NCBI RefSeq assembly: GCF_004684245.1
Contig: NZ_CP038452.1
Location: 186,001 to 250,000, forward strand
Source: Thermus caldilimi
GTDB taxonomy: Bacteria; Deinococcota; Deinococci; Deinococcales; Thermaceae
Direction: 5' to 3'
Length of the DNA stretch: 64,000 nucleotides
The translations under genes and the position numbers were made by a program. Positions 1 to 64,000 of the stretch are shown piece by piece; the stretch's first letter is position 1; each line of letters starts with the position of its first letter. The notes under the pieces were generated by a model that saw nothing but the letters and a program-made list of their open reading frames with translations, was not told where the DNA came from and searched no databases.

Positions 1-2236
1 GCCCTCTATAGGGAGGGGCTCGGGGGCGTACCAGGCCAGGCGCCGGCTGGGGTCGGTCACGAGGAGCATGCCCCAGGGGATCCGGAGCTCCAAAAGCCCG
101 CTTTCCCCCAGGGCGTAGTCCGCGGTGGGGTCCCGGGCTCCTTCCGGATCCAGGCCCCGCCTAAGCTGGCCCAGCTCGTAAACGATGCGGGGGTAGTCGG
201 TCCCGTCCCTTCCCGTGCGGCGGCGGTTGGGCTCGAGGAGGAAGGGCACGAAGGGGCCTTCCCCCGGCTTGGTGGGCCCGCGGAAGGAAAGGTATACCGT
301 GCCCGGCAGGCCATGGTCCAGCTCCTGGAAGGGGTAGTAGCCCGCCTCGAGGAGGAGCCTTCCCCTTTCCGGGCCGATCTCCAGGTAGAACTCCGCCCCA
401 AAGCCCTCGGCCACCGGCACCCCCCCGGGGACGGTGTCCAGGTAGAGCCTTAAGGGCAGGGGCCCCCGGTAGAGGAGCCAGAGGTACTCGGGGTCGGCGT
501 GGGCCTTGAGGAAGCGGTCCTCCTCCCGCAGGAGGAAGGGCACCCCTTCCCACGCCTCGGCCTTCCCGTCCAGGCGGAAGCCCCCTTGGGCGGTGGCCGC
601 CAGGAGGCCGTAGTTCTCCTCGGGGTCCAGGGGGTTGTGCCACAGGGGGTCGCGCTCCGCGGGCACTTCAAAGGGGGCGAAAAGCCAGTTTTTCTTGAAC
701 CACTCGTCCAGAAGGGCGAAGACGAGGCCTCCTGCCAGCTCCAGCCCGGCGATGTCCTGCCAGAGGGCGATGACCCCTTCCGCCTGCGCCGCCTCGGAGT
801 GCCCCCCGTGGTGGAGGCCCTCGGGGTGGAAGTGGGCGATGCCCCGGCTGGTGGGTAGGCCGAACTCGGCGATGAGGAGGGGCATCTCCCCGTGGTGGGC
901 CTTGAGCCGGGCCAGATAGTTGCGGTAGCGGCGGGGAGCCAGGTCCGGCTCATGGACCAGGAAGTCGGGGTAGTAGGGGTAGACGTGGTAGGCGGCGAAA
1001 AGGCCTAGAGGACTACCCGGCACGGGTCTTAGATGGCTGGGGTCTAGGGTAACGGTGTCCTCCTCGTGGAGGGGCCCAGTCCGAGGTGGCTCCACCCTCT
1101 CCCCGCGGGCGCGGCGCAGGAGATACTCCTCCTTAAAACTGGCCTCGCTGTTCCAGAAGAGGGGGTCCAGGGTGGGCCAGTTGACGAAGCTCATGGGCCT
1201 CAAGGTGCCGTAGGCTTCCCATTCGTAGGTGGCCAGGCGGTCCAGGACCTCGGCCAGGTAGGCGGCGAAGGGGCTGGCCTCCGGGGCGGCCTCGAGGAAC
1301 CTCCCCCGGTAGGTGCGCCCGGGATGGCGCTCATCGTAGGCCTCCACCGAGTAGGGCTCAAACTCCCGCCCCACCAGGAGGCCCAGGGTCCAGGGAGAGA
1401 CATCCGCGGTGTAGTCCCCGTGGGCGTGCCCCGGGCGGGGAGGGCGGCGGAGATTGCCGTGGAGGGCGTCCAGGACCTCCCGCCCCTCCAGGAGGAACTT
1501 CTCCAGGAAGGGGCCTTCCCAATCGGGGTACCCCTCGTCCTCAGGAAGCTCCGTCCAGACCCCCTGGAAGAGGTAAAGGGGCCGGTCTTTGTGCAAAAGG
1601 TTGTGGTGGAGGAGGGCCCGGTAGAAGGCGGGGGGCAAAAGGGTGTAGGTGCGCACGCTGTTGGCCCCCATGGCCCTTACGAGTTCCAGCCAGGCCCGGT
1701 AGAGGGCCTCCTCCTCGGGGAACTCCGCGGGGAAGCGGCCCGGGAGGGCCACCCCCAGGTTCACCCCCCGCACCGGAAAGGGCTTTCCCTCCACCCAGAA
1801 GCGCCCCTCCCGGGCGGCGAAGGGGGGCGGGCTTTTCCGGACCTTGGGGGCGGGGGTGGGGAAGGGGGAGGGACTGGAGGATGGCCTTTGCGTCCTGGTA
1901 CCCTTGCCGCCAGGCCCAGTCCAGGGCGCTCCGGGCCCCTTCCAGGTCCCCCAGGGCCCTGAGGGTGAGGCCGAAGCCGTAAAGGGCCTCTGAACCCCCC
2001 TTCAGGGTGCCCACCAGGCGGCTGAAGGTGAAGAGGGCTTCCTCCAGGCGCCCTAAGCGGTACTGGGCAAAGCCCGCAAGGAGAAGAGCCCCCTCGGGAG
2101 GGTCGTAGCCCTGGAGGAGGGGGTTAAGCGTACTCAGGACAGCCTCCATCCGCCCCCCCTGGTAATGGACGCAGGCTTCCTCCAGGGGGGCGGCCAAGGC
2201 CAGCCCCAGGGCCAGGAGCATCCCGAGAAGGCGCAC
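1..2236 (-). pseudogene. TPR protein fused to glycosidase-like domain, frameshifted, 3' end off the window
   Basis: The frame starting with ATG at 2236 gives a signal peptide (MRLLGMLLALGLALA) and TPR-like helices to about residue 125, then turns into Gly/Pro-rich nonsense. From about 1870 down to base 1 a frame shifted by one base reads as good protein: RFWVEGKPF and RGVNLG, then MGANSVRTYT, then LLIAEFGLP, as in GH2/GH5-type TIM barrels with a candidate catalytic Glu. No start codon with a ribosome site precedes that frame, so the two halves most likely formed one secreted protein split by a 1-base indel in the C/G-rich run near 1845-1875. Two genes or true frameshifting are alternatives. 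It is the last gene of the 6230-to-1 operon. Substrate is unknown. Confidence 0.6.
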
Positions 2237-2240
2237 GGCT

Positions 2241-4136
2241 TCAGCTTCCCGCCGCCTGGCGGATGGCCTCCACCGCCTCGGGGTTTTCCAGGGCGGAGAG
2301 GTCCCCGGGGTCCTGGCCCAGGTAGACCGCCCGCACCACCCGGCGCATCACCTTGGCGTTTCGGGTTTTGGGGAGGTCTTGGACGAAGAGGACCTTTTCC
2401 GGCCTTAAGGGTTTGCCCAGGGCTTCCGCCACCCGGTCGGCCACCGCCTGGGCCAGCTCGGGGCTTGGGGAGAAGCCCGGCTTCAGCACGGCGAAGAGCA
2501 CGATGGCCTCTCCCTTTACCGGATGGGGTACCCCGATGGCGGCGCACTCCTTGAGGGCGGGGTGGGCGATGGCGGCGGTTTCCACCTCGGCGGGCCCCAC
2601 CCGCTTGCCCGCCACCTTCAGGGTGTCGTCCGAGCGGCCCAGGATGAAGAAGTGGCCCTCCTCGTCCAAAAGGGCCAGGTCCCCATGGACCCAGACCCCG
2701 GGGAAGCGGGCGAAGTAGGTGTCCAGGTAGCGGGCCTCGTCCTGCCAGAAACCCTTGGTCATGCCGGGCCAGGGGTTGAGCACGGCCAGCTCCCCCACCT
2801 TGCCCACCACAGGCCTTCCCTCCTCGTCCAGCACCGCAGCCTTGATCCCGGGCACGGCGGTGTTGAAGCCCATGGGCTTGATGGGTTTGACCAGAACATT
2901 GCCCAGGATGCCCCCGGAGATCTCCGTTCCCCCGGAGTAGTTCACGATGGGCCGCTTTTCCTCCCCCACCGCCCGGAAGAACCAGAGGTAGGGCTCGAGG
3001 TTCCAAGGCTCCCCGGTGGAGCCGAGGACCCGGAGGGAGCTGAGGTCGTGGGCCCGGATGGGCTCCTCCCCCAAGGGGATCAAGGCCCGCACTAAGGTGG
3101 GGGAGAGGCCCAGGTGGGTGAGGCGGTGGGCCTCCACCATTCGCCAAAGCCTTTCCGGCCCCGGGTGGTCGGGGGCCCCGTCGTAGAGGAAGACCGTGGC
3201 CCCTAGGATGAGCCCTCCCAGGATGGCCCAGGGGCCCATCATCCAGCCCAGGTCGGTGAACCAGAAAAGCCGGTCCCCCTCCCTCAGGTCAAAGAGAAGG
3301 GCCAGATCAAGGGCAGCCTTCAGGGGGAAGCCCGCGTGGTAGTGGACGGTTCCCTTGGGCCGGCCCGTGGTGCCGGAGGTGTAGATGAGCATGAAGGGGT
3401 CCATGCTCTCCATCTCCTCCGGGGGGAAGGGCTCATCCCTTAAGGACGCGTAGTCCACCTCCCCGGTTTCCAGGGGTAGGCCCAGCCGGCGCACCACCAA
3501 AAGATGAGGGGTTTCCGCCAGGGCCTGGGCCTTGCGGGCCTCGAGGAGGAGCTCCACCCTTCTTCCCCGGCGGTGGAAGCCGTCCTGCACCGCCAGGAGC
3601 TTGGCCTTGGCGTCCTTAAGCCGCACCGCCGCCGCCTCGGCGGCGTAGCCGGAGAAGATGGGGATGGCGATGGCCCCAAGCCAGGCGGTGGCCAGGAGGA
3701 GGATGGCCGCCTCGAGGCCCATGGGGAACCACAGGCCCACCCGGTCCCCCCGCTCCACGCCCAGGGCCCGAAGCCCTGCCGCTACCCTTTCCACTTCCTG
3801 AAAAAGCTCCCCATAGGTGAGGGTGCGCACCCCACCCTCCTCGGTTTCGTGGATGAGGGCTAAGGTGGTGGGCTCGTGGCTGAGGGCGGCCTCCACCAGG
3901 TTGAGCCGCCCCCCCACGAAGAAGCGGGGAAGGGGAAATCCCCCCTCCATCACCCTTTCGTACGGTTTGCGCCACGGTAGGCCCAGGTGGGAGAGGAAGG
4001 CGTGGTAAAAATCCTCGGGTTCCTCCACGCTATAGCGGTAAAAGGCCTCGTAATCCTCAAAGCCCAGGGCTTCCATGAACTGGGAAAGCCTCGTGGCCCG
4101 GGCCTCCTCGGGCTTGGGGTACCAGATGGGTTCCAT
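2241..4136 (-). CDS. AMP-forming acyl-CoA synthetase, acetyl-CoA synthetase-like
   Basis: A 631-residue ANL-superfamily adenylating enzyme, expected to activate a short carboxylate with ATP to an acyl-AMP and then a CoA thioester in the cytoplasm. The P-loop-like motif YTSGTTGRPKG lies near residue 250, the hinge region reads GRSDDTLKVAGKR, and TRNAKVMRR near residue 590 holds the likely catalytic lysine. Length and an ACS-like N-terminal domain match the acetyl/propionyl-CoA synthetase branch. The hinge differs from textbook Acs (GRVDDVLNVSGHR), so the substrate may not be acetate. The start ATG directly follows the kinase stop codon (TAGATG) and the TPR gene begins 4 bases after its end, so it is translated as part of an operon. 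Confidence 0.85.
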   Translation of the reverse strand: MEPIWYPKPEEARATRLSQFMEALGFEDYEAFYRYSVEEPEDFYHAFLSHLGLPWRKPYERVMEGGFPLPRFFVGGRLNLVEAALSHEPTTLALIHETEEGGVRTLTYGELFQEVERVAAGLRALGVERGDRVGLWFPMGLEAAILLLATAWLGAIAIPIFSGYAAEAAAVRLKDAKAKLLAVQDGFHRRGRRVELLLEARKAQALAETPHLLVVRRLGLPLETGEVDYASLRDEPFPPEEMESMDPFMLIYTSGTTGRPKGTVHYHAGFPLKAALDLALLFDLREGDRLFWFTDLGWMMGPWAILGGLILGATVFLYDGAPDHPGPERLWRMVEAHRLTHLGLSPTLVRALIPLGEEPIRAHDLSSLRVLGSTGEPWNLEPYLWFFRAVGEEKRPIVNYSGGTEISGGILGNVLVKPIKPMGFNTAVPGIKAAVLDEEGRPVVGKVGELAVLNPWPGMTKGFWQDEARYLDTYFARFPGVWVHGDLALLDEEGHFFILGRSDDTLKVAGKRVGPAEVETAAIAHPALKECAAIGVPHPVKGEAIVLFAVLKPGFSPSPELAQAVADRVAEALGKPLRPEKVLFVQDLPKTRNAKVMRRVVRAVYLGQDPGDLSALENPEAVEAIRQAAGS

Positions 4137-4964
4137 CTACCTCCTCCAGAAGGGAAAACCCTTGCGCTTGGGCAGGGTTTCCTCGGTCTTGGGGCCTTCG
4201 GAGTCCTTTAGTACCTCTAAAAAAACCTTGAGGTCGAGCCGCTCCTCGGGTTTTTTGGCCATAAGCCGTCTTAGGGCCCGGTCCAACCTGGGAGGGAGGG
4301 AGGTGGGGGGAGGCGGGAGGAGGAGATGGGCGTTTCTGAGCTCCTCCAGGGTTTCCCCCCGGAAAGGGCGCCTTCCCACAAGGAGCTCGTAGGCCATCAC
4401 CCCAAAGCTGTAGGCGTCGCTTTTGGGGCTGGGTCTAGCCCCCAAGAAAAGCTCGGGGGCCAGGTAATAGGGGCTTCCCGCATACTCCGGGCTGGTCTCC
4501 GCCAAGGGGCGCACGGTCCCCAGGTCCCCAAGCTTATATATCCCTTCCCCCACAAACACGTTGGAAGGTTTCACATCCTGGTGGACCAGGCCCTTTCGGT
4601 GTAGGAAGAGGAGGCCCTCCCCCACCTGGAGGAGGGCCTTGGTGGCCTCTTCCCAGGGAAGGGGTTTCTGAAGGAGGAGGTCCTCGAGGGTCCCCTTCTC
4701 CAGGTACTCCAGGGCCAGGAAGGCCTCCTCGCCAAAGGGCACCCCGTGGAGCCCCTGGACCAGATGGGGGTGCCTCAGGGAGAGGCTAAGGGAAACCTCC
4801 CGGGCGAAGCGTTCCGCCAGCTTGGGGTCTTGGCGCACTTCCTTTCGGGGAAGCTTCAGGGCCACCTTCTGCCCGCCGGGGGCTTCCGCCAGGTAGACCT
4901 GGGCGGTCTGCCCTAGGCCCAAAAGCATCCGTAGGCGGAAGTCCTTGCGCGTCAGGCTACTCAA
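4137..4964 (-). CDS. Soluble serine/threonine protein kinase
   Basis: A 275-residue Hanks-type kinase with almost no sequence outside the catalytic domain: glycine-rich loop GLGQTAQVY, VALKLP with the ATP-binding lysine, catalytic loop HQDVKPSN, GDLG in place of DFG, and LAPEL. It has no membrane segment and no PASTA or other sensor domain. The usual HRD arginine is glutamine, making it a non-RD kinase, which suggests activity without activation-loop phosphorylation. The start is taken as TTG at 4964, overlapping the UPF0173 stop (TTGAGTAG), with a GGGAGGGG ribosome site inside that gene. Being cotranscribed with a metallo-hydrolase and an acyl-CoA synthetase suggests metabolic regulation; its targets are unknown. 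Confidence 0.85.
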   Translation of the reverse strand: MSSLTRKDFRLRMLLGLGQTAQVYLAEAPGGQKVALKLPRKEVRQDPKLAERFAREVSLSLSLRHPHLVQGLHGVPFGEEAFLALEYLEKGTLEDLLLQKPLPWEEATKALLQVGEGLLFLHRKGLVHQDVKPSNVFVGEGIYKLGDLGTVRPLAETSPEYAGSPYYLAPELFLGARPSPKSDAYSFGVMAYELLVGRRPFRGETLEELRNAHLLLPPPPTSLPPRLDRALRRLMAKKPEERLDLKVFLEVLKDSEGPKTEETLPKRKGFPFWRR

Positions 4965-5631
4965 GGAACAACACCCCTCCCGGTTTCAAGGCATGCCCCT
5001 CCACGCCCTTTTCCTTGGCCCTAGCGGCGAAGGCATCCCCGTCCTGACGGATGGGAGGGAAGGTGTTGTAGTGGATGGGTACTACCCGCTTGGGCCTTAG
5101 GAGGTCCAGGGCCTTTAGGGCGTCTTCCGGTCCCATGGTGAAGTGGTCCCCGATGGGCAGGAAGGCCAGATCCAAGCCCAGCTCCCCGATGAGGCGCATA
5201 TCGGAGAAAAGGGCGGTGTCCCCGGCATGGTAAATGCGCTTGCCCCCCAGTTCCACCACCACCCCCATGGGCATACCCCCGTAGGTGCCGTCGGGGAAGC
5301 TAGAGGAGTGCCAGGCGGGGAACCACTTGAGCCAGCTCCCGGGGAAGCGGTAGGTGCCTCCGATGTTCATGGGCACCGCCTTGGCCCCGTGCTTCTCCGC
5401 GTAGGTGGCGATCTCAAAGGTGGAAACCACCGTGCCTCCCTTCTTGGACAGGGCCACGGCGTCGCCGAAGTGGTCCCCGTGGGCGTGGGTGACCAGGATC
5501 AGGTCCGCCTGCACCTCCCCCACCCCCACCGGGGCCACGGGGTTCCCGGTGAGGAAGGGATCGATGACCACCTTGTTCTTGCCGTCGGAAAGCCAGACCG
5601 CCGAGTGGCCCAGGTACCGGATCTCCAGCAT
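4957..5631 (-). CDS. UPF0173 metal-dependent hydrolase (metallo-beta-lactamase fold)
   Basis: A 224-residue cytoplasmic protein of the UPF0173/YtkL family. Metal ligands are visible in LGHSAVWL, the core motif THAHGDHFGDA, YHAGDTALF and the late histidine in VVPIHYNTF. The family is well conserved but its physiological substrate is not established. ATG at 5631 is preferred over the in-frame GTG at 5637 because AAAGGAGG then lies 5 bases upstream. The small unknown gene upstream ends 21 bases away and the kinase gene overlaps the 3' end, so this belongs to the 6230-to-1 operon. Confidence 0.85.
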   Translation of the reverse strand: MLEIRYLGHSAVWLSDGKNKVVIDPFLTGNPVAPVGVGEVQADLILVTHAHGDHFGDAVALSKKGGTVVSTFEIATYAEKHGAKAVPMNIGGTYRFPGSWLKWFPAWHSSSFPDGTYGGMPMGVVVELGGKRIYHAGDTALFSDMRLIGELGLDLAFLPIGDHFTMGPEDALKALDLLRPKRVVPIHYNTFPPIRQDGDAFAARAKEKGVEGHALKPGGVLFLE

Positions 5632-5652
5632 AGTCACCTCCTTTAAGAGGCA

Positions 5653-6024
5653 CTATACCGGAGAATAGGGCCTTTGGGAAAGGGACCGCTCTAGGTTTTT
5701 ATAGAAGAGGAGTTCCAGGATACGGGCAAAGGCCCGCTCTCCCCAGGTTTGTCCCTCGGGGAGGACCAAACTGAGCTCCAGTTCCAGCTCCAACCCCTTC
5801 GTGCCCGAAAGCACCCGACCCTCCACCTTAAGGGAAGGTGGGGGGAGGGGCTTGGCCTCGAGGCTCTCTCCCTTAAGCCTCGAGGCGAAGGGAAGGGCCA
5901 CCTCCCCCAGCACGGGGTTTTCCTGCCGGAAGACCCCACGGACCTCGTTTCCTTCCAGCTTAAGTTCCAAGGGTAAACCCTGGGGGGGATGGCCGTTCAG
6001 GGTGAGGTGCAGCCTGGCCTTCAT
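5653..6024 (-). CDS. Conserved-looking hypothetical protein, 123 aa
   Basis: A predicted soluble protein of about 123 residues rich in alternating hydrophobic/charged segments, probably all-beta (LHLTLNGHPP, LELKLEGNEV, LELELELSLVL) with a helical C-terminus. No recognised family. The start at 6024 is chosen because its ATG overlaps the previous stop as ATGA, a typical coupled junction; an upstream GTG-type start at 6036 is possible. The beta-rich pattern resembles lipid- or ligand-binding folds (SRPBCC or YceI-like), but this is only an impression. Same operon as UPF0173 and the kinase. Confidence 0.65.
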   Translation of the reverse strand: MKARLHLTLNGHPPQGLPLELKLEGNEVRGVFRQENPVLGEVALPFASRLKGESLEAKPLPPPSLKVEGRVLSGTKGLELELELSLVLPEGQTWGERAFARILELLFYKNLERSLSQRPYSPV

Positions 6025-6230
6025 CCTTCCACCCACTCCACCTGCACCCGGCCTTCCTTGGCCAGGCGGGCCACCTCGGCGTCCGGGATGTTCAAGAGCC
6101 TGGGCAGCTCCCGGAAGCGGGGTGTGGCCGAGGCCAAGCCCACCCGCACCACCAGGACCTCTTCCTCCTCGGCCCGGCCGATCCGCCAGACCAGGTGCTG
6201 GCCCAGGGCTTCCAACAGGTCCTTCTCCAC
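6021..6230 (-). CDS. Small hypothetical protein, 69 aa
   Basis: A charged 69-residue protein with the segment LPRLLNIPDAEVARLAKEGRVQVEW, which resembles a helix-turn-helix-like or short helical hairpin fold; no family is recognised. It starts with GTG at 6230. A minus-strand TAGACT box ends 5 bases before that codon, which suggests a leaderless message and makes this the first gene of the operon running to base 1. Its stop overlaps the next start as ATGA. Function unknown. Confidence 0.6.
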   Translation of the reverse strand: MEKDLLEALGQHLVWRIGRAEEEEVLVVRVGLASATPRFRELPRLLNIPDAEVARLAKEGRVQVEWVEG

Positions 6231-6269
6231 CCCCTTAGTCTATCCCGGGAGGGCCTTGAGGGATAATGG
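6231..6269. promoter_or_regulatory. Divergent promoter region
   Basis: On the minus strand TAGACT (6236-6241) lies 5 bases from the GTG at 6230. On the plus strand GATAAT (6262-6267) lies 8 bases before the ATG at 6276. Both spacings suit leaderless transcripts. No convincing -35 box was found on either strand. Confidence 0.4.
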
Positions 6270-6683
6270 ATGGGGATGCTCCTGGAGGTGGCCTTCGCTG
6301 GCCTTTCCCCCTGGGTTTTCTGGGGAGGGGTGGGGCTTATGGTTTCGGGCTTGGTTCTCGGGGAGGCTTCCTGGCTTGCCCTGGCTCTCCTTTACCCCTG
6401 GTGGCGGCTCAGGCAGGGCTGGCGGTTAAGGCTTTTCCCCGATCACTTGAGCCTTCACCCCCCCTTGGGCCTCAGCCGCCGGATCCCCCTGGAGGGGGTG
6501 CGGGAGGTGGAGGTGGCCTACTGGCCGGCAGGGCCCTTTTCCCGGGGAAGGCGGGTTTTGGTTCTCCGCCTGGAGAACGGGGAGGGAGTACCCCTTCCCG
6601 TGCCCGATCCCGAGGCCCTGGCGGCCCGGATCAGAGAACTTCTAAAAGGGCGAACTTCAGGTAGTGGGTTTCGGGATGGTTGA
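6270..6683 (+). CDS. Small membrane protein with PH-like domain
   Basis: A 137-residue protein with two N-terminal hydrophobic segments (about residues 5-45) followed by a beta-rich tail ([43 protein letters not shown]), the layout of bacterial PH-domain membrane proteins. The start could be ATG 6270 or ATG 6276; the latter fits a leaderless message from the GATAAT box at 6262. Its 3' end overlaps the convergent rlmO gene by 53 bases, which is unusual even here, so the true stop or one of the two ends may deserve checking. Role unknown. Confidence 0.6.
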
Positions 6684-7776
6684 GGAGGATGGGATGGTCC
6701 CATCCCTGCCCCCGTTTCTCCACCACCCTTAGGCTGCGGTGGGCGTCTTCTGCGGCCTCGGCGAGCATCTGGTAGAAGAGGGGCTCGGTCAGGTGGTGGC
6801 TACAGCTACTGGTGGCCAGCAGGCCCCCTTCCTTGAGGAGCTTGATGGCCCTTAGGTTCACCTCCTTGTAGGCCCTGTAGGCCCTTTCCAGATCCTTTTT
6901 CCCCTTGGCAAAGGCGGGTGGGTCCAGCACGATGAGGTCAAACCGCTCCCCTGCCTTTTCCAGGGCCCTCAGGTGGTCGAAGGCGTTGGCTTCCACCGTC
7001 TTCAGGGTGAGCCCATTCAGCCTGGCGTTTTCCTCCGCCTGCCTCAGGGCCTCGGCGGAGCTGTCCACGCTGATCACCTCCTTAAAGCCCAGGGCCAGGT
7101 GGAGGCCGAAGCTACCCGCATAGCTGAACACGTCCAGGGCCCTTTCCCCACGGAAGCTTTCCATGAGGATCCGGTTGTCCCGCTGGTCCAGGTAGGCCCC
7201 GGTCTTCTGGCCTCCCGTGAGGTCCACCAGATAGCGTATCCGGCCCTCCTTCACCGCTACCCGCTCGGGGGCCTGGCCCAGGAGGGGCCGGACATAAAGG
7301 GGGAGGCCCTCGAGTTCCCGGACCCTGGCGTCGTTTTTGGCCAGGAGGCTTTGGGCCAGGGGTTTGAGCCTCTCGGCCACCTGGGGCAAGAGGGCTTCCC
7401 AGGCGTGGGCGGTGGTCTGCAGGACCAGGTGGCCGGCGTAGTAGTCCACCACCAGACCCGGCAGGAAATCCCCCTCGGCGTGGGCCAGGCGGAAGCCTCC
7501 TTCGGGCTCCTTTTCCAGTGTGGGGAGACGCCGGGCCAAGGCTTTGTCCAGGTTGTCCAAAAGCGCCTCCGCCGGGTCCCTTGCGGGTCGGAAGCGGTAG
7601 GCCCGCACGCTGAGGTCGCTGGTGGGGTTGAAGAGGGCTAGGGCCAGAAAGCGCTTGCCCCAGTAGACGGGGTAAAGGCCCGGCTCCTCGGGGCCTGAAA
7701 GCACATCGCGGCGAAAGACCCAAAGGTGCCGGGCCAGGAGGCGCTGGGCTCCTTTTTCGTTGACGAGAATCCGCAT
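6631..7776 (-). CDS. rlmO: 23S rRNA m5C methyltransferase, RlmO/RlmI type
   Basis: A 381-residue class I SAM-dependent methyltransferase of the RlmI/RlmO (YccW) family. An N-terminal PUA-like domain ([14 protein letters not shown]) is followed by a central EEHUB-like region and the catalytic domain: [16 protein letters not shown] (SAM binding), [12 protein letters not shown] and the catalytic cysteine in TSSCSHHL. In T. thermophilus the homologue next to the V-ATPase operon is RlmO, which modifies C1942 of 23S rRNA; the same neighbourhood here supports that assignment rather than E. coli RlmI. The ATG at 7776 sits 6 bases from a TATACT box, so the mRNA is probably leaderless. Confidence 0.85.
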
Positions 7777-7796
7777 CGCTTAAGTATACTTAAGCG
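7777..7796. promoter_or_regulatory. Perfect 20-bp palindrome carrying symmetric TATACT boxes
   Basis: CGCTTAAGTA followed immediately by its reverse complement ends at the base before the rlmO start codon. It contains TATACT on both strands. On the minus strand the box (7783-7788) is 6 bases from the rlmO ATG and probably serves as its -10. The perfect dyad could also be an operator. Confidence 0.55.
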
Positions 7797-7803
7797 GGGT
7801 TGG

Positions 7804-7832
7804 TTGACGTTTGCCCCAAAGGCCGGTATCCT
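7804..7832 (+). promoter_or_regulatory. V-ATPase operon promoter
   Basis: TTGACG (7804-7809) and TATCCT (7827-7832) are separated by exactly 17 bases, a good housekeeping sigma promoter about 45 bases upstream of atpG. This implies a leader of roughly 40 bases with an AAGGGAGGGG ribosome site at 7867-7875. Confidence 0.7.
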
Positions 7833-7877
7833 ATCCGGCAGGCGCAGTTTGCGCATCTTTTCACGAAGGGAGGGGCG

Positions 7878-8192
7878 ATGGGAGGCCTGGGACTTATCAA
7901 GAGCCTGGCGGAGAAGGAAAGGGAGCTACTGGCCCGCCTCGAGGCCGCCAAGAAGGAGGCCGAAGCCCTGGTGGGGCAGGCCGAGGCGGAGGCTAGGGCC
8001 CTTCTGGAGGATGCCGAGGCCAAGGCTAAGGTTCTGGAGGCCGAGTACCGGGAACGGGAGGCCAAGGAAACGGAGGCCATCCTGGCCCGCTACCGGGCCC
8101 AGGCGGAGGCCGAAGCCAGGGCGGTGAAGGAGAAAGCGGGGGCCCGGTTGGAGGAGGCCGTGGCCCTGGTTCTGAAGGAGGTTTTGCCGTGA
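7878..8192 (+). CDS. atpG: V/A-type ATP synthase subunit G
   Basis: A 104-residue, almost wholly coiled-coil protein rich in Ala, Glu and Lys (LEAAKKEAEALV, EDAEAKAKVLEAEY), matching the G subunit that pairs with E to form the peripheral stalks of the Thermus V/A-ATPase. The ATG at 7878 is chosen over an upstream in-frame codon at 7800 because it has a strong ribosome site and the promoter lies between the two. First gene of the ATPase operon; its stop overlaps the atpI start by 4 bases. Confidence 0.9.
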   Translation: MGGLGLIKSLAEKERELLARLEAAKKEAEALVGQAEAEARALLEDAEAKAKVLEAEYREREAKETEAILARYRAQAEAEARAVKEKAGARLEEAVALVLKEVLP

Positions 8193-10147
8193 TCGCTCCC
8201 ATGGAGAAGCTGGTCCTGGCCGGGCCCAAGGCCAAGGCCCAGGAGCTTCTCCACAGCCTCCAGCAGGCGGGGGTGGTCCACCTGGAAACCCTCCGGGTGG
8301 AAGAGCTGGCCGAGTATCGGCTTTCCCAGGAAGAGCGAGAGGAACTCAGGCGCTGGGAGGGGGTGGCGGCGGGAGCCGAGCATACCCTCACCCTCTTGGG
8401 CCGGGAGATGGAGCCCGCAAGGCCCTTTCCCGATGGGCCAGAGGCGGCGGAAAAGGCCCTTTCCCCCATCCAGGCCCACGCTGAGGGCCTCGCCCGGCAG
8501 AAGCAGGAACTGGAGGAGGAGCTCTCCCTGGCCCAGGCCTACCTGGAACCCTTGGAGAAGCTTGCCGCCATGGCCCAGGGCCTGGACCGAAGCGCCTTCT
8601 TCCGGGTGGTGCCCTTTTTGATCACGGAAAAGGAGCTTTCCCTGGTGGAGGAGGCCTTGAAAAAGGCCCTGGAGGAGCGGTTCATCCTGGCCAGCCAGCC
8701 CTACTCCAAAGGGGTTGCCGGGCTTCTCGTGGTGCACCGCAAGGACCTCGAGGCGGCCAAGGCTGCCCTCTCCCGGGCCGGGGTGGCGGAGTTGCGCCTC
8801 CCTGGCAACTACGGCGACCTTCCCCTAAGCGAGGCCGCCCGCCGGTTGAAGGAGCGGGCCGAGGCTGCCCCCAAGGAGCTTTCCGAGGTGCGCCAGGCCC
8901 TTTACCGGCTGGCCCAGGAGGCCTCCTCCACCCTGCAAAGCCTCTGGACCCGGGCCAAGGACGAGGCGGCCCGGCTTAAGGCCTTGGAAGAGCTGGCCTC
9001 GGGCCGGTTCGGCTTCGCCCTTTTGGGCTACGTGCCGGTGAAGGCCAAGGGCCGGGTGGAGGAGGCCTTGGCCCGCCACAAGGACCAGGTGATCTACGCC
9101 TTTGAGCCGGTGGACGAGCACCACGAGGCGGATCGAGTACCCGTGGCCCTGGACAATCCTCCTTGGGTCAAGCCCTTTGAGCTTCTGGTGAGCTTCCTCA
9201 ACACCCCCAAGTACGGCTCCCTGGACCCCACCCCGGTGGTGCCCCTCTTCTTCCCCTTCTGGTTCGGCATGATCGTGGGGGACATAGGGTATGCCCTTCT
9301 TTTCCTGCTCCTTGGGCGGTGGCTCTCCGGGTTCGTGAAACGGAATGAGCCTCTGGTCATCGACCTTTTTGCCCTGCGACTCAAGCCCGCCGTCATTGGG
9401 AAGCTGGTCTATATCCTCAACTGGATGGTCTTCTGGACGGTGGTCTGGGGCTTCGTCTACGGGGAGTTCTTCGGCACCTTCCTGGAGCACCTGGGGGTGT
9501 TTGGCACCCCTGAGCACCCGGGTCTCATCCCCATCCTCATTCCCCGCATTGACACCGCCAAGACCGCCAACCTGCTTATCCTCCTTTCCGTGGCCTTCGG
9601 GGTGGTCATGGTCTTCTGGGGCCTGGTCTTGAGGGCCTACCTGGGCCTCAAGCACCGCCACATGGGCCACTTCTGGGAGGGCGTGGGGTACCTGGGGGGC
9701 CTGGTGGGCATCCTGGCCCTGGCGGCCTCTTACCTGGGGAACCTCCAGGCTGGGTGGCTGTCTGGGCTCCTGTACTTGGGCTTTGGCGTGTTCTTGCTTG
9801 CGGTTCTCCTGAGCCGTATGTGGCTCATGATCCCGGAGATCTTCACCCAGGCGGGGCACATCCTCTCCCACATCCGTATCTATGCGGTGGGGGCTGCTGG
9901 GGGTATCCTGGCGGGTCTTCTCACCGATGTGGGCTTCGCCCTGGCGGAGCGGATCGGGCTTCTGGGGGTGTTTTTGGGCATCGCTGTGGCGGGGGTTTTG
10001 CATCTCCTCATCCTGCTCCTCACCACCCTGGGCCACATGCTCCAGCCCATCCGTCTTATCTGGGTGGAGTTCTTCACCAAGTTCGGTTTCTACGAGGAGA
10101 ACGGCAGGCCTTACCGGCCGTTCAAGAGCGTCCGCGAGACGCTTTAG
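8189..10147 (+). CDS. atpI: V/A-type ATP synthase membrane subunit I
   Basis: A 652-residue subunit I (a-subunit homologue). The N-terminal half is soluble with long coiled coils (residues about 80-300) and connects to the peripheral stalks. The C-terminal half holds seven or eight transmembrane segments starting near FFPFWFGMIVGDIGYALLF. The segment ILSHIRIYAVG carries the membrane arginine expected at the interface with the L ring, where it forms the proton half-channels. The start overlaps the end of atpG; atpL follows after 12 bases with a GGAGGG ribosome site. Confidence 0.93.
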   Translation: MIAPMEKLVLAGPKAKAQELLHSLQQAGVVHLETLRVEELAEYRLSQEEREELRRWEGVAAGAEHTLTLLGREMEPARPFPDGPEAAEKALSPIQAHAEGLARQKQELEEELSLAQAYLEPLEKLAAMAQGLDRSAFFRVVPFLITEKELSLVEEALKKALEERFILASQPYSKGVAGLLVVHRKDLEAAKAALSRAGVAELRLPGNYGDLPLSEAARRLKERAEAAPKELSEVRQALYRLAQEASSTLQSLWTRAKDEAARLKALEELASGRFGFALLGYVPVKAKGRVEEALARHKDQVIYAFEPVDEHHEADRVPVALDNPPWVKPFELLVSFLNTPKYGSLDPTPVVPLFFPFWFGMIVGDIGYALLFLLLGRWLSGFVKRNEPLVIDLFALRLKPAVIGKLVYILNWMVFWTVVWGFVYGEFFGTFLEHLGVFGTPEHPGLIPILIPRIDTAKTANLLILLSVAFGVVMVFWGLVLRAYLGLKHRHMGHFWEGVGYLGGLVGILALAASYLGNLQAGWLSGLLYLGFGVFLLAVLLSRMWLMIPEIFTQAGHILSHIRIYAVGAAGGILAGLLTDVGFALAERIGLLGVFLGIAVAGVLHLLILLLTTLGHMLQPIRLIWVEFFTKFGFYEENGRPYRPFKSVRETL

Positions 10148-10159
10148 GGAGGGAAAGAG

Positions 10160-10459
10160 ATGAAGAAGCTTCTGGTTACGGTTCTGGTGGCGGTTTTCGG
10201 CGCTCTGGCTTTTGCGGCGGAGGAGGCGGCGGCCTCCGGGGGCTTGGACCGAGGCCTTATCGCCGTGGGGATGGGCCTGGCGGTGGGCCTGGCGGCTTTG
10301 GGTACCGGTGTGGCCCAGGCCCGCATCGGTGCGGCGGGCGTGGGGGCCATCGCCGAGGACCGGAGCAACTTCGGTACCGCCCTGATCTTCCTCCTCCTGC
10401 CCGAGACGCTGGTGATCTTCGGCCTTCTCATCGCCTTCATCCTGAACGGCAAGCTGTAA
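10160..10459 (+). CDS. atpL: V/A-type ATP synthase proteolipid subunit L (K)
   Basis: A 99-residue precursor: a cleavable-looking signal segment (about residues 1-25, MKKLLVTVLVAVFGALAFA) followed by a two-helix proteolipid of about 75 residues. Helix 1 is the glycine-rich VGMGLAVGLAALGTG; helix 2 carries the ion-binding glutamate in LLLPETLVIFG. This is the Thermus arrangement, in which 12 copies form the rotor ring that carries protons. A terminator-like hairpin follows, which may keep this subunit in excess over the downstream ones. Confidence 0.95.
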   Translation: MKKLLVTVLVAVFGALAFAAEEAAASGGLDRGLIAVGMGLAVGLAALGTGVAQARIGAAGVGAIAEDRSNFGTALIFLLLPETLVIFGLLIAFILNGKL

Positions 10460-10470
10460 GGGGTTTTTAG

Positions 10471-10501
10471 GGCCCTGCCCCTTGTGGGGTGGGGCCTTTT
10501 T
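10471..10501 (+). terminator. Intra-operon attenuator hairpin between atpL and atpE
   Basis: An 11-bp stem (10471-10481 with 10486-10496, two G-U pairs) with the loop TTGT is followed by five T residues (10497-10501) and then by the atpE ribosome site AAGGAGG. It has the form of an intrinsic terminator inside the operon, so partial read-through is inferred. Confidence 0.75.
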
Positions 10502-10514
10502 CCAAGGAGGGCAG

Positions 10515-11081
10515 ATGTCCAAACTGGAAGCCATTTTGAGCCAGGAGGTGGAGGCGGAGATCCAGACCGTCCTGCAAGAGGCCAAGGCCAAGGCGGAGAC
10601 CCTGAAGTCCGAGGCCAAGGCCAAGGCCGAGGGCTTGCTTGCCGCCAAGAAGCGGGCCCTCGAGGCCAGCCTTCAGGCCGCCATCCGCCGGGCAGAAAGC
10701 GCCGGGGAACTCCTCCTGGCCACAGCCCGTACCGAGGCCAAGGGGGAGGTGCTCTCCCAGGTGAAGGCCAAGGTGGAGGAGGCCCTCAGGGCCTTGCCGG
10801 ATAGCCCCGAATGGCCTCAGGTGTTGCGGAAGCTGGCCGAGGAGGCCCTTCTGGCCTTGGGCGAGCCCGAGGCCCTGGCCTCCCATCCGGACAATCTTCC
10901 CCACCTGGAGGGCCTGGCGCGGGAGCGGGGCCTGGAGCTTAGGGCCGACCCTGCCCTGCGCCTCGGGGTGAGGGCCATCGGCAAGGGGGGCAGGACCCAG
11001 GTGGAGAACGCCCTGTTAAGCCGTCTGGACCGGGCCTGGGATGCCCTTTCCTCCAAGGTGGCCCAGCTGCTGTGGGGCTAG
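10515..11081 (+). CDS. atpE: V/A-type ATP synthase subunit E
   Basis: A 188-residue peripheral stalk subunit: an N-terminal coiled coil (about residues 1-100, SQEVEAEIQTVLQEAKAKAE) and a C-terminal globular domain ending in LSRLDRAWDALSSKVAQLLWG that binds the top of the A3B3 head. The ATG at 10515 is used because AAGGAGG (10504-10510) lies just upstream; the frame is open further 5' but that part contains the hairpin. Only 3 bases separate it from atpC. Confidence 0.92.
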   Translation: MSKLEAILSQEVEAEIQTVLQEAKAKAETLKSEAKAKAEGLLAAKKRALEASLQAAIRRAESAGELLLATARTEAKGEVLSQVKAKVEEALRALPDSPEWPQVLRKLAEEALLALGEPEALASHPDNLPHLEGLARERGLELRADPALRLGVRAIGKGGRTQVENALLSRLDRAWDALSSKVAQLLWG

Positions 11082-11084
11082 GAC

Positions 11085-12056
11085 ATGGCGGACGACTTCG
11101 GCTACCTAAACGCCCGGGTGCGGGCCAGGAGGAGCACCCTCCTCAAGGAGAGCTTCTTTCAGGAGGCCTTGGACCTTTCCTATCCCGATTTTCTGCGCCT
11201 GCTTTCCGAGAGCGTCTACGGCCAGGACCTAGCCGGCCAGGGCCTTCCCGAGGTGGACCGGGCCATCGCCCTCACCCAGGCCCGGTTGGTGGGGGACCTG
11301 GCGGGGTTGGTCACGGGGGAGGCTCGGGAGGCGGTGCGGCTTCTCCTCCTCAGAAACGACCTCGCCAACCTGCAAGCCGTCCTCCGGGCCAAGGCCACGG
11401 GGAGGCCCTTTGAGGAGGTGGTGCTTCTCCCGGGCACCTTGAAGGAAGCCCTTTGGCGGCAGGCCTACGAGGCCCAGGATGCGGCGGGGATGGCCCAGGT
11501 GCTTTCCGTGCCCGGCCATCCCCTGGCCCGGGCCTTGAGGTCGGTGCTCCGGGAAACCCAGGACCTGGCGCGCATCGAAGCCCTTTTGGCCAAGCGCTTC
11601 TTTGAAGGGGTGGCCAAAGCCTCCAAGGCCCTGGAGGAGACGGCCCTGAGGGATTACCTGGCCCTCGAGGTGGATGCGGAGAACCTGCGCACCGCCTTCA
11701 AGCTCCAGGGGCAGGATGTGCCGGTGGAAACCGTCTTCATACGGGGTGGGCGGTTCGTGGACAGGGTGCGCTTCGCCCGGCTCCTCGAGGGGGATTACGC
11801 CGTCTTGGACGAGCTTTCGGGCACTCCCCTCGCTTCCTTGGCGGGCGCTCGAGACCTGAAGGAACTGGAGCGGAGGCTCAGGTGCCTCCTCCTTAGGGAG
11901 GCCCGGAAGGGGGCCGCCGATCCCTTGGGCGTGGGTTTGGTGCTGGCCTATGTGAAGGAAAGGGAGTGGGAGGCGGTACGGCTTAGGCTTTTAGCCAGGC
12001 GAGCTTACTTCGGGCTTCCCCGCTCTAGGGTGGAGGAGGAGGTGGTCTGCCCATGA
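11085..12056 (+). CDS. atpC: V/A-type ATP synthase subunit C
   Basis: A 323-residue, all-helical subunit that forms the funnel-shaped socket linking the central rotor D/F to the L ring. The N-terminus DFGYLNARVRARRSTLL and the aspartate/arginine-rich helical repeats match the archaeal/Thermus C (d) subunit, and the length equals that of the known Thermus protein. The atpF start codon overlaps its stop (ATGA). Confidence 0.92.
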   Translation: MADDFGYLNARVRARRSTLLKESFFQEALDLSYPDFLRLLSESVYGQDLAGQGLPEVDRAIALTQARLVGDLAGLVTGEAREAVRLLLLRNDLANLQAVLRAKATGRPFEEVVLLPGTLKEALWRQAYEAQDAAGMAQVLSVPGHPLARALRSVLRETQDLARIEALLAKRFFEGVAKASKALEETALRDYLALEVDAENLRTAFKLQGQDVPVETVFIRGGRFVDRVRFARLLEGDYAVLDELSGTPLASLAGARDLKELERRLRCLLLREARKGAADPLGVGLVLAYVKEREWEAVRLRLLARRAYFGLPRSRVEEEVVCP

Positions 12057-12373
12057 AGATCGCGGTGATCGCCGATCCCGAGGCGGCGCAGGGGTTTCGG
12101 CTGGCGGGCCTCGAGGCCTACGCCGCCACCTCGGCAGAGGAAGCCCGGGCCCGGCTGGAAAACCTGGTCCAGGCCGGAGGCTACGCCTTAGTGGCCGTGG
12201 ACCAGGGGCTTTTGCCGGAGCCGGAGAAGGCGGTGGAGCGGCTCATGCGGGGCAAGGACCTGCCGGTCCTCCTCCCCATCGCCGGCCTCAGCGAGGCTTT
12301 CCAAAACCCCGACGTGGAAGGTTACATGCGCGAGCTGGTGCGGAGGACCATCGGCTTCGACATCAAGCTGTAG
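12053..12373 (+). CDS. atpF: V/A-type ATP synthase subunit F
   Basis: A 106-residue Rossmann-like protein (MKIAVIADPEAAQGFRLAGL, then YALVAVDQGLLP) ending with the basic/helical tail VRRTIGFDIKL. It binds subunit D in the central rotor shaft and in Thermus changes conformation to tune ATPase activity. Translationally coupled to atpC; atpA starts 12 bases later behind a GGAGGGAAG ribosome site. Confidence 0.92.
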   Translation: MKIAVIADPEAAQGFRLAGLEAYAATSAEEARARLENLVQAGGYALVAVDQGLLPEPEKAVERLMRGKDLPVLLPIAGLSEAFQNPDVEGYMRELVRRTIGFDIKL

Positions 12374-12385
12374 AATGGAGGGAAG

Positions 12386-14122
12386 ATGATCCAAGGCGTG
12401 ATCGAGAAGATCGCGGGCCCGGCGGTGATCGCCAAGGGCATGACCGGGGCCCGCATGTACGACATCTGCAAGGTGGGCCACGAGGGCCTGGTGGGGGAGA
12501 TCATCCGCCTGGACGGGGACACCGCCTTCGTCCAGGTCTACGAGGACACCTCTGGCCTTAAGGTGGGGGAGCCCGTGGTGTCCACGGGCCTCCCCCTGGC
12601 GGTGGAGCTGGGCCCGGGGATGCTCAATGGCATCTACGACGGCATCCAGCGACCTCTGGAGCGCATCCAGGAGAAGACCGGCATCTACATCACCCGGGGC
12701 GTGGTGGTTCACGCCCTGGACCGGGAGAAAAAGTGGGCCTGGACCCCCAGGGTGAAGCCGGGGGACGAGGTGCGGGGAGGCATGGTGCTCGGCACCGTGC
12801 CCGAGTTCAACTTCACCCACAAGATCCTGGTGCCCCCGGACGTGAAGGGTCGGGTCAAGGAGGTGAAGCCCGCCGGGGAGTACACGGTGGAGGAGCCGGT
12901 GGTGGTCCTGGAGGATGGCACCGAGCTCAAGATGTACCACACCTGGCCCGTGCGCCGCGCTAGGCCCGTGCAGAGGAAGCTGGACCCCAACACCCCCTTC
13001 CTCACGGGCATGCGCATCCTGGACGTCCTCTTTCCCGTGGCCATGGGGGGGACCGCTGCCATCCCGGGCCCCTTTGGCAGCGGCAAGACCGTGACCCAGC
13101 AGTCCCTGGCCAAGTGGTCCAACGCCGACGTGGTGGTCTACGTGGGCTGCGGGGAGCGGGGCAACGAGATGACCGACGTCTTGGTGGAGTTCCCCGAGCT
13201 CACCGACCCCAAGACGGGCGGGCCCCTCATGCACCGCACCGTGCTCATCGCCAACACCTCCAACATGCCCGTGGCCGCCCGGGAGGCCAGCATCTACGTG
13301 GGGGTGACCATCGCCGAGTACTTCCGCGACCAGGGCTTCGCCGTTGCCCTCATGGCCGACTCCACCAGCCGATGGGCGGAGGCCCTGCGGGAGATCTCCA
13401 GCCGCCTCGAGGAGATGCCCGCAGAAGAAGGTTACCCCCCTTACCTGGCCGCCCGGCTGGCCGCCTTCTACGAGCGCTCGGGCAAGGTCATCACCCTGAA
13501 TGGGGAGGAGGGGGCCGTGACCATCGTGGGGGCCGTTTCCCCTCCCGGCGGCGACATGTCCGAGCCCGTGACCCAGTCCACCCTGCGCATCGTGGGGGCC
13601 TTCTGGCGCCTGGACGCTTCCTTGGCCTTCCGCCGCCACTTCCCGGCCATCAACTGGAACGGCTCCTACTCCCTCTTCACCGGGGCCTTGGACCCCTGGT
13701 ATCGGGAGAACGTGGCCAAGGACTACCCCGAGCTCCGGGACGCCATCTCCGAGCTCCTGCAGCGGGAGGCGGGCCTGCAGGAGATCGTGCAGCTCGTGGG
13801 CCCCGATGCCCTGCAGGACGCGGAGCGCCTGGTCATCGAGGTGGGGCGCATCATCCGCGAGGACTTCCTGCAGCAGAACGCCTACCACGAGGTGGACGCC
13901 TACTGCTCCATGGGCAAGGCCTATGGCATCATGAAGATGATCCTCACCCTCTACAAGGAGGCGGAGGCCGCCATCCGGCGGGGCATCACCATCGACGAGA
14001 TCCTGGCCCTGCCCGTCATCGAGCGCATTGGTCGGGCCCGCTACGTGAGCGAGGAGGAGTTCCCCCGCTACTTTGAGGCGGCCATGGGGGAGATTGAGGG
14101 GGCCTTCAAGGCCCTGGCCTAA
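12386..14122 (+). CDS. atpA: V/A-type ATP synthase catalytic subunit A
   Basis: A 578-residue catalytic subunit. It has the N-terminal beta-barrel, the bulge domain typical of V/A-type A subunits (about residues 110-190), the Walker A motif GPFGSGKT near residue 229, the catalytic glutamate region [13 protein letters not shown], the Walker B region and [17 protein letters not shown]. Full length and without an intein, which some archaeal and yeast homologues carry at the P-loop. In Thermus the enzyme mainly makes ATP from the respiratory proton gradient. atpB follows after 9 bases. Confidence 0.97.
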
Positions 14123-14131
14123 GGAGGGAAG

Positions 14132-15565
14132 ATGGACCTTCTGAAGAAGGAGTACACGGGCATCACCTACATCTCGGGGCCTCTCCTCTTCGTGGAGAAC
14201 GCCAAGGACCTGGCCTACGGGGCCATCGTGGACATCAAGGACGGCACCGGCCGGGTCCGCGGCGGTCAGGTGATTGAGGTTTCCGAGGAGTACGCGGTCA
14301 TCCAGGTGTTTGAGGAGACCACGGGGCTGGACCTGGCCACCACCAGCGTGAGCCTGGTGGAGGATGTGGCCCGGCTTGGGGTTTCCAAGGAAATGCTGGG
14401 CCGGCGCTTCAACGGGATCGGCAAGCCCATCGACGGCCTGCCCCCCATTACCCCGGAAAAGCGCCTCCCCATCGTGGGCCTGCCCCTGAACCCCGTGGCC
14501 CGCAGGAAGCCGGAGGAGTTCATTCAGACCGGCATTTCCACCATCGACGTGATGAACACCCTGGTCAGGGGGCAGAAGCTCCCCATCTTCTCCGGCTCGG
14601 GCCTTCCCGCCAACGAGATCGCCGCCCAGATTGCCCGCCAGGCCACGGTGCGCCCCGACCTCTCCGGGGAGGGGGAGAAGGAGGAGCCCTTCGCGGTGGT
14701 CTTCGCCGCCATGGGCATCACCCAGCGGGAGCTCTCCTACTTCATCCAGGAGTTCGAGCGCACCGGGGCCCTAAGCCGCTCCGTCCTCTTCCTGAACAAG
14801 GCGGACGACCCCACCATCGAGCGCATCCTCACCCCCCGCATGGCCCTCACCGTGGCGGAGTACCTGGCCTTTGAGCACGACTACCACGTGCTGGTTATCC
14901 TCACGGACATGACCAACTACTGCGAGGCCCTGCGGGAGATCGGGGCGAGCCGCGAGGAGATCCCCGGCCGGCGCGGATACCCGGGCTACATGTACACGGA
15001 CCTGGCCACCATCTACGAGCGGGCCGGGGTGGTGGTGGGCAAGAAGGGGTCCGTGACCCAGATCCCCATCCTCTCCATGCCCGACGACGACCGCACCCAC
15101 CCCATCCCCGACCTCACTGGGTACATCACCGAGGGGCAGATCCAGCTCTCCCGGGAGCTCCACCGCAAGGGCATCTACCCGCCCATTGACCCTCTGCCCT
15201 CCCTCTCCCGGCTCATGAACAACGGGGTGGGCAAGGGCAAGACCCGGGAGGACCACAAGCAGGTTTCCGACCAGCTCTACTCCGCCTACGCCAACGGGGT
15301 GGACATCCGCAAGCTGGTGGCCATCATCGGCGAGGACGCCCTCACCGAGAACGACCGCCGCTACCTGCAGTTCGCCGACGCCTTTGAGCGGCATTTCATC
15401 AACCAGGGCCAGCAGAACCGCTCCATTGAGGAGAGCCTGCAGATCGCCTGGGCCCTCCTCTCCATGCTGCCCCAGGGGGAGCTCAAGCGGATTTCCAAGG
15501 ACCACATCGGCAAGTACTACGGGCAGAAGCTGGAGGAGATCTGGGGTGCTCCCCAGGCCCTTTAG
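14132..15565 (+). CDS. atpB: V/A-type ATP synthase non-catalytic subunit B
   Basis: A 477-residue nucleotide-binding homologue of subunit A. It shows the family traits [17 protein letters not shown] and [14 protein letters not shown], where the Walker A lysine and threonine are absent, consistent with its regulatory, non-hydrolysing role in the A3B3 hexamer. The arginine-finger region [15 protein letters not shown] is intact. The ribosome site is AAGGAGGGAAG. Confidence 0.96.
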
Positions 15566-15601
15566 GCCCCGTCCGGGGGTCCCCGGTAAGGAGGTGCTGT
15601 C

Positions 15602-16273
15602 GTGAGCCAAGTGAGCCCCACCCGCATGAACCTCCTGCAGCGGCGCGGCCAGTTGCGCCTGGCGCAGAAGGGGGTGGACCTCCTCAAGAAGAAGCGGGAT
15701 GCCCTGGTGGCGGAGTTCTTCGGCCTGGTCAAGGAGGCCTTGGAGGCCCGTAAGGCCCTGAACCGGGCGGCCCAGGAGGCCTATGGGGCCTTGCTTCTCG
15801 CCCAGGCCTTTGACGGGCCGGAGGTGGTGTCCGGGGCAGCCTTGGGGGTGAGGCCCCTCGAGGAGGTGCAGGCGGAGGTGGAAAACGTCTGGGGGAGCAA
15901 GGTGCCGAGGCTCAAGGCCACCTTCCCCGACGGGGCCTTGCTCTCCCCGGTGGGCACCCCGGCCTACACCCTGGAAGCCGCCCGGGCCTTCCGCCGCTAC
16001 GCCGAGGCCTTGATCCAGGTGGCCAACACGGAAACCCGCCTGAAAAAGATCGGGGAGGAGATCAAGAAGACCACCCGACGGGTGAACGCCCTGGAGCAGG
16101 TGGTGATCCCCGGGATCCGGGGCCAGATCCGCTTCATCCAGCAGGTGCTAGAGCAGAGAGAGCGGGAGGACACCTTCCGACTGAAGCGCATCAAGGGCAA
16201 GATCGAGGCCCGGGAGGCGGAGGCGGAAGGGGGTCGGCCAAACCCCCAGCTGGAGATCGGGGCAGGGCTTTAG
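15602..16273 (+). CDS. atpD: V/A-type ATP synthase central shaft subunit D
   Basis: A 223-residue coiled-coil rotor subunit. The N-terminal helix (SPTRMNLLQRRGQLRLAQKG) and the C-terminal helix (NALEQVVIPGIRGQIRFIQQ) pair to form the shaft inside A3B3, the counterpart of F-type gamma. The start is GTG at 15602 with GGAGG 8 bases upstream. Last gene of the operon; a strong bidirectional hairpin follows. Confidence 0.95.
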   Translation: MSQVSPTRMNLLQRRGQLRLAQKGVDLLKKKRDALVAEFFGLVKEALEARKALNRAAQEAYGALLLAQAFDGPEVVSGAALGVRPLEEVQAEVENVWGSKVPRLKATFPDGALLSPVGTPAYTLEAARAFRRYAEALIQVANTETRLKKIGEEIKKTTRRVNALEQVVIPGIRGQIRFIQQVLEQREREDTFRLKRIKGKIEAREAEAEGGRPNPQLEIGAGL

Positions 16274-16290
16274 CGCATTCCTAGAGGGGT

Positions 16291-16322
16291 AAAAAAGGCC
16301 CCGGGTGATCACCCGGGGCCTT
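16291..16322. terminator. Bidirectional terminator between atpD and acnA
   Basis: A perfect 28-bp palindrome (16295-16322, centre TGATCA) is preceded by six A residues on the plus strand, which become a U run for transcripts coming from acnA. It clearly suits the minus-strand gene. For atpD there is a stem but only a short T tail. Confidence 0.8.
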
Positions 16323-16332
16323 GCACGCTTCC

Positions 16333-19038
<2,706 letters not shown>

Positions 19039-19200
19039 GGCTGCTCCTTTCCCTTCCCCCTTTCTAAACCACACCCAGCAGGTTGCAAACCCCAGTGCCC
19101 AGGCGCCAAAGCCGGGGTTTCAGATGGGTGCGAGTTTTAGGGGAAAGTGTTCCGAGGGGGGGCGCCCGCCCCGGCCATTTCCACTATATCACCTTGGCCC

Positions 19201-19953
19201 TCAGCGGTGGGCTTGGGGCGGGGCAGGGGCCTCCAGGCCCAGGCCTTCCAAGAAAAGCAGGACCTCCTCCTGGATCTCCCGCCATAGGGCTTCCCGGGGT
19301 CTTCGGGCGGGCCGGTCCCCCTTCTGGGGGCCATAGGCGCCAAAGCCCGCATGGTTTAGCCCCTCCACGAAGACCACCCGGGCGTTTTTGGGGAGGAGCC
19401 GGGCCTTTTCCCGGGCTTTTTCCGGGGGGAGAAGGCCGTCTTCCGTGCCGAAAAGGGCCAGGACGGGAAAGTTTTCCTGGGAAAGGTCCTTTTCTGGGTA
19501 GCTGGCGAAGAGGATAAGGGGAAGCCCTTCCGAGGCGGCCAGCTCTGCCGCCGCCACCCCGCCCAGGCTGTGTCCACCCACTACCAAGGGGAGGGTGGGG
19601 TGGGCGGCCTTAGCCTCCAAGGCCCGTTCCTTGCCCAAGAGGGCGATCCCCGAGGGCACCTTCAGAAGGACCACCAGGTACCCCGCCTCCGCCACCGGGG
19701 CCAGGACCGGGGCGTAGGCCAAGGGTTCCACCCGGGCCCCGGGGTAGAAGGCCAAAAGGGCCGTGGGGGCTCTGGGGATGAGCTCTAGGCCGTAAGAGGC
19801 CTCCCGCACCTCGAGGCCAGCTTGCTTCAAGGCCTCCTGGGCCACGGCCTCCGCCTTTAAGGGCCTGAGGAAATAGTGGGCTACCCCGGCCACGGCCAGG
19901 GCCAGGAGGAAGGCTGCCACCAGGAAGAGGAGAAGGAGCTTTTTGGCGCTCAT
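19201..19953 (-). CDS. Membrane-anchored alpha/beta hydrolase
   Basis: A 250-residue protein with an N-terminal membrane anchor or signal (about residues 5-27, LLLLFLVAAFLLALAVAG) followed by a small alpha/beta-hydrolase domain with nucleophile motif GGHSLGG, acid region LFGTEDGLLP and late histidine in GLNHAGFGAYG. It resembles the dienelactone-hydrolase-like alpha/beta hydrolases, probably acting outside the membrane. It is the last gene of the RND efflux operon, 3 bases after the transporter gene, which suggests a role in envelope function or detoxification. Substrate unknown. Confidence 0.75.
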   Translation of the reverse strand: MSAKKLLLLFLVAAFLLALAVAGVAHYFLRPLKAEAVAQEALKQAGLEVREASYGLELIPRAPTALLAFYPGARVEPLAYAPVLAPVAEAGYLVVLLKVPSGIALLGKERALEAKAAHPTLPLVVGGHSLGGVAAAELAASEGLPLILFASYPEKDLSQENFPVLALFGTEDGLLPPEKAREKARLLPKNARVVFVEGLNHAGFGAYGPQKGDRPARRPREALWREIQEEVLLFLEGLGLEAPAPPQAHR

Positions 19954-19956
19954 GGA

Positions 19957-22900
19957 TCACTTCAGGATCGCTGCCCGGGCCCTTCGCCCTTCAAAGGCGT
20001 AGAAGGCCGCGGGCACCACGAAGAGGGTGAGGAGGGTGGAGGAAAGAAGCCCTCCCAGGATGATCACCCCCAAAGGCCTGCGGTACTCCGCCCCTTCCCC
20101 GGTGCCCAGGAGCAGGGGAAGGCTGATGATGAGCACGGTGAGGGTGGTCATGAGGATCGGCCTTAAGCGGAGCCGGGCCGCCTCCACCAGGGCTTCCCTC
20201 AAGGGCTTTTCCCGCATGCGCCTTACGGCGAAGTCCAGGAGGAGGATGGCGTTTTTGGTGACCAGACCGATGAGCATCACCACCCCCAGCACGCTGATCA
20301 CGTCCAGGCCGGTTCCCAAAAGGTAGGTAAGCCAGAAGGCCCCCACCAAGGCTAAGGGGACGGGGAGGAGGAGGTAAAGGGGGTAGCGCCAGGCGTTGAA
20401 CTGGCTGGCGATGACCAGGTAGTTGAGCACCAGGGCCAGGGCGAAGGCCAGGGGGGCGAGCCGGGCCAGTTCCCCGGTGAAGCTACCCAGGCCCGTGGCC
20501 AAGAGCTCCACCCCATCGCCCAGAAGCCCCTTGGACTGGAGTTCCGCCTCCAGCTCCCTTTGGATTTGGAAGGTCCCGGGGGCATTCGGCTTCAAGTTGA
20601 TGTTGATGCCGGCGGCGTAGGCTTGGTTGCGCCTCGAGATTAGGGTGGGTCCAGGCCGCTCCACGAACCGCCCCAGGTTGGAAAGGGGCAGGAAGGCCCC
20701 CAGGGCAGGGGCGTAGATGGGCAGGGAGAGGAGGTCGGACTCACCCCCGAGGCGTAGGGGGTCCACCTGGACCACGATGGCCAGCTCCTCGCCGCTCCTC
20801 CTGGCGGTGGCCGCCTGGGTGCCCGAGAGGTAAAGGCGCAGGGTCTGGGCCACGTCCAAGGGGGTGAGGCCGGTGCCGGAAAGCCGGGCAGGATCGGGGA
20901 CGAAGACCCGTTCCCGCTGGGTGGCCTCGAGGGTGTTCTTCACGTTGAGGACGTAGGGTTTTTCCGCGATGAGTTGGGTGATCTCCTTTACCCGCTTTTC
21001 CAGAAGGGCCCGGTCGGGGCTGGTGACAAAAAACTGCAGGTCCGCATCCCCGGCCTCGGGGCCGGTCTGGGCCAGGACCCGCAGGTCGGCCCCAGGGAAA
21101 TCCTTAAGGGCCTCCCGTCCTTGGCGGTTGAAGACCTCGGTGAGGGTGAAGATGTCCGGGCGCTCATCCTTGGGCTTCAGGACGATCTGGAGCTGTACCC
21201 GGCTGGGGTCCCCCACCTGGGCCCCACCGGTGGCGCTGGCCCCCACGGTGGTGACCACCCGGCTCACGGCGGGGTGGGAGAGGAAGTAGGCCTCGAGGGC
21301 CCTTGACGCCCGGTCGGAGACCGCTAAGGGGGTGTCCTTGGGCAAGAGCAGGGTGGCGGTGAGGACCCCGGTGTCGGAGCGGGGGGTGAAGTTGAAGGGG
21401 ATCCTGGGCAGGATGGGGAAGAGGGAGAGGAAGGCCAGGGTGGCGAGGCCCAGGACCACCCAAGGCCGCCTTAGGACCTGGCCTAGGCTTCGGGCGTAGG
21501 CCTCGGTGAGGCGATGCATCAAGGCCTCGGAGCTGGCGTGAAGGAGGTGGGTGAGGGCTCCCGCCAGGTCCAGGAAAAAGCGGCCTAGGTAGCGCCCAAG
21601 GCCGAGGAGGGCGGGGTACAGGGGAAGGAGGAGGAGCCAAAGGGGTCCCTGCCGGTAGAGGAGGAAGGCGGCCAGGGCTCCGAGGAGAAGGCCCGCTGGG
21701 GTGCGGAAGCCCCTTCGGTAAGCGAAGCGAAGGTCCTGGGGCAGGAGGCGTAGGGCCAGAAGGGCTTCCTTGGAGCTTGGGGGTTCCGGGTCGGGGAAGT
21801 AGGCCAGGCGCACGGTGAGGAAAAGGAGGGCCTCCAGCCAGCTCACGGCGATGGCGGCGGCCATCCCCAGGCCGAACTGCTGGAAGATCTGGCCGATGAT
21901 GCCCGGGAGGAAGCTGATGGGGAGGAATACCGCTAAAAGGCTCAGGGTGGCGGCGGCCACCGCCACGGAAACCTCGCTGGCTCCCTTCAACACCGCTTCT
22001 TTGGGGCTGAAGCCCATCCGGCGGTAGCGGTCGATGTTCTCCGCCACCACGATGGAGTCGTCCACCACGATGCCCACCGCCACGGTGAGGGCCAGGAGGC
22101 TGATGAGGTTGTAGGTGAAGCCCAAAAGGCCGAAGAGGAGGATGGCCCCCGAGAGGGTGATGGGGATGGCCAGGATCACGGAGAAGACGGAGTTCAGCTT
22201 CCCCAAGAAGACCAACACCACCAAGGACACCGCCAGGGCGGCCAGGAAAGCTTCCCGCACCGTGTCCAAAACGGCGGCCCGGATGAAGCGGGTGGAGTCT
22301 AGGGCGACCTCCGCTCGGTAGCCTGCGGGGAGCCGGGTTTCCGCCAGGGTCTTTTTGACCCCGTCCGCCACGGCCACAGCGTTGGAGTCCGGGGTCTTCA
22401 CCACCGCCAGGAGGACGGCGGGGCGGCCGTTCAGGCGATTTAGGGTGCTGGGCTCCTCCGCCCGCTCCTCCACCCGGGCCACGTCCCTGATCCTGAGGCC
22501 CCGGGAGGGATCCAGGAGCACGTCCGCCACCTCCGAGGCGGTGGCGGGGGTGTTGCGCAGGGTGTAGACCAGGCGCTTTTCCTCCTCGGTGAGGCTTCCC
22601 AAGGGCAGGTTCAAGGCCGAGGTGGAAAGCGCCTGCACCACCTGGCCGGGGGCTACCCCCAGGGCTTGCAGGCGGTCAGGGTCCAGGTAAACCTGGATGG
22701 CCCTCTTGGGCGCCCCGGTGAGGCGGATATCCGCCACTCCCGGCACCAGCTGGAGGCGGGGCTTTAGGGTTCGCTCGGCGTAGCGCAACACCCGGGAGAG
22801 ATCCTCCCCGGGCGCCTCGAGGGCCACGTAGAGGATGGGGCTCGCCGAGGGGTCGAACTTCTGCACCACGGGGGGCGAGGCATCCTTGGGAAGTAGGGCG

Positions 22901-23256
22901 CGGGTGGCGGCCACCTTCTGGCTCACCTCCACCGCCACCCGGTCCACGTCCACCCCTTGCTGGAACTGGACGAAGACCAGGCTGAAACCCTCGGTGGAGC
23001 TGCTTCCGATGGTGTCCACCCCGCTTAGGGTGGATAGGGCGTCCTCGAGGGGTTTGGATACTTGCTCCGCCACCTCCTCAGGACCGGCCCCGGGGTAGCT
23101 GGTGGAAACCGCCACCACGGGCACGCTGAAGCGGGGCAGGAGTTCCACCCCAAGCCCAAGGCCCAGGAGCAGACCCACCAGGACCAGGCCCACGAAGATG
23201 GCCGTGGCGAAGACGAATCGCTCCACGAAGAAGGCCACCAGGGGATTGATCCTCAC
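19957..23256 (-). CDS. RND-family efflux transporter (AcrB/MdtB-like)
   Basis: A 1099-residue inner-membrane proton antiporter expected to export drugs or amphipathic compounds through a tripartite complex. N-terminal TM1 is followed by the periplasmic porter segment SYPGAGPEEVAEQVSKPLE; the TM4 motif GIVVDDSIVVAENIDR carries the paired aspartates that relay protons. It is about 60 residues longer than AcrB: between the two repeats lies an extra hydrophobic pair (LLLGALAAFLLY and LWLLLLPLYPALLGLG). The start overlaps the adaptor stop by 4 bases. Part of the MarR operon. Confidence 0.92.
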   Translation of the reverse strand: MRINPLVAFFVERFVFATAIFVGLVLVGLLLGLGLGVELLPRFSVPVVAVSTSYPGAGPEEVAEQVSKPLEDALSTLSGVDTIGSSSTEGFSLVFVQFQQGVDVDRVAVEVSQKVAATRALLPKDASPPVVQKFDPSASPILYVALEAPGEDLSRVLRYAERTLKPRLQLVPGVADIRLTGAPKRAIQVYLDPDRLQALGVAPGQVVQALSTSALNLPLGSLTEEEKRLVYTLRNTPATASEVADVLLDPSRGLRIRDVARVEERAEEPSTLNRLNGRPAVLLAVVKTPDSNAVAVADGVKKTLAETRLPAGYRAEVALDSTRFIRAAVLDTVREAFLAALAVSLVVLVFLGKLNSVFSVILAIPITLSGAILLFGLLGFTYNLISLLALTVAVGIVVDDSIVVAENIDRYRRMGFSPKEAVLKGASEVSVAVAAATLSLLAVFLPISFLPGIIGQIFQQFGLGMAAAIAVSWLEALLFLTVRLAYFPDPEPPSSKEALLALRLLPQDLRFAYRRGFRTPAGLLLGALAAFLLYRQGPLWLLLLPLYPALLGLGRYLGRFFLDLAGALTHLLHASSEALMHRLTEAYARSLGQVLRRPWVVLGLATLAFLSLFPILPRIPFNFTPRSDTGVLTATLLLPKDTPLAVSDRASRALEAYFLSHPAVSRVVTTVGASATGGAQVGDPSRVQLQIVLKPKDERPDIFTLTEVFNRQGREALKDFPGADLRVLAQTGPEAGDADLQFFVTSPDRALLEKRVKEITQLIAEKPYVLNVKNTLEATQRERVFVPDPARLSGTGLTPLDVAQTLRLYLSGTQAATARRSGEELAIVVQVDPLRLGGESDLLSLPIYAPALGAFLPLSNLGRFVERPGPTLISRRNQAYAAGININLKPNAPGTFQIQRELEAELQSKGLLGDGVELLATGLGSFTGELARLAPLAFALALVLNYLVIASQFNAWRYPLYLLLPVPLALVGAFWLTYLLGTGLDVISVLGVVMLIGLVTKNAILLLDFAVRRMREKPLREALVEAARLRLRPILMTTLTVLIISLPLLLGTGEGAEYRRPLGVIILGGLLSSTLLTLFVVPAAFYAFEGRRARAAILK

Positions 23257-24434
23257 CGGACCACCTCCACGGGATCGCCATCCTTGAGGCCCACGGGCAC
23301 GGGATGGATGACCTCGGCGCCCTCCTCAAGGCCCTCCACCGCCGCCTGCCCCCCCTCCTGGGCAAGAAGGCGCACGGGGGTTGTTCTCGCCTTCCCCGCC
23401 TTCACCTGGTAGACCAGGGTTTCCCCCTCCCGGACCTGGAGGCTCGCTGAGGGGAGGAGGAAGCCTTCGGCCAGCTTCACCCGGTAGCGCACCTCGGCTG
23501 GACCCGGGAGCAGTGTGCCTTCCGGCTTCAGGACCACCTCCACCAGGCGGGTCTGTCCCGGGAGGTCCGTCTTGCGCAGGAGGCGTGCCCGTACCTCCCG
23601 CCCGTTTTGCCTGAGGAGGAAGGGAGTGTCTGGGGTGAGGGCGCTGGCTTGGTCGGGAGGGAGGTAGACCTTGGCCAAAAGGCGGTCCGTGGTGGCCAAC
23701 CGGAAGGCCCGGCTTCCTGTTCCCACGAACTCCCCTTCCCTTACGAAGACCTCCACCACCTCCCCGGCGAAGGGGGCCCGCACCGTGCTTTCCTTAAGGT
23801 TCCTTTCCGCCTGGTGCACCTGGAGCCGGGCGGCCTCCACCTGAAGCTCCAAAAGCCTGAGGTCCTCCCCCCGCTCTAGGCGGGATAGGGCCTCGAGGGC
23901 GTTCTGGTAGTTGCTTTCCGCCTGGCGGTACTGGGCCTCGAGGGCCTTGAGGTCCAAAGGGGCTAAGGCCCCCGCCGAAAGCAGGGCCTGGCCTTCCTCG
24001 TAGCGCTTCTTGGCCGCCTGGAGCTGGGCCTCTGCCGCCTGAAGCTGGGCCTTGAGGGTGGCCCGGTTTCCCGCCAGCTGGCTTCGGGTGCGCTCCAGGT
24101 TGGCCTCGGCCTGCTTGAGGTTTAGCCTGGCAGCTTCCAGGGCCTCCTGGAAGGGAGCAGGGTCCAGGTAGACCACCCCTTCCCCCGCCCCCACCCGGGT
24201 GCCGGCGGGAAGCGCTCTAAGGACCCGGCCGGAAGCCCCAGCCGCCACCAGGCTGTCCTTTTCCGCCTGCAGGCTGGCGGAGGTGCGCACCTCCCGTTCC
24301 AGCACCCCCCGCTTGGCCTCCACCACCCGCACTTGGAGGGCCAGGGGGGCCTGGGTTGCTGGGAGGGGGGGTTTCGCCTTTTTGGGGGCGCAGGCGAAGA
24401 GAAGGAGGGGTAGGAGAAGGAGAAATCGGCGCAT
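23253..24434 (-). CDS. RND efflux periplasmic adaptor, lipoprotein
   Basis: A 393-residue membrane-fusion protein. The signal peptide ends in the lipobox LLFAC (Cys15), so it is predicted to be lipid-anchored. It then shows the split lipoyl domain (EREVRTSASLQAEKDSLVAAGASGRVLRAL), a long alpha-helical hairpin (about residues 90-190) and beta-barrel domains (APFAGEVVEVFVREGEFVGTG). It joins the RND pump to the outer-membrane channel. The ATG at 24434 with GAGGTG upstream is chosen; the frame is open to 24911 but that part overlaps the TolC-like gene and is not protein-like. Confidence 0.88.
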   Translation of the reverse strand: MRRFLLLLPLLLFACAPKKAKPPLPATQAPLALQVRVVEAKRGVLEREVRTSASLQAEKDSLVAAGASGRVLRALPAGTRVGAGEGVVYLDPAPFQEALEAARLNLKQAEANLERTRSQLAGNRATLKAQLQAAEAQLQAAKKRYEEGQALLSAGALAPLDLKALEAQYRQAESNYQNALEALSRLERGEDLRLLELQVEAARLQVHQAERNLKESTVRAPFAGEVVEVFVREGEFVGTGSRAFRLATTDRLLAKVYLPPDQASALTPDTPFLLRQNGREVRARLLRKTDLPGQTRLVEVVLKPEGTLLPGPAEVRYRVKLAEGFLLPSASLQVREGETLVYQVKAGKARTTPVRLLAQEGGQAAVEGLEEGAEVIHPVPVGLKDGDPVEVVR

Positions 24435-24436
24435 GT

Positions 24437-25405
24437 TCACCTCGAGGCCAGAAGGCCGTAGTAGGCCTTCAGGTAGGCGTGCTTGGCCTGCTCCCAGGAG
24501 AGCCCCGCCTGCTTCAGGGCAAGCTCCTGCTGGAGCAGGGAAAGGCGGCTGGTGAGCCCGGCTTGGAAGCGCTTCTCCTCGGCCCGGTAGCGTTCCTGGG
24601 CCGCCCGGTAGGCCTCCTCTGCCGCCTTTACCCCTTGCAGGAGGGGGGATAGCTGGCGGTACCTGGTCTCCAGGCCAAGCCTCAGGGAGCGCTCCAGGTT
24701 GTCCAGGTTGGTTTCCAAGGTTTGCATCTGGTCCTCGAGGGCCTCCATCTCTTTCCTTGGGACAAAGCTTTCGTCCATGAGGCCCCGCTGGAAGCGGAGA
24801 AGGGCCAGGGACTGCTTCAGCTGAAGGAGGTCGGCGTGCTCCTGAAGAAGGGTTTCCACCACCCCCTCCCCGGGGAGGGCTGGGAGCTCCTTGACGCTTT
24901 CTGGCTTCCAAGGGCCCACCAGGTTGGCCAAGGCGCCCAGGGCGCTATCGCGGCCCCTCTGCGCCAGCTCCAGGTTCTTCCGGGCTTCCAAAAGCCGGTT
25001 TTGCGCCTCGAGGAGGTCCAGGCTGGTGGCCCCGCCTCCCTTGAGGCGGATCTCCGTGGCCCTGAGCCCCAGCTCGGCCACCTCCAGGGCCTTTGCCGCC
25101 AGATCCACCTGCAAAAGGGCTTCATAGGCCTGGGTGTAGGCGGCGACGATGTCGCTTTCTGCCTGGGCCAGGGCCCTTTTAAGCCGGGCCTCGGCCAGGT
25201 CCCTGGCCTGGCGGGCCTGCAGCTCGGCCAAGGCCGTGCGCAAGGGGTCCTGGAGGGTGCGGGCTAGCTCTTTCTGCTTGGTTTCGTAGTCCAAACGGGC
25301 CGTGACCACTGCCGCCACCTCCGGTGCCTTTTTCAAGGCCTCGGGGAGGGGCTGGGCCAGGCCGCAAGCCAGGAGTACGAGTAAGGCTAGAGCGCTTTTC
25401 CTCAT
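24437..25405 (-). CDS. TolC-like outer membrane efflux protein, short
   Basis: A 322-residue secreted helical protein (signal MRKSALALLVLLACGLA) with the long amphipathic helices of the outer-membrane efflux family (QARDLAEARLKRALAQAESD, LDLLEAQNRLLEARKNLELA). It is shorter than TolC (about 430-490 aa) and I cannot see clear barrel strands, so it may be a partner or an alpha-barrel-only protein. The ATG at 25405 with GGAGG upstream overlaps the previous stop (ATGGGA..TGA region). It is the second of two tandem genes of this type. Confidence 0.75.
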   Translation of the reverse strand: MRKSALALLVLLACGLAQPLPEALKKAPEVAAVVTARLDYETKQKELARTLQDPLRTALAELQARQARDLAEARLKRALAQAESDIVAAYTQAYEALLQVDLAAKALEVAELGLRATEIRLKGGGATSLDLLEAQNRLLEARKNLELAQRGRDSALGALANLVGPWKPESVKELPALPGEGVVETLLQEHADLLQLKQSLALLRFQRGLMDESFVPRKEMEALEDQMQTLETNLDNLERSLRLGLETRYRQLSPLLQGVKAAEEAYRAAQERYRAEEKRFQAGLTSRLSLLQQELALKQAGLSWEQAKHAYLKAYYGLLASR

Positions 25406-26670
25406 GGGATTACCTCCGGTAGGAGTTCGCCGTAGAACTGGTAAAGCTCCATCCACTTGTTTCTGAGATCGCTTTCCGCTTGAGCTAGGGCCAGCTCTGC
25501 TTGGAGAAGGGAAAGCTCCGCCTGCAAGAGGGCCAGGGGGCTTTCTAGGCCCAGCTCCAGGCGCCTTTTCGTTTCCGCCAAGGCCCTTTCCTGGGCCTCG
25601 CGGCGGAGACGGGCCAGATCAAGGGCCATACTTAGGGCCACAAGGGCGTTCTTCAGGGTCTCCTCCTGGAGCCTGGCTTGCATCTCGGCGGCCTTGAGGG
25701 CCTCTTCCGCCCCCCGCACCTGGGCCTCGGCGGCCTCCAAGGCGGCGAAGAGCCCCGGGGAAAGGGTTAGGGAGAGGGAGAGCCGCATCTCCTCCAAGGT
25801 GCGGTAGCTGCCCCCACCGGGCAGGACGGTGGGCCCTTGTGCGGGGTCCTGCCGGGTGTAGGCCAAGGTGGGCTGCAGGGTCCGGCTGGAGAGGCTTAGG
25901 GCTAGGGTGTCGTTCCCGCTGGGATAGCGGAGGTAGCTGGCCTTGACCTCGGGGAGAAGGGTGCGAAGGGCGCTCATGTGGGCGATCTGGGCCTCCAGGA
26001 GCCCTAGGCGGGCCTCCTCCAGGGAAAGGGGCGTGGTGCCCCGGGGTGGGGGGATCTCGGGAAGGGGTTGGGTGAGGTCCACCAGCCCCTCCGCTCCCTT
26101 CCTGGCCAGTTCCCCGTTTTTCTGGGCCTCCAGGAGGCGGTTTTCTGCTTCCTTCAGGGCAAGCTCCGCCTCCCGGAGCTCCTTGGGGTTGGCCTGGCGT
26201 TTCCGGGCCGCCTCCAGGGCTGCCCGGGCCAGTTCTGCTCCCTTTTGCGCCAGCTTTTCCCCCAAGAGGGCCAGCTGGTAACGCCCGTACGCGGCCACCG
26301 CTTGGGCTTGCAGGGCGGTGAGGGTCCTGCGGTAGCCCAGCTCGGCCCTGCGGTGGGCGATCCGGGCCCGTTCCACGCTGTCCTGCACTTCCCCAAAGGG
26401 GAAGGGGGTCAGGACCAGGGCCAGGGTGAGGCTTCCCCCCGTGGCGGGCAGGCCTTGGCAGAGGGAAGGAGGAGTGCACTCGTATCCCAGGCGGGCGTAG
26501 TTCCCCTGCACATTGAGGGCCAAGGGGGAGGTCTGGGCCTCGAGGGCCTTGGCGGCAGCCTGCAAAAGGGCCTTTGCCTGCTGGGCCAGGGGGTGGTCCT
26601 TGAGGGGGCTTAGCGCTTCCTGGGCCAGGGTGGGGAGGAGGAAGAGGAGAAGGGCAAGGGTTCTAGCCAT
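25402..26670 (-). CDS. TolC-family outer membrane efflux protein
   Basis: A 422-residue precursor with signal peptide (MARTLALLLFLLPTLAQ) and the two-repeat architecture of outer-membrane factors: long coiled helices (ALEAARKRQANPKELREAEL; RLELGLESPLALLQAELSLL) alternating with beta-strand stretches (SLTLALVLTPFPFG, MRLSLSLTLSPGL). A CTPPSLC segment near residue 60 could form a disulfide. It probably forms the exit duct of the RND pump. The start at 26670 overlaps the marR stop by 8 bases. Confidence 0.82.
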   Translation of the reverse strand: MARTLALLLFLLPTLAQEALSPLKDHPLAQQAKALLQAAAKALEAQTSPLALNVQGNYARLGYECTPPSLCQGLPATGGSLTLALVLTPFPFGEVQDSVERARIAHRRAELGYRRTLTALQAQAVAAYGRYQLALLGEKLAQKGAELARAALEAARKRQANPKELREAELALKEAENRLLEAQKNGELARKGAEGLVDLTQPLPEIPPPRGTTPLSLEEARLGLLEAQIAHMSALRTLLPEVKASYLRYPSGNDTLALSLSSRTLQPTLAYTRQDPAQGPTVLPGGGSYRTLEEMRLSLSLTLSPGLFAALEAAEAQVRGAEEALKAAEMQARLQEETLKNALVALSMALDLARLRREAQERALAETKRRLELGLESPLALLQAELSLLQAELALAQAESDLRNKWMELYQFYGELLPEVIP

Positions 26671-27097
26671 CCTCCACCTCCGTGAGCTTGCGCAAGAGGT
26701 CCCGAAACAGGAGAAGTTCCCTTGGGGTGAGCCGGGCCAGGTACTGGCCATAGGCCCTAAGCCAGCCTTCTTGTAGGCGCTGCTGCACCGCTTCTCCCTG
26801 GGGGGTGAGGCGCAAAAGCACCCTTCGGCGGTCCTCAGGGTCGGGGTGGCGCTCGAGGAGGCCGGCTTCCTCCAAGGAGGCCAGAAGGTGAGACACCTGG
26901 GAAGGGAGGATTTCCAGATGCTCCGCTAAACGGGAGGGGAGCTGGACCCCTTCCCGCACCAGGCGCAGCACCTCCGCCTGCAGGGGGGAGAGGCCCTCGC
27001 GGGCGAAGGCCTCCTTGGCCCGGGCCAGGAGGAGGCGCATGAGGGCGTAGCCTAGGCGGGAAAGCTCTTCCACCAGGGGTAGGGGAGGACCGTTCAT
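26663..27097 (-). CDS. MarR-family transcriptional regulator
   Basis: A 144-residue winged helix-turn-helix protein with dimerisation helices at both ends; the DNA-binding core reads LPSRLAEHLEILPSQVSHLLASLEE followed by the wing HPDPEDRRRVLLRLTPQG, typical of MarR. It is the first gene of the efflux operon and is expected to repress it until a ligand binds. The ATG at 27097 is preferred; TTG at 27106 is in frame but lies inside the -10 region. Confidence 0.88.
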   Translation of the reverse strand: MNGPPLPLVEELSRLGYALMRLLLARAKEAFAREGLSPLQAEVLRLVREGVQLPSRLAEHLEILPSQVSHLLASLEEAGLLERHPDPEDRRRVLLRLTPQGEAVQQRLQEGWLRAYGQYLARLTPRELLLFRDLLRKLTEVEDG

Positions 27098-27111
27098 ACT
27101 ATTCAACTATA
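27098..27111 (-). promoter_or_regulatory. marR operon -10, leaderless
   Basis: Minus-strand TATAGT (27106-27111) is followed by 8 bases and then the ATG at 27097. The AT-rich stretch carries ACTAT twice as a direct repeat (around 27098 and 27106) and could also be the MarR binding site. No clear -35 box. Confidence 0.45.
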
Positions 27112-27165
27112 TAGGAGCGTGAAATAAAGAAGCGGGGGCCGGGCCACACTCCCCCATGGTGTACA

Positions 27166-28506
27166 ATGCGAAAAGGCGATATGGACACACCTCCCAGTCG
27201 GTGGCTCTTCTTCTTGCCCTTCGGTTCCCTAGCCCTGGCCCAAGCCCAAGCTCCAACCCCCGGGGACGTTTTTCTTTTGGTCCTCCTCCTGGGGCTTTCC
27301 GCCTTCTTCTCCGCCAGCGAGACCGCCTTCACCACCCTCTACCCCTGGAAGGTGCGGGAGCTGGCGCAAGCGCAAGGGGGTCCTTTCCGCCTCCTGGCCC
27401 AGGACATCACCCGTTTCCTCACCACCATCCTGGTGGGCAACAACTTGGTGAACATCGCCGCCACCGCCCTGGTCACGGACCTTTCCACCCGGGCCTTCGG
27501 CTCGGCGGGGGTGGGCTTGGCCACGGGGCTCATGACCTTTCTCATCCTGTTCTTCGGGGAGATCACCCCCAAGTCCATCGCCGTGCACCATGCGGAGGTC
27601 CTAGCTCGGGTGGGGGCCTGGCCCATCTACATCCTCTCTGTCCTTCTTTACCCTGTGGGTCGGTTCTTCAGCCTGGTTTCCTCCCTTCTGCTCAAGGGGC
27701 TGGGCCTCGAGCCCCGGGGTACTCCCCTGGTGTCCGAGCAGGAGCTCAAGCTCATCCTGGCGGGGGCGGAGGAGTCCGGCACCATCGAGGCCCAGGAGGA
27801 GGAGATGATCCACTCCATCCTGGAGCTGGAGGAGACCCCGGTGCGGGAGATCATGACCCCCCGGGTGGAGATGGTGGCCATCGAGGCGGAGGCCAGCCTA
27901 GAGGACTTCCTCCACCTCTTCCGGGAGCACCGCTACAGCCGGGTTCCCGTCTACAAGGAGAGCGTGGACCACATCGTGGGGGTAGCCTACGCCAAGGACC
28001 TGTTGGACTACTACTGCGAGGAGGACCTGAAAGGGCGCACCGTGGCCTCCATCGCCCACCCCCCCTACTTCGTCCCCGAGAACATGGACGCCTGGTCCCT
28101 TTTACGAGAGCTGCGCCGGCGGAAGGTGCACATGGCCATCGTGGTGGACGAGTTTGGGGGCACCGCGGGCCTGGTCACCTTAGAGGACGTGATGGAGGAG
28201 ATCGTGGGGGAGATCTACGACGAGACCGACGAGCCGGAAGATCTGGCCATCCGTAGGCTTCCCGACGGCTCCTTCTCCATTCAGGCCCAGACCCCCGTGG
28301 ACGAGGTTTCCGAGGCCCTAGGGGTGGAGCTTCCTGAGGGGGAGTACGACACCCTTTCCGGTTTCCTCTACGAGCAGTTCGGCCGCATCCCCGGCGTGGG
28401 GGAGAGCGTGGAGTGGCAGGGGTTCCGCTTTGTGGTGGAAAGCGCCGACCAGCGCCGCATCGAGCGGGTGCGGGTGGAAAGGCTGGTGGAGCATGGAGAG
28501 GGTTAG
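27166..28506 (+). CDS. corC: CNNM/CorC-type Mg2+ transporter
   Basis: A 446-residue hemolysin-C/CNNM family protein. After an N-terminal hydrophobic segment comes the CNNM membrane domain (about residues 30-195: FSASETAFTTLYPWKVREL, LVGNNLVNIAATALV, LFFGEITPKSIAVHHAE), then a CBS pair beginning REIMTPRVEMVAIEA and SRVPVYKES, then the CorC/HlyC domain (DGSFSIQAQTPVDEV). The T. parvatiensis homologue has a published structure and exports Mg2+. Met6 (27181), preceded by AAAAGG, is an alternative start. The stop overlaps cdd. Confidence 0.88.
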   Translation: MRKGDMDTPPSRWLFFLPFGSLALAQAQAPTPGDVFLLVLLLGLSAFFSASETAFTTLYPWKVRELAQAQGGPFRLLAQDITRFLTTILVGNNLVNIAATALVTDLSTRAFGSAGVGLATGLMTFLILFFGEITPKSIAVHHAEVLARVGAWPIYILSVLLYPVGRFFSLVSSLLLKGLGLEPRGTPLVSEQELKLILAGAEESGTIEAQEEEMIHSILELEETPVREIMTPRVEMVAIEAEASLEDFLHLFREHRYSRVPVYKESVDHIVGVAYAKDLLDYYCEEDLKGRTVASIAHPPYFVPENMDAWSLLRELRRRKVHMAIVVDEFGGTAGLVTLEDVMEEIVGEIYDETDEPEDLAIRRLPDGSFSIQAQTPVDEVSEALGVELPEGEYDTLSGFLYEQFGRIPGVGESVEWQGFRFVVESADQRRIERVRVERLVEHGEG

Positions 28507-28861
28507 GGCCATCCTTAAGGCCCACGTGGAGCGGGCCTACGCTCTTTACTCCGGCTTTCCCGTGGTGGCCCTGGTGGAGGCGGAGGGGGAAAGCTTCCTT
28601 GGGGTCAATGTGGAAAATGCCTCCTTTCCCCTTTCCCAGTGTGCGGAGCGCAATGCGGTGGCGGCCATGGTCCTGGCGGGAAAGAGGCGGATAGACCGGG
28701 TGCACATCTATAGCCCCAAGGGCCCTATTCCCCCTTGCGGGGGGTGCCGCCAGGTGCTCCTTGAGTTCGGTACCCCCGGGACCGAGGTGGTCATGCACGG
28801 GCCCGAGGGGTACGTGGTGAAGACCCTGGGGGAGCTCTTGCCCTGGGGTTTTAGGCTCTAG
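28493..28861 (+). CDS. cdd: Cytidine deaminase
   Basis: A 122-residue zinc deaminase of the short tetrameric class that converts cytidine and deoxycytidine to uridine and deoxyuridine in pyrimidine salvage. The zinc cysteine and catalytic glutamate are in CAERNAVAAM; the other two cysteines are in PPCGGCRQVL; substrate contacts lie in VNVENASF. The ATG at 28493 lies inside the corC end (14-base overlap). Its stop is shared tail-to-tail with the convergent lipoprotein gene (CTAG at 28858-28861). Confidence 0.93.
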   Translation: MERVRAILKAHVERAYALYSGFPVVALVEAEGESFLGVNVENASFPLSQCAERNAVAAMVLAGKRRIDRVHIYSPKGPIPPCGGCRQVLLEFGTPGTEVVMHGPEGYVVKTLGELLPWGFRL

Positions 28862-29526
28862 AGGTTCAGGACCAGGGTTTGGCGGAAGAAGCCGGGGACC
28901 TCGAGGGTAAGCTCCAGCCTTCCCGAACCCCGCTCCAGCCCGGGCCGGAAGCCCACCACCTGAAGCCTCCCTTCCCCCCGGGCGGGCAGGTCGGCCTCGA
29001 CCCGGAAGCTCTGGCCCAGGAGGACAAGCCTCCCTTCCACCCGAAGGGGGAGGGGATTGGGGTTTTCCAAAAAGAAGTTCACCCCTGCCCGGCGCACCCT
29101 TGGGGGCTCTAAGGGTAGGGCCACCCGGGCGCGGAAAAAGGTCAGCTCCCGCCCCAGGGTGCGGCCTTCCAGCGCCACCTCCACCCCCTGCGGAGAGAGA
29201 AGGGCTTGGGCGGTGTTCAGGGCGTCTTGCGGGGTAAGCCGCACGAGGAGGGTTTCTTCCCTCCGGCCTGGGGAGAGGGTGAGGTCCAGGGGCAAGAGGA
29301 TCTCCCCCACCCGGAGCCTGGTGCCGAAGGCGGAAAGGGGCAGGGGGAAGGGGTTGGGGTTTTGGAACTCCACCCGCAGGCTCAGGAGGAGGGCCGGGCT
29401 TGGGGAAAGCTCCAGGCCGCGCAGTTCCGCCCCCAAGAAGCGGGCCTCGGGGGCGAGGGTCTGGGGGGCGCAGGCCCCCAGGGCCAGAAGGACCAGGAGG
29501 AGAGCGGTTCTGAAGGACGCCTTCAT
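28858..29526 (-). CDS. Lipoprotein with LEA14/WHy-like domain
   Basis: A 222-residue predicted lipoprotein (lipobox LGAC near residue 17). Two repeats of the water-stress/LEA14 type fold are visible: LRVEFQNPNPFPLPLSAFGT and VNFFLENPNPLPLRVEG, each with the characteristic NPNP(F/L)PL motif. Such domains occur in envelope proteins of many bacteria; the function is not defined. The start ATG overlaps the previous stop as ATGA, placing it at the end of the operon that starts at 32305. Confidence 0.75.
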   Translation of the reverse strand: MKASFRTALLLVLLALGACAPQTLAPEARFLGAELRGLELSPSPALLLSLRVEFQNPNPFPLPLSAFGTRLRVGEILLPLDLTLSPGRREETLLVRLTPQDALNTAQALLSPQGVEVALEGRTLGRELTFFRARVALPLEPPRVRRAGVNFFLENPNPLPLRVEGRLVLLGQSFRVEADLPARGEGRLQVVGFRPGLERGSGRLELTLEVPGFFRQTLVLNL

Positions 29527-30377
29527 AGGATCCACCCTTCTTCTTTCAGGCTTTCTAGCTTCGGCAAAAAGGCTGGCCAAAAGGGGCTTTCCTCAGGGTA
29601 AGGCGGCCGGGGGTAGCCTGCGGGCAAGCCCAGGTGGCGCAGGGCCTGTTTCAGCAGGGGCACCCCGCCCTTGGCGAGGAGGTCCCCCAAGGGGAAAAGG
29701 CGTTTCTGCAGGACCTGGGCCTCCGCAAGCCGTCCCGATCGGAAAGCGTCCAGCAGGGTCCGGTAGGCCCGGGGGGCCAGGTTGGCTGCCGCCAGGATGC
29801 CTCCTTCGGCTCCCAGGGCCAAGGCCCCCAGGAAGGTGGGGGCGTGGCCGGTAAAGACCCGGAAGTCATCCCTCAGATGGGCTTGGTAAAAGGCCAGGCG
29901 GGAAAGGTCACCGCTGGAGTCCTTGATTCCCGTGATCCGGGGATGTTGGGCCAGGGTTGCCACCGCGGAAAGGGGCAGGTCGACCTTGGTGTTCTGGGGC
30001 ACGTGGTAGAGGAAGATGGGCATCCTTTCCGCCAGGGCTTGGTAGTAGGCCACAAGCCCCTCGCCGAGGCTTGCGTGGTAGTAGCGGGGAGGCGTGGCCA
30101 GAAGGGCCATGGCGCCTGCTTCCTGGGCCTCGAGGAGGGCCCCTTCCGCTTGGGGCAGGGTTTCCTCCATGAGGCCCACCAGGAAAGGCTTCCGGGGTTT
30201 TAGGGCCCAAAGCCCCCTGGCCCGTTCCTCAGGGGTCAGGTGAACGCCTTCCCCGTTGGAGCCGTAGATGAGAAGCCCGTCCACTAGGGGTTCTAGGGCT
30301 TCCGCCAGTTCTCGAAAGGCCTCCGTGTCCAGGTGGCCTTTCCGGTCGAAGGGAGTGGGGATGGGTGGAAGGATCAT
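29523..30377 (-). CDS. DapA/NanA-family aldolase
   Basis: A 284-residue class I aldolase of the dihydrodipicolinate synthase family. The Schiff-base lysine is in TGIKDSSGD, the catalytic tyrosine in LYHVPQNT, and the phosphate/carboxylate loop in YGSNGEG. The family includes DapA, N-acetylneuraminate lyase, 4-hydroxy-2-oxoglutarate aldolase and sugar-acid aldolases; nothing here fixes the substrate. No lysine-pathway genes are adjacent; instead it is overlapped by a membrane-protein gene upstream and a lipoprotein gene downstream, both ATGA-coupled, so a catabolic or envelope-sugar role is as likely as DapA. Confidence 0.82.
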   Translation of the reverse strand: MILPPIPTPFDRKGHLDTEAFRELAEALEPLVDGLLIYGSNGEGVHLTPEERARGLWALKPRKPFLVGLMEETLPQAEGALLEAQEAGAMALLATPPRYYHASLGEGLVAYYQALAERMPIFLYHVPQNTKVDLPLSAVATLAQHPRITGIKDSSGDLSRLAFYQAHLRDDFRVFTGHAPTFLGALALGAEGGILAAANLAPRAYRTLLDAFRSGRLAEAQVLQKRLFPLGDLLAKGGVPLLKQALRHLGLPAGYPRPPYPEESPFWPAFLPKLESLKEEGWIL

Positions 30378-32305
30378 ACGGGCCTCCTCAGGCTCAAGAC
30401 TAACACCAGGAGGTGGAACCCATAGGCCAGGATCAGGAGGGTGGGTTTCTGGCTCTCCAGGAAGGCAAGGAGCCCATAGGCGGCCAGGAGGAGGAGGACA
30501 AGGCCCAGGCCCGAGGAGAAGCCCAGGCTTCCCGGTACCAAGAGGCGTACCCCCAGGGCCCAGGAGGGAGGAACCGGGGTCCTGCGCCGGGGCAGGAGGA
30601 AGGTGAGGAGGTGGTAGAGGAGAAGGAGCCAGAAGCCAGCGAAGGCCCAGGGCTTCACCCCTTCCGGAAGGGAGGTGCCTAGGCGCAGGAACTCCCGGAA
30701 GGGGTCCTCCTGGAGGCGCTCTAGCTCCACCTGGAGGAGGGCCAGGTAAAGGGTGCGCAGGCTGGGACCTGGCTCCCTAGCCCCCCAGGGATCCTGCCCC
30801 AGTTGGAGGGCGGTGCGGATGGGTCCCTCGAGGGGAGCCTTACGGTAGGCTTGGGCCAAGGCGGCTTCGTCTCCCCTAAGGGCCAGGGCGAAGGGTAAAG
30901 TGGCTTCCCGCAGGAGGCCTTGGGCCTCCTTGGGGGCTTCCGAAAGGAGGGCGTAGCCCAGAAGGGCCTTGACCTCGGGAGTGGGGGGCAGGGTGCGGAG
31001 CCAGTCCTGGGCTTTTTGCGTACGGAGGGTGCCTTGGTCCAAGGGGGGGGCGAAAAGCTCCTTTCGCACCTGGGCGTCCAGTCCCTGAAGAAGGAAGCCC
31101 AGGCTGAGGGCTAGGAAGAGGGCCAGGGCCAACACCCGTTCCCCCAGGCTGGCGTAGGCCAGGTGAAGGTGCCGAAGGCGCAGGAGGGGGTGCTTCCAGA
31201 ATCCCCCCAGGTAACCGCCGAGGGGCTTGAGGTCCTTGAGCTGGGCGGGCAGGTAGAAGAGGAAAAGGTAGAGCATGAGGGCCAGGTACCCTATGCCTAG
31301 GGTCCCAAGGGCTGGGGGGAGTAGGGTGAGCTGCGGAGGGAGCCAGGTTCTTAGGATCTTTTCTGATTCTTGGAAGGTCAGGGCCTGGGCGGGATGGCCC
31401 TGGGCCTCCAAGTACGTGGCGGTTTCCCTAAAGAAGGCCAAAGAGCCGGGGAAAAGAGGGGTGTATCGGAGAAGGGTCCTGGCCAAAAGGAGGGCCTTTT
31501 CGGGATCCCTCTTCTGGAGGGAGCGGGAGGCTTCCGCCATGCGGGCCACCCCCGGTTGGTCGAAGAAGAGTTCCGGCCTATGGCCCCGGGCCAGGAGGTC
31601 CTGGCCGTAGGCCTCCAGGTCCTCCGGGGTGAGGGTGGCGGGGTCCAGGGTCCAGTAGGCATAGTAGGGCCAGGGCTTCGGCGGACTGAGGGCTTCCAGG
31701 AGGGAGCCCAGGACCTTTAGGTCCTCCGCCTTGCCTTCAAAGGGTACCCGGGGGAAGGGGATAGGCAAGACCCAATCCCCCTCGAGGAGGGCTTCGGGGC
31801 CTGGCCTGAGGGCCAGGATGCGGGCCGGGGCAAAGTGGAAGGAAAAGGTTTTCTCCTTCGCGCTGGTTTCCACCACCAAAAGCCCCTGGGCCACGTACAC
31901 CTTATCCCCTTGGACCAAAGGCCCCAGCCAATCCCCCGGGGGTAAGGGCAAGAGGCCCCATGGGAGCTTGAGCCCTTCCCGGGTTAGCTCAGAGGTGGCG
32001 GGAGCCAGGGCGGTGAAGCGGGCTTCCAAGGCACCGGCGGGCAGGGAAAGGCGGATGCGGTACTCCCCAGGGGCCTTGGGGTGCAACTCCAGCTGGAACC
32101 TTCCCTTCTGGGCCTCCACCTCCAAGGTTTCCTGTCCCTCGGGACCCTCCAGCACCAGGGGAAAGCGCCCCTCGGGCAGCTCCCGCCCCTCCAGGACCAC
32201 GGGCCTCCCCGCCTGGACCTCCTTCGGGACCACCAGGCTTTGGCCTAAAACCGGGAGCCCCAGGGCCAAGAGGAAGCCGATGACCCGGGTCAGGAACGCG
32301 TGCAT
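30374..32305 (-). CDS. Large membrane protein of unknown function, 643 aa
   Basis: Unrecognised. A signal sequence (about residues 1-21) leads into about 300 exported residues with beta-sandwich-like strands (residues 20-110) and a helical TPR-like stretch (PEKALLLARTLLRYTPLFPGS). A first membrane helix lies at about 325-350 (GIGYLALMLYLFLFYLP), a second near 390-410 (VLALALFLALSLGFLLQG), then a second helical solute-exposed region and three C-terminal hydrophobic helices. The layout recalls aerotolerance/BatD-like or TPR-containing anchors, but there is no clear match. Its -10 box is shared with divergent sdaAB. Confidence 0.65.
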   Translation of the reverse strand: MHAFLTRVIGFLLALGLPVLGQSLVVPKEVQAGRPVVLEGRELPEGRFPLVLEGPEGQETLEVEAQKGRFQLELHPKAPGEYRIRLSLPAGALEARFTALAPATSELTREGLKLPWGLLPLPPGDWLGPLVQGDKVYVAQGLLVVETSAKEKTFSFHFAPARILALRPGPEALLEGDWVLPIPFPRVPFEGKAEDLKVLGSLLEALSPPKPWPYYAYWTLDPATLTPEDLEAYGQDLLARGHRPELFFDQPGVARMAEASRSLQKRDPEKALLLARTLLRYTPLFPGSLAFFRETATYLEAQGHPAQALTFQESEKILRTWLPPQLTLLPPALGTLGIGYLALMLYLFLFYLPAQLKDLKPLGGYLGGFWKHPLLRLRHLHLAYASLGERVLALALFLALSLGFLLQGLDAQVRKELFAPPLDQGTLRTQKAQDWLRTLPPTPEVKALLGYALLSEAPKEAQGLLREATLPFALALRGDEAALAQAYRKAPLEGPIRTALQLGQDPWGAREPGPSLRTLYLALLQVELERLQEDPFREFLRLGTSLPEGVKPWAFAGFWLLLLYHLLTFLLPRRRTPVPPSWALGVRLLVPGSLGFSSGLGLVLLLLAAYGLLAFLESQKPTLLILAYGFHLLVLVLSLRRPV

Positions 32306-32322
32306 GGGGTTATTCTACAGGC
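32306..32322. promoter_or_regulatory. Symmetric divergent promoter serving two leaderless genes
   Basis: The 7 bases TATTCTA (32311-32317) read as TATTCT on the plus strand and TAGAAT on the minus strand. Each -10 lies exactly 6 bases before a start codon (ATG 32323 plus; ATG 32305 minus). No convincing -35 box on either side. Confidence 0.6.
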
Positions 32323-32985
32323 ATGGGTCTACTGGACATGATCGGCCCGGTGATGGTGGGGCCTTCCTCCAGCCACACCGCCGGGGCCTGCCGCCTGGCC
32401 CTTCTGGCCCGCCACCTCCTTGGGGAAAAGCCCCGGCGGGTGGAGTTTGGCCTGCACGGCTCCTTCGCCAAGACGGGAAAGGGCCACGGCACCCACCTGG
32501 CCCTGGTGGCGGGGGTTTTGGGCTTTACCCCCGACGACGAGCGGCTTAAGGAAAGCCTTTCCCTGGCGGAGAAAGAAGGCCTCGAGGTGGCCTTTAAGGC
32601 GGTGGAGCTAGGGGATGTGCACCCCAACACCGTGCGCATGGTCCTGGAGGGGGAGAAGGAGCGCATCACCGTGACGGGAAGCTCCCTGGGAGGCGGATTG
32701 GTGCGCATCTTTGACCTGGATGGCTTCGAGGTGCGCATCACCGGAGCCGCCCCCACCCTGGTGATCCGCAACGTGGATACCCCGGGGGTGGTGGCCCGGG
32801 TGGCCCGCATCCTGGCCGATGACGAGGTGAACATCGCCTATCTCACGGTGAGCCGCAAGAAGCGGGGTGGGGAGGCCATGATGAGCCTGGAGGTGGACCG
32901 TCCCCTTCCCGAGGTCCCCTTGAGGTACCTGGAGCACCTCTCCTACATCCTCTGGGTGCGGCAGATCCCCCCGGTCATGGACTAA
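32323..32985 (+). CDS. sdaAB: L-serine dehydratase, beta subunit
   Basis: A 220-residue subunit of the iron-sulfur L-serine deaminase, which converts serine to pyruvate and ammonia. The N-terminal SDH-beta domain starts at once with MIGPVMVGPSSSHTAGA and continues FAKTGKGHGTHLAL; a C-terminal ACT domain (about residues 145-215, VDTPGVVARVARILAD) may bind serine. The 4Fe-4S alpha subunit (sdaAA) is not adjacent and must be elsewhere. The gene appears leaderless. Confidence 0.9.
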   Translation: MGLLDMIGPVMVGPSSSHTAGACRLALLARHLLGEKPRRVEFGLHGSFAKTGKGHGTHLALVAGVLGFTPDDERLKESLSLAEKEGLEVAFKAVELGDVHPNTVRMVLEGEKERITVTGSSLGGGLVRIFDLDGFEVRITGAAPTLVIRNVDTPGVVARVARILADDEVNIAYLTVSRKKRGGEAMMSLEVDRPLPEVPLRYLEHLSYILWVRQIPPVMD

Positions 32986-33027
32986 GGGTTGTCCTAACGG
33001 GCAAAAGGGGACAGGCCGCGGGGGTAC

Positions 33028-34011
33028 TTAGAGTGCCCTGGCGGAGGGGAGTTCCAGGCGCAGGCACGCCCCGCCCAAGGGGCTTTGGCAGCTTGCCAGC
33101 TTCCCCCCATGGGCCTCCGCCACCCGCTTGGCGGTGTAGAGGCCAAGCCCTGCGCTTCCCCGGTTCGGGCCTCCTTGGCGGAAGGGCTGGGCCAGGGCCT
33201 CCAGAGGCAGGGGAAGCCCTTCCCCGTCGTCCTCCACCTGCAAGGCTCCTTCCTCCACCCGGATGCGCACCTGGGTTTTGGCGTGCCGCAGGGCGTTGTC
33301 CAGAAGGTTGGCTAGGGCTCTTTCCAAAAGGAGCCGCTCTCCCCGGGCGAGACCCGCTCCCTCTACCGCGAGGCCCAGCCCCCGCCTTTTGGCCTCCTCC
33401 CGGTAGCGAAGCAGAAGATCCTCGGCCAGGGCCCTGAGATTCAGGGTTTCCCGTTGGGGAGTGCGGGCCTCCAGGCGGGAGAGGGCCAGGAGGTTTTCCA
33501 CGAGAAGATGGGCCTGGGAGAGCTCCCGCCTCAAGGCCAGAAGGAGCTCCACCCGTTTCTCCCGTCCCAGGTGATCCGCCCTTTCCAGGTACTCCAGGGT
33601 CCGGATGGCGGAAAGCAGGGGGGTTTTCAGGTCGTGGGCCAGGGCCCCGTAGAAGGCTTCCCGGGCCTCCATGAGGCGCTGGAGGCGTTGAAGAAGTTCC
33701 CCGAAGCGGGCGCGGAGCAGGGCGATCTCCAGGGGGGGAGGCTCCTTGGGGGCGGGTAGTCTGAGCTCGTTCACCGGGCCCTCCTTGACGGAGAGGTAGG
33801 CCAGGGCGCGGGTGAGCTCCTCGAGGGGCCTGAGGAGGCTTCGGGCCAGGAAATACCCCACCGCCCCGGAAACCACGGCGATGAGAAGAAGCCAAAGCAC
33901 CAAGGGCAGCCAGGGACCCTCCCCCATGAGGCCCAGGGTGAGGGCCAGGACCAGGTTGGGCAGAAAAGCCAGAAGGGCGATAACCAGGGCGAGCCTTGCC
34001 CTAAGACTCAT
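33028..34011 (-). CDS. Sensor histidine kinase without adjacent response regulator
   Basis: A 327-residue membrane kinase: TM1 (about 5-27), a very short outer loop (GEGPW), TM2 (about 34-52), a HAMP linker ([16 protein letters not shown]), HisKA with the phosphoacceptor in [10 protein letters not shown] near residue 127, and HATPase_c with [19 protein letters not shown] and [13 protein letters not shown]. The near-absent periplasmic part suggests sensing in or through the membrane or via HAMP. No response regulator lies next to it. Its start overlaps the end of lepA by 11 bases, so the two may be cotranslated. Confidence 0.88.
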
Positions 34012-35827
34012 CCCGCCCCGCCGAGAGCACCGCCAGGAAGGCCTCCTGGGGCACCTCCACCTTGCCGATGGCCTTGAGCCGCTTCTTCCCCTCCTTTTGC
34101 TTTTCCAGAAGCTTCTTCTTCCGGGTCACGTCCCCGCCGTAGCACTTGGCCAGCACATCCTTGCGCAGGGCCTTCACCGTGGCCCGGGCGATGATCTTAC
34201 CCCCGATGGCCGCCTGGATGGGCACCTCGAAAAGCTGCCTGGGGATGACCTCGGCCAACTTGTCCACGATGGCCCGGGCCATGGCGTAGGCCTTGTCCCG
34301 GTGGGCGATGAAGGTGAGGGCGTCCACCGGCTCCCCGTGCACCAACACGTTCACCTTGACCAGGTCCCCGGGTTGGTACCCGATCTGCTCGTAGTCCATG
34401 GAGGCGTAGCCCCGGGAGAGGCTTTTCAGGCGGTCGTGGAAATCGTAAAGGATCTCGGCGAAGGGCACCTCGTAGACCAGCTCCACCCGCTTGGTTTCCC
34501 CGGGAAGGTAGGTCATGTTCACCAGGCGGCCCCGTTTTTCCTGGATGAGTTGCATGATGGCCCCCACGTACTCCTCGGGGGTAAATACGGTGAGTTTCAC
34601 GTAAGGCTCGAGGATCTCTTCGATCTTTGTGGGGTCGGGGAGGTCGGCGGGGTTTAGCACCTCTACCTCCTCCCCGTTTTTCAGGCGCACCTTGTAGACC
34701 ACGCTGGGGGCGGTGGCGATGAGCTCCAGGCCGAACTCCCTCTCCAAGCGCTCCTGGACGATTTCCGCATGGAGAAGTCCCAGGAAGCCGCAGCGGAAAC
34801 CGAAGCCCAAGGCGGTGGAGGTTTCCGGCTCGAAGGTGAGGGCGGCGTCGTTGAGCTTGAGCTTTTCCAGAGCGTCCCGGAGCTTGCCATAGTCCCCGGA
34901 CTCCACCGGGTAGAGGCCGGCGAAGACCACGGGTTTGGCGGGGCGGAAGCCGGGGTAGGGGGCGTCGGTGAGCCTGTGGGCGTGGGTGATGGTATCCCCC
35001 ACCTGCACGTCGTGGATGTCCCGGATGGCGGCCACCAGCCAGCCCACCTCCCCGGCGGTAAGCTCCTTCACGGGGATGAGCCCCTGGGGGGTGAAGATCC
35101 CCACCTTGTCCACGGTGAACTCCTTGCCGGTGGAGTAGATGCGGATCCGGTCCCCTGGGCGCACCCGGCCCTCAAAGAGGCGGAGGTAGGGGATGACCCC
35201 CTGGTAGGCGTCGTAGAGGGAGTCGAAGATGAGGGCCTTAAGGGGAGCTTCCGGGTTGCCCTTGGGGGGTGGGATGCGCTTTACGATGGCCTCGAGGATC
35301 TCCTCCACGCCTTCCCCCGTCTTCCCCGAGGCGAAGATGGCCTCGTCGGCGGGAAGGCCCAGCACCTCCTCCACCTCGAGGGCCACCTCCAGGGGCCTGG
35401 CGTTGGGAAGGTCGATCTTGTTGATGACGGGGATCATCACATGGCCGTGTTCCAGAGCCATGTAGAACTTGGCCAGGGTTTCCGCCTCCACTCCTTGGCT
35501 GGCGTCCACCACCAGAAGGACACCTTCCACCGCCGCCAAGGCCCGGGAGACCTCGTAGGTGAAGTCCACGTGGCCCGGGGTGTCGATCAGGTTGAAGATA
35601 TAGGTTTCCCCGTCCCTGGCCCGGTACTCCACCCGCACGGCGCTGGCCTTGATGGTGATGCCCCGTTCGCGCTCCAGTTCCAGGGAGTCCAGAAACTGCT
35701 CCCGCATCTCCCGTTCGCTCACCGCATGGGTTAGCTGCAGGATTCGGTCAGCCAGGGTGGACTTCCCGTGGTCCACATGGGCGATGATGGAGAAGTTGCG
35801 GATGCGCTTGTCATCCATCCTTCTCAT
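34001..35827 (-). CDS. lepA: Elongation factor 4 (LepA)
   Basis: A ribosome-associated GTPase of about 608 residues. G motifs: AHVDHGKST (P-loop), [17 protein letters not shown] and NKIDLPNA; the LepA-specific C-terminal domain includes [17 protein letters not shown] and [20 protein letters not shown]. It acts during initiation or elongation under stress in other bacteria. The frame runs to 36094 but the N-terminus of the family begins near [11 protein letters not shown] 35827 is taken; ATG 35818 would be leaderless from TTGACT (around 35847) and a weak -10, and is also plausible. Confidence 0.94.
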
Positions 35828-35885
35828 CGTCCAGGGTGGAGGGGGCAAAGTCAAGCTGTCCTCCCGGTGGTTGGGGGATATTGGG

Positions 35886-35896
35886 TAGAATGCGGC
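35886..35896 (+). promoter_or_regulatory. Leaderless -10 of the diguanylate cyclase gene
   Basis: TAGAAT (35886-35891) is followed by 5 bases and the ATG at 35897. No good -35 box is seen. Confidence 0.45.
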
Positions 35897-36820
35897 ATGT
35901 CCCCTGAGATCTGGCCGGGGCTGATCCGCCTTTACTGGCGCCTGGCCCTGATCCCTTTGGTGTGGATCCCGGTGGTGGTGCTTTATGGGGGCCAGGTGAT
36001 GTACGCTGCCACCCTCCTTTACTGGTTGAGCCTTCCCGTGGCCTACATCCTGGGCAGGGTCACGGGCATGGGGCGCCTGGCCGTGGCCCTGCACCTAGGG
36101 GTGGCCCTATTCACCGCCCTCATGAGCCTGGTAGCCCCACCGGAGGCGGTGGTCACGGGGCTTTCCGGGGAGGATTGGCGGCTTGGGGTCATGGCCTTCT
36201 TCACCGTGGGCGCCTACGCCTTTGCCGCCTTTGCCGGCTGGCCTGGGCTTTGGCTGGCCTTGGCCTATGTCCTCCTCGCCCCTTGGCCCCAGGAGGAAAC
36301 CCGCTTCCTGGTGGCGGCGGGGGGGCTTTTGGCCAGCATAGCGGGCCTCAGCGTGGCGGCCATGATCCATCGACTTCAGGCTTTGCAAAGCCTCATCCAG
36401 AGCGAGGCCCTCACCGACCCCCTCACAGGCCTGGCCAACCGCCGCTCTTTGGAGCGGGACTTTCCCCGGCTCCAGGCCCTGGCGGCCCGGGAAGGGCTTT
36501 CCCTGGTCCTTTCCCTCTGGGATCTGGACGATCTCAAGGCGGTCAACGACCGGGAGGGGCATAAGGCGGGGGATGCCCATCTGGTCCGCTTCGCCAGGGT
36601 CCTGCGGGAGGAGGCCCGTGAGGGGGATGCCCTTTACCGGGTGGGCGGGGACGAGTTCGTGGGCCTGCACCTGGGCTTAAGGGATGGAGCCTCCCTGGAG
36701 GCGCGGGTCCATGCCCGTTTCCCCTCGGTTTCCGTGGGCTTCAGCCAGGTGGAGGGAAAGGAGCTTGTGCAGGCTCTCGAGGCGGCCGATGGGCTCATGT
36801 ACCGGAAGAAGGGGAGATGA
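35897..36820 (+). CDS. Membrane diguanylate cyclase (GGDEF)
   Basis: A 307-residue protein with about five N-terminal membrane helices (residues 15-150) and a cytoplasmic GGDEF domain beginning [16 protein letters not shown] and carrying an intact [10 protein letters not shown] active site near residue 248. The inhibitory I-site RxxD (REGD) lies exactly five residues before GGDEF, so product inhibition by c-di-GMP is expected. Expected to synthesise c-di-GMP from two GTP. The frame extends 43 codons upstream, but the ATG at 35897 directly follows the -10 box. Confidence 0.88.
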
Positions 36821-36826
36821 GAACCC

Positions 36827-36866
36827 TTGCCGCGGGGTTTTGGACCGGGTAAACTTTTGCCAGGGG
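36827..36866 (+). promoter_or_regulatory. Promoter and ribosome site of the acyl-CoA operon
   Basis: TTGCCG (36827-36832) and TAAACT (36850-36855) are 17 bases apart. AGGGG (36862-36866) then lies 5 bases before the GTG at 36872, which decides that start over the ATG at 36827. Confidence 0.55.
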
Positions 36867-36871
36867 TTCCC

Positions 36872-37990
36872 GTGGACCTGGAGAAATCCGTTCAGGCGCT
36901 GGCCCGGCGCTTTGCTCGGGAGCGCATCCTGCCCCAGGCCAGGCATCTGGACCAGGAGGCCCGGTTTCCCTGGCCCCTGTTTCGGGAGGCGGCAGAGCTT
37001 GGTTTTCCGGTACTGGTGGTCCCGGAGGAGCTGGGCGGGGCCGGGCTTGGGCCCAGGAGCCTGGTCCTGGTGGCGGAGGAACTGGCCTACGCTTGCACCG
37101 GGGTGGCGGCGGCCTTGCTCCTCAACAACCTGGTGGCGGACGCCCTTCTTCTCTCGGGAAGTGCCCACGCCCGAAGCTTTCTGCCCCGGCTCAGGGAGGA
37201 GGTGGCCTCCTACGCCCTCACCGAGCCCCACGCGGGCTCGGATGTGGCCGCCATCCGCACCCGGGCGGAAAGGGTGCCGGGCGGATACCGCCTCCACGGG
37301 CGCAAAACCTGGATCAGCCACGCCCCGGAGGCTTCTTTTTTCGTGGTCTTTGCCAAGGTGGCGGAGGGCCGGGAGGGGATCGCCGCCTTTCTGGTAGAGC
37401 GGGGGATGGGGGTGGAGGTGGGGCCTCCTTTGCCCAAGCTGGGGCAGAAAGCCTCCCCGGCGGCGGAGGTGTACCTGGACGGCGTACTGGTGCCCGAGGA
37501 GGGCTTGATCGCCCGGGAGGGGTTTGCCCTGGCCATGCGGGTGTTCAACCGCTCCCGGCCCATGGTGGCGGCCTTGGCGGTGGGGCTATTGCGGAGGGCC
37601 TTGGACGAGGCCCTGGCCTACGCTGCCATGCGGGAGGCTTTCGGTAGGCCTCTTCTGGAGCACCAGGGGGTGGGGTTTAAGCTTTCGGAGATGCACATGG
37701 ACCTGGAGGCCGCCCGCCTCCTCACCTTGAAGGCCGCCGAACTGGCGGAACGGGGCGAGGAGAACGCCTTGGAGGCGGCCACGGCCAAGGCCTTTGCCGC
37801 CGATGCCGCGGTGCGTGGGGTATCCGAGGCCCTCCAGGTCTTTGGCGGCAACGGCTACAGCGAGGAGTATCCCTTGGCCAAGCTGTACCGCGATGCCAAG
37901 GTGCTCCAGATCTATGAGGGAACCTCCGAGATCCAAAGGCTCATCATCCTGCGGGAGGTGGTAAGGAGGAGGGTATGGGAGAGTCGGTGA
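36872..37990 (+). CDS. Acyl-CoA dehydrogenase
   Basis: A 372-residue FAD enzyme that oxidises acyl-CoA to trans-2-enoyl-CoA. Flavin-binding motif YALTEPHAGSDV, middle-domain WISHAPEA, and the catalytic glutamate in IYEGTSEIQR; the C-terminal helices include VFGGNGYSEEYPL. The specific chain length is not readable. The start is GTG at 36872 (see promoter). Overlaps the thiolase gene by 16 bases, so it heads a beta-oxidation-like operon. Confidence 0.9.
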   Translation: MDLEKSVQALARRFARERILPQARHLDQEARFPWPLFREAAELGFPVLVVPEELGGAGLGPRSLVLVAEELAYACTGVAAALLLNNLVADALLLSGSAHARSFLPRLREEVASYALTEPHAGSDVAAIRTRAERVPGGYRLHGRKTWISHAPEASFFVVFAKVAEGREGIAAFLVERGMGVEVGPPLPKLGQKASPAAEVYLDGVLVPEEGLIAREGFALAMRVFNRSRPMVAALAVGLLRRALDEALAYAAMREAFGRPLLEHQGVGFKLSEMHMDLEAARLLTLKAAELAERGEENALEAATAKAFAADAAVRGVSEALQVFGGNGYSEEYPLAKLYRDAKVLQIYEGTSEIQRLIILREVVRRRVWESR

Positions 37991-39129
37991 TCCTCGAGGC
38001 GGTACGGACCGCCATCGGCAAGAGAAATGGAGCCCTAAGGGGGTGGCGGCCCGATGCCCTTTATGCCCAGGTCTTGGATGCCCTCCTGGAGCGGACCGGT
38101 ATCGACCCCGGGCTCATCGGGGATGTGGTCACGGGTTGCGTGACCCAAACCGGGGAGCAGGGGGCCAACATCGGACGGCTTGCCGTCCTCCTTTCCCGCC
38201 TACCCAAAGAGGTTCCTGCGGTAAGCCTAAACCGCATGTGCGGCTCCAGCCAACAGGCGGTTCACTTCGCTGCCCAGGCCATCGCTGCCGGCGACCTGGA
38301 CTTCGTCATCGCCGGTGGGGTGGAGAGCATGACCCGATCCCCCATGTTCTCCGATATCGGGGGAGGTTTTCATACCTTGAATCCTGCCCTCTTCCAGCGG
38401 TACGAGCTCGTTCACCAAGGGGAAAGCGCTGAGCGTATCGCCAGGAAGTATGGCCTATGCCGAGAGGAGCTGGACGAGTGGAGCTATCTCTCCCATAGGC
38501 GGGCGGCCTGGGCCATCCAGGAGGGGCGCTTCCGGAGCCAGATCCTTCCCCTCGAGGGGGTGGATGGGGAGGGAAGGCCCTTCCTGCTGGACCGCGACGA
38601 AGGGGTGCGTTTCGACGTGGACTACGAGCGGATGCTGGCCTTGAAGCCTGTCTTCCGGGAGGACGGGGTGGTGACCGCGGGCAACTCCAGCCAGGTTTCC
38701 GACGGGGCGGCGGCCCTGCTCCTGGGGGATAGGGAAAAGGCCTTGGCCTTGGGCCTTCGCCCCCGGGCCCGTTTCCTTGCCCGGGTGGTGGTGGCGGGGG
38801 ATCCCACCCTGCAACTATTGGAGGTGGTTCCCGCCACCCAAAAGGCCCTGGAGAAGGCGGGGCTTTCCCTTAAGGACTTAGACGTGATCGAGATCAACGA
38901 GGCCTTCGCCAGCGTGGTTCTGGCCTTCCTGCGGGAGTTTAGCCCCGACCCGGAAAGGGTGAACCCCAATGGCGGGGCCATCGCCCACGGGCACCCCTTG
39001 GGGGCTACGGGGGCCATCCTCATGACCAAGCTCCTTTACGAGCTGGAGCGCACCGGGGGGGAGTTGGGTCTGCAGGTGATGTGCATCGGCCACGGGCAGG
39101 CCACGGCCACCATCATCCAACGGATCTAG
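37975..39129 (+). CDS. Thiolase (acetyl-CoA acyltransferase)
   Basis: A 384-residue thiolase that cleaves 3-ketoacyl-CoA with CoA, or condenses two acetyl-CoA. Acyl-binding cysteine in NRMCGSSQQAV (about residue 89), the family signature NGGAIAHGHPLGATGA with the catalytic histidine, and the second cysteine in CIGHGQA. Its position between acyl-CoA dehydrogenase and a short-chain dehydrogenase supports the degradative direction. No enoyl-CoA hydratase lies in this operon. Confidence 0.9.
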   Translation: MGESVILEAVRTAIGKRNGALRGWRPDALYAQVLDALLERTGIDPGLIGDVVTGCVTQTGEQGANIGRLAVLLSRLPKEVPAVSLNRMCGSSQQAVHFAAQAIAAGDLDFVIAGGVESMTRSPMFSDIGGGFHTLNPALFQRYELVHQGESAERIARKYGLCREELDEWSYLSHRRAAWAIQEGRFRSQILPLEGVDGEGRPFLLDRDEGVRFDVDYERMLALKPVFREDGVVTAGNSSQVSDGAAALLLGDREKALALGLRPRARFLARVVVAGDPTLQLLEVVPATQKALEKAGLSLKDLDVIEINEAFASVVLAFLREFSPDPERVNPNGGAIAHGHPLGATGAILMTKLLYELERTGGELGLQVMCIGHGQATATIIQRI

Positions 39130-39138
39130 GGGTGGACC

Positions 39139-39870
39139 ATGGAAAGAAGCGCTTTGGTGACGGGTGGGGCCTCGGGGCTGGGAAGGGCTATGGCCTTGGC
39201 CCTCCGGGAGAAGGGGTACCGGGTGGTGGTCCTGGACCTGAAGCGGGGAGAGGAGGAGGGCCTCCGCTACCTGGAGGGGGATGTGACTCGGGAGGAGGAT
39301 GCCAGGCGGGCGGTGGAGCTCGCGGCCTCCCAGGCTCCCCTTTTCGCGGTGGTCAATGCCGCGGGCATCGGTTTGGCCTGCAAGGTTCTGGGGCGCGAAG
39401 GCCCCCACGACCTGGAGGGCTTCCGCAAGGTGGTGGAGGTGAACCTTATCGGCACCTTTAACGTCCTGCGTCTCGCGGCTTGGGCCATGCGGGAGAACCC
39501 TCCCGATGCCGAGGGGCAGCGGGGGGTGGTGGTGAACACCGCCAGCGTGGCGGCTTTTGAGGGCCAGGTGGGCCAGGCGGCCTATGCGGCCAGCAAGGGG
39601 GGAGTGGTGGGCCTCACCCTCCCCGTGGCCCGGGAGCTTGCGGACTGGGGCATCCGGGTGGTGACCATCGCCCCGGGCCTCTTCGATACCCCCCTCCTTC
39701 AAGGGCTCCCTGAAAAGGCCAAGGCCTCGTTGGCCGAACAGGTGCCCTTTCCCAGGCGCCTGGGCCGGCCGGAGGAGTACGCCCTATTGGTCCTCCACAT
39801 CCTGGAAAACCCCATGCTGAACGGGGAGGTGATCCGCCTGGATGGCGCCTTGCGCATGGCCCCCAGGTAG
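39139..39870 (+). CDS. Short-chain dehydrogenase, 3-hydroxyacyl-CoA dehydrogenase type II-like
   Basis: A 243-residue NAD-dependent SDR: nucleotide motif [16 protein letters not shown], catalytic serine in [12 protein letters not shown] and YAASKGG (Tyr/Lys), followed by [11 protein letters not shown]. The pattern, notably [17 protein letters not shown], is that of HSD10/type II 3-hydroxyacyl-CoA dehydrogenases, which fits the acyl-CoA operon. The ATG lies 9 bases after the thiolase stop. The TnpB element begins just downstream. Confidence 0.88.
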
Positions 39871-39956
39871 GGTTGACAGCAGTCGTTTCCTTTATTGTCA
39901 TCCATTACAGCCACGGGCAAAGCGACACCTGAAGCGGGTCATTTCTCCCCATCCTC

Positions 39957-39983
39957 TAGAATGGGCCAGGGGGAATAGCCCAT
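39957..39983 (+). promoter_or_regulatory. tnpB -10 and start-codon hairpin
   Basis: TAGAAT (39957-39962) looks like a -10 box. ATGGGC (39961-39966) pairs with GCCCAT (39978-39983), enclosing the AGGGGG ribosome site in the loop and the first two bases of the tnpB ATG in the stem. This could keep translation low. Confidence 0.4.
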
Positions 39984-41118
39984 GTGGGTCATCCAGGCCT
40001 TCCGCTTCGAGCTAGACCCCAACGCCACCCAGCGAAGGGCCCTGGCCCAGCACGTGGGGGCGGCCCGCTTCGCCTACAACTGGGGCCTGGAGCGGGTCTT
40101 CAAGGCTTTGGAAGAGGGGAGGAAGATCCCCACCTCCGTAGACCTCCACAGGGCCTGGAACGAATGGAAACGGGAAAACGCCCCCTGGTGGCAAGAGGTT
40201 TCCAAGTGCGCCCCCCAGGAGGCCTTCCGGGACCTGGAGCGGGCCGTGAAGGGGTGGAGGGCTGGGAGGGCCAGAAAGCCCCGCTTCAAGCGGAAAAAGC
40301 TCACCCCCGACAACGGTGCCCGGCTCACCGGGGCCATACGGGTCCACCCCCAGCACATCCAGCTCCCCCGCATCGGCCAGGTGCGGAGCAAGGAGCCCAC
40401 GGATAAGCTTCTCCGGCTCCTGGAGGCGGGGAAGGCTCGCATCCGGTCGGCTACCCTCTCTCGGGAAGCCGATCGCTGGTATGTGAGCCTCGCCTGCGAG
40501 GTGGAACGGCCCGACCCCGAGCCAAAGGAGGGGGAGCCCGTGGGGGTGGACCTGGGCCTGAATGCCTTCGCCGTCCTCTCCGACGGAACCCGCTTTGAGG
40601 CCCCCAAACCCCTGGGGAAGCTGGAGAAGCGGCTCAAAAGGCTCAGCAAGAAGCTCTCTCGCAAGCAGAAGGGCTCAAATAACCACAGGAAAGCTTCCCT
40701 AGCCCTGGCCCGCCTGCACCGGCGGATCGCCAACATCCGCAAGGACTTCCTGCACAAGCTCAGCACCGGACTGGCGAGAACCAAGCCGGTCCTGGTGCTG
40801 GAGGATCTGAGTGCGAAAGCCCTGATGCGAAGCCGCCTCTCCAGGTCCGTGGCCGATGCGGGCTGGGGCTCCTTCCGGCGGATGCTGGAGTACAAGGCCA
40901 AATGGTATGGGAGCCAGGTCATCGTGGCCCCCAGGGACTTCCCCTCCACCCGCCTCTGCTCCTCCTGCGGATACCTGGCCCCCAAGATGCCCCTTCACGT
41001 CCGGGTCTACCGCTGTCCCGCATGCGGCCTGGAGATGGACCGGGACTGGAATGCGGCCCTGAACCTGCGTGCCTATGGTCTGGCCCACCTTACGGGCCCT
41101 ACCGGGAGGCCAAGATAG
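39982..41118 (+). CDS. tnpB: TnpB RNA-guided nuclease
   Basis: A 378-residue TnpB, the compact ancestor-type relative of Cas12. N-terminal helix-turn-helix/wedge region (FELDPNATQRRALAQHVGAARFAYNWGL), RuvC acidic residues in GVDLGLNAF (about 190), VLEDLSAK (about 273) and DRDWNAALNL (about 353), and a zinc ribbon CSSCGYL..CPACGLEMD between the last two. All key residues are present, so the nuclease should be active with its omega (re)RNA. The protein ends at a TAG while a tail-like reading (PVEIPLAAERPLG) continues in another frame. No TnpA is nearby. Confidence 0.92.
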   Translation: MWVIQAFRFELDPNATQRRALAQHVGAARFAYNWGLERVFKALEEGRKIPTSVDLHRAWNEWKRENAPWWQEVSKCAPQEAFRDLERAVKGWRAGRARKPRFKRKKLTPDNGARLTGAIRVHPQHIQLPRIGQVRSKEPTDKLLRLLEAGKARIRSATLSREADRWYVSLACEVERPDPEPKEGEPVGVDLGLNAFAVLSDGTRFEAPKPLGKLEKRLKRLSKKLSRKQKGSNNHRKASLALARLHRRIANIRKDFLHKLSTGLARTKPVLVLEDLSAKALMRSRLSRSVADAGWGSFRRMLEYKAKWYGSQVIVAPRDFPSTRLCSSCGYLAPKMPLHVRVYRCPACGLEMDRDWNAALNLRAYGLAHLTGPTGRPR

Positions 41119-41240
41119 CCCTACGGGCTGACCCTCGGGAAGTAACGCCTGTGGAGATCCCTCTGGCGGCGGAACGCCCTCTCGGGCGGTCTACGAGCCA
41201 TGGGTCGGGGAAGCAGGAAGCATCCCTTCGTCTGGGTGAG
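41087..41240 (+). ncRNA. Candidate omegaRNA (reRNA) scaffold of the TnpB element
   Basis: TnpB guide RNAs come from the 3' end of tnpB and the element's right end, with the guide read from the flank. Here the stretch after the RuvC D codon contains segments I recall as recurrent in such ends (GCCTGTGGAGATCCC, CTACGAGCCATG, GAAGCAGGAAGC) and a final small hairpin (41221-41226 with 41234-41238). The guide would then be the first bases of the CoA-transferase gene. The 5' limit is not visible. Confidence 0.5.
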
Positions 41241-41244
41241 ATGG

Positions 41245-42069
41245 ATGATGATGGGATGCGGAACGGTTCTGGATCTCACCCGGCTTCTTCCCGGGCCCTT
41301 GGCGGGAAAGTTCCTTGCGGATCTGGGCTTTCCCGTTCTCAAGGTGGAGCCCCCTCGAGGGGATCCCCTCAGGGACTGGGCCCCGGAGGCCTACCGCTTT
41401 TTGAACGGGAAAAAGGAGATCCTGACCCTGAACCTGAAGAGGGGGGAGGATCGGGAACGTTTCCTGGCCTTGGTTCCCGAGGCCGCCATCCTCCTCGAGG
41501 CCAACCGCCCCGGGGTCATGGAGCGGCTGGGCCTCGGGCCTGAGCTGCTCCTTGGGATCAACCCTCACCTGGTCTATGCCCGGCTTCGGGGCTATCCGGA
41601 TGCCCCAGACCCCGGCCACGACCTCACCTACCTGGCGGAGGCGGGGCTTCTCGGGCGCTTTCCCTGGAGGTCCTTCCAGTTCGCCGACTTGGCCGGGGCC
41701 TATGCCCTGGTCCTGGTGGCCTTGAAGGGGCTGCTTCTTGGAGGTGGGGTGTACGAGGTGGCTCTCTCCGAGGCGGTGAAGGCCATGGCCTATCCCCCCA
41801 TTCCCTTCCTGGATGGCTCTGTCCTGTGCTATGGGATTTACCCCACCCGGGAGGGGGAGGTGGCCCTAGCGGCGTTGGAGCCCCACTTTTGGGCCCGGTT
41901 TTGCGAGGAGGCGGGCCTTATGGAACTTCTTTCCTCGGCTTTCAGCCCGGCTAAGCCTGGCCTTCCGCCTTACGAGCGGCTCCTGACCTTCTTCCAAGGG
42001 AAAACCGCCCAGGAATGGGAAGCCTGGGCCAAGGAGAAGGGGATTCCCCTACGGGCGGTGCGGGGCTAG
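41245..42069 (+). CDS. CoA-transferase family III (CaiB/BaiF), short form
   Basis: A protein of about 274 residues beginning near [21 protein letters not shown], the canonical N-terminal motif, with [14 protein letters not shown] and the putative catalytic aspartate in [13 protein letters not shown]. Full-length members have 360-400 residues; this one lacks the usual C-terminal segment after [10 protein letters not shown]. Three consecutive ATGs (41245, 41248, 41251) are possible starts; the few residues before VLDLT lie at the TnpB right end, so the original start may have been altered. Formerly in one operon with the upstream acyl-CoA genes. It may act as a racemase or transferase, or be decaying. 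Confidence 0.7.
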
Positions 42070-42818
42070 CGGGCGGTCCAGCCCAGGTCGATGGGGAAGA
42101 CGGCGCCGGTGATGGCCGAGGCCTTCTCCGAGGCCAGGAAGAGGGCTAGTTCCGCCACCTCCTCGGGCTCGATGAGGCGCTTCACCGCCGCTTGCGCCAG
42201 GAAGACCTTCTCCACCACCTCCGCCTCCGGGATCCCCAGGGTGCGGGCCTGGTCGGCGATCTGGTTCTCCACCAAGGGGGTGCGCACGTAGGCGGGGGCG
42301 ATGGCGTTTACGGTGATGCCAAAAGGACCCGCCTCGAGGGCCACGGTCTTGGTGAGGCCCAAGAGGCCGTGCTTGGCAGAGATGTAGGCGGACTTATAGG
42401 GACTGGCCACCAGGCCGTGGATGCTGGCGATGTTGAGGATCCGCCCCCAGCCCTTCGCCTTCATCCCGGGGAGTAGGGCCTTTATGAGCTGGAAGGGGGC
42501 GGTAAGCATCACCTGGATCATCCTTTGCCAGGTTTCCAGGGGAAAGTTTTCCACGGGGTCGACGTGCTGGAAGCCTGCATTGTTTACCAGGATGTCCACG
42601 CCATACTGGGCGGCTTCTCTTCCCAGCTCCTCTACCGCTTGGGGGTTTGTCAAGTCTGCTTGGAGAAAAATTCCTCCGAGCTCTTCCGCCAAAGCGGAGG
42701 CATCTTTAAGGTCGTGCACCAGCACCTTGGCGCCTTCCCGGGCGAAGGCCCGGGCCAGGGCTAGGCCGATGCCGCTTGCTGCGCCGGTGATCAGAATCGT
42801 ATACTCTTTAAAGTTCAC
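42066..42818 (-). CDS. 3-Hydroxybutyrate dehydrogenase-like SDR
   Basis: A 250-residue short-chain dehydrogenase: [39 protein letters not shown]-type serine region and YISAKHG (Tyr/Lys), then [17 protein letters not shown]. The motifs FQHV..VE and [11 protein letters not shown], and the C-terminal IDLGWTA, are those of D-3-hydroxybutyrate dehydrogenases (hydroxybutyrate to acetoacetate). GTG start at 42818 overlaps the livF stop by 11 bases, so it is the last gene of operon 1. Tail-to-tail stop overlap (CTAG) with the CoA-transferase gene. Confidence 0.83.
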
Positions 42819-43536
42819 GGTAGTTAGACCCCTCCTTTACACCGGTTAAGGCCCGGATCCGCTCGGGGTCATGGCGGAGTTCCATGGCAGGGCCCGAATG
42901 GACTATCCGACCGTCGTCCAGGATGTAGACCCAGTCGGCCAGCTCGAGGGCCAAGCGGGCATTTTGTTCTGCTAGAAGTATGGAAACCCCTTCTCCCTTA
43001 AGCTTTTGCAAAGTTTCCCCAACCAAGCGAACCACAAGTGGCGCGAGGCCTTGGGAGGGCTCGTCTAGGATCAGGAGGTGGGGGTTTAGGAGCAAAGCTC
43101 TGGCGATGGCTAGCATCTGCTGTTCTCCTCCGGATAACTGGCGTCCAGAGTGATGCCGCCTTTCTTGGAGCCTAGGGAAGAGCTGGTATATACGGTTGAG
43201 GTCAAAGGGTCCGGGGCGCTTACCCAAAGTGATGCGCAGGTTCTCCTCCACGCTAAGGTTGGGGAATGCCCTCCGCCCCTCAGGCACATAGCCCACGCCC
43301 AGCATGGCAATCTGGTGGGGCGGTGCGTGGGTGATGTCCTGTCCAAAGAGAAAAACTTGACCCTCCTTCCTTGGAGGGATGAGACCCAGAATTGTACGGA
43401 TGGTGGTGGTTTTTCCAGCCCCATTTCGTCCAAGGAGGGCAACAAGCGTTCCTGCTTTGACTTGTAAGGAAACCGAGTGCAGGATATGGCTTTTGCCGTA
43501 AAAGGCGTTGACCCTATCCAGTTGCAGGGCATTCAC
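42808..43536 (-). CDS. livF: Branched-chain amino acid-type ABC importer ATPase LivF (system 1)
   Basis: A 242-residue ABC ATPase: Walker [25 protein letters not shown] signature, Walker [15 protein letters not shown], and the LivF-type [18 protein letters not shown]. Starts with GTG at 43536, overlapping the livG stop (GTGA). It powers the system 1 importer with LivG. Codon usage is more AT-rich than in neighbouring Thermus-type genes. Confidence 0.9.
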
Positions 43537-44288
43537 CCCGCCATCACCTCCTCCCCCAGGTAAGCCGCTTGAACCTTTTCGTCCTTGGTAATTTCATCGG
43601 GGGTCCCCTCTGCAAGAACCTCTCCTAGGTGAAGCACGGTGACCCGATCGGCAATACCAAAGACCACGGCCATGTCATGCTCAATGAAGAGGAGGGTGAG
43701 TCCTTCCTCACGGTGAAGGCTTTTAAGCGTTTGTACCGTGCGCCAGGTTTCGGCATCGCTCATCCCCGCTGTAGGTTCGTCGAGGAGAAGAAGTTTAGGA
43801 CGCAAACAAAGAGCCAAGCCAATTTCCACCAGGCGCTGGTCCCCATGGGCTAACTCTCCCACAAGACGGCTGGCCTGTTCTTCCAGACCTAGACGTTCTA
43901 GGAGAGCGGATGCTTCCTCTTCCAGAAAACGGGATTTCCGGGACCAGGGGTAAGAGGAGAGGCTGTGGGCTGCCTCCAAGGCAATGATTAGGTTCTCCCT
44001 TACCATCAAATTGGTAAAGACCTGGGGTACCTGAAAGGTGCGGGAAAGGCCTAAGCGAATTCGTTCCTCAACGGCGATGTGGGTGATTTCCTTGTCCATG
44101 AAGTAAACCCTCCCACTATCAGGCCTTTTGGCCCCGGAGAGCAGGTCGAAGAGCGTTGACTTTCCCGCACCGTTGGGACCAATGATGGCGTGGATGCTGC
44201 CCGCTGCCACTTCCAGTTTCACCCCTGATACTGCTAGTAAGCGGCCAAAGGCCTTGCTTAGACCTTCTGCTCTCAGGATGGGCCTCAC
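43533..44288 (-). CDS. livG: Branched-chain amino acid-type ABC importer ATPase LivG (system 1)
   Basis: A 251-residue ABC ATPase with GPNGAGKST, LGLSRTFQVPQVFTNL, a degenerate signature LAHGDQRLVEIGLAL (AHGDQ instead of LSGGQ, common in LivG) and LLLDEPTAGMSDAE. The start is GTG at 44288 because AGGAGG lies 5 bases upstream; the frame is open to 44378. GTGA overlap with the livM stop. AT-rich for this genome. Confidence 0.9.
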   Translation of the reverse strand: MRPILRAEGLSKAFGRLLAVSGVKLEVAAGSIHAIIGPNGAGKSTLFDLLSGAKRPDSGRVYFMDKEITHIAVEERIRLGLSRTFQVPQVFTNLMVRENLIIALEAAHSLSSYPWSRKSRFLEEEASALLERLGLEEQASRLVGELAHGDQRLVEIGLALCLRPKLLLLDEPTAGMSDAETWRTVQTLKSLHREEGLTLLFIEHDMAVVFGIADRVTVLHLGEVLAEGTPDEITKDEKVQAAYLGEEVMAG

Positions 44289-45214
44289 GTTGACCTCCTC
44301 TTGGTTGCAAGGCCAGCGATCCCACCGGGAAAGAATAGGACGACTAGGATGAAGAGGATTCCGATGAATAGCATCCATTCCTGTGTGTAGGAGCTAAGAA
44401 GTTCCTCAAGGAGCACGTAGAGGGCCGCACCAATTAAGGGGCCGAAAAAGTGCCACCTGCCCCCAAGAAAGGTCATCATTACCAGGGTTCCAGAAGTGGT
44501 CCAATGGAAGAAGCTAGGTTGGGCGAAGTTGATTTGGAGGGCAAGCAGGGCTCCTGCGATACCCACTATGCTTCCTGATATCGTGAATGATATCCAGAGA
44601 TAACGTTCCGGCCTTAGGCCAAGGAATCGCGCACGAAGCGAATTCTCTCTTAGAGCCAAAAAGGAACGACCTAGCGGGGAATGCACTAGCTGCCAAAGCA
44701 AGAAGCTTGATAGGAGGAAGATGGGGAGGACAAAGTAATAGTAGGCCTCGCTGCTGGAGAGATCCAGGGTGAAGCTTGGAAAGTGCAGGGGTTGTCGGGC
44801 AAACCCCCTTAAACCATCATCTCCCCCGGTGAGATCGTTCCATTGAAAAGCTATAAAGTAGAAGAATTGACTAAAAGCGATGGTGAAGGTAGCGAAGTAA
44901 ATCCCCCTTAGCCGAGTGATAAGTAGGCCCATTAGGGCAGCCGCAATACCAGCTAGGAGAAAGCCACAGGTTACGGCTAGCGGCGTGCTCGGGAAAAGAT
45001 GTTTCAGGGTGAGGCCTGCCCCATAAGCTCCAAGGCCTAGGAAGGCGGCGTGCCCGAAGGATAATTGACCAGTATACCCCATGAGGAGATTGAGACCTAT
45101 AGCAGCGAGGCCCCATATGAGGATATAGCTTGCGATGGCCGCGTAACTGCCTATAGCCTGGAGTATCCAGGGTAAGGGAAGGAGTACAGCCAAGAGGATG
45201 AACCAGGTTTTCAT
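44285..45214 (-). CDS. livM: Branched-chain amino acid-type ABC permease LivM (system 1)
   Basis: A 309-residue inner-membrane permease with eight or more hydrophobic helices and the LivM hallmark GYTGQLSFGHAAFLGLGAYGAG, plus the coupling-helix region SPLGRSFLALRENSLRARFLGL that contacts the ATPases. It pairs with LivH to form the channel. The start overlaps the livH stop (ATGA). Noticeably lower GC than flanking genes. Confidence 0.9.
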   Translation of the reverse strand: MKTWFILLAVLLPLPWILQAIGSYAAIASYILIWGLAAIGLNLLMGYTGQLSFGHAAFLGLGAYGAGLTLKHLFPSTPLAVTCGFLLAGIAAALMGLLITRLRGIYFATFTIAFSQFFYFIAFQWNDLTGGDDGLRGFARQPLHFPSFTLDLSSSEAYYYFVLPIFLLSSFLLWQLVHSPLGRSFLALRENSLRARFLGLRPERYLWISFTISGSIVGIAGALLALQINFAQPSFFHWTTSGTLVMMTFLGGRWHFFGPLIGAALYVLLEELLSSYTQEWMLFIGILFILVVLFFPGGIAGLATKRRST

Positions 45215-46083
45215 TCGAAAAACCCCTCCTGTCCAAAAAGCCCTCTAGGACGCAACAAGAGCACGAGAGCTAATATGATGTAGATGGACAGCTCGCTGGC
45301 TAGGGCCAAGAAGTTTCCGGCTAGACCAGTGGCCATGCCCACCAGCAGGCCTCCAAGGTAGCTGCCCCCCAGGCTTCCTACCCCACCCAAAATTAGGGCT
45401 ACGAAGCTAGGCATGAGCAGACTCGTTCCCATGGTGGGCGAAAGGCCCAGCTGGCCAGCGGCCAGAACCCCAGCTAGACCAGCCAAAAAGGCTCCAAGGG
45501 CAAAGGCCAAAGTGTACAGACGTCTTACGTCCGTGCCAAGTGCGTTGAGGATTTCCCGGTCTTGGGCTCCTGCGCGGAGATAAAGACCCAGACGAGTGAA
45601 GCGCAGAAGCAGGTATACTCCTAGCCCAGCTACTAATGCGACGATTAGAACCAAGATCCGATAGCGCGTGAGGAAGAAAAGGCTGCTCCCTGGGAATAAA
45701 GGGCTTCCTAAGCCCTCTGGAATCCGGAAGGGTACCGCTACGGGGCCGAAGAGGACGCGCACCGCTTCCTCGAGAGCCAAGGCTAACCCAAAGGTGAGAA
45801 GAAGGCTCTCTAAGGGGTCGCGGCCGTATAGGGGGCGCAAAATACCCATCTCAAGGATGACCGCTAGGAGGGCAAGGCTGATTGGGGCTAGGAGTAAGGA
45901 CCAGTAGAACCCCACTAGCCCAGAAAGTACATAGCCTATGTAAGCTCCTACTACCAGGAAGGCTCCATGGGCTAGGTTGATGATGCGGGTCAAAGAGAGG
46001 ATTAAGGCCAGGCCTAGGGCTAGGAGGGCATAAAAAGCCCCGCTTACCAGGCCATTGAGAAGTTGTATTAAAAGTAGATCCAT
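45211..46083 (-). CDS. livH: Branched-chain amino acid-type ABC permease LivH (system 1)
   Basis: A permease of about 290 residues: LLNGLVSGAFYALLALGLALILS, INLAHGAFLVVGAYIGY and the coupling segment TRLGLYLRAGAQDREILNALG. ATG at 46083 is preferred because it lies 1 base after the binding-protein stop; TTG at 46098 is in frame but would overlap. No clear ribosome site, so it is probably translated by coupling. Confidence 0.88.
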   Translation of the reverse strand: MDLLLIQLLNGLVSGAFYALLALGLALILSLTRIINLAHGAFLVVGAYIGYVLSGLVGFYWSLLLAPISLALLAVILEMGILRPLYGRDPLESLLLTFGLALALEEAVRVLFGPVAVPFRIPEGLGSPLFPGSSLFFLTRYRILVLIVALVAGLGVYLLLRFTRLGLYLRAGAQDREILNALGTDVRRLYTLAFALGAFLAGLAGVLAAGQLGLSPTMGTSLLMPSFVALILGGVGSLGGSYLGGLLVGMATGLAGNFLALASELSIYIILALVLLLRPRGLFGQEGFFE

Positions 46084-46084
46084 A

Positions 46085-47311
46085 CTAAGGATAGACAATA
46101 CGGCAACCCGTTTCCTGGACAGGGGGTGCAGCCTCTTCTCCTGGCACTACTCGTACCACCTCAAATATGTCATCGGGATCTTGACCTTGACGCACATATC
46201 CCACGAAGACCCCAGTCAGCAGTTGGTGATCCTCTTTTCGGTAGTAGACTCGCCCCGGCTGAAGGGCTATGCTGCGGGGCAACTCCAGGCCCTCCATGGC
46301 CTGAGCTACCTTAATGGCCTCCAGAGTCTTAGCCTTGTTAATGGCTAAGGCTAGGCTCCATATAGCAGCGTATCCGAACCAGCTTCTTGCAGTAGGTACT
46401 TTCCGGTAGCGCTTGCGGTACCGGTCTACGAAGGTTCTGACTTCAGGGACGTTGGGCTGGATCCAGTACCACTCGAAAGTCCACCAGCCTATTCGCGCTT
46501 CTTTAGGCAGGGCCACAATATTCTCCCATTCCTGTAGCCCTCCAGCGACAGCCATCTGTTTGTCCAGGCCGAACTGGGCGATCTGTTTGAGAATCGCTAC
46601 CGCATCATCGCCTGCTTGGAACACGAGAAGAACGTCAGGCTTGGCCCTAGCTGCTTTGAGGAGAACGGCGGAATAGTCTACGGTACCCAAGGGTAACCGA
46701 TCGGCTCCAAGTACCTTGCCACCCAACCGCTCTAACACTTTAGTGAAGCTCTCCTGCAACGACCAGCCGTAGGCGTAGTCGGGAGTGATAATATACCAGT
46801 TTTTCCCAAAGCGTTCGGCCAAAAGCCGACCAATGGCGTTGGCTTCCATGGAGGCACTTGTGGGAATACGAAAGGTGTTCCAGCGGCAGCTTCGGCCTGT
46901 AATGTCGTCAGCGTGTCCTCCAGTAACAATGTGGAGCATCTTATATTCGGCGGCGGTCTGGCTCAGTGCTAGGGACACTCCGCTGGATACTTCTCCCAAG
47001 GAGAACTGGATTCTGTCCCGCTCTACCAGCTTTCTTAGCTTCTGTACCCCTACGTCGGTTTTGGCAGCCGAATCTTCGGCCAAGAGCTCTAAGGGCCTAC
47101 CTAGGACCCCACCCCTCACGTTAACGTCATCTACCGCCATGCGGGCCCCCTCAAGTTCATTCCGACCCAAGGCGGCGTACACGCCAGAAAAGGGATCGAC
47201 AAGGCCGATGCGAATAGCTTCCCGTCCTTGTCCTTGGCTATTAAAGGTTAAGAAGGCGGAACCTAAACCTAACTTCAGAACCCCTCTACGCGTAAGCTTG
47301 TACTTCAACAT
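46085..47311 (-). CDS. Periplasmic ligand-binding protein, LivK/branched-chain type (system 1)
   Basis: A 408-residue type I periplasmic binding protein. The N-terminus KYKLTRRGVLKLGLGSAFL resembles a Tat signal (RR before a hydrophobic stretch). The mature part shows RIGLVDPFSGVYAALGRNELEGARMAVDDVN and DAVAILKQIAQFGLDKQMAV. Ligands of this family range from branched-chain amino acids to amides, urea and aromatic or short carboxylates; the sequence does not decide. AGGAGG lies 7 bases before the ATG. Part of operon 1, with atypical AT-rich composition. Confidence 0.85.
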   Translation of the reverse strand: MLKYKLTRRGVLKLGLGSAFLTFNSQGQGREAIRIGLVDPFSGVYAALGRNELEGARMAVDDVNVRGGVLGRPLELLAEDSAAKTDVGVQKLRKLVERDRIQFSLGEVSSGVSLALSQTAAEYKMLHIVTGGHADDITGRSCRWNTFRIPTSASMEANAIGRLLAERFGKNWYIITPDYAYGWSLQESFTKVLERLGGKVLGADRLPLGTVDYSAVLLKAARAKPDVLLVFQAGDDAVAILKQIAQFGLDKQMAVAGGLQEWENIVALPKEARIGWWTFEWYWIQPNVPEVRTFVDRYRKRYRKVPTARSWFGYAAIWSLALAINKAKTLEAIKVAQAMEGLELPRSIALQPGRVYYRKEDHQLLTGVFVGYVRQGQDPDDIFEVVRVVPGEEAAPPVQETGCRIVYP

Positions 47312-47314
47312 ACT

Positions 47315-48409
47315 TTAACCTCCTGTTATCACCACCGCCCGGCCCAGGATCGCCCCTTTGTTCAGACGTTGGTAGGCCAGGTCGGCTTCTTCCAAGGAGA
47401 AGCGATCGGTCACCTCTGCACCCGCCTTTACAACCCCGGTCTGCGCTAACCGGAGAAGGGTGGGCATATCCCTACGGGGTTTGGCCCCGTAGGAACCCAG
47501 GATCCTGAGCTTGCGCCGGACCAGGCGGGTGATTTCTACCCCAGCCTCGACGCCTTGAGGGGCGATGCCCACGGGTACCATCCTTCCCCCATCCCGGAGG
47601 AGGCTTAGGGCCAAACGGAAGGTTTCCGGTCTCCCTAGGGCCTCGAAGGCTACGTCCACTCCTCGCCCGTCCGTCAGGTCTTGAATGGCTTGAGGGGCTT
47701 CCGCTGGGACGAAGGCGTGGGTAGCGCCAAGGGCCATGGCCTTACTCAGTTTTTCGGGACGCAGGTCAATCGCCACCACTGGATAAGCGCCAAACGCCCG
47801 GGCAATCTGGACGATTCCTAGACCCACTCCACCGGTAGCTACCACAGCCACCGACTCCCCTCCCTCGAGGCCAGCGGTCTTCACCGCACCGTAAGCGGTG
47901 AAAAGGGCGCACCCTAGAATGGCTGCTGCCTCAAGGGTGATCCCTTCAGGCAGGGGAAAAACATCCGTGGCCGGAACCACCGCATACTCTGCCAAGCCCC
48001 CCATGGAGTACATCCATAGGGGACTTCCATCCTTACGGAAAAGTCGAGTGGTGCCGTCGTATAGAACCCCTTTCAGGCGGTTATAGCTGAAGAAGCGTTC
48101 GCATAGGTCTTCTTCTCCTCTAAGGCAGTAGTAGCACCGCCCGCAGGGCATGATGAAGCTGGCCACCACCCTCTCGCCTACCCTCAGACCTTCAACCCCT
48201 GGACCCAAGGCATCCACGGTGCCCGAGATCTCGTGCCCTAGCACGCAAGGGGTGGGGAAGGCCACCTCTCCTTTAATCACATGGAGATCTGTATGGCACA
48301 CTCCACAAGCCGCGACCCGGACCAGCACCTCCCCGACTTTAGGTTCCGGAACGGGTACCTCCTCTACCCTTAAGGGTTCCCCCACCCGCTCTAAAACCGC
48401 AGCCCGCAT
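47315..48409 (-). CDS. Zinc-dependent alcohol dehydrogenase
   Basis: A 364-residue medium-chain dehydrogenase. Catalytic zinc ligands CGVCHTDLH and LGHEISG, structural zinc cysteines in PCGRCYYCLRGEEDLC, and the Rossmann motif VVATGGVGLGIVQIA. Substrate unknown; in this operon it may make the aldehyde used by the adjacent MmsA-type dehydrogenase. ATG 48409 is preferred (TGATG overlap with the mmsA stop, GGAAAGG upstream); a GTG 6 bases earlier is also in frame. Confidence 0.88.
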   Translation of the reverse strand: MRAAVLERVGEPLRVEEVPVPEPKVGEVLVRVAACGVCHTDLHVIKGEVAFPTPCVLGHEISGTVDALGPGVEGLRVGERVVASFIMPCGRCYYCLRGEEDLCERFFSYNRLKGVLYDGTTRLFRKDGSPLWMYSMGGLAEYAVVPATDVFPLPEGITLEAAAILGCALFTAYGAVKTAGLEGGESVAVVATGGVGLGIVQIARAFGAYPVVAIDLRPEKLSKAMALGATHAFVPAEAPQAIQDLTDGRGVDVAFEALGRPETFRLALSLLRDGGRMVPVGIAPQGVEAGVEITRLVRRKLRILGSYGAKPRRDMPTLLRLAQTGVVKAGAEVTDRFSLEEADLAYQRLNKGAILGRAVVITGG

Positions 48410-49832
48410 CACCACCTTTCCACCACCACCTTCCTTTGGGTGTAGAAGAGGAAGGCATCAGGGCCATGAGGGTGGAGGTCACCGAAGAAGGAGTTCCGCC
48501 AGCCGGAAAAGGGGTAGAAGGCGAAGGGCTGGGCCACGCCCACGTTGATCCCCACCATCCCCGCCTGCACCCTCTCCCGGAACTCCCGGGCCGCCCGGCC
48601 GCTTTGGGTGAAGAGGGTGGCCATGTTGCCGTAGGGCACGGCGTTGGCCTGGGCGATGGCCTCCTCCAAGGTATCCGCATAGGAGACCGAGAGCACAGGA
48701 CCGAAGATTTCCTCCCGGCCCACGGCCATCCGGGGGGAAACCCGGTCCAAGACGGTGGGTCCTAGGAAAAAGCCCTTCCCCTCGATCCCCCTTCCGTCCA
48801 GGGCCAGGCCGGCCCCCTCCTCCAGGCCCCTCTGGATGTAACCCACCACCCGTTTCCGGTGCTCCTCCCGGATCAAAGGCCCCACTTGCACCCCCTCCTC
48901 CCAGCCCGGGCCCACCCTGAGCCTGCGGGCGCTCTCCACGATTCTCTCCAAGAGCTCAGGGCCAATGCCCCCCACCCCCACGGCCACGCTCCCCGCCAGG
49001 CACCGTTCCCCGGCGTTGCCGAAGGCGGAGTTGAGGATGGCGGGGACGGCCTGGTCCAGGTTGGCGTCGGGCATGACCACCAGGTGGTTCTTGGCCCCCC
49101 CGGCGGCCGAGACCCTTTTGCCGTGCTCCGCGGCCAGCCGGTAAACCCTGCGGGCCACGGGCTCGGAGCCCACGAACTGCACCGCCCGCACCTCGGGGTG
49201 GCTCACCAGGGCCTCCGCCGCCTCCTGGCTCCCGTGGACCAGGTTGAGGACCCCCTCGGGAAAGCCCGCCTCCAGGAAGAGCTCCGCCAGGCGCACCGCC
49301 CCCAAGGGGGTTCTCTCCGAGGGCTTGAGGACGAAGGTGTTCCCCGCTACCACCGCGATGGGGAACATCCAAAGGGGGATCATGACGGGGAAGTTGAAGG
49401 GGGGGATGCCGGCCACGACCCCAGGGGGTAGTGGAAGAGGTTTTGGTCCACCCCGCCCGTGACCTCCCTGAGGGTGCGCCCTTGGAGGAGGGTGGGGGCG
49501 CCGCAGGCGAAGTCCACCACCTCGATGCCCCGGCGGACCTCACCCCTGGCCTCCTCCAGGGTCTTGCCGTGGTGCAGGGTCACCAGGCGGGCCAGGTCCT
49601 CGAAGTGCTTCTCCAAAAGCTCCTTGAAGCGGAACATGAGGCGGACCCGCTCCATGAGGGGAGTCCGACTCCAGACCTCAAAGGCCCTCTTGGCCGCGGC
49701 CACCGCCTGGTCCACCTCCTCTTTCCCCGAGAGGGGTACCTCCTCGATCACCTCCCCCGTGGCCGGGTTGTAGACGGGCAGGGTGGGGCGGGAAACCTCG
49801 CGCCACTCAGCACCGATCAGATTCTTGACCAT
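48409..49832 (-). pseudogene. mmsA: Methylmalonate-semialdehyde dehydrogenase, split by a 1-base deletion
   Basis: The two halves are in different frames. 49832 to about 49420 encodes the N-terminus (SRPTLPVYNPATGEV to NLFHYPLG). About 49416 to 48409 encodes the rest (AGIPPFNFPVMIPLWM, KPSERTPLGAV, catalytic cysteine in NAGERCLAGSVAV, and FYPFSGWRNSFFGDLH). Restoring one C on the plus strand at 49419-49422 gives the expected PLGVVAGIPPFNFP junction. MmsA oxidises malonate or methylmalonate semialdehyde to acetyl- or propionyl-CoA in valine, beta-alanine and inositol breakdown. First gene of operon 1. Sequencing error is a real alternative to a true mutation. Confidence 0.82.
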
Positions 49833-49994
49833 CCTTCCTCCTGGGCGTTAACTCCTTTGGCTCTGCGTCTAAGTGTAGAGGTGCCGTTCCCGGCTGTCCA
49901 CTGTGATCCCCCCCAAGCGAGGCCCTGGGATTTTGTGCTAGATCCCAAGGTGCCGACCCTTGCTATACTAGGGAAACGCCGAGGAGGGGAAGGC
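49833..49994. promoter_or_regulatory. Divergent mmsA / PucR-regulator intergenic region
   Basis: On the plus strand TATACT (49964-49969) is a good -10 for the regulator, followed by the AGGAGGGGAAGG ribosome site. On the minus strand mmsA has GGAGGAAGG at its ATG. I found no clear -35 boxes and no obvious dyad. Confidence 0.4.
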
Positions 49995-50981
49995 ATGGGT
50001 GCTCTTCAGCGGACCTTTTGGTCTTGGGCTGAGACCATGGCCTGGCACTATGCCCGGGAGATTCCTGACTATGCCCGGCTAGACACACGCGTCCTCGAGC
50101 GGGATGTAGCCGTGGTTTCCTTTGAGTACTTGCGGGCACTCGAGGAAGGTGGTGAGGTGGACAACCTGGCCCTAGCGGTGGGCCAGCGCCGGTGGAGCCA
50201 GGGGGTCTCCCTCCCGGCCCTGCTCCGGGCTTATCGTATATGGGCAAGGGATACCATCGAGGCCTTAAAGGCCTCCATGCCAAGCCGTGTGGCGGAGCTA
50301 GCTCCTCGTGTGCTGGAGCTCTTGGACCGGGTTAGCGAGGCCTCGGCCCGGGGCTATCATCAGGCCCTTGAGGGGAGGCTTCCCCGCGGACCGCTGGTGG
50401 GGGTCGGGGTGGGGTTTGCCGATGCCGGGGCCATGGCCTTAGCCCCACGCCACTTGAGCTCCCCTCCTGAGGCGATGTTCTACGAACAGAGCCCCTTTGG
50501 CACCCTTCTCTTCCTGGCGGCAACGCTATCCGAGGTGGAGTGGGAGCTTAAGGGCCTAGCCCGGCAGTGCGGGGCTGTGCTTTGGGTGGAGGAAGGGACG
50601 GATGCCCTAAAAACCAGGGCGGGTTTGGAGGAAGCCCTGGTTCTTGGAAAGCATCTGCACCTACCCCCGGGGCTTTACCCCACCCGCTTCCTGTGGCCTT
50701 TGGCCATCGCCCTGGATTCCTCTAAGGGAAGGGATCGGCTCTTAGGGCTCCTGGCTCCCCTTAAATCCCACCCGGAGCTTTTGGCTACCTTGGAGGCTTA
50801 TCTGCAGTCCGGGTTCTCCCTGAAGAGAGCAGCCCACTGCTTGGGGCTCCATTCCAACACGGTTCTTTATCGGCTCCGCCGGGCTGAGGAGCTGACGGGC
50901 CTTTGCCTAAGCCGGGTGGAGGATTTATGCCTCGTAAGCATGGCCCTCTACCTCTATCGTGCGCTGGGGAATGGTTCGTAG
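49995..50981 (+). CDS. PucR/CdaR-type transcriptional regulator
   Basis: A 328-residue regulator. The C-terminal helix-turn-helix TLEAYLQSGFSLKRAAHCLGLHSNTVLYRLRRAEELTG is the PucR/CdaR (HTH_30) domain. The N-terminal part (residues 1-110) resembles the helical RsbT-antagonist-like ligand domain found in many actinobacterial PucR proteins, followed by a degenerate GGDEF-like region. The start is ATG 49995 with a strong ribosome site; the open frame upstream to 49431 is antisense to mmsA. Divergent from operon 1, so it is the probable activator of that operon, responding to its substrate. Confidence 0.82.
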   Translation: MGALQRTFWSWAETMAWHYAREIPDYARLDTRVLERDVAVVSFEYLRALEEGGEVDNLALAVGQRRWSQGVSLPALLRAYRIWARDTIEALKASMPSRVAELAPRVLELLDRVSEASARGYHQALEGRLPRGPLVGVGVGFADAGAMALAPRHLSSPPEAMFYEQSPFGTLLFLAATLSEVEWELKGLARQCGAVLWVEEGTDALKTRAGLEEALVLGKHLHLPPGLYPTRFLWPLAIALDSSKGRDRLLGLLAPLKSHPELLATLEAYLQSGFSLKRAAHCLGLHSNTVLYRLRRAEELTGLCLSRVEDLCLVSMALYLYRALGNGS

Positions 50982-50992
50982 CCTGCCGGCTT

Positions 50993-51697
50993 CTAAAGGC
51001 TCAGATAGGCTTCTCTTACCCTGGGGTCCTCGAGGACCGCGGGGGCGGTACCCTGGAGCACGATGCGGCCGTGCTCCATCACATAGGCCCTGGCGGCTAC
51101 CTCTAGGGAAAGTGCCACGTTCTGCTCCACTAGCAACACTCCCACCCCTTCCTCCGCCACCCGCTTAAGGGTAAGGAGGACCTCCTCGGCCAGCCGGGGT
51201 GCCAGGCCTAAGGAGGGTTCGTCTACCAGAAGGATTCTCGGGAAGCCCATAAGGGCCCGGGCGATGGCCAGCATCTGTTGTTCCCCGCCGGAGAGGGTGC
51301 CGGTGAGTTGCCTCCTGCGCTCTGCAAGCCGGGGAAAGAGGGCGTAGACCCGTTCAAAACCCTCTTTTTCCCGGCCAGGGGCCAAGAAGGCTGCTCCCAG
51401 GCGGAGGTTTTCCTCCACGGTCATCAGGGGAAAGAGCTGCCTGCCCTCGGGCACGTGGCCGAGCCCCAGCCTGGCTCTTTTGGCGGAGGAAAGACCCGCG
51501 AGGTCCCGCCCATCCCAGAGGATCCTGCCCCGCCAGGGGCGGATCAGGCCGGAAATGGTCCGGAGCAAGGTGGTCTTGCCCGCCCCATTGGCTCCTAGGA
51601 GGGCCACCAGTTCCCCTTCGCGCACCTCGAGGTCCACCCCGAAGAGCACCTGGGCCTTGCCGTAGCCGGTTTCCAGGCCCTCCACCCTGAACTTCAT
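50993..51697 (-). CDS. livF: Branched-chain amino acid-type ABC importer ATPase LivF (system 2)
   Basis: A 234-residue ABC ATPase: [42 protein letters not shown] and ILLVDEPSLGLAPR. Overlaps livG by ATGA. Last gene of operon 2; its stop is only 11 bases from the convergent PucR gene, leaving no room for an independent terminator. GC-rich like the core genome, unlike system 1. Confidence 0.9.
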   Translation of the reverse strand: MKFRVEGLETGYGKAQVLFGVDLEVREGELVALLGANGAGKTTLLRTISGLIRPWRGRILWDGRDLAGLSSAKRARLGLGHVPEGRQLFPLMTVEENLRLGAAFLAPGREKEGFERVYALFPRLAERRRQLTGTLSGGEQQMLAIARALMGFPRILLVDEPSLGLAPRLAEEVLLTLKRVAEEGVGVLLVEQNVALSLEVAARAYVMEHGRIVLQGTAPAVLEDPRVREAYLSL

Positions 51698-52419
51698 GCT
51701 CCCCTCCCCAGGTAGGCCTCTCGTACCCTCTGGTCCTGCGCTACCTTCTCGTAGGTTCCCTCGGCGATCACCTCGCCGTAGTCCAGAACCACCACCCGGT
51801 CGGCCAAAGCGCGCACCACGGGCATGAGATGTTCGATGAACAGGATGCTGACCCCGGCGTCGCGGATCCGCTGCACCAGGGCCACGGCTTCTTCGGCTTC
51901 CTTGGGGCGCAAACCGGCCATGACCTCATCCAGGAGGAGCACCTTGGGCCGGGTGGCCAGGGCCCGGGCCAGCTCTAGCCGTTTGTCCTCCAGAAGGGTA
52001 AGATCTCCGGCCAAAGCCTCCGCCCGTGCCTTCAATCCCGTGAGGCGCAGCACCTCCTCCACCCAGGCCTCCGCCTCCTTCTTCCGCACCTTGGGTTTGC
52101 CAAAGCGCGCCCCCACCAACAGGTTCTCCCGCACGGTGAGCTCGGGGAGGGGTTGCACGATCTGGAAGGCCCGTCCGAGGCCCAGGTGGGTGCGGGCTTC
52201 CGGAGGGAGATGGGTGATGTCCTGCCCTTGGAATAGGATCCGGCCCGAGTCGGGCCTTAGTAGGCCTGAAAGAAGGTTCAAGAGGGTGCTTTTTCCGGCT
52301 CCATTGGGGCCGATGACCGCCAGGATCTCCCCTTCTTCCAGGTGAAGGCTCACCTCCTTAAGGGCCTGTAGCCCCAGGAAGCGTTTGCTCACCCTTATGA
52401 CTTCCAGAACCTTACCCAC
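51694..52419 (-). CDS. livG: Branched-chain amino acid-type ABC importer ATPase LivG (system 2)
   Basis: A 241-residue ABC ATPase: GPNGAGKST, LGRAFQIVQPLPELTVREN, the degenerate signature LAGDLTLLEDKRLELARAL and LLLDEVMAGLRPKEAEE (the usual LDEP proline is valine). GTG start at 52419 overlapping the livM stop. Pairs with LivF to drive system 2. Confidence 0.9.
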   Translation of the reverse strand: MGKVLEVIRVSKRFLGLQALKEVSLHLEEGEILAVIGPNGAGKSTLLNLLSGLLRPDSGRILFQGQDITHLPPEARTHLGLGRAFQIVQPLPELTVRENLLVGARFGKPKVRKKEAEAWVEEVLRLTGLKARAEALAGDLTLLEDKRLELARALATRPKVLLLDEVMAGLRPKEAEEAVALVQRIRDAGVSILFIEHLMPVVRALADRVVVLDYGEVIAEGTYEKVAQDQRVREAYLGRGA

Positions 52420-53329
52420 GGCGCCTCCCCAAAACGCCCACCAGGCCGCGGGGCAGGAAGAGGATGACCAGGATGAGAATGGCCCCGTAGACCACCAGGT
52501 ATCCCTCCTTGATCCAAAGCCTAAGGGCCTGCTCGAGGCCTACCAAGGCCACGCCCCCCACTAGGGGTCCCAAGGTGGTGTAAAGGCCCCCGAAGATGGG
52601 GATAACCAGGGCTTCCACAGCCCTTCCCAAGCTGAAGGCGTCGTAGGGGGAGAGAAACAGGGTCTTCATCCCGTAGACCCCTCCGGCCAGGCCGGCCACC
52701 AGACTGCCCAAGAGGAGGGACCACAGCTTCACCCGGACCACCCGCACCCCCAAAACCCGGGCCACCGCCTCCGATTGCCGGGTGGCGGCTTGGGCGAGGC
52801 GGAATGGGCCCTTTTCCGCCCAGAGGCTTAAGGCCGTGGCCAGAAGGAGGACGCCAAAGCTCAGGTAGTAAGCGGCCAAAGGCCAGGTTCCCGCAAAAGG
52901 GGGCGGCACAGGAAGGCCGATGGGTCCTCCGGTAAAGGGCAACTTCAACGCAAGGGTGCGCAGCACCTCGCTGAAGGCCAGGCTAGCGATGGCGAAGTAC
53001 AGGCCGTGGAGGCGCAAGGTTACCCACCCCAGGACCAGGGCCCCGGCCCCCGCTGCCAGGGCTCCCAGGCAAAGGGCGGGGAGCGTGCCCACCTGGGGAG
53101 CCAAGAGCCCTGCCCCATACGCCCCTAGACCGAAGAAGGCTCCGTGGGCCAAGGAAAGCTGGCCGGTGCGGGCCACCAGGTCCCAGGAGAGGGCCAAGGC
53201 GGTAAAGAGGAGGACGAAAAAACCCACGTCCAGGAGAAAGGCTCGCCAGACCCCCAAGGGGAGAAAAGGCAGCAGGGCAAAGAGGAGGAGGAAGAGGAGG
53301 ATCCAAGGGAGCTGACTGAAACCCTTCAT
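52412..53329 (-). CDS. livM: Branched-chain amino acid-type ABC permease LivM (system 2)
   Basis: A 305-residue permease with the LivM signature ARTGQLSLAHGAFFGLGAYGAG and about ten hydrophobic helices. The ATG at 53329 overlaps the livH stop (ATGA) and has GGAGG 7 bases upstream, which decides it over an upstream ATG at 53341. Confidence 0.9.
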   Translation of the reverse strand: MKGFSQLPWILLFLLLFALLPFLPLGVWRAFLLDVGFFVLLFTALALSWDLVARTGQLSLAHGAFFGLGAYGAGLLAPQVGTLPALCLGALAAGAGALVLGWVTLRLHGLYFAIASLAFSEVLRTLALKLPFTGGPIGLPVPPPFAGTWPLAAYYLSFGVLLLATALSLWAEKGPFRLAQAATRQSEAVARVLGVRVVRVKLWSLLLGSLVAGLAGGVYGMKTLFLSPYDAFSLGRAVEALVIPIFGGLYTTLGPLVGGVALVGLEQALRLWIKEGYLVVYGAILILVILFLPRGLVGVLGRRRG

Positions 53330-54183
53330 GCATTCCTCCATGCCCGGCCCACCAGGGCGAGGAAGAGCACCAAAAAGAAGACCGCCTCCACGAGCCCTCC
53401 GCCTCCCGGTAGATAGGTGCTCACCAAGGCCTCGGCCAGGGCCAGAACAAAGCTGGCGGGCACCACCCCCTTGAGGTTGCCAAGCCCGGCCAGGGCCACG
53501 ATGGCGAAGGATTTGAGGGTAAAGGCGAAGCCCACGGTGGGGCTGGCGTACAGCATCACCGATAGCATCACCCCGGCTACTCCAGCCAGGGCAGCGGCCA
53601 GGCCGAAGGCCAGGAGGTAGACCCTTTCCGCCTCGATCCCCAGAAGCCCGGGGGCCAGGCGGTTTTGGGCCACGGCCCGCATGGCCAGGCCTAGCCGGCT
53701 TCGGGTGAGGAAGACCTGGAGCAACAAGAGGAGGGCGAGGGAGAGCAAAAAGGCCCCCAAGGGTACGGCTCCCAGGAAGAAGGGGCCCAGGGAGAGGGTG
53801 GTCGCTTGGTAGGGCGGGGCCACCACCCGGGTGTCGGCACCGAAAAGGAGGAGGGCTAGGTTTTGCAGGAGGATGGCCAGCCCGAAGGTGAGGAGCATCT
53901 GGTTGAGTTCCGGGGCCTTTAGCACCGGCCGGATCAGGCCCTGGTAGGCCAGGCCTCCCACCAAAAAGGCAGCCAGGAAGGCGAGGCCCAAGGAGAGGAG
54001 GGGGTCTACCCCCCAGAAGGCGAAGAGGAGGTAGGAGAGGAAGGCCCCTATCATCAAAAACTCCCCGTGGGCGAAGTTAACGATCCCCACCACCCCCAAG
54101 GAGAGGGCTAATCCCGTGGCCACCAAGGCGTAGATCCCGCTCATGAGGAGGCCGTTCAGGAGGGTTTGCAGCAGGAGCTCCAT
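53326..54183 (-). CDS. livH: Branched-chain amino acid-type ABC permease LivH (system 2)
   Basis: A 285-residue permease: LLNGLLMSGIYALVATGLALSLG, VNFAHGEFLMIGAFLSY and the coupling loop SRLGLAMRAVAQNRLAPGLLGI. It lies 18 bases after the binding-protein gene. About eight membrane helices. Confidence 0.9.
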   Translation of the reverse strand: MELLLQTLLNGLLMSGIYALVATGLALSLGVVGIVNFAHGEFLMIGAFLSYLLFAFWGVDPLLSLGLAFLAAFLVGGLAYQGLIRPVLKAPELNQMLLTFGLAILLQNLALLLFGADTRVVAPPYQATTLSLGPFFLGAVPLGAFLLSLALLLLLQVFLTRSRLGLAMRAVAQNRLAPGLLGIEAERVYLLAFGLAAALAGVAGVMLSVMLYASPTVGFAFTLKSFAIVALAGLGNLKGVVPASFVLALAEALVSTYLPGGGGLVEAVFFLVLFLALVGRAWRNA

Positions 54184-54201
54184 GGTCTTCCCGCCAACTC
54201 C

Positions 54202-55377
54202 TTATCTGAGGTAGTACTCCCCGGGATAACGCAAGGGCCTTGTGGCCACTTCCTTGGGGAACACGGGCCGGCGGCTTCCCTGCAGGTACTGGAACTGGAA
54301 CCAGATCTCCGGACCAAACCCCTGGTACTTGGTGTGGCCCGTGTCCGAGGGCTTAAAGGATAGAGGGCCGAAGGGGGTGTTCATCTTGAGGCTGGCTAGG
54401 GCCTCGGCGATGCGGTTCTTGTCGGTGCTACCTGCCTTTTCCACCGCCAGGGCCAGGCTCTTGACAATGGTGTAGCCCATGGGGGCCATGTATTCCTCCG
54501 TGACCTCCCCATACTTCTTGCGGTAGGCCTCCACGAAGCGACGGGACTCGGGGTTGGCCACCGTGGGCAACCAGGCGGTCATGCCGGCGATGTCGTTGGA
54601 AAGCGGGTTCTTCTCGAAACCGATGGGCCAAGAGGGCGGGGCGCCGTAGATGAGCTTGGGCCTCAAGCCCACCTGCCTTGCCTGGGTGGCGATGGGCAAG
54701 GCATCCACGTCGTACCCGATCCAATAGAGGATGTCCGGGGCGAAGGCCCGGAAGCGGGTGAGGATGGCGGTGAACTGGCCGCTTCCCGCCTTGAAGGGTT
54801 CCGCCTGGACCTGGTAGCCCAGTTTTTCCAGCTGCTGTTTGTAGACCCCGATGCCCGCAGAGCCGAAGGGTCCGTCCTCGTAAAGGATGGCTACCTTCTT
54901 GGCCCCGTGCTCCCGGTTTAGGTACTGGAAGAACTGCAGGGCGGCGGCCACGTTGTGGTAGTCCCAGGGGTGGTAGTGGAAGAGGAGGGGGTACCCCTCG
55001 AAGGCCTGCTCCACCACGGAGCTGGCGGCCCCGATGGCCAAGAAGAGGGGCCCGTACTGCTTCACGGGGCCGGAAAGGGCAAAGGTGACGCCGCTAGCCA
55101 GGCCTCCGATCACGATGTCCACCTTGTCCACGGTCATGAGCTTGGTGAAGGCAGGGACAGCTTTGGCCGCATCGGTGCCGTCGTCCACCACCACCAGCTC
55201 CAACCGGACCTTGCCGGCGGTGTTCACCTCGTCGGCAGCCAGCTGGATGCCGTTCAGCGCCGCCTTACCCGAAACCGCCGAAGCCCCGGAGAGGGGGAGG
55301 ATGACCCCCACCTTCAGGGAGGTCTGGGCAAAGGCCAGACCTGTCACGAGAGCCAGAAATCCCAACACCTTTCCCAT
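54202..55377 (-). CDS. Periplasmic ligand-binding protein, LivK/branched-chain type (system 2)
   Basis: A 391-residue exported protein: signal MGKVLGFLALVTGLAFAQ, then LKVGVILPLSGASAVSGKAALNGIQLAADEVN and the typical DGTDAAKAVPAFTKLM. Aromatic residues in the predicted pocket region (FHYHPWDYHN, YWIGYDVDALP) suggest a bulkier ligand than leucine, but this is speculative. The ATG at 55377 has AAAGGAGGT upstream; the frame extends 21 codons further into the MaoC gene. First transport gene of operon 2. Confidence 0.87.
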   Translation of the reverse strand: MGKVLGFLALVTGLAFAQTSLKVGVILPLSGASAVSGKAALNGIQLAADEVNTAGKVRLELVVVDDGTDAAKAVPAFTKLMTVDKVDIVIGGLASGVTFALSGPVKQYGPLFLAIGAASSVVEQAFEGYPLLFHYHPWDYHNVAAALQFFQYLNREHGAKKVAILYEDGPFGSAGIGVYKQQLEKLGYQVQAEPFKAGSGQFTAILTRFRAFAPDILYWIGYDVDALPIATQARQVGLRPKLIYGAPPSWPIGFEKNPLSNDIAGMTAWLPTVANPESRRFVEAYRKKYGEVTEEYMAPMGYTIVKSLALAVEKAGSTDKNRIAEALASLKMNTPFGPLSFKPSDTGHTKYQGFGPEIWFQFQYLQGSRRPVFPKEVATRPLRYPGEYYLR

Positions 55378-55393
55378 CCCGTACCTCCTTTCC

Positions 55394-55819
55394 CTAGGGC
55401 CTTGCGCCCGTAGGTTCCTCGTAGAGCACCACCGCCTCACCCTCGATAACCCTCTCCCCCTGCTGGTTTTCGCAGAGGGTATCCAGGGTGAGGACCAGGC
55501 CGCCCTTCTCCCTCTCCCGCACCGCCTTGACGATGGCGGTGGCGGTGATGGTGTCCCCCAGGTAGGTGGGTTTAAGGAAGTGCAGGGTCTGGGAGAGGTA
55601 GATGGCCCCGGTGCCCGGCAGTTTCGTGCCGATTATCGTGGAGATGAGGCCCGCCACCAGGATGCCCTGGGCGATGCGTTTGCCGAAGCGGCTTCCTTTG
55701 GCATAGGCTTCGTCCACGTGCAGGGGGTTGGTGTCCCCCACCGCCCCCACGAAGAGGGCCACGTGGGCCTCGGAGATGGTCTGAGTGTAACTGGCCTTAT
55801 CCCCTACCTTGAACCTCAC
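55394..55819 (-). CDS. MaoC-like (R)-enoyl-CoA hydratase/dehydratase
   Basis: A 141-residue single hot-dog domain protein with the hydratase-2 motif VGDTNPLHVDEAYAKGSRFGKRIAQGIL, including the catalytic Asp and His. Relatives (PhaJ, MaoC) hydrate trans-2-enoyl-CoA to (R)-3-hydroxyacyl-CoA. GTG start at 55819 with GGAGG 5 bases upstream, overlapping the hydrolase gene by 23 bases. In operon 2 it supplies the hydration step that the acyl-CoA ligase product would need. Confidence 0.85.
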   Translation of the reverse strand: MRFKVGDKASYTQTISEAHVALFVGAVGDTNPLHVDEAYAKGSRFGKRIAQGILVAGLISTIIGTKLPGTGAIYLSQTLHFLKPTYLGDTITATAIVKAVREREKGGLVLTLDTLCENQQGERVIEGEAVVLYEEPTGARP

Positions 55820-56546
55820 CGTACACCTCCTTTACAAAGTCCTTCAGAATGTCTTTCAAGAGTGCCGGGCTTTCCAGGTTCACCGAGTGGCCCACCCCCT
55901 CGAGGGCGAGAAGCCTCCCCCTGGGGAAGAAGGCTGCGGTTTCCGCCGCCATAACCCGGGTGATGAGGGGGTCCAGGGTGCCGTAGACCACCAGGACTGG
56001 CCCGGGATAGATCCTTTCCAGCCGCCAGGCCGCCAGGGCCCGGGCGTTGCCCTGGAAGTGGGCGGGGTGCATCCCCTGCGCCTTCTCCACCAGCTCAGGA
56101 AACCAGGGGGGCCTGTGGGTGGGGGCCATGGCCGCCAGGGCCTGGGCCAGGGCCTCCCGGTTGTACCGGTAGCCTTCCAGGATGGGGTAGTAGGCCTCAG
56201 GGGTTTGCAACCCCGAGGGCGGGGCGGGGTTGATGAGGACGAGTCCCCGGGTCTTCTCGCCCGCCGCTTCCATCACCACCGCACCCCCCAGGGAGTGGCC
56301 CACCAGGATGGCTTCTTCCGCATCCTTTTCCTGGAGGAAGGCCCTTAGGGCCTGGGCGTAGGCGGGGATGGAAGGGGTGAAATCCCGGGGTGCCTGGCTT
56401 TCCCCGAAACCAGGGAGGTCGGGGGCCAAAAGCCAGGTCCCCTCGGGAGGGTTCTGCAAAACCTCCCACCACCACTCCTTGCAGGCAAAGTTTCCGTGGA
56501 CCAGCACCACGGGGACTCCCTTTCCGCTTTCCAGGTGGCTAAGCAT
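55797..56546 (-). CDS. Alpha/beta hydrolase
   Basis: A 249-residue hydrolase: oxyanion region VVLVHGNFACKEWWWEVL, APDLPGFGESQAP, nucleophile LVGHSLGGAVV, aspartate in YGTLDPLITRV and histidine in VGHSVNLESP. No signal peptide, so cytoplasmic. Could be an esterase, thioesterase or C-C hydrolase. Overlaps its neighbours on both sides. Confidence 0.85.
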   Translation of the reverse strand: MLSHLESGKGVPVVLVHGNFACKEWWWEVLQNPPEGTWLLAPDLPGFGESQAPRDFTPSIPAYAQALRAFLQEKDAEEAILVGHSLGGAVVMEAAGEKTRGLVLINPAPPSGLQTPEAYYPILEGYRYNREALAQALAAMAPTHRPPWFPELVEKAQGMHPAHFQGNARALAAWRLERIYPGPVLVVYGTLDPLITRVMAAETAAFFPRGRLLALEGVGHSVNLESPALLKDILKDFVKEVYGEVQGRG

Positions 56547-57312
56547 GGATTTCCTCCAGAAACTTCCCCACGGCTTGGGCGAAGGCCAAGGGGTCCTCCA
56601 GGGGGGCTGCGTGGCCTGTGGGCAGGGCTTGAAGCTCCGCTCCCAGGGCCTCGGCCAGGGCCTGGGCGTAGGGCTTGGGGAAGAGCAGGTCCTTCTTCCC
56701 GTAGAGGACCAGGGCGGGCAGGGCCAGGCTGTGAAGGCGGGGCCTGAGGTCCTCGAGGCTGAGAAACCCCAAAAGTAGCCTTTCCTGAGCCTTCTCGTCC
56801 GGGGCCTGGGCGATGAGGGAGGCTAGGCCCTCCTCCGTGAGGAGCTCGGGATGGGTGTTGAGGAAGCCCCCCCCATAGATCCAGGGTAGGGCTACCCTTA
56901 GGCGCAAGGGGGTGCCTCCGGCCTTCAGGGCGTGCAGCCAGCTGCCCACCTTGGCCCTTAGGGCGGGGTCCAGGTAAGGGGTGGTGCAGCAGAGGACCAG
57001 GCTCCGGAAGCGTGTAGGAGCCATGAGGGCGGCCTGCAGGGCCACGATGCCCCCGTTGGAAAGGCCGACCAAGGAGGCCTCCTCCCAGCCCAGCTCCTGC
57101 AAGAGGGCAAGAAGATCTTGAGCGTGCGCCTTTGGGGTGTAGGGGCCCTGGGGGGCCTGGCTTTCCCCCTGGCCTCGCATGTCGTAGCGGAGGAGGGTGT
57201 AGCCCCCAAGGAGGGGCACCACGGGGTCCCAGCTTTCCAGGCGTTGGAAGAGCCCGTTGAGGAGCACCACCTTTGGCCCCTCTCCCTCCACGCGGTACCT
57301 AAGCTTGGCCAT
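56539..57312 (-). CDS. Alpha/beta hydrolase, enol-lactonase-like
   Basis: A 257-residue hydrolase: VVLLNGLFQRLESWDPVVP, RYDMRGQGESQAP, nucleophile LVGLSNGGIVAL, acid region VLYGKKDLLFP and histidine in TGHAAPLEDP. The SNGG elbow and general layout recall 3-oxoadipate enol-lactonase (PcaD) relatives, but the reaction is unproven. Cytoplasmic. Overlaps the ligase stop by 14 bases. Confidence 0.83.
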   Translation of the reverse strand: MAKLRYRVEGEGPKVVLLNGLFQRLESWDPVVPLLGGYTLLRYDMRGQGESQAPQGPYTPKAHAQDLLALLQELGWEEASLVGLSNGGIVALQAALMAPTRFRSLVLCCTTPYLDPALRAKVGSWLHALKAGGTPLRLRVALPWIYGGGFLNTHPELLTEEGLASLIAQAPDEKAQERLLLGFLSLEDLRPRLHSLALPALVLYGKKDLLFPKPYAQALAEALGAELQALPTGHAAPLEDPLAFAQAVGKFLEEIHA

Positions 57313-58777
57313 GTTCCGCCTCCCACATCCTTTTCAGAACCTCCTTCTGCACCTTCCCGGGCCCGGACTTGGGAAGTTCCGGCAAGAGGACGATGTGTTT
57401 CGGCACCTTGTATCCGGCCAGCCGCTGCCGGAGAAAGGCGCGGAGGGCTTCCGCCTCCAGGGGTTCCCTAAGGGCCACGAAGGCCACCCCCACCTCGCCC
57501 CACCTGGGGTCCGGCACGCCCACCACCGCTGCCTCCCGCACCGCCGGGTGGTCGTATAAGGCCCGCTCCACCTCCACGGGGTAGACGTTCTCCCCCCCGG
57601 AGATGAACATCTCCTTCCTGCGCCCCACGATGTAGAAACGCCCCCCCTCATCCTGAAAGGCCAGGTCCCCGGTCCTGAGCCAGAGCCTCTCCCCGTCGTA
57701 GGCGAAGACCTTGGCGTTCTCCTCGGGGCGGCGGAAGTACCCCTTCATGACCGCGCTCCCCGAAAGCCAAAGTTCTCCGGTTTCCCCTGCCTTGGCCTCC
57801 TGCCCATCCTCCCGCACCAGCCGGGCCTTCAGGTGGGGCATGGGCCGGCCCACGCTTTCGGGATGCGCCTCCGCTTCCTCCAGCTCCAGGGTGAAGCAGT
57901 TCACCCCACATTCGGTGAGGCCGTACCCCTGCTTGAAGCGGACGCCCTTCCTGCGAAAGGCTTCTCGGACCGGGGCCGGACAAGGAGCCCCGCCGGAGAT
58001 GGCGAAGCGCACGAAGGAAAGATCGGCCTCGAGGAAGCCCGGGGTTTCCAAGAGCATCTGGAACATGGTGGGTACCAGGAAGAGGAGGGTGGGGCGGTGG
58101 GTCAGGGCGAGGTCCAGGTACTCCTCGGGCCGGAAACGCTCCTGGATGACCACGCTCCCGCCCAGGTAGAGGAGGGGAGTGGCCAGGGCGTTCAGGGCGG
58201 CGTGGAACATGGGGGTGGCCACGATGTACCGATCTTCCCGGGAGAGTCCCCAAGAAAAGGCGGTCTGGACGGCGTTAACCAGGAGCTGGCGGTAGGGAAG
58301 GAGGGCCCCTTTGGGCAGGCCGGTGGTGCCTCCGGTGAAGAGGAGGAGGGCGGGGTCTTCCAGCCCTACCCGGGCGGTTTCCTCTATTTCCGCCCCCTCG
58401 AGGAGGACCTCGAGGGGCAGGGCCTTAGGATCCAAGGCCTGGGCGATTTCCTGGAGACCCTCCCCATAGAAGAGCGCTCGGGGCTCGGTATAGGCGTAAA
58501 GGGCCTGGAGCTCGGGAAGGCTGAGGCGGTGGTTGAAGGGAGTAAGGATGTGCCCGAGGAGGGGACCGGCGAAGAGGAGGTCCAGGTACGCCGGGTGGTT
58601 CCAGGCGAGAAGGCCCACCCGGTCCCCCTTACCCACCCCCAGGTCCCGGAGGGTTCCGGCGGCCCTTTGCGCCCTTTGGTAAAGCTCGGCGTAGGTCAGC
58701 CATGCCCCACGGAACCAGACCGCCTGGCGCCTTGGATGGTAGGCGGCAAGGCATCCCAGCCAGTTGGGCTCAAGCAT
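57299..58777 (-). CDS. AMP-forming acyl-CoA ligase
   Basis: A 492-residue ANL enzyme of the medium/long-chain or aromatic acyl-CoA ligase type: LFTGGTTGLPKGAL, FKQGYGLTECGVN, GRRKEMFISGGENVYPVEVE and the catalytic lysine in KSGPGKVQKEVL. Probably activates the compound imported by system 2 or released by the hydrolases. Starts 8 bases inside the ketosynthase-like gene (ATGCTTGA). Confidence 0.88.
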   Translation of the reverse strand: MLEPNWLGCLAAYHPRRQAVWFRGAWLTYAELYQRAQRAAGTLRDLGVGKGDRVGLLAWNHPAYLDLLFAGPLLGHILTPFNHRLSLPELQALYAYTEPRALFYGEGLQEIAQALDPKALPLEVLLEGAEIEETARVGLEDPALLLFTGGTTGLPKGALLPYRQLLVNAVQTAFSWGLSREDRYIVATPMFHAALNALATPLLYLGGSVVIQERFRPEEYLDLALTHRPTLLFLVPTMFQMLLETPGFLEADLSFVRFAISGGAPCPAPVREAFRRKGVRFKQGYGLTECGVNCFTLELEEAEAHPESVGRPMPHLKARLVREDGQEAKAGETGELWLSGSAVMKGYFRRPEENAKVFAYDGERLWLRTGDLAFQDEGGRFYIVGRRKEMFISGGENVYPVEVERALYDHPAVREAAVVGVPDPRWGEVGVAFVALREPLEAEALRAFLRQRLAGYKVPKHIVLLPELPKSGPGKVQKEVLKRMWEAEHGQA

Positions 58778-59777
58778 AAAGCCCCCCTTCCAGGCGCAAG
58801 ACCGCGGCCCCGTAGAAATAGCCCACGCCCGCCGCGGCCAGCGCCACCAGGCTTCCCTCCCGCAAAAGCCCCCTTTCCCAGGCCAGCTTTAGGGAGAGGA
58901 TGGGGTCCAGCTGGCCCAGGTGGCCAAAGCGCTCCAGGTAGATGGATTGCTCCTCCCTTAGCCCCAGGCCCTCCAGCACCGCCCGGTGGGCTGAGCGCTT
59001 CATGTGGAGAAGGGCCAGGTAATCCAGATCGGCCTCGATATAGCCTGCTTCTGCCAGGGCTTCTCGTATTACTTCCAGGAAGGTGGAAATAGAGGTGGCG
59101 TCCAACCGCTGTTTCATGGCTTCGGGGTCCTCCACGCGGAGGCGGAACGCCGACAGGTTGCCCGGGGTGAACGGGTTACGGGTGCCGCCCACGGGCACCT
59201 TGACCGCCAGGGCCAGGGTTGGGTCCATGCGGTGGGCGAGGCCCAAAAGCCTAAGCCCTGGCCCGTCCCGGGTGAGGATCATGGCACCACCCCCTGCGGC
59301 CAGGTCGTAGAGGAAGCGGGTGTGGGGATCCAGGTAGTCCACCAGGTCCCCGTTGCGGTAGCCCCCCGCCACCAGGACCACCTGCGCCTCCTTACGGGTG
59401 GCGAAAAGCCCCCGGGCCACTTCCAAGGCCCCCATGAGGGAGGCGCACTTCTGGTTGAGGTCTAGCCCCTTGGCCCTCGAGGCCCCCAGGCCCAGGGCCA
59501 GGTAAGGGGCTGTGGTCCAGACGGGGTAATCCTTATATTCCTCCACGATGGAAATCACCCAGTCCACCGCTTCCCCGGGTACGCCTGCCACACTCAAGGC
59601 GGCCTGGGCAGCCCACAGCGCCATGTCGGCAGGGTGGTCCTTGGGTCCCGGTACGGGTTTTTCCAGGATGCCCAGCTTTTCCCGCACCACTTCCACGGGC
59701 AGTTGGGCCCAAAGGGCGATCTCCTCAGCGCCCACACGGCCCTCCGGCAGATAGACCCCAAGGCTGTGCACGACCAT
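58770..59777 (-). CDS. FabH-like thiolase-superfamily ketosynthase with altered triad
   Basis: A 335-residue KAS III fold protein. The nucleophile cysteine is Cys111 (DLNQKCASLMGAL) and the catalytic histidine His258 (LLHMKRSAH, in place of HQAN). The position of the catalytic asparagine is histidine (His286, RFGHLGQLDPIL). Two halves of the thiolase fold are complete. It may catalyse acyl transfer or a Claisen condensation different from FabH; a role in fatty acid initiation is unlikely since it leads an uptake/CoA operon. The ATG at 59777 follows a GGGGG stretch. Divergent from the SARP regulator. Confidence 0.8.
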   Translation of the reverse strand: MVVHSLGVYLPEGRVGAEEIALWAQLPVEVVREKLGILEKPVPGPKDHPADMALWAAQAALSVAGVPGEAVDWVISIVEEYKDYPVWTTAPYLALGLGASRAKGLDLNQKCASLMGALEVARGLFATRKEAQVVLVAGGYRNGDLVDYLDPHTRFLYDLAAGGGAMILTRDGPGLRLLGLAHRMDPTLALAVKVPVGGTRNPFTPGNLSAFRLRVEDPEAMKQRLDATSISTFLEVIREALAEAGYIEADLDYLALLHMKRSAHRAVLEGLGLREEQSIYLERFGHLGQLDPILSLKLAWERGLLREGSLVALAAAGVGYFYGAAVLRLEGGLYA

Positions 59778-59866
59778 CTACCCCCAGGTTAGGGGTAGGG
59801 TGTTACCCATGCGTTACAAATCAACAAGGGGGGCGAAGCTACACTGATGGGAGTTAGGGGAGGTAC
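59778..59866. promoter_or_regulatory. Divergent promoter and candidate operator between operon 2 and the SARP gene
   Basis: The imperfect dyad 59801-59818 (TGTTACCCATGCGTTACA, 14 of 18 positions symmetric) lies between possible minus-strand boxes TTGTTG (59822-59827) and TAACAC (59800-59805), 16 bases apart. On the plus strand TACACT (59840-59845) is a -10 for the regulator, followed by GGGGAGG (59857-59863). Confidence 0.45.
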
Positions 59867-62812
59867 GTGGTTACGCTGCATCTCCTGGGAGGGGCTTCGC
59901 TGGGGTTAGGGGACCGGCAGGTACCTTTGGAGCGCAAGGCAGCCGGGGTCCTGGCGTACCTGGCCCTCGAGGGACCCACACCCCGTTCCAAGCTGGCCGG
60001 TCTTCTTTGGCCGGAGACCCATGAGCGGGCCGCCCGCAACAACCTGGTCCAGTCCTTGCGGAGGCTCCGTGAGGCAGCGGGTGGATATGAAGCTGCAAAA
60101 GGGGAGGCGGTGCTCCAGCTTGCCGAGGACTTGGAGACCGATGTGGGTCGGCTTGTCTCCCTCACCCTTCAGGGCAAATACGCCCAGGTGGCGGATTTGG
60201 AGGGCGAGCTTTTAGCAGGCTACGACTACGACGACTGCCCCGACTTTGCGGACTGGCTGGAGGCCGAGCGGGAGCACCTTTCGGGGTTGTGGGGAGAGGC
60301 TCTGGAAAACGAGGCCAGGCGGTTGGAGGAGGGAGGTGAGCTGAGGAAGGCTTTAGCCCTGGCCCTGCGCCTATGGGAGGCCGACCCCTTTTCCGAGGAG
60401 CACCTGCGCCGGGTGATGCGCCTATACTACCTGCGAGGGGACCGGGGGGCAGCCCTCTCCGTTTACCATCAAGGCCGGGAGCGGCTCAGACGGGAGTTTG
60501 GGGTGGACCCCCTACCCGAGACCCAGGCCTTGGTGCAAGTGATAGAGCGGGGGATTGCTCTTCCCTTGGCCAGGCCACAGCCAAGGCGAGAGATCCCCCT
60601 TTCCCTTGGGGAACCCCCAGTGCTGGTGGGCCGGGAAGAGGCCTGGGGCCGGATGGAGGAGGCCTGGGAGGCAGGGAAGCTTATCTTCCTAACGGGTGAG
60701 CCGGGTATAGGCAAAACCCGGCTTTTAAAGGATTTTGCTAGGACAAAGGGTTCTTTTGTCTGGATGCCGGGTTTGCCTGGGGACCAGGGGACACCCTATG
60801 CCTTTTGCGCTCGGGGGTGGCGGGAGGTCATTGCGCGGTGCCCCGATCTTCCTTTGCCTTCATGGGTACGGCGGGAGCTGGGCCGTATCCTCCCCGAGGT
60901 CTTTGCCCTGGATCTGCCGCCCTGGAAGGACTCCACCGACCGCCTCCGCCTCTTCACCGCCCTGGTAGAGGCGGCGCGGGAGCTGGGAAGACACGTGGGT
61001 GTGTTGGCGATGGACGACCTGCAGTACCTGGATGCCGCAAGTGCCGAGGCTTGCGCTTATATGTTTTCCCAGCTTGCTTCTGCTTCCCCTAGTGTTCCCC
61101 GCCTTCTCGGCGCTTACCGCCAGGGGGAGCTTCCTCCTGAGGTTCAGGCCATCATGGACGGGTTGGTGGAGGCAGGGTTGGCAGTATGCATCGACCTCAA
61201 GCCCCTTCAGCCCGACGAGGTGGAGACATTTTTAACCTCACTAGACCTTCCCGGCCTGTCCCCCAGGGACCTCGCCCCAACCCTCTTTCACTACGCTGGG
61301 GGCAACCCTTTCTACATCCTGGAGACCCTGCGGACCCTTTGGGAGGTGGGGGAGTGGCCGGTGGCCCCAAGTCGTTTCCCGACTTCCCACCGGGCCAAGG
61401 CTCTGGCGATTCGCTGCGTGGGAATGCTGTCGCCGACGGCCCTGCGCCTGGCCCAGGTGGCGGCTGTCCTGGGGGATGACCTAAGCCTGGAGGTGGCTGC
61501 TGGGGTGCTTGAGAGCGCACCCCTAGAGTTGGCCGGGCCGTGGGCGGAGCTCGAGGCCGCGCGGGTTCTCCGCCAAGGCCGTTTTGCCCATGACTTGCTC
61601 CTGGAGGCGGTCAAGGAACGGATCCCGCTTTCACTTCAGGCCCACCTGCACCGCCGGATCGCCCAGGTCCTTGCCGAAACCGGGGCTCACCCTGCCCGCG
61701 TCGCCCAGCATTGGCTGGAGGCTGGCAGACCAGAGGTAGCTGCTCGCTGCTGGCTGGTTGCTGCGCGGGACTTCCAGGCGCAGGCCCTTTATGTCGAGGC
61801 CAAGGCCATGCTGGAAAAGGTGTTCCGCCATGGCCAAGCCGAGCGAAGCGAGATGGAGGAGACCGCCTGGGTCGAGGCCCAGCTTCTTTTGGCCGACATC
61901 TACCGCGAGGAGCGGCGGTACCGTGAAGCCGACGCCTTGCTGGTGGACTTGCTCAGCGGTCCGCTGCCCCTTAAGGTGCGGGTAGAAGCCCTACGGGCCC
62001 GCGCCTATCTCGCTATCGGTGATCATCCCCGAGCGGCGGAGTATGCCGGCGAAGCCTACCTGCTAGCCCAAAAGCTTGGGGACGAGGAGCTTGTGCACCT
62101 GACCCGAACCGCCTACGCTGCGGCCTTGTGGGGATTGGGCCGGGCCGATGAAGCCATACATCTTTTGGAGCCTGAGCTGGCCCATGGCCATCCCGACCCC
62201 CGCCACCGCATCCGCATCCTGGCCTACCTGGGGGCCCTATACGCCCATAAGGGCCGCTTCCCGGAGGCCTATCCCCTTTTGGAGGAGGGCTACTACCTGG
62301 CCCAGAAGCAGGATCCCTACTGGCAGGTCCTGGTAGCGGCCTTCCTGGTGGGGGCCGACGTGGAGCGGGGCGAGCCCCTGGCCCATCGAGAGCTGGCCCG
62401 GGCTGCATGGGCCCTGGGACCCTTTGACGTAAGCGAGTATCTGGCTTTGGTGTTGGCGCGGGCCTATTTGGAGGCCAACGAACCGGAGCCTGCTTTGAAG
62501 CTCTTGGCAGAGCGTCCAGGCGAGCACCTTGGGCGGGCCTACGCCTGCTTGAGCCTGGCCTATACCAGCCAGGCGCTCATGGCTTTGGGCCGGGTGGAGC
62601 CTGCCCGACAAGCCCTTACCGAGGCCCTGGCCTTGGCTGAGGGCCTGGAGGGAGCCCCGCGGGCCCTGGCCCAGGTGGCGGTGGCGGGTGCTCGGCTTGG
62701 GGAGGCCCGGGTGCAAATGCTCCTGGGGCGGATTCCCCTCGGGGCCTTGGGTCCTGCCGACCGCAGAGCCCTCGAGGAGGTTGGCTTAGCTCTCGGCCTC
62801 GAGTCCCCCTGA
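59867..62812 (+). CDS. AfsR/SARP-like regulator with BTAD, ATPase and TPR domains
   Basis: A 981-residue transcriptional activator. Residues 1-95 form a winged helix (LHLLGGASLGLGDRQVPLERKAAGVLAYLAL), about 96-240 the bacterial transcriptional activation domain (DWLEAEREHLSGLW, YHQGRERLRREFGVDP). An AAA/STAND ATPase follows with Walker A TGEPGIGKTR near residue 276 and LAMDDLQYLD; about 600-970 are TPR repeats. GTG start at 59867. Such proteins usually activate adjacent operons after ligand binding to the TPR part, so operon 2 is the likely target. Confidence 0.85.
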   Translation: MVTLHLLGGASLGLGDRQVPLERKAAGVLAYLALEGPTPRSKLAGLLWPETHERAARNNLVQSLRRLREAAGGYEAAKGEAVLQLAEDLETDVGRLVSLTLQGKYAQVADLEGELLAGYDYDDCPDFADWLEAEREHLSGLWGEALENEARRLEEGGELRKALALALRLWEADPFSEEHLRRVMRLYYLRGDRGAALSVYHQGRERLRREFGVDPLPETQALVQVIERGIALPLARPQPRREIPLSLGEPPVLVGREEAWGRMEEAWEAGKLIFLTGEPGIGKTRLLKDFARTKGSFVWMPGLPGDQGTPYAFCARGWREVIARCPDLPLPSWVRRELGRILPEVFALDLPPWKDSTDRLRLFTALVEAARELGRHVGVLAMDDLQYLDAASAEACAYMFSQLASASPSVPRLLGAYRQGELPPEVQAIMDGLVEAGLAVCIDLKPLQPDEVETFLTSLDLPGLSPRDLAPTLFHYAGGNPFYILETLRTLWEVGEWPVAPSRFPTSHRAKALAIRCVGMLSPTALRLAQVAAVLGDDLSLEVAAGVLESAPLELAGPWAELEAARVLRQGRFAHDLLLEAVKERIPLSLQAHLHRRIAQVLAETGAHPARVAQHWLEAGRPEVAARCWLVAARDFQAQALYVEAKAMLEKVFRHGQAERSEMEETAWVEAQLLLADIYREERRYREADALLVDLLSGPLPLKVRVEALRARAYLAIGDHPRAAEYAGEAYLLAQKLGDEELVHLTRTAYAAALWGLGRADEAIHLLEPELAHGHPDPRHRIRILAYLGALYAHKGRFPEAYPLLEEGYYLAQKQDPYWQVLVAAFLVGADVERGEPLAHRELARAAWALGPFDVSEYLALVLARAYLEANEPEPALKLLAERPGEHLGRAYACLSLAYTSQALMALGRVEPARQALTEALALAEGLEGAPRALAQVAVAGARLGEARVQMLLGRIPLGALGPADRRALEEVGLALGLESP

Positions 62813-62851
62813 ACCTGTCATTCTCCAGTCATCCGGGGCTATCTAACCTAA

Positions 62852-62883
62852 CCTTACCCGGCTGGGTTTACCGCTGGGTAGGG
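62852..62883. other. Hairpin downstream of the SARP gene
   Basis: CCTTACCC (62852-62859) pairs with GGGTAGGG (62876-62883) over 8 bp with one G-U and a 16-base loop. There is no T run, so termination is uncertain. It lies at the point where base composition changes. Confidence 0.3.
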
Positions 62884-62950
62884 AATGGAGGGAAGAAAAA
62901 GATGGCACATCCCTGTATTTATTGGGCAAGTTTAACCTAAAGAGGCACAC

Positions 62951-63693
62951 ATGAAAGGGAAAATCGAGAAGATCACGGGCAAGAGCTTCGATATCCCAGA
63001 TGAAACGCGGCGGCCATTTGAAAAGGGCAAGATTGACGTGATCAGTGTCGGGGGGCTGACCTTCTACCGTGAAACCCTTGAGCCGGGCTGGCAGTGGTCC
63101 AAGCACGTCAAGCCGGTCGTGGGCGGCGAAAGCTGCCAGCGGTTCCATGTGAAGATCTTTTTCGCAGGGTGGCAACGGGTGCGGATGGATGACGGCACCG
63201 AGATGGAATTCGGTCCGGGGGATGTGGCGGTCATACATCCTGGGCATGACGCTTGGGTGGTTGGTGACGAACCCAATGTGCTGATCGAACTGGCAGGTAT
63301 CGTCAAGATGTCCGCCAACGCGCCCGAAGAAATGCTGACAAAATTCACGCTCGAAGCGGTTCAGCGCTTCAACAACGCCATCAACAGACATGATGTTGGC
63401 GCGGCCATGGCTGCCATGACCGCGGACTGTGTGTTCGAAAACACTTATCCGCCCCCGGATGGCGGGCGTTATGAGGGCCAGGCGGCTGTCCGTGCCTTCT
63501 GGGAACGATTCTTCGCGACAAATCCAGATGCGCTCTTTGAGGTTGAGAAATGTTTGCCGTCGCCGATCAGTGCGTTGTCCGATGGGTTTACAGAGAGACG
63601 AAAGAAGGAACGCCGTGGTATCTGCACGGCGTGGATGTGTTTCGTGTACGGGATGGGAAGGTAGCTGAGAAGTTCTCCTACGTCAAAGGTTAG
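62951..63693 (+). pseudogene. Cupin plus SnoaL-like protein, 1-base frameshift
   Basis: The frame from ATG 62951 reads as a cupin (about residues 40-115: WQWSKHVKPVVGG, GTEMEFGPGDVAVIHPGHDAW) joined to a SnoaL/NTF2-like fold (AVQRFNNAINRHDVGAAMAAM) until about residue 198, then becomes KCLPSPISAL nonsense. One base later the correct frame continues from ATG 63550 (MFAVADQCVVRWVY, WYLHGVDVFRVRDGKVAEKF) to the TAG at 63691. Inserting one G near 63547 restores the gene. Lower GC and proteobacterial-style codons suggest transfer. Function unknown. Confidence 0.72.
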
Positions 63694-63858
63694 GTGGGTG
63701 ACTGCTGCAGATAGTTCTCGGCATGGCCTAACCCAAGGTCGCCATTCGGATGAACAGCGCTGCCCAATACGCGCTTGCGCCTGACGTCGTCCCGCTGCGC
63801 TTCGCGGCGCAGTGAGGCGCAGATAGGCAGTACGTAGCGAGATTACCTAGGGGGTGGC
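63694..63858 (+). other. Intergenic stretch with remnant-like reading
   Basis: One frame near 63731-63813 reads VAIRMNSAAQYALAPDVV and ends at a TGA after FAAQ, which might be a small or truncated coding remnant. CTGCGC and GCGCAG (around 63796-63813) form a 6-bp stem. Nothing else is recognised. Confidence 0.3.
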
Positions 63859-64000
63859 ATGATATTCGATATCGCGAGCATGGGTGCAGGTTCGGCGGGA
63901 TGCGTCTTGACTGCCCGCTTGAGCGAGGGTAGAGGCCGTACGGTTCTGCTTCTCGAAGCTGGCTTGGATTACCCGGCTGGAGCCGAACTGCCAGCTGAAG
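63859..64000 (+). CDS. GMC-family oxidoreductase, N-terminal fragment
   Basis: The start of a flavoprotein cut by the window edge: 47 codons with the FAD-binding motif GAGSAGCVLTARLSE and VLLLEAGLDYPAG, as in choline dehydrogenase/glucose oxidase relatives. The strand before the dinucleotide motif (MIFDIASM) differs from the usual FDYIIVG. ATG at 63859 with AGGGGGTGG upstream. Composition continues the foreign-looking block. The rest of the gene lies beyond the window. Confidence 0.7.
   Translation, partial: MIFDIASMGAGSAGCVLTARLSEGRGRTVLLLEAGLDYPAGAELPAE

Follow-up and report, generated by a model that had tools for sequence, protein, structure and literature searches.

The window, the whole stretch of 64,000 nucleotides of Thermus caldilimi DNA that was analysed, contains a divergent gene pair whose ATG codons are separated by only 17 bp. 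The gene on the plus strand (positions 32323–32985, 220 codons) is sdaAB, encoding the beta subunit of an iron-sulfur-dependent L-serine ammonia-lyase (TIGR00719, E 7.9e-65); its best named relatives, in T. tenuipuniceus and T. scotoductus, showed 100% protein identity. The gene on the minus strand, here called the left gene, is a 643-aa ORF (positions 30374–32305). At E 0.001 it matched nothing in Pfam or NCBIfam, and tblastn found matches to it in 26 of 27 Thermus genomes, that of T. caldilimi included. Both genes are therefore real ORFs, sdaAB by its TIGR00719 match and the left gene by its tblastn matches across the genus. By our own reading, the N-terminus of the left protein looks like a signal peptide. 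A DHDPS-family ORF on the same strand (positions 29523–30377) shares 4 bases with the end of the left gene, and the two probably form one transcription unit. Elsewhere in the window, the segment from 44001 to 48000 had a G+C content of 0.555, compared with 0.62–0.69 in the remaining 4-kb segments, and is possibly foreign.

The arrangement of the junction was read directly from the sequence. Positions 32303–32325 consist of CAT (the complement of the left ATG), the gap GGGGTTATTCTACAGGC (32306–32322) and the ATG of sdaAB, and these 17 bp are the entire non-coding part separating the two start codons. At the center of the gap, TATTCTA (32311–32317; TAGAATA on the minus strand) is flanked by GGGGT on the left and CAGGC on the right. 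The predicted -10 hexamer of sdaAB is TATTCT (32311–32316, plus strand) and that of the left gene is TAGAAT (32317–32312, minus strand); they overlap in five of the seven positions, so that one element can be read on both strands. The initial annotation placed this element exactly 6 bases from both start codons, which is correct for the hexamers, whereas the 7-mer itself lies 5 bases from each ATG. When the A of each ATG is taken as +1, both hexamers occupy positions -12 to -7. Neither start codon can be moved outward. On the minus strand, an in-frame stop, the TAG inside the box, precedes the left ATG by 4 codons, and on the plus strand there is no ATG, GTG or TTG upstream of the sdaAB ATG as far as the TGA at 32281, indicating that both starts are the most upstream possible. 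In the 64-kb window, TANNNTA occurs 23 times and TATTCTA/TAGAATA once.

We then considered the signals expected around a start codon. A scan of positions 32100–32550 for consensus -35/-10 pairs returned none, a result that says little because the expectation in shuffled sequences was also 0.0. A conserved -35 or an extended -10 element was rejected, the scan being empty and columns -36 to -29 being variable among 26 rows. In the sdaAB direction there is no T at -15, as an extended -10 would have, and a G at -14 is conserved in 24 of the 26 rows. TATTCT agrees with TATAAT at only four of six bases. The genome sample comprised 464 kb (20 stretches plus the window), in which a home-made gene caller identified 426 genes; 414 of these were tested, with 885 candidate starts. 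TANNNT preceded a candidate start by 6 nt in 57 of the 414 genes and by 7 nt in 33, compared with a mean of 7.5 for spacings of 10–29 nt. The boxes at 6–7 nt were followed by A in 26 of 90 cases, and all TANNNT in the sample in 428 of 2766.

Pairing with the anti-Shine-Dalgarno (anti-SD) sequence was -0.1 kcal/mol for the left gene, which has no SD match, and a weak -5.9 kcal/mol for sdaAB. Our first comparison was uneven, setting boxed starts against the best candidate start of the other genes; when repeated on equal terms, with the best candidate start in both groups, the medians were -6.1 for boxed genes (n = 90) and -10.0 for unboxed genes (n = 324), and the boxed genes thus paired less well. 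The sdaAB value is better than the median of the boxed starts themselves (-4.7); the fraction reaching it was 36% among boxed starts and 84% among unboxed genes. The SD test therefore favours a leaderless reading only mildly for sdaAB, and clearly for the left gene. The enrichment of TANNNT and the SD results in this genome fit the published work on leaderless genes in Deinococcus-Thermus. According to excerpts of that work, a -10 motif is associated with about 30% of ORFs in this phylum on average, lies mostly 6–7 bp before the ORF and acts as a -10 in D. radiodurans, and is followed by a rise in RNA in T. thermophilus (PMC12340547), and leaderless genes account for more than 20% of genes in the phylum (PMC3160421, likewise in excerpt).

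The junction was read in all 27 Thermus genomes, that of T. caldilimi included. All 26 genomes retaining the left gene had a gap of 17 bp and the box TATTCTA. The sole exception, G013, lacks the left gene and carries TATGCTA; its place is taken by a gene of the galactokinase family, with GalKase_gal_bdg and GHMP kinase domains, oriented as sdaAB. In a genome of another genus of the same family (G071), the gap of 17 bp and TATTCTA were again found, with a left protein of 56% identity. TATTCTA is thus common to all 27 genomes in which 17 bp separate the left gene from sdaAB (26 Thermus and G071), and the left hexamer lies 6 nt from its ATG in each. Because the Thermus genomes are related, this agreement does not amount to 27 independent observations, and 11 named Thermus loci (L150–L159 and L165), all with TATTCTA, overlap the main genome set and add no extra evidence. 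Column by column, in the 25 genomes left after removal of G013 and of G020, which is fragmentary, all seven box columns were invariant, and 18 of 91 four-fold sites in sdaAB were invariant in the same set. Gap columns -15, -14, -13, -5, -4, -3, -2 and -1 varied, and columns -17 and -16 did not. One sdaAB match (L021, in G015) was listed with one internal TAG stop. The genera g2–g4 of the same family (G049–G070, 22 genomes) were without a close sdaAB, each yielding a single remote match (best E 2.2e-15) that is probably phosphoglycerate dehydrogenase.

A different layout of the same gene pair was found in a sister family, f4, where a close sdaAB was present in 10 genomes and 8 loci were compared. 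A homologue of the left gene lay upstream of sdaAB at all eight loci in the same divergent orientation, with gaps of 41–73 bp and two separate boxes. The sdaAB box was TANNNT, 6 nt before the ATG, in 8 of 8 loci. The left box, always 6 nt before the ATG, was TAAAAT at one locus and GAGAAT, AAGAAT, CAGAAT or CAAAAT at the other seven; where several left starts were possible, we took the one with a signal-peptide-like start. At 11 loci of family f5, the left gene gave no match within the stretch of DNA compared at each.

These loci bear on the alternative that only sdaAB uses the box, with the left gene read from a promoter farther upstream, inside sdaAB, and TAGAAT a by-product of symmetry. In family f4 it is indeed sdaAB alone that keeps the full TANNNT (8/8), the left hexamer being without its first T in seven of eight loci, and in the genome sample TANNNT is followed by A anyway in the 428 of 2766 cases given above. 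The left hexamer of family f4 nevertheless keeps the form NAGAAT or NAAAAT at the same 6 nt in 8 of 8 loci, start codons being of our choosing, and its distance is likewise 6 nt in all 27 genomes with the 17-bp arrangement. Furthermore, the left ATG cannot shift upstream, and the left gene has no SD (-0.1 kcal/mol). We consider use of the box by sdaAB alone unlikely.

The same 7-mer was found in a second divergon, between a His_Phos gene and a kinase gene, with TAGAATA on the kinase strand. This junction was readable in 24 of the 27 genomes; in G013, G016 and G020 it was not found by the pattern. Among the 22 genomes with the His_Phos partner, the box was TAGAATA in 21 and TAAAATA in one, and the gap was 17 bp in 19 and 18 bp in three. 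In the other two genomes, a different gene stands in the place of His_Phos and the box is AAGAATA. Together with G013 at sdaAB, the box was therefore changed in all three genomes in which a partner was lost, a small number of which two look closely related. The kinase starts with GTG, and so a T at -18 of the opposite promoter, discussed below, is supplied on one side only; the same applies to G009, in which the start codon of sdaAB is GTG. The His_Phos ORF itself (L036, 1521–1919, plus strand) has 133 codons in this genome, 124 in L067, where it lies near a contig end, and 212–227 in the other 20 genomes, and given these lengths it may be truncated here.

The second divergon also helps to judge whether the box is kept as a protein-binding site, an operator, with both genes transcribed from upstream promoters that give leadered mRNAs. 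A conserved near-palindrome between divergent genes is usually a regulator site, and the TTC core of this one is invariant as well. Seven base pairs, however, are short for a dimer operator, the identical 7-mer also stands between the unrelated His_Phos and kinase genes, and the left gene lacks an SD. An operator therefore seems quite improbable to us.

To see how common such boxes are, we searched the genome, a single contig of 2,447,659 bp. The exact pattern CAY-N5-TANNNTA-N5-RTG occurred at six sites, compared with none for the reversed control. Coding-like ORFs, defined by our own filter (at least 90 codons, third-position GC above 0.72 and second-position GC below 0.62), lay on both sides at two of the six sites and on one side only at four, so the exact pattern overstates the case for paired genes, which counts against the model. 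When 4–7 bases were allowed on either side, there were 35 matches compared with 10 for the control. All 35 were examined; they represented 33 distinct TANNNTA elements, 10 of which were flanked by coding-like ORFs on both sides. The scrambled motif ATNNNAT gave 16 matches, and one was two-sided among the 15 loci (14 distinct elements) examined. The 17-bp spacer, described in the initial annotation as an extreme case, is thus not alone, since by our filter 10 divergent pairs of the genome have a common TANNNTA. By Pfam or NCBIfam matches, these are sdaAB and the 643-aa ORF; His_Phos_1 and DAGK_cat-YegS_C; DUF554 and Methyltransf_30; HSP20 and IPP transferase; metallophosphoesterase and RecX; phosphoglucose isomerase domains and an ORF with no match; HEPN and a tRNA_SAD-type protein; HD and YgbB; a DnaX-like protein and an ORF with no match; and formyl transferase with ACT and an RraA-like protein. 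In the dnaX-like pair (G000:C1:1876359-1876384, L105), whose partner ORF is the one without a Pfam match, the box is TATACTA, and GTG is the start codon of both genes, placed 6 and 7 bases from the 7-mer. One of the ten elements (L104) can be read as two overlapping hexamers.

A chance TANNNTA in a short gap, retained because the flanking starts leave little room for change, is very improbable: the one-sided ORFs at four of the six exact sites would suit it, but the box is invariant in the same 25 genomes in which eight other gap columns vary, and at the second divergon the 7-mer recurs in 21 of the 22 genomes read that retain the partner.

The genome sample contained 54 divergent pairs, in a tally that preferred a boxed start where one was present and so leans towards such pairs. 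Eleven pairs had a box 6–7 nt before both starts, and in four of the 11 this was one common TANNNTA. The shortest divergent gaps among the 54 pairs were 16, 17 and 19 bp, and all three had a common TANNNTA. A further divergent pair (L142, about 8424–8461) has a 22-bp gap with two overlapping hexamers (TAGTCTATACT) and a start distance of 23 bp, which is another common start distance of bidirectional promoters (PMC12825309, excerpt).

Across the order, counts of the exact pattern against the reversed control, summed by us and including one-sided sites, showed enrichment in the 27 Thermus genomes (158 vs 4) and in the 14 of family f4 (24 vs 5). The counts were 4 vs 0 for g5 (one genome), 6 vs 0 for g2 (two) and 3 vs 2 for g3 (two), and no enrichment was seen in g4 (21 vs 20 in 18), f2 (6 vs 5 in four), f3 (19 vs 28 in four) or f5 (61 vs 61 in 39). 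We did not accept 158 vs 4 as the number of divergons, since the figure is raised by one-sided leaderless genes that happen to have a CAY nearby, and relied on the two-sided ORF count instead. We make no claim of a class of common-box divergons for the order as a whole.

Bidirectional promoters were reportedly described in E. coli and other prokaryotes by Warman et al. in 2021 (Nat Microbiol). At the sdaAB locus, the 17-bp gap is very likely a minimal bidirectional promoter for two leaderless genes, with start sites predicted from the sequence. Because TANNNTA reads TANNNT on both strands, the housekeeping sigma factor would recognise the box in either direction and RNA polymerase would bind in either orientation, only one polymerase being bound at a time. 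In each orientation, transcription would begin 7 nt past the hexamer, on the A of the start codon, and yield mRNAs without a leader. The predicted start sites, 32323 (plus strand) for sdaAB and 32305 (minus strand) for the left gene, are exactly 18 bp apart. The 17-bp spacer is therefore more than small, since it gives the start-site distance that is the published optimum; according to excerpts on bidirectional promoters in E. coli and Salmonella, divergent start sites most often lie 18 bp apart, a spacing at which the -7T and -11A of either promoter pair reciprocally with the -11A and -7T of its counterpart, while the initiating A gives a T at -18 of the other promoter (PMC12825309, PMC10268837). 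In the gap, position 32316 is the -7 of sdaAB and the -11 of the left gene, and position 32312 is the -11 of sdaAB and the -7 of the left gene, in agreement with the reciprocal -7T/-11A rule. The role of a T at -18 was described by Middlemiss et al. 2023 (PMC10268837, excerpt). If the initiating A is the A of the start codon, each ATG doubles as the -18T of the other promoter: the -18T of the sdaAB promoter would be position 32305 on the plus strand, the complement of the A in the left ATG, and that of the left promoter position 32323 on the minus strand, the complement of the A in the sdaAB ATG.

We infer promoter activity, both start sites and the mutual exclusion of the two directions. Excerpts of the published work state that two polymerases are unable to bind a bidirectional promoter simultaneously, and that five E. 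coli promoters, when tested, had too little basal activity for the two directions to compete (PMC12825309, PMC10268837). The initial suggestion that one 7-bp element acts as the -10 of two leaderless genes is supported at the sequence level by the spacing, the conservation of box and gap, the lack of a consensus -35 and of a strong SD, and the enrichment of TANNNT 6–7 nt before starts. A point against the bidirectional promoter is that G013 retains a TANNNTA even though the partner gene is gone.

A broader reading, which we put forward tentatively and regard as somewhat doubtful, is that Thermus has a genome-wide set of minimal divergons in which the 7-bp box and two start codons would be the whole signal, each ATG marking where both transcription and translation begin and also providing the -18T for the opposite promoter. 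The central TTC would be frozen by having to work as a graded -10 core in both directions, and exclusive binding would couple serine breakdown to an operon for a membrane or envelope protein. If the two genes at the sdaAB locus are indeed expressed from the one box, the gap would come close to the minimum signal with which two bacterial genes can be expressed, sparing any leader, SD or separate promoter, and it would fit the shortest divergent gaps of the sample (16, 17 and 19 bp among 54 pairs). It would also provide a natural setting for the competition between directions that has been studied on E. coli promoters (PMC12825309, excerpt), with the same pair under separate boxes in family f4 and the genomes that have lost one partner as natural comparisons.

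The locus can be compared with two known systems. With the -10 motif adjacent to ORFs in Deinococcus-Thermus, as described in excerpts of PMC12340547 and PMC3160421, it shares TANNNT 6–7 nt before the start, the lack of a strong SD and the lack of a consensus -35; that literature, however, proceeds gene by gene, whereas here one box would serve two genes. A term search found no mention of divergent or bidirectional arrangements in the main text of PMC12340547 or in PMC3160421, nor, in the former, of palindromic or symmetric elements, of TANNNTA or of the opposite strand. A -10 common to two leaderless genes appeared in none of the titles and abstract openings searched, which is weak evidence of absence because subscription literature was thinly covered. 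With the bidirectional promoters of E. coli and other prokaryotes (Warman et al. 2026, PMC12825309; PMC10268837; both in excerpt), the locus shares a near-symmetric -10 for both strands, the 18-bp distance (predicted here), the -7T/-11A relation, a -18T on both sides and an expected steric exclusion. Unlike in those promoters, both RNAs are predicted to be leaderless, so that just 17 bp lie between the genes, and +1 and -18 of both promoters would be occupied by the start codons themselves. Known principles very probably explain the arrangement, and what would be unusual is its compactness and the doubling of each start-codon A as the opposite -18T.
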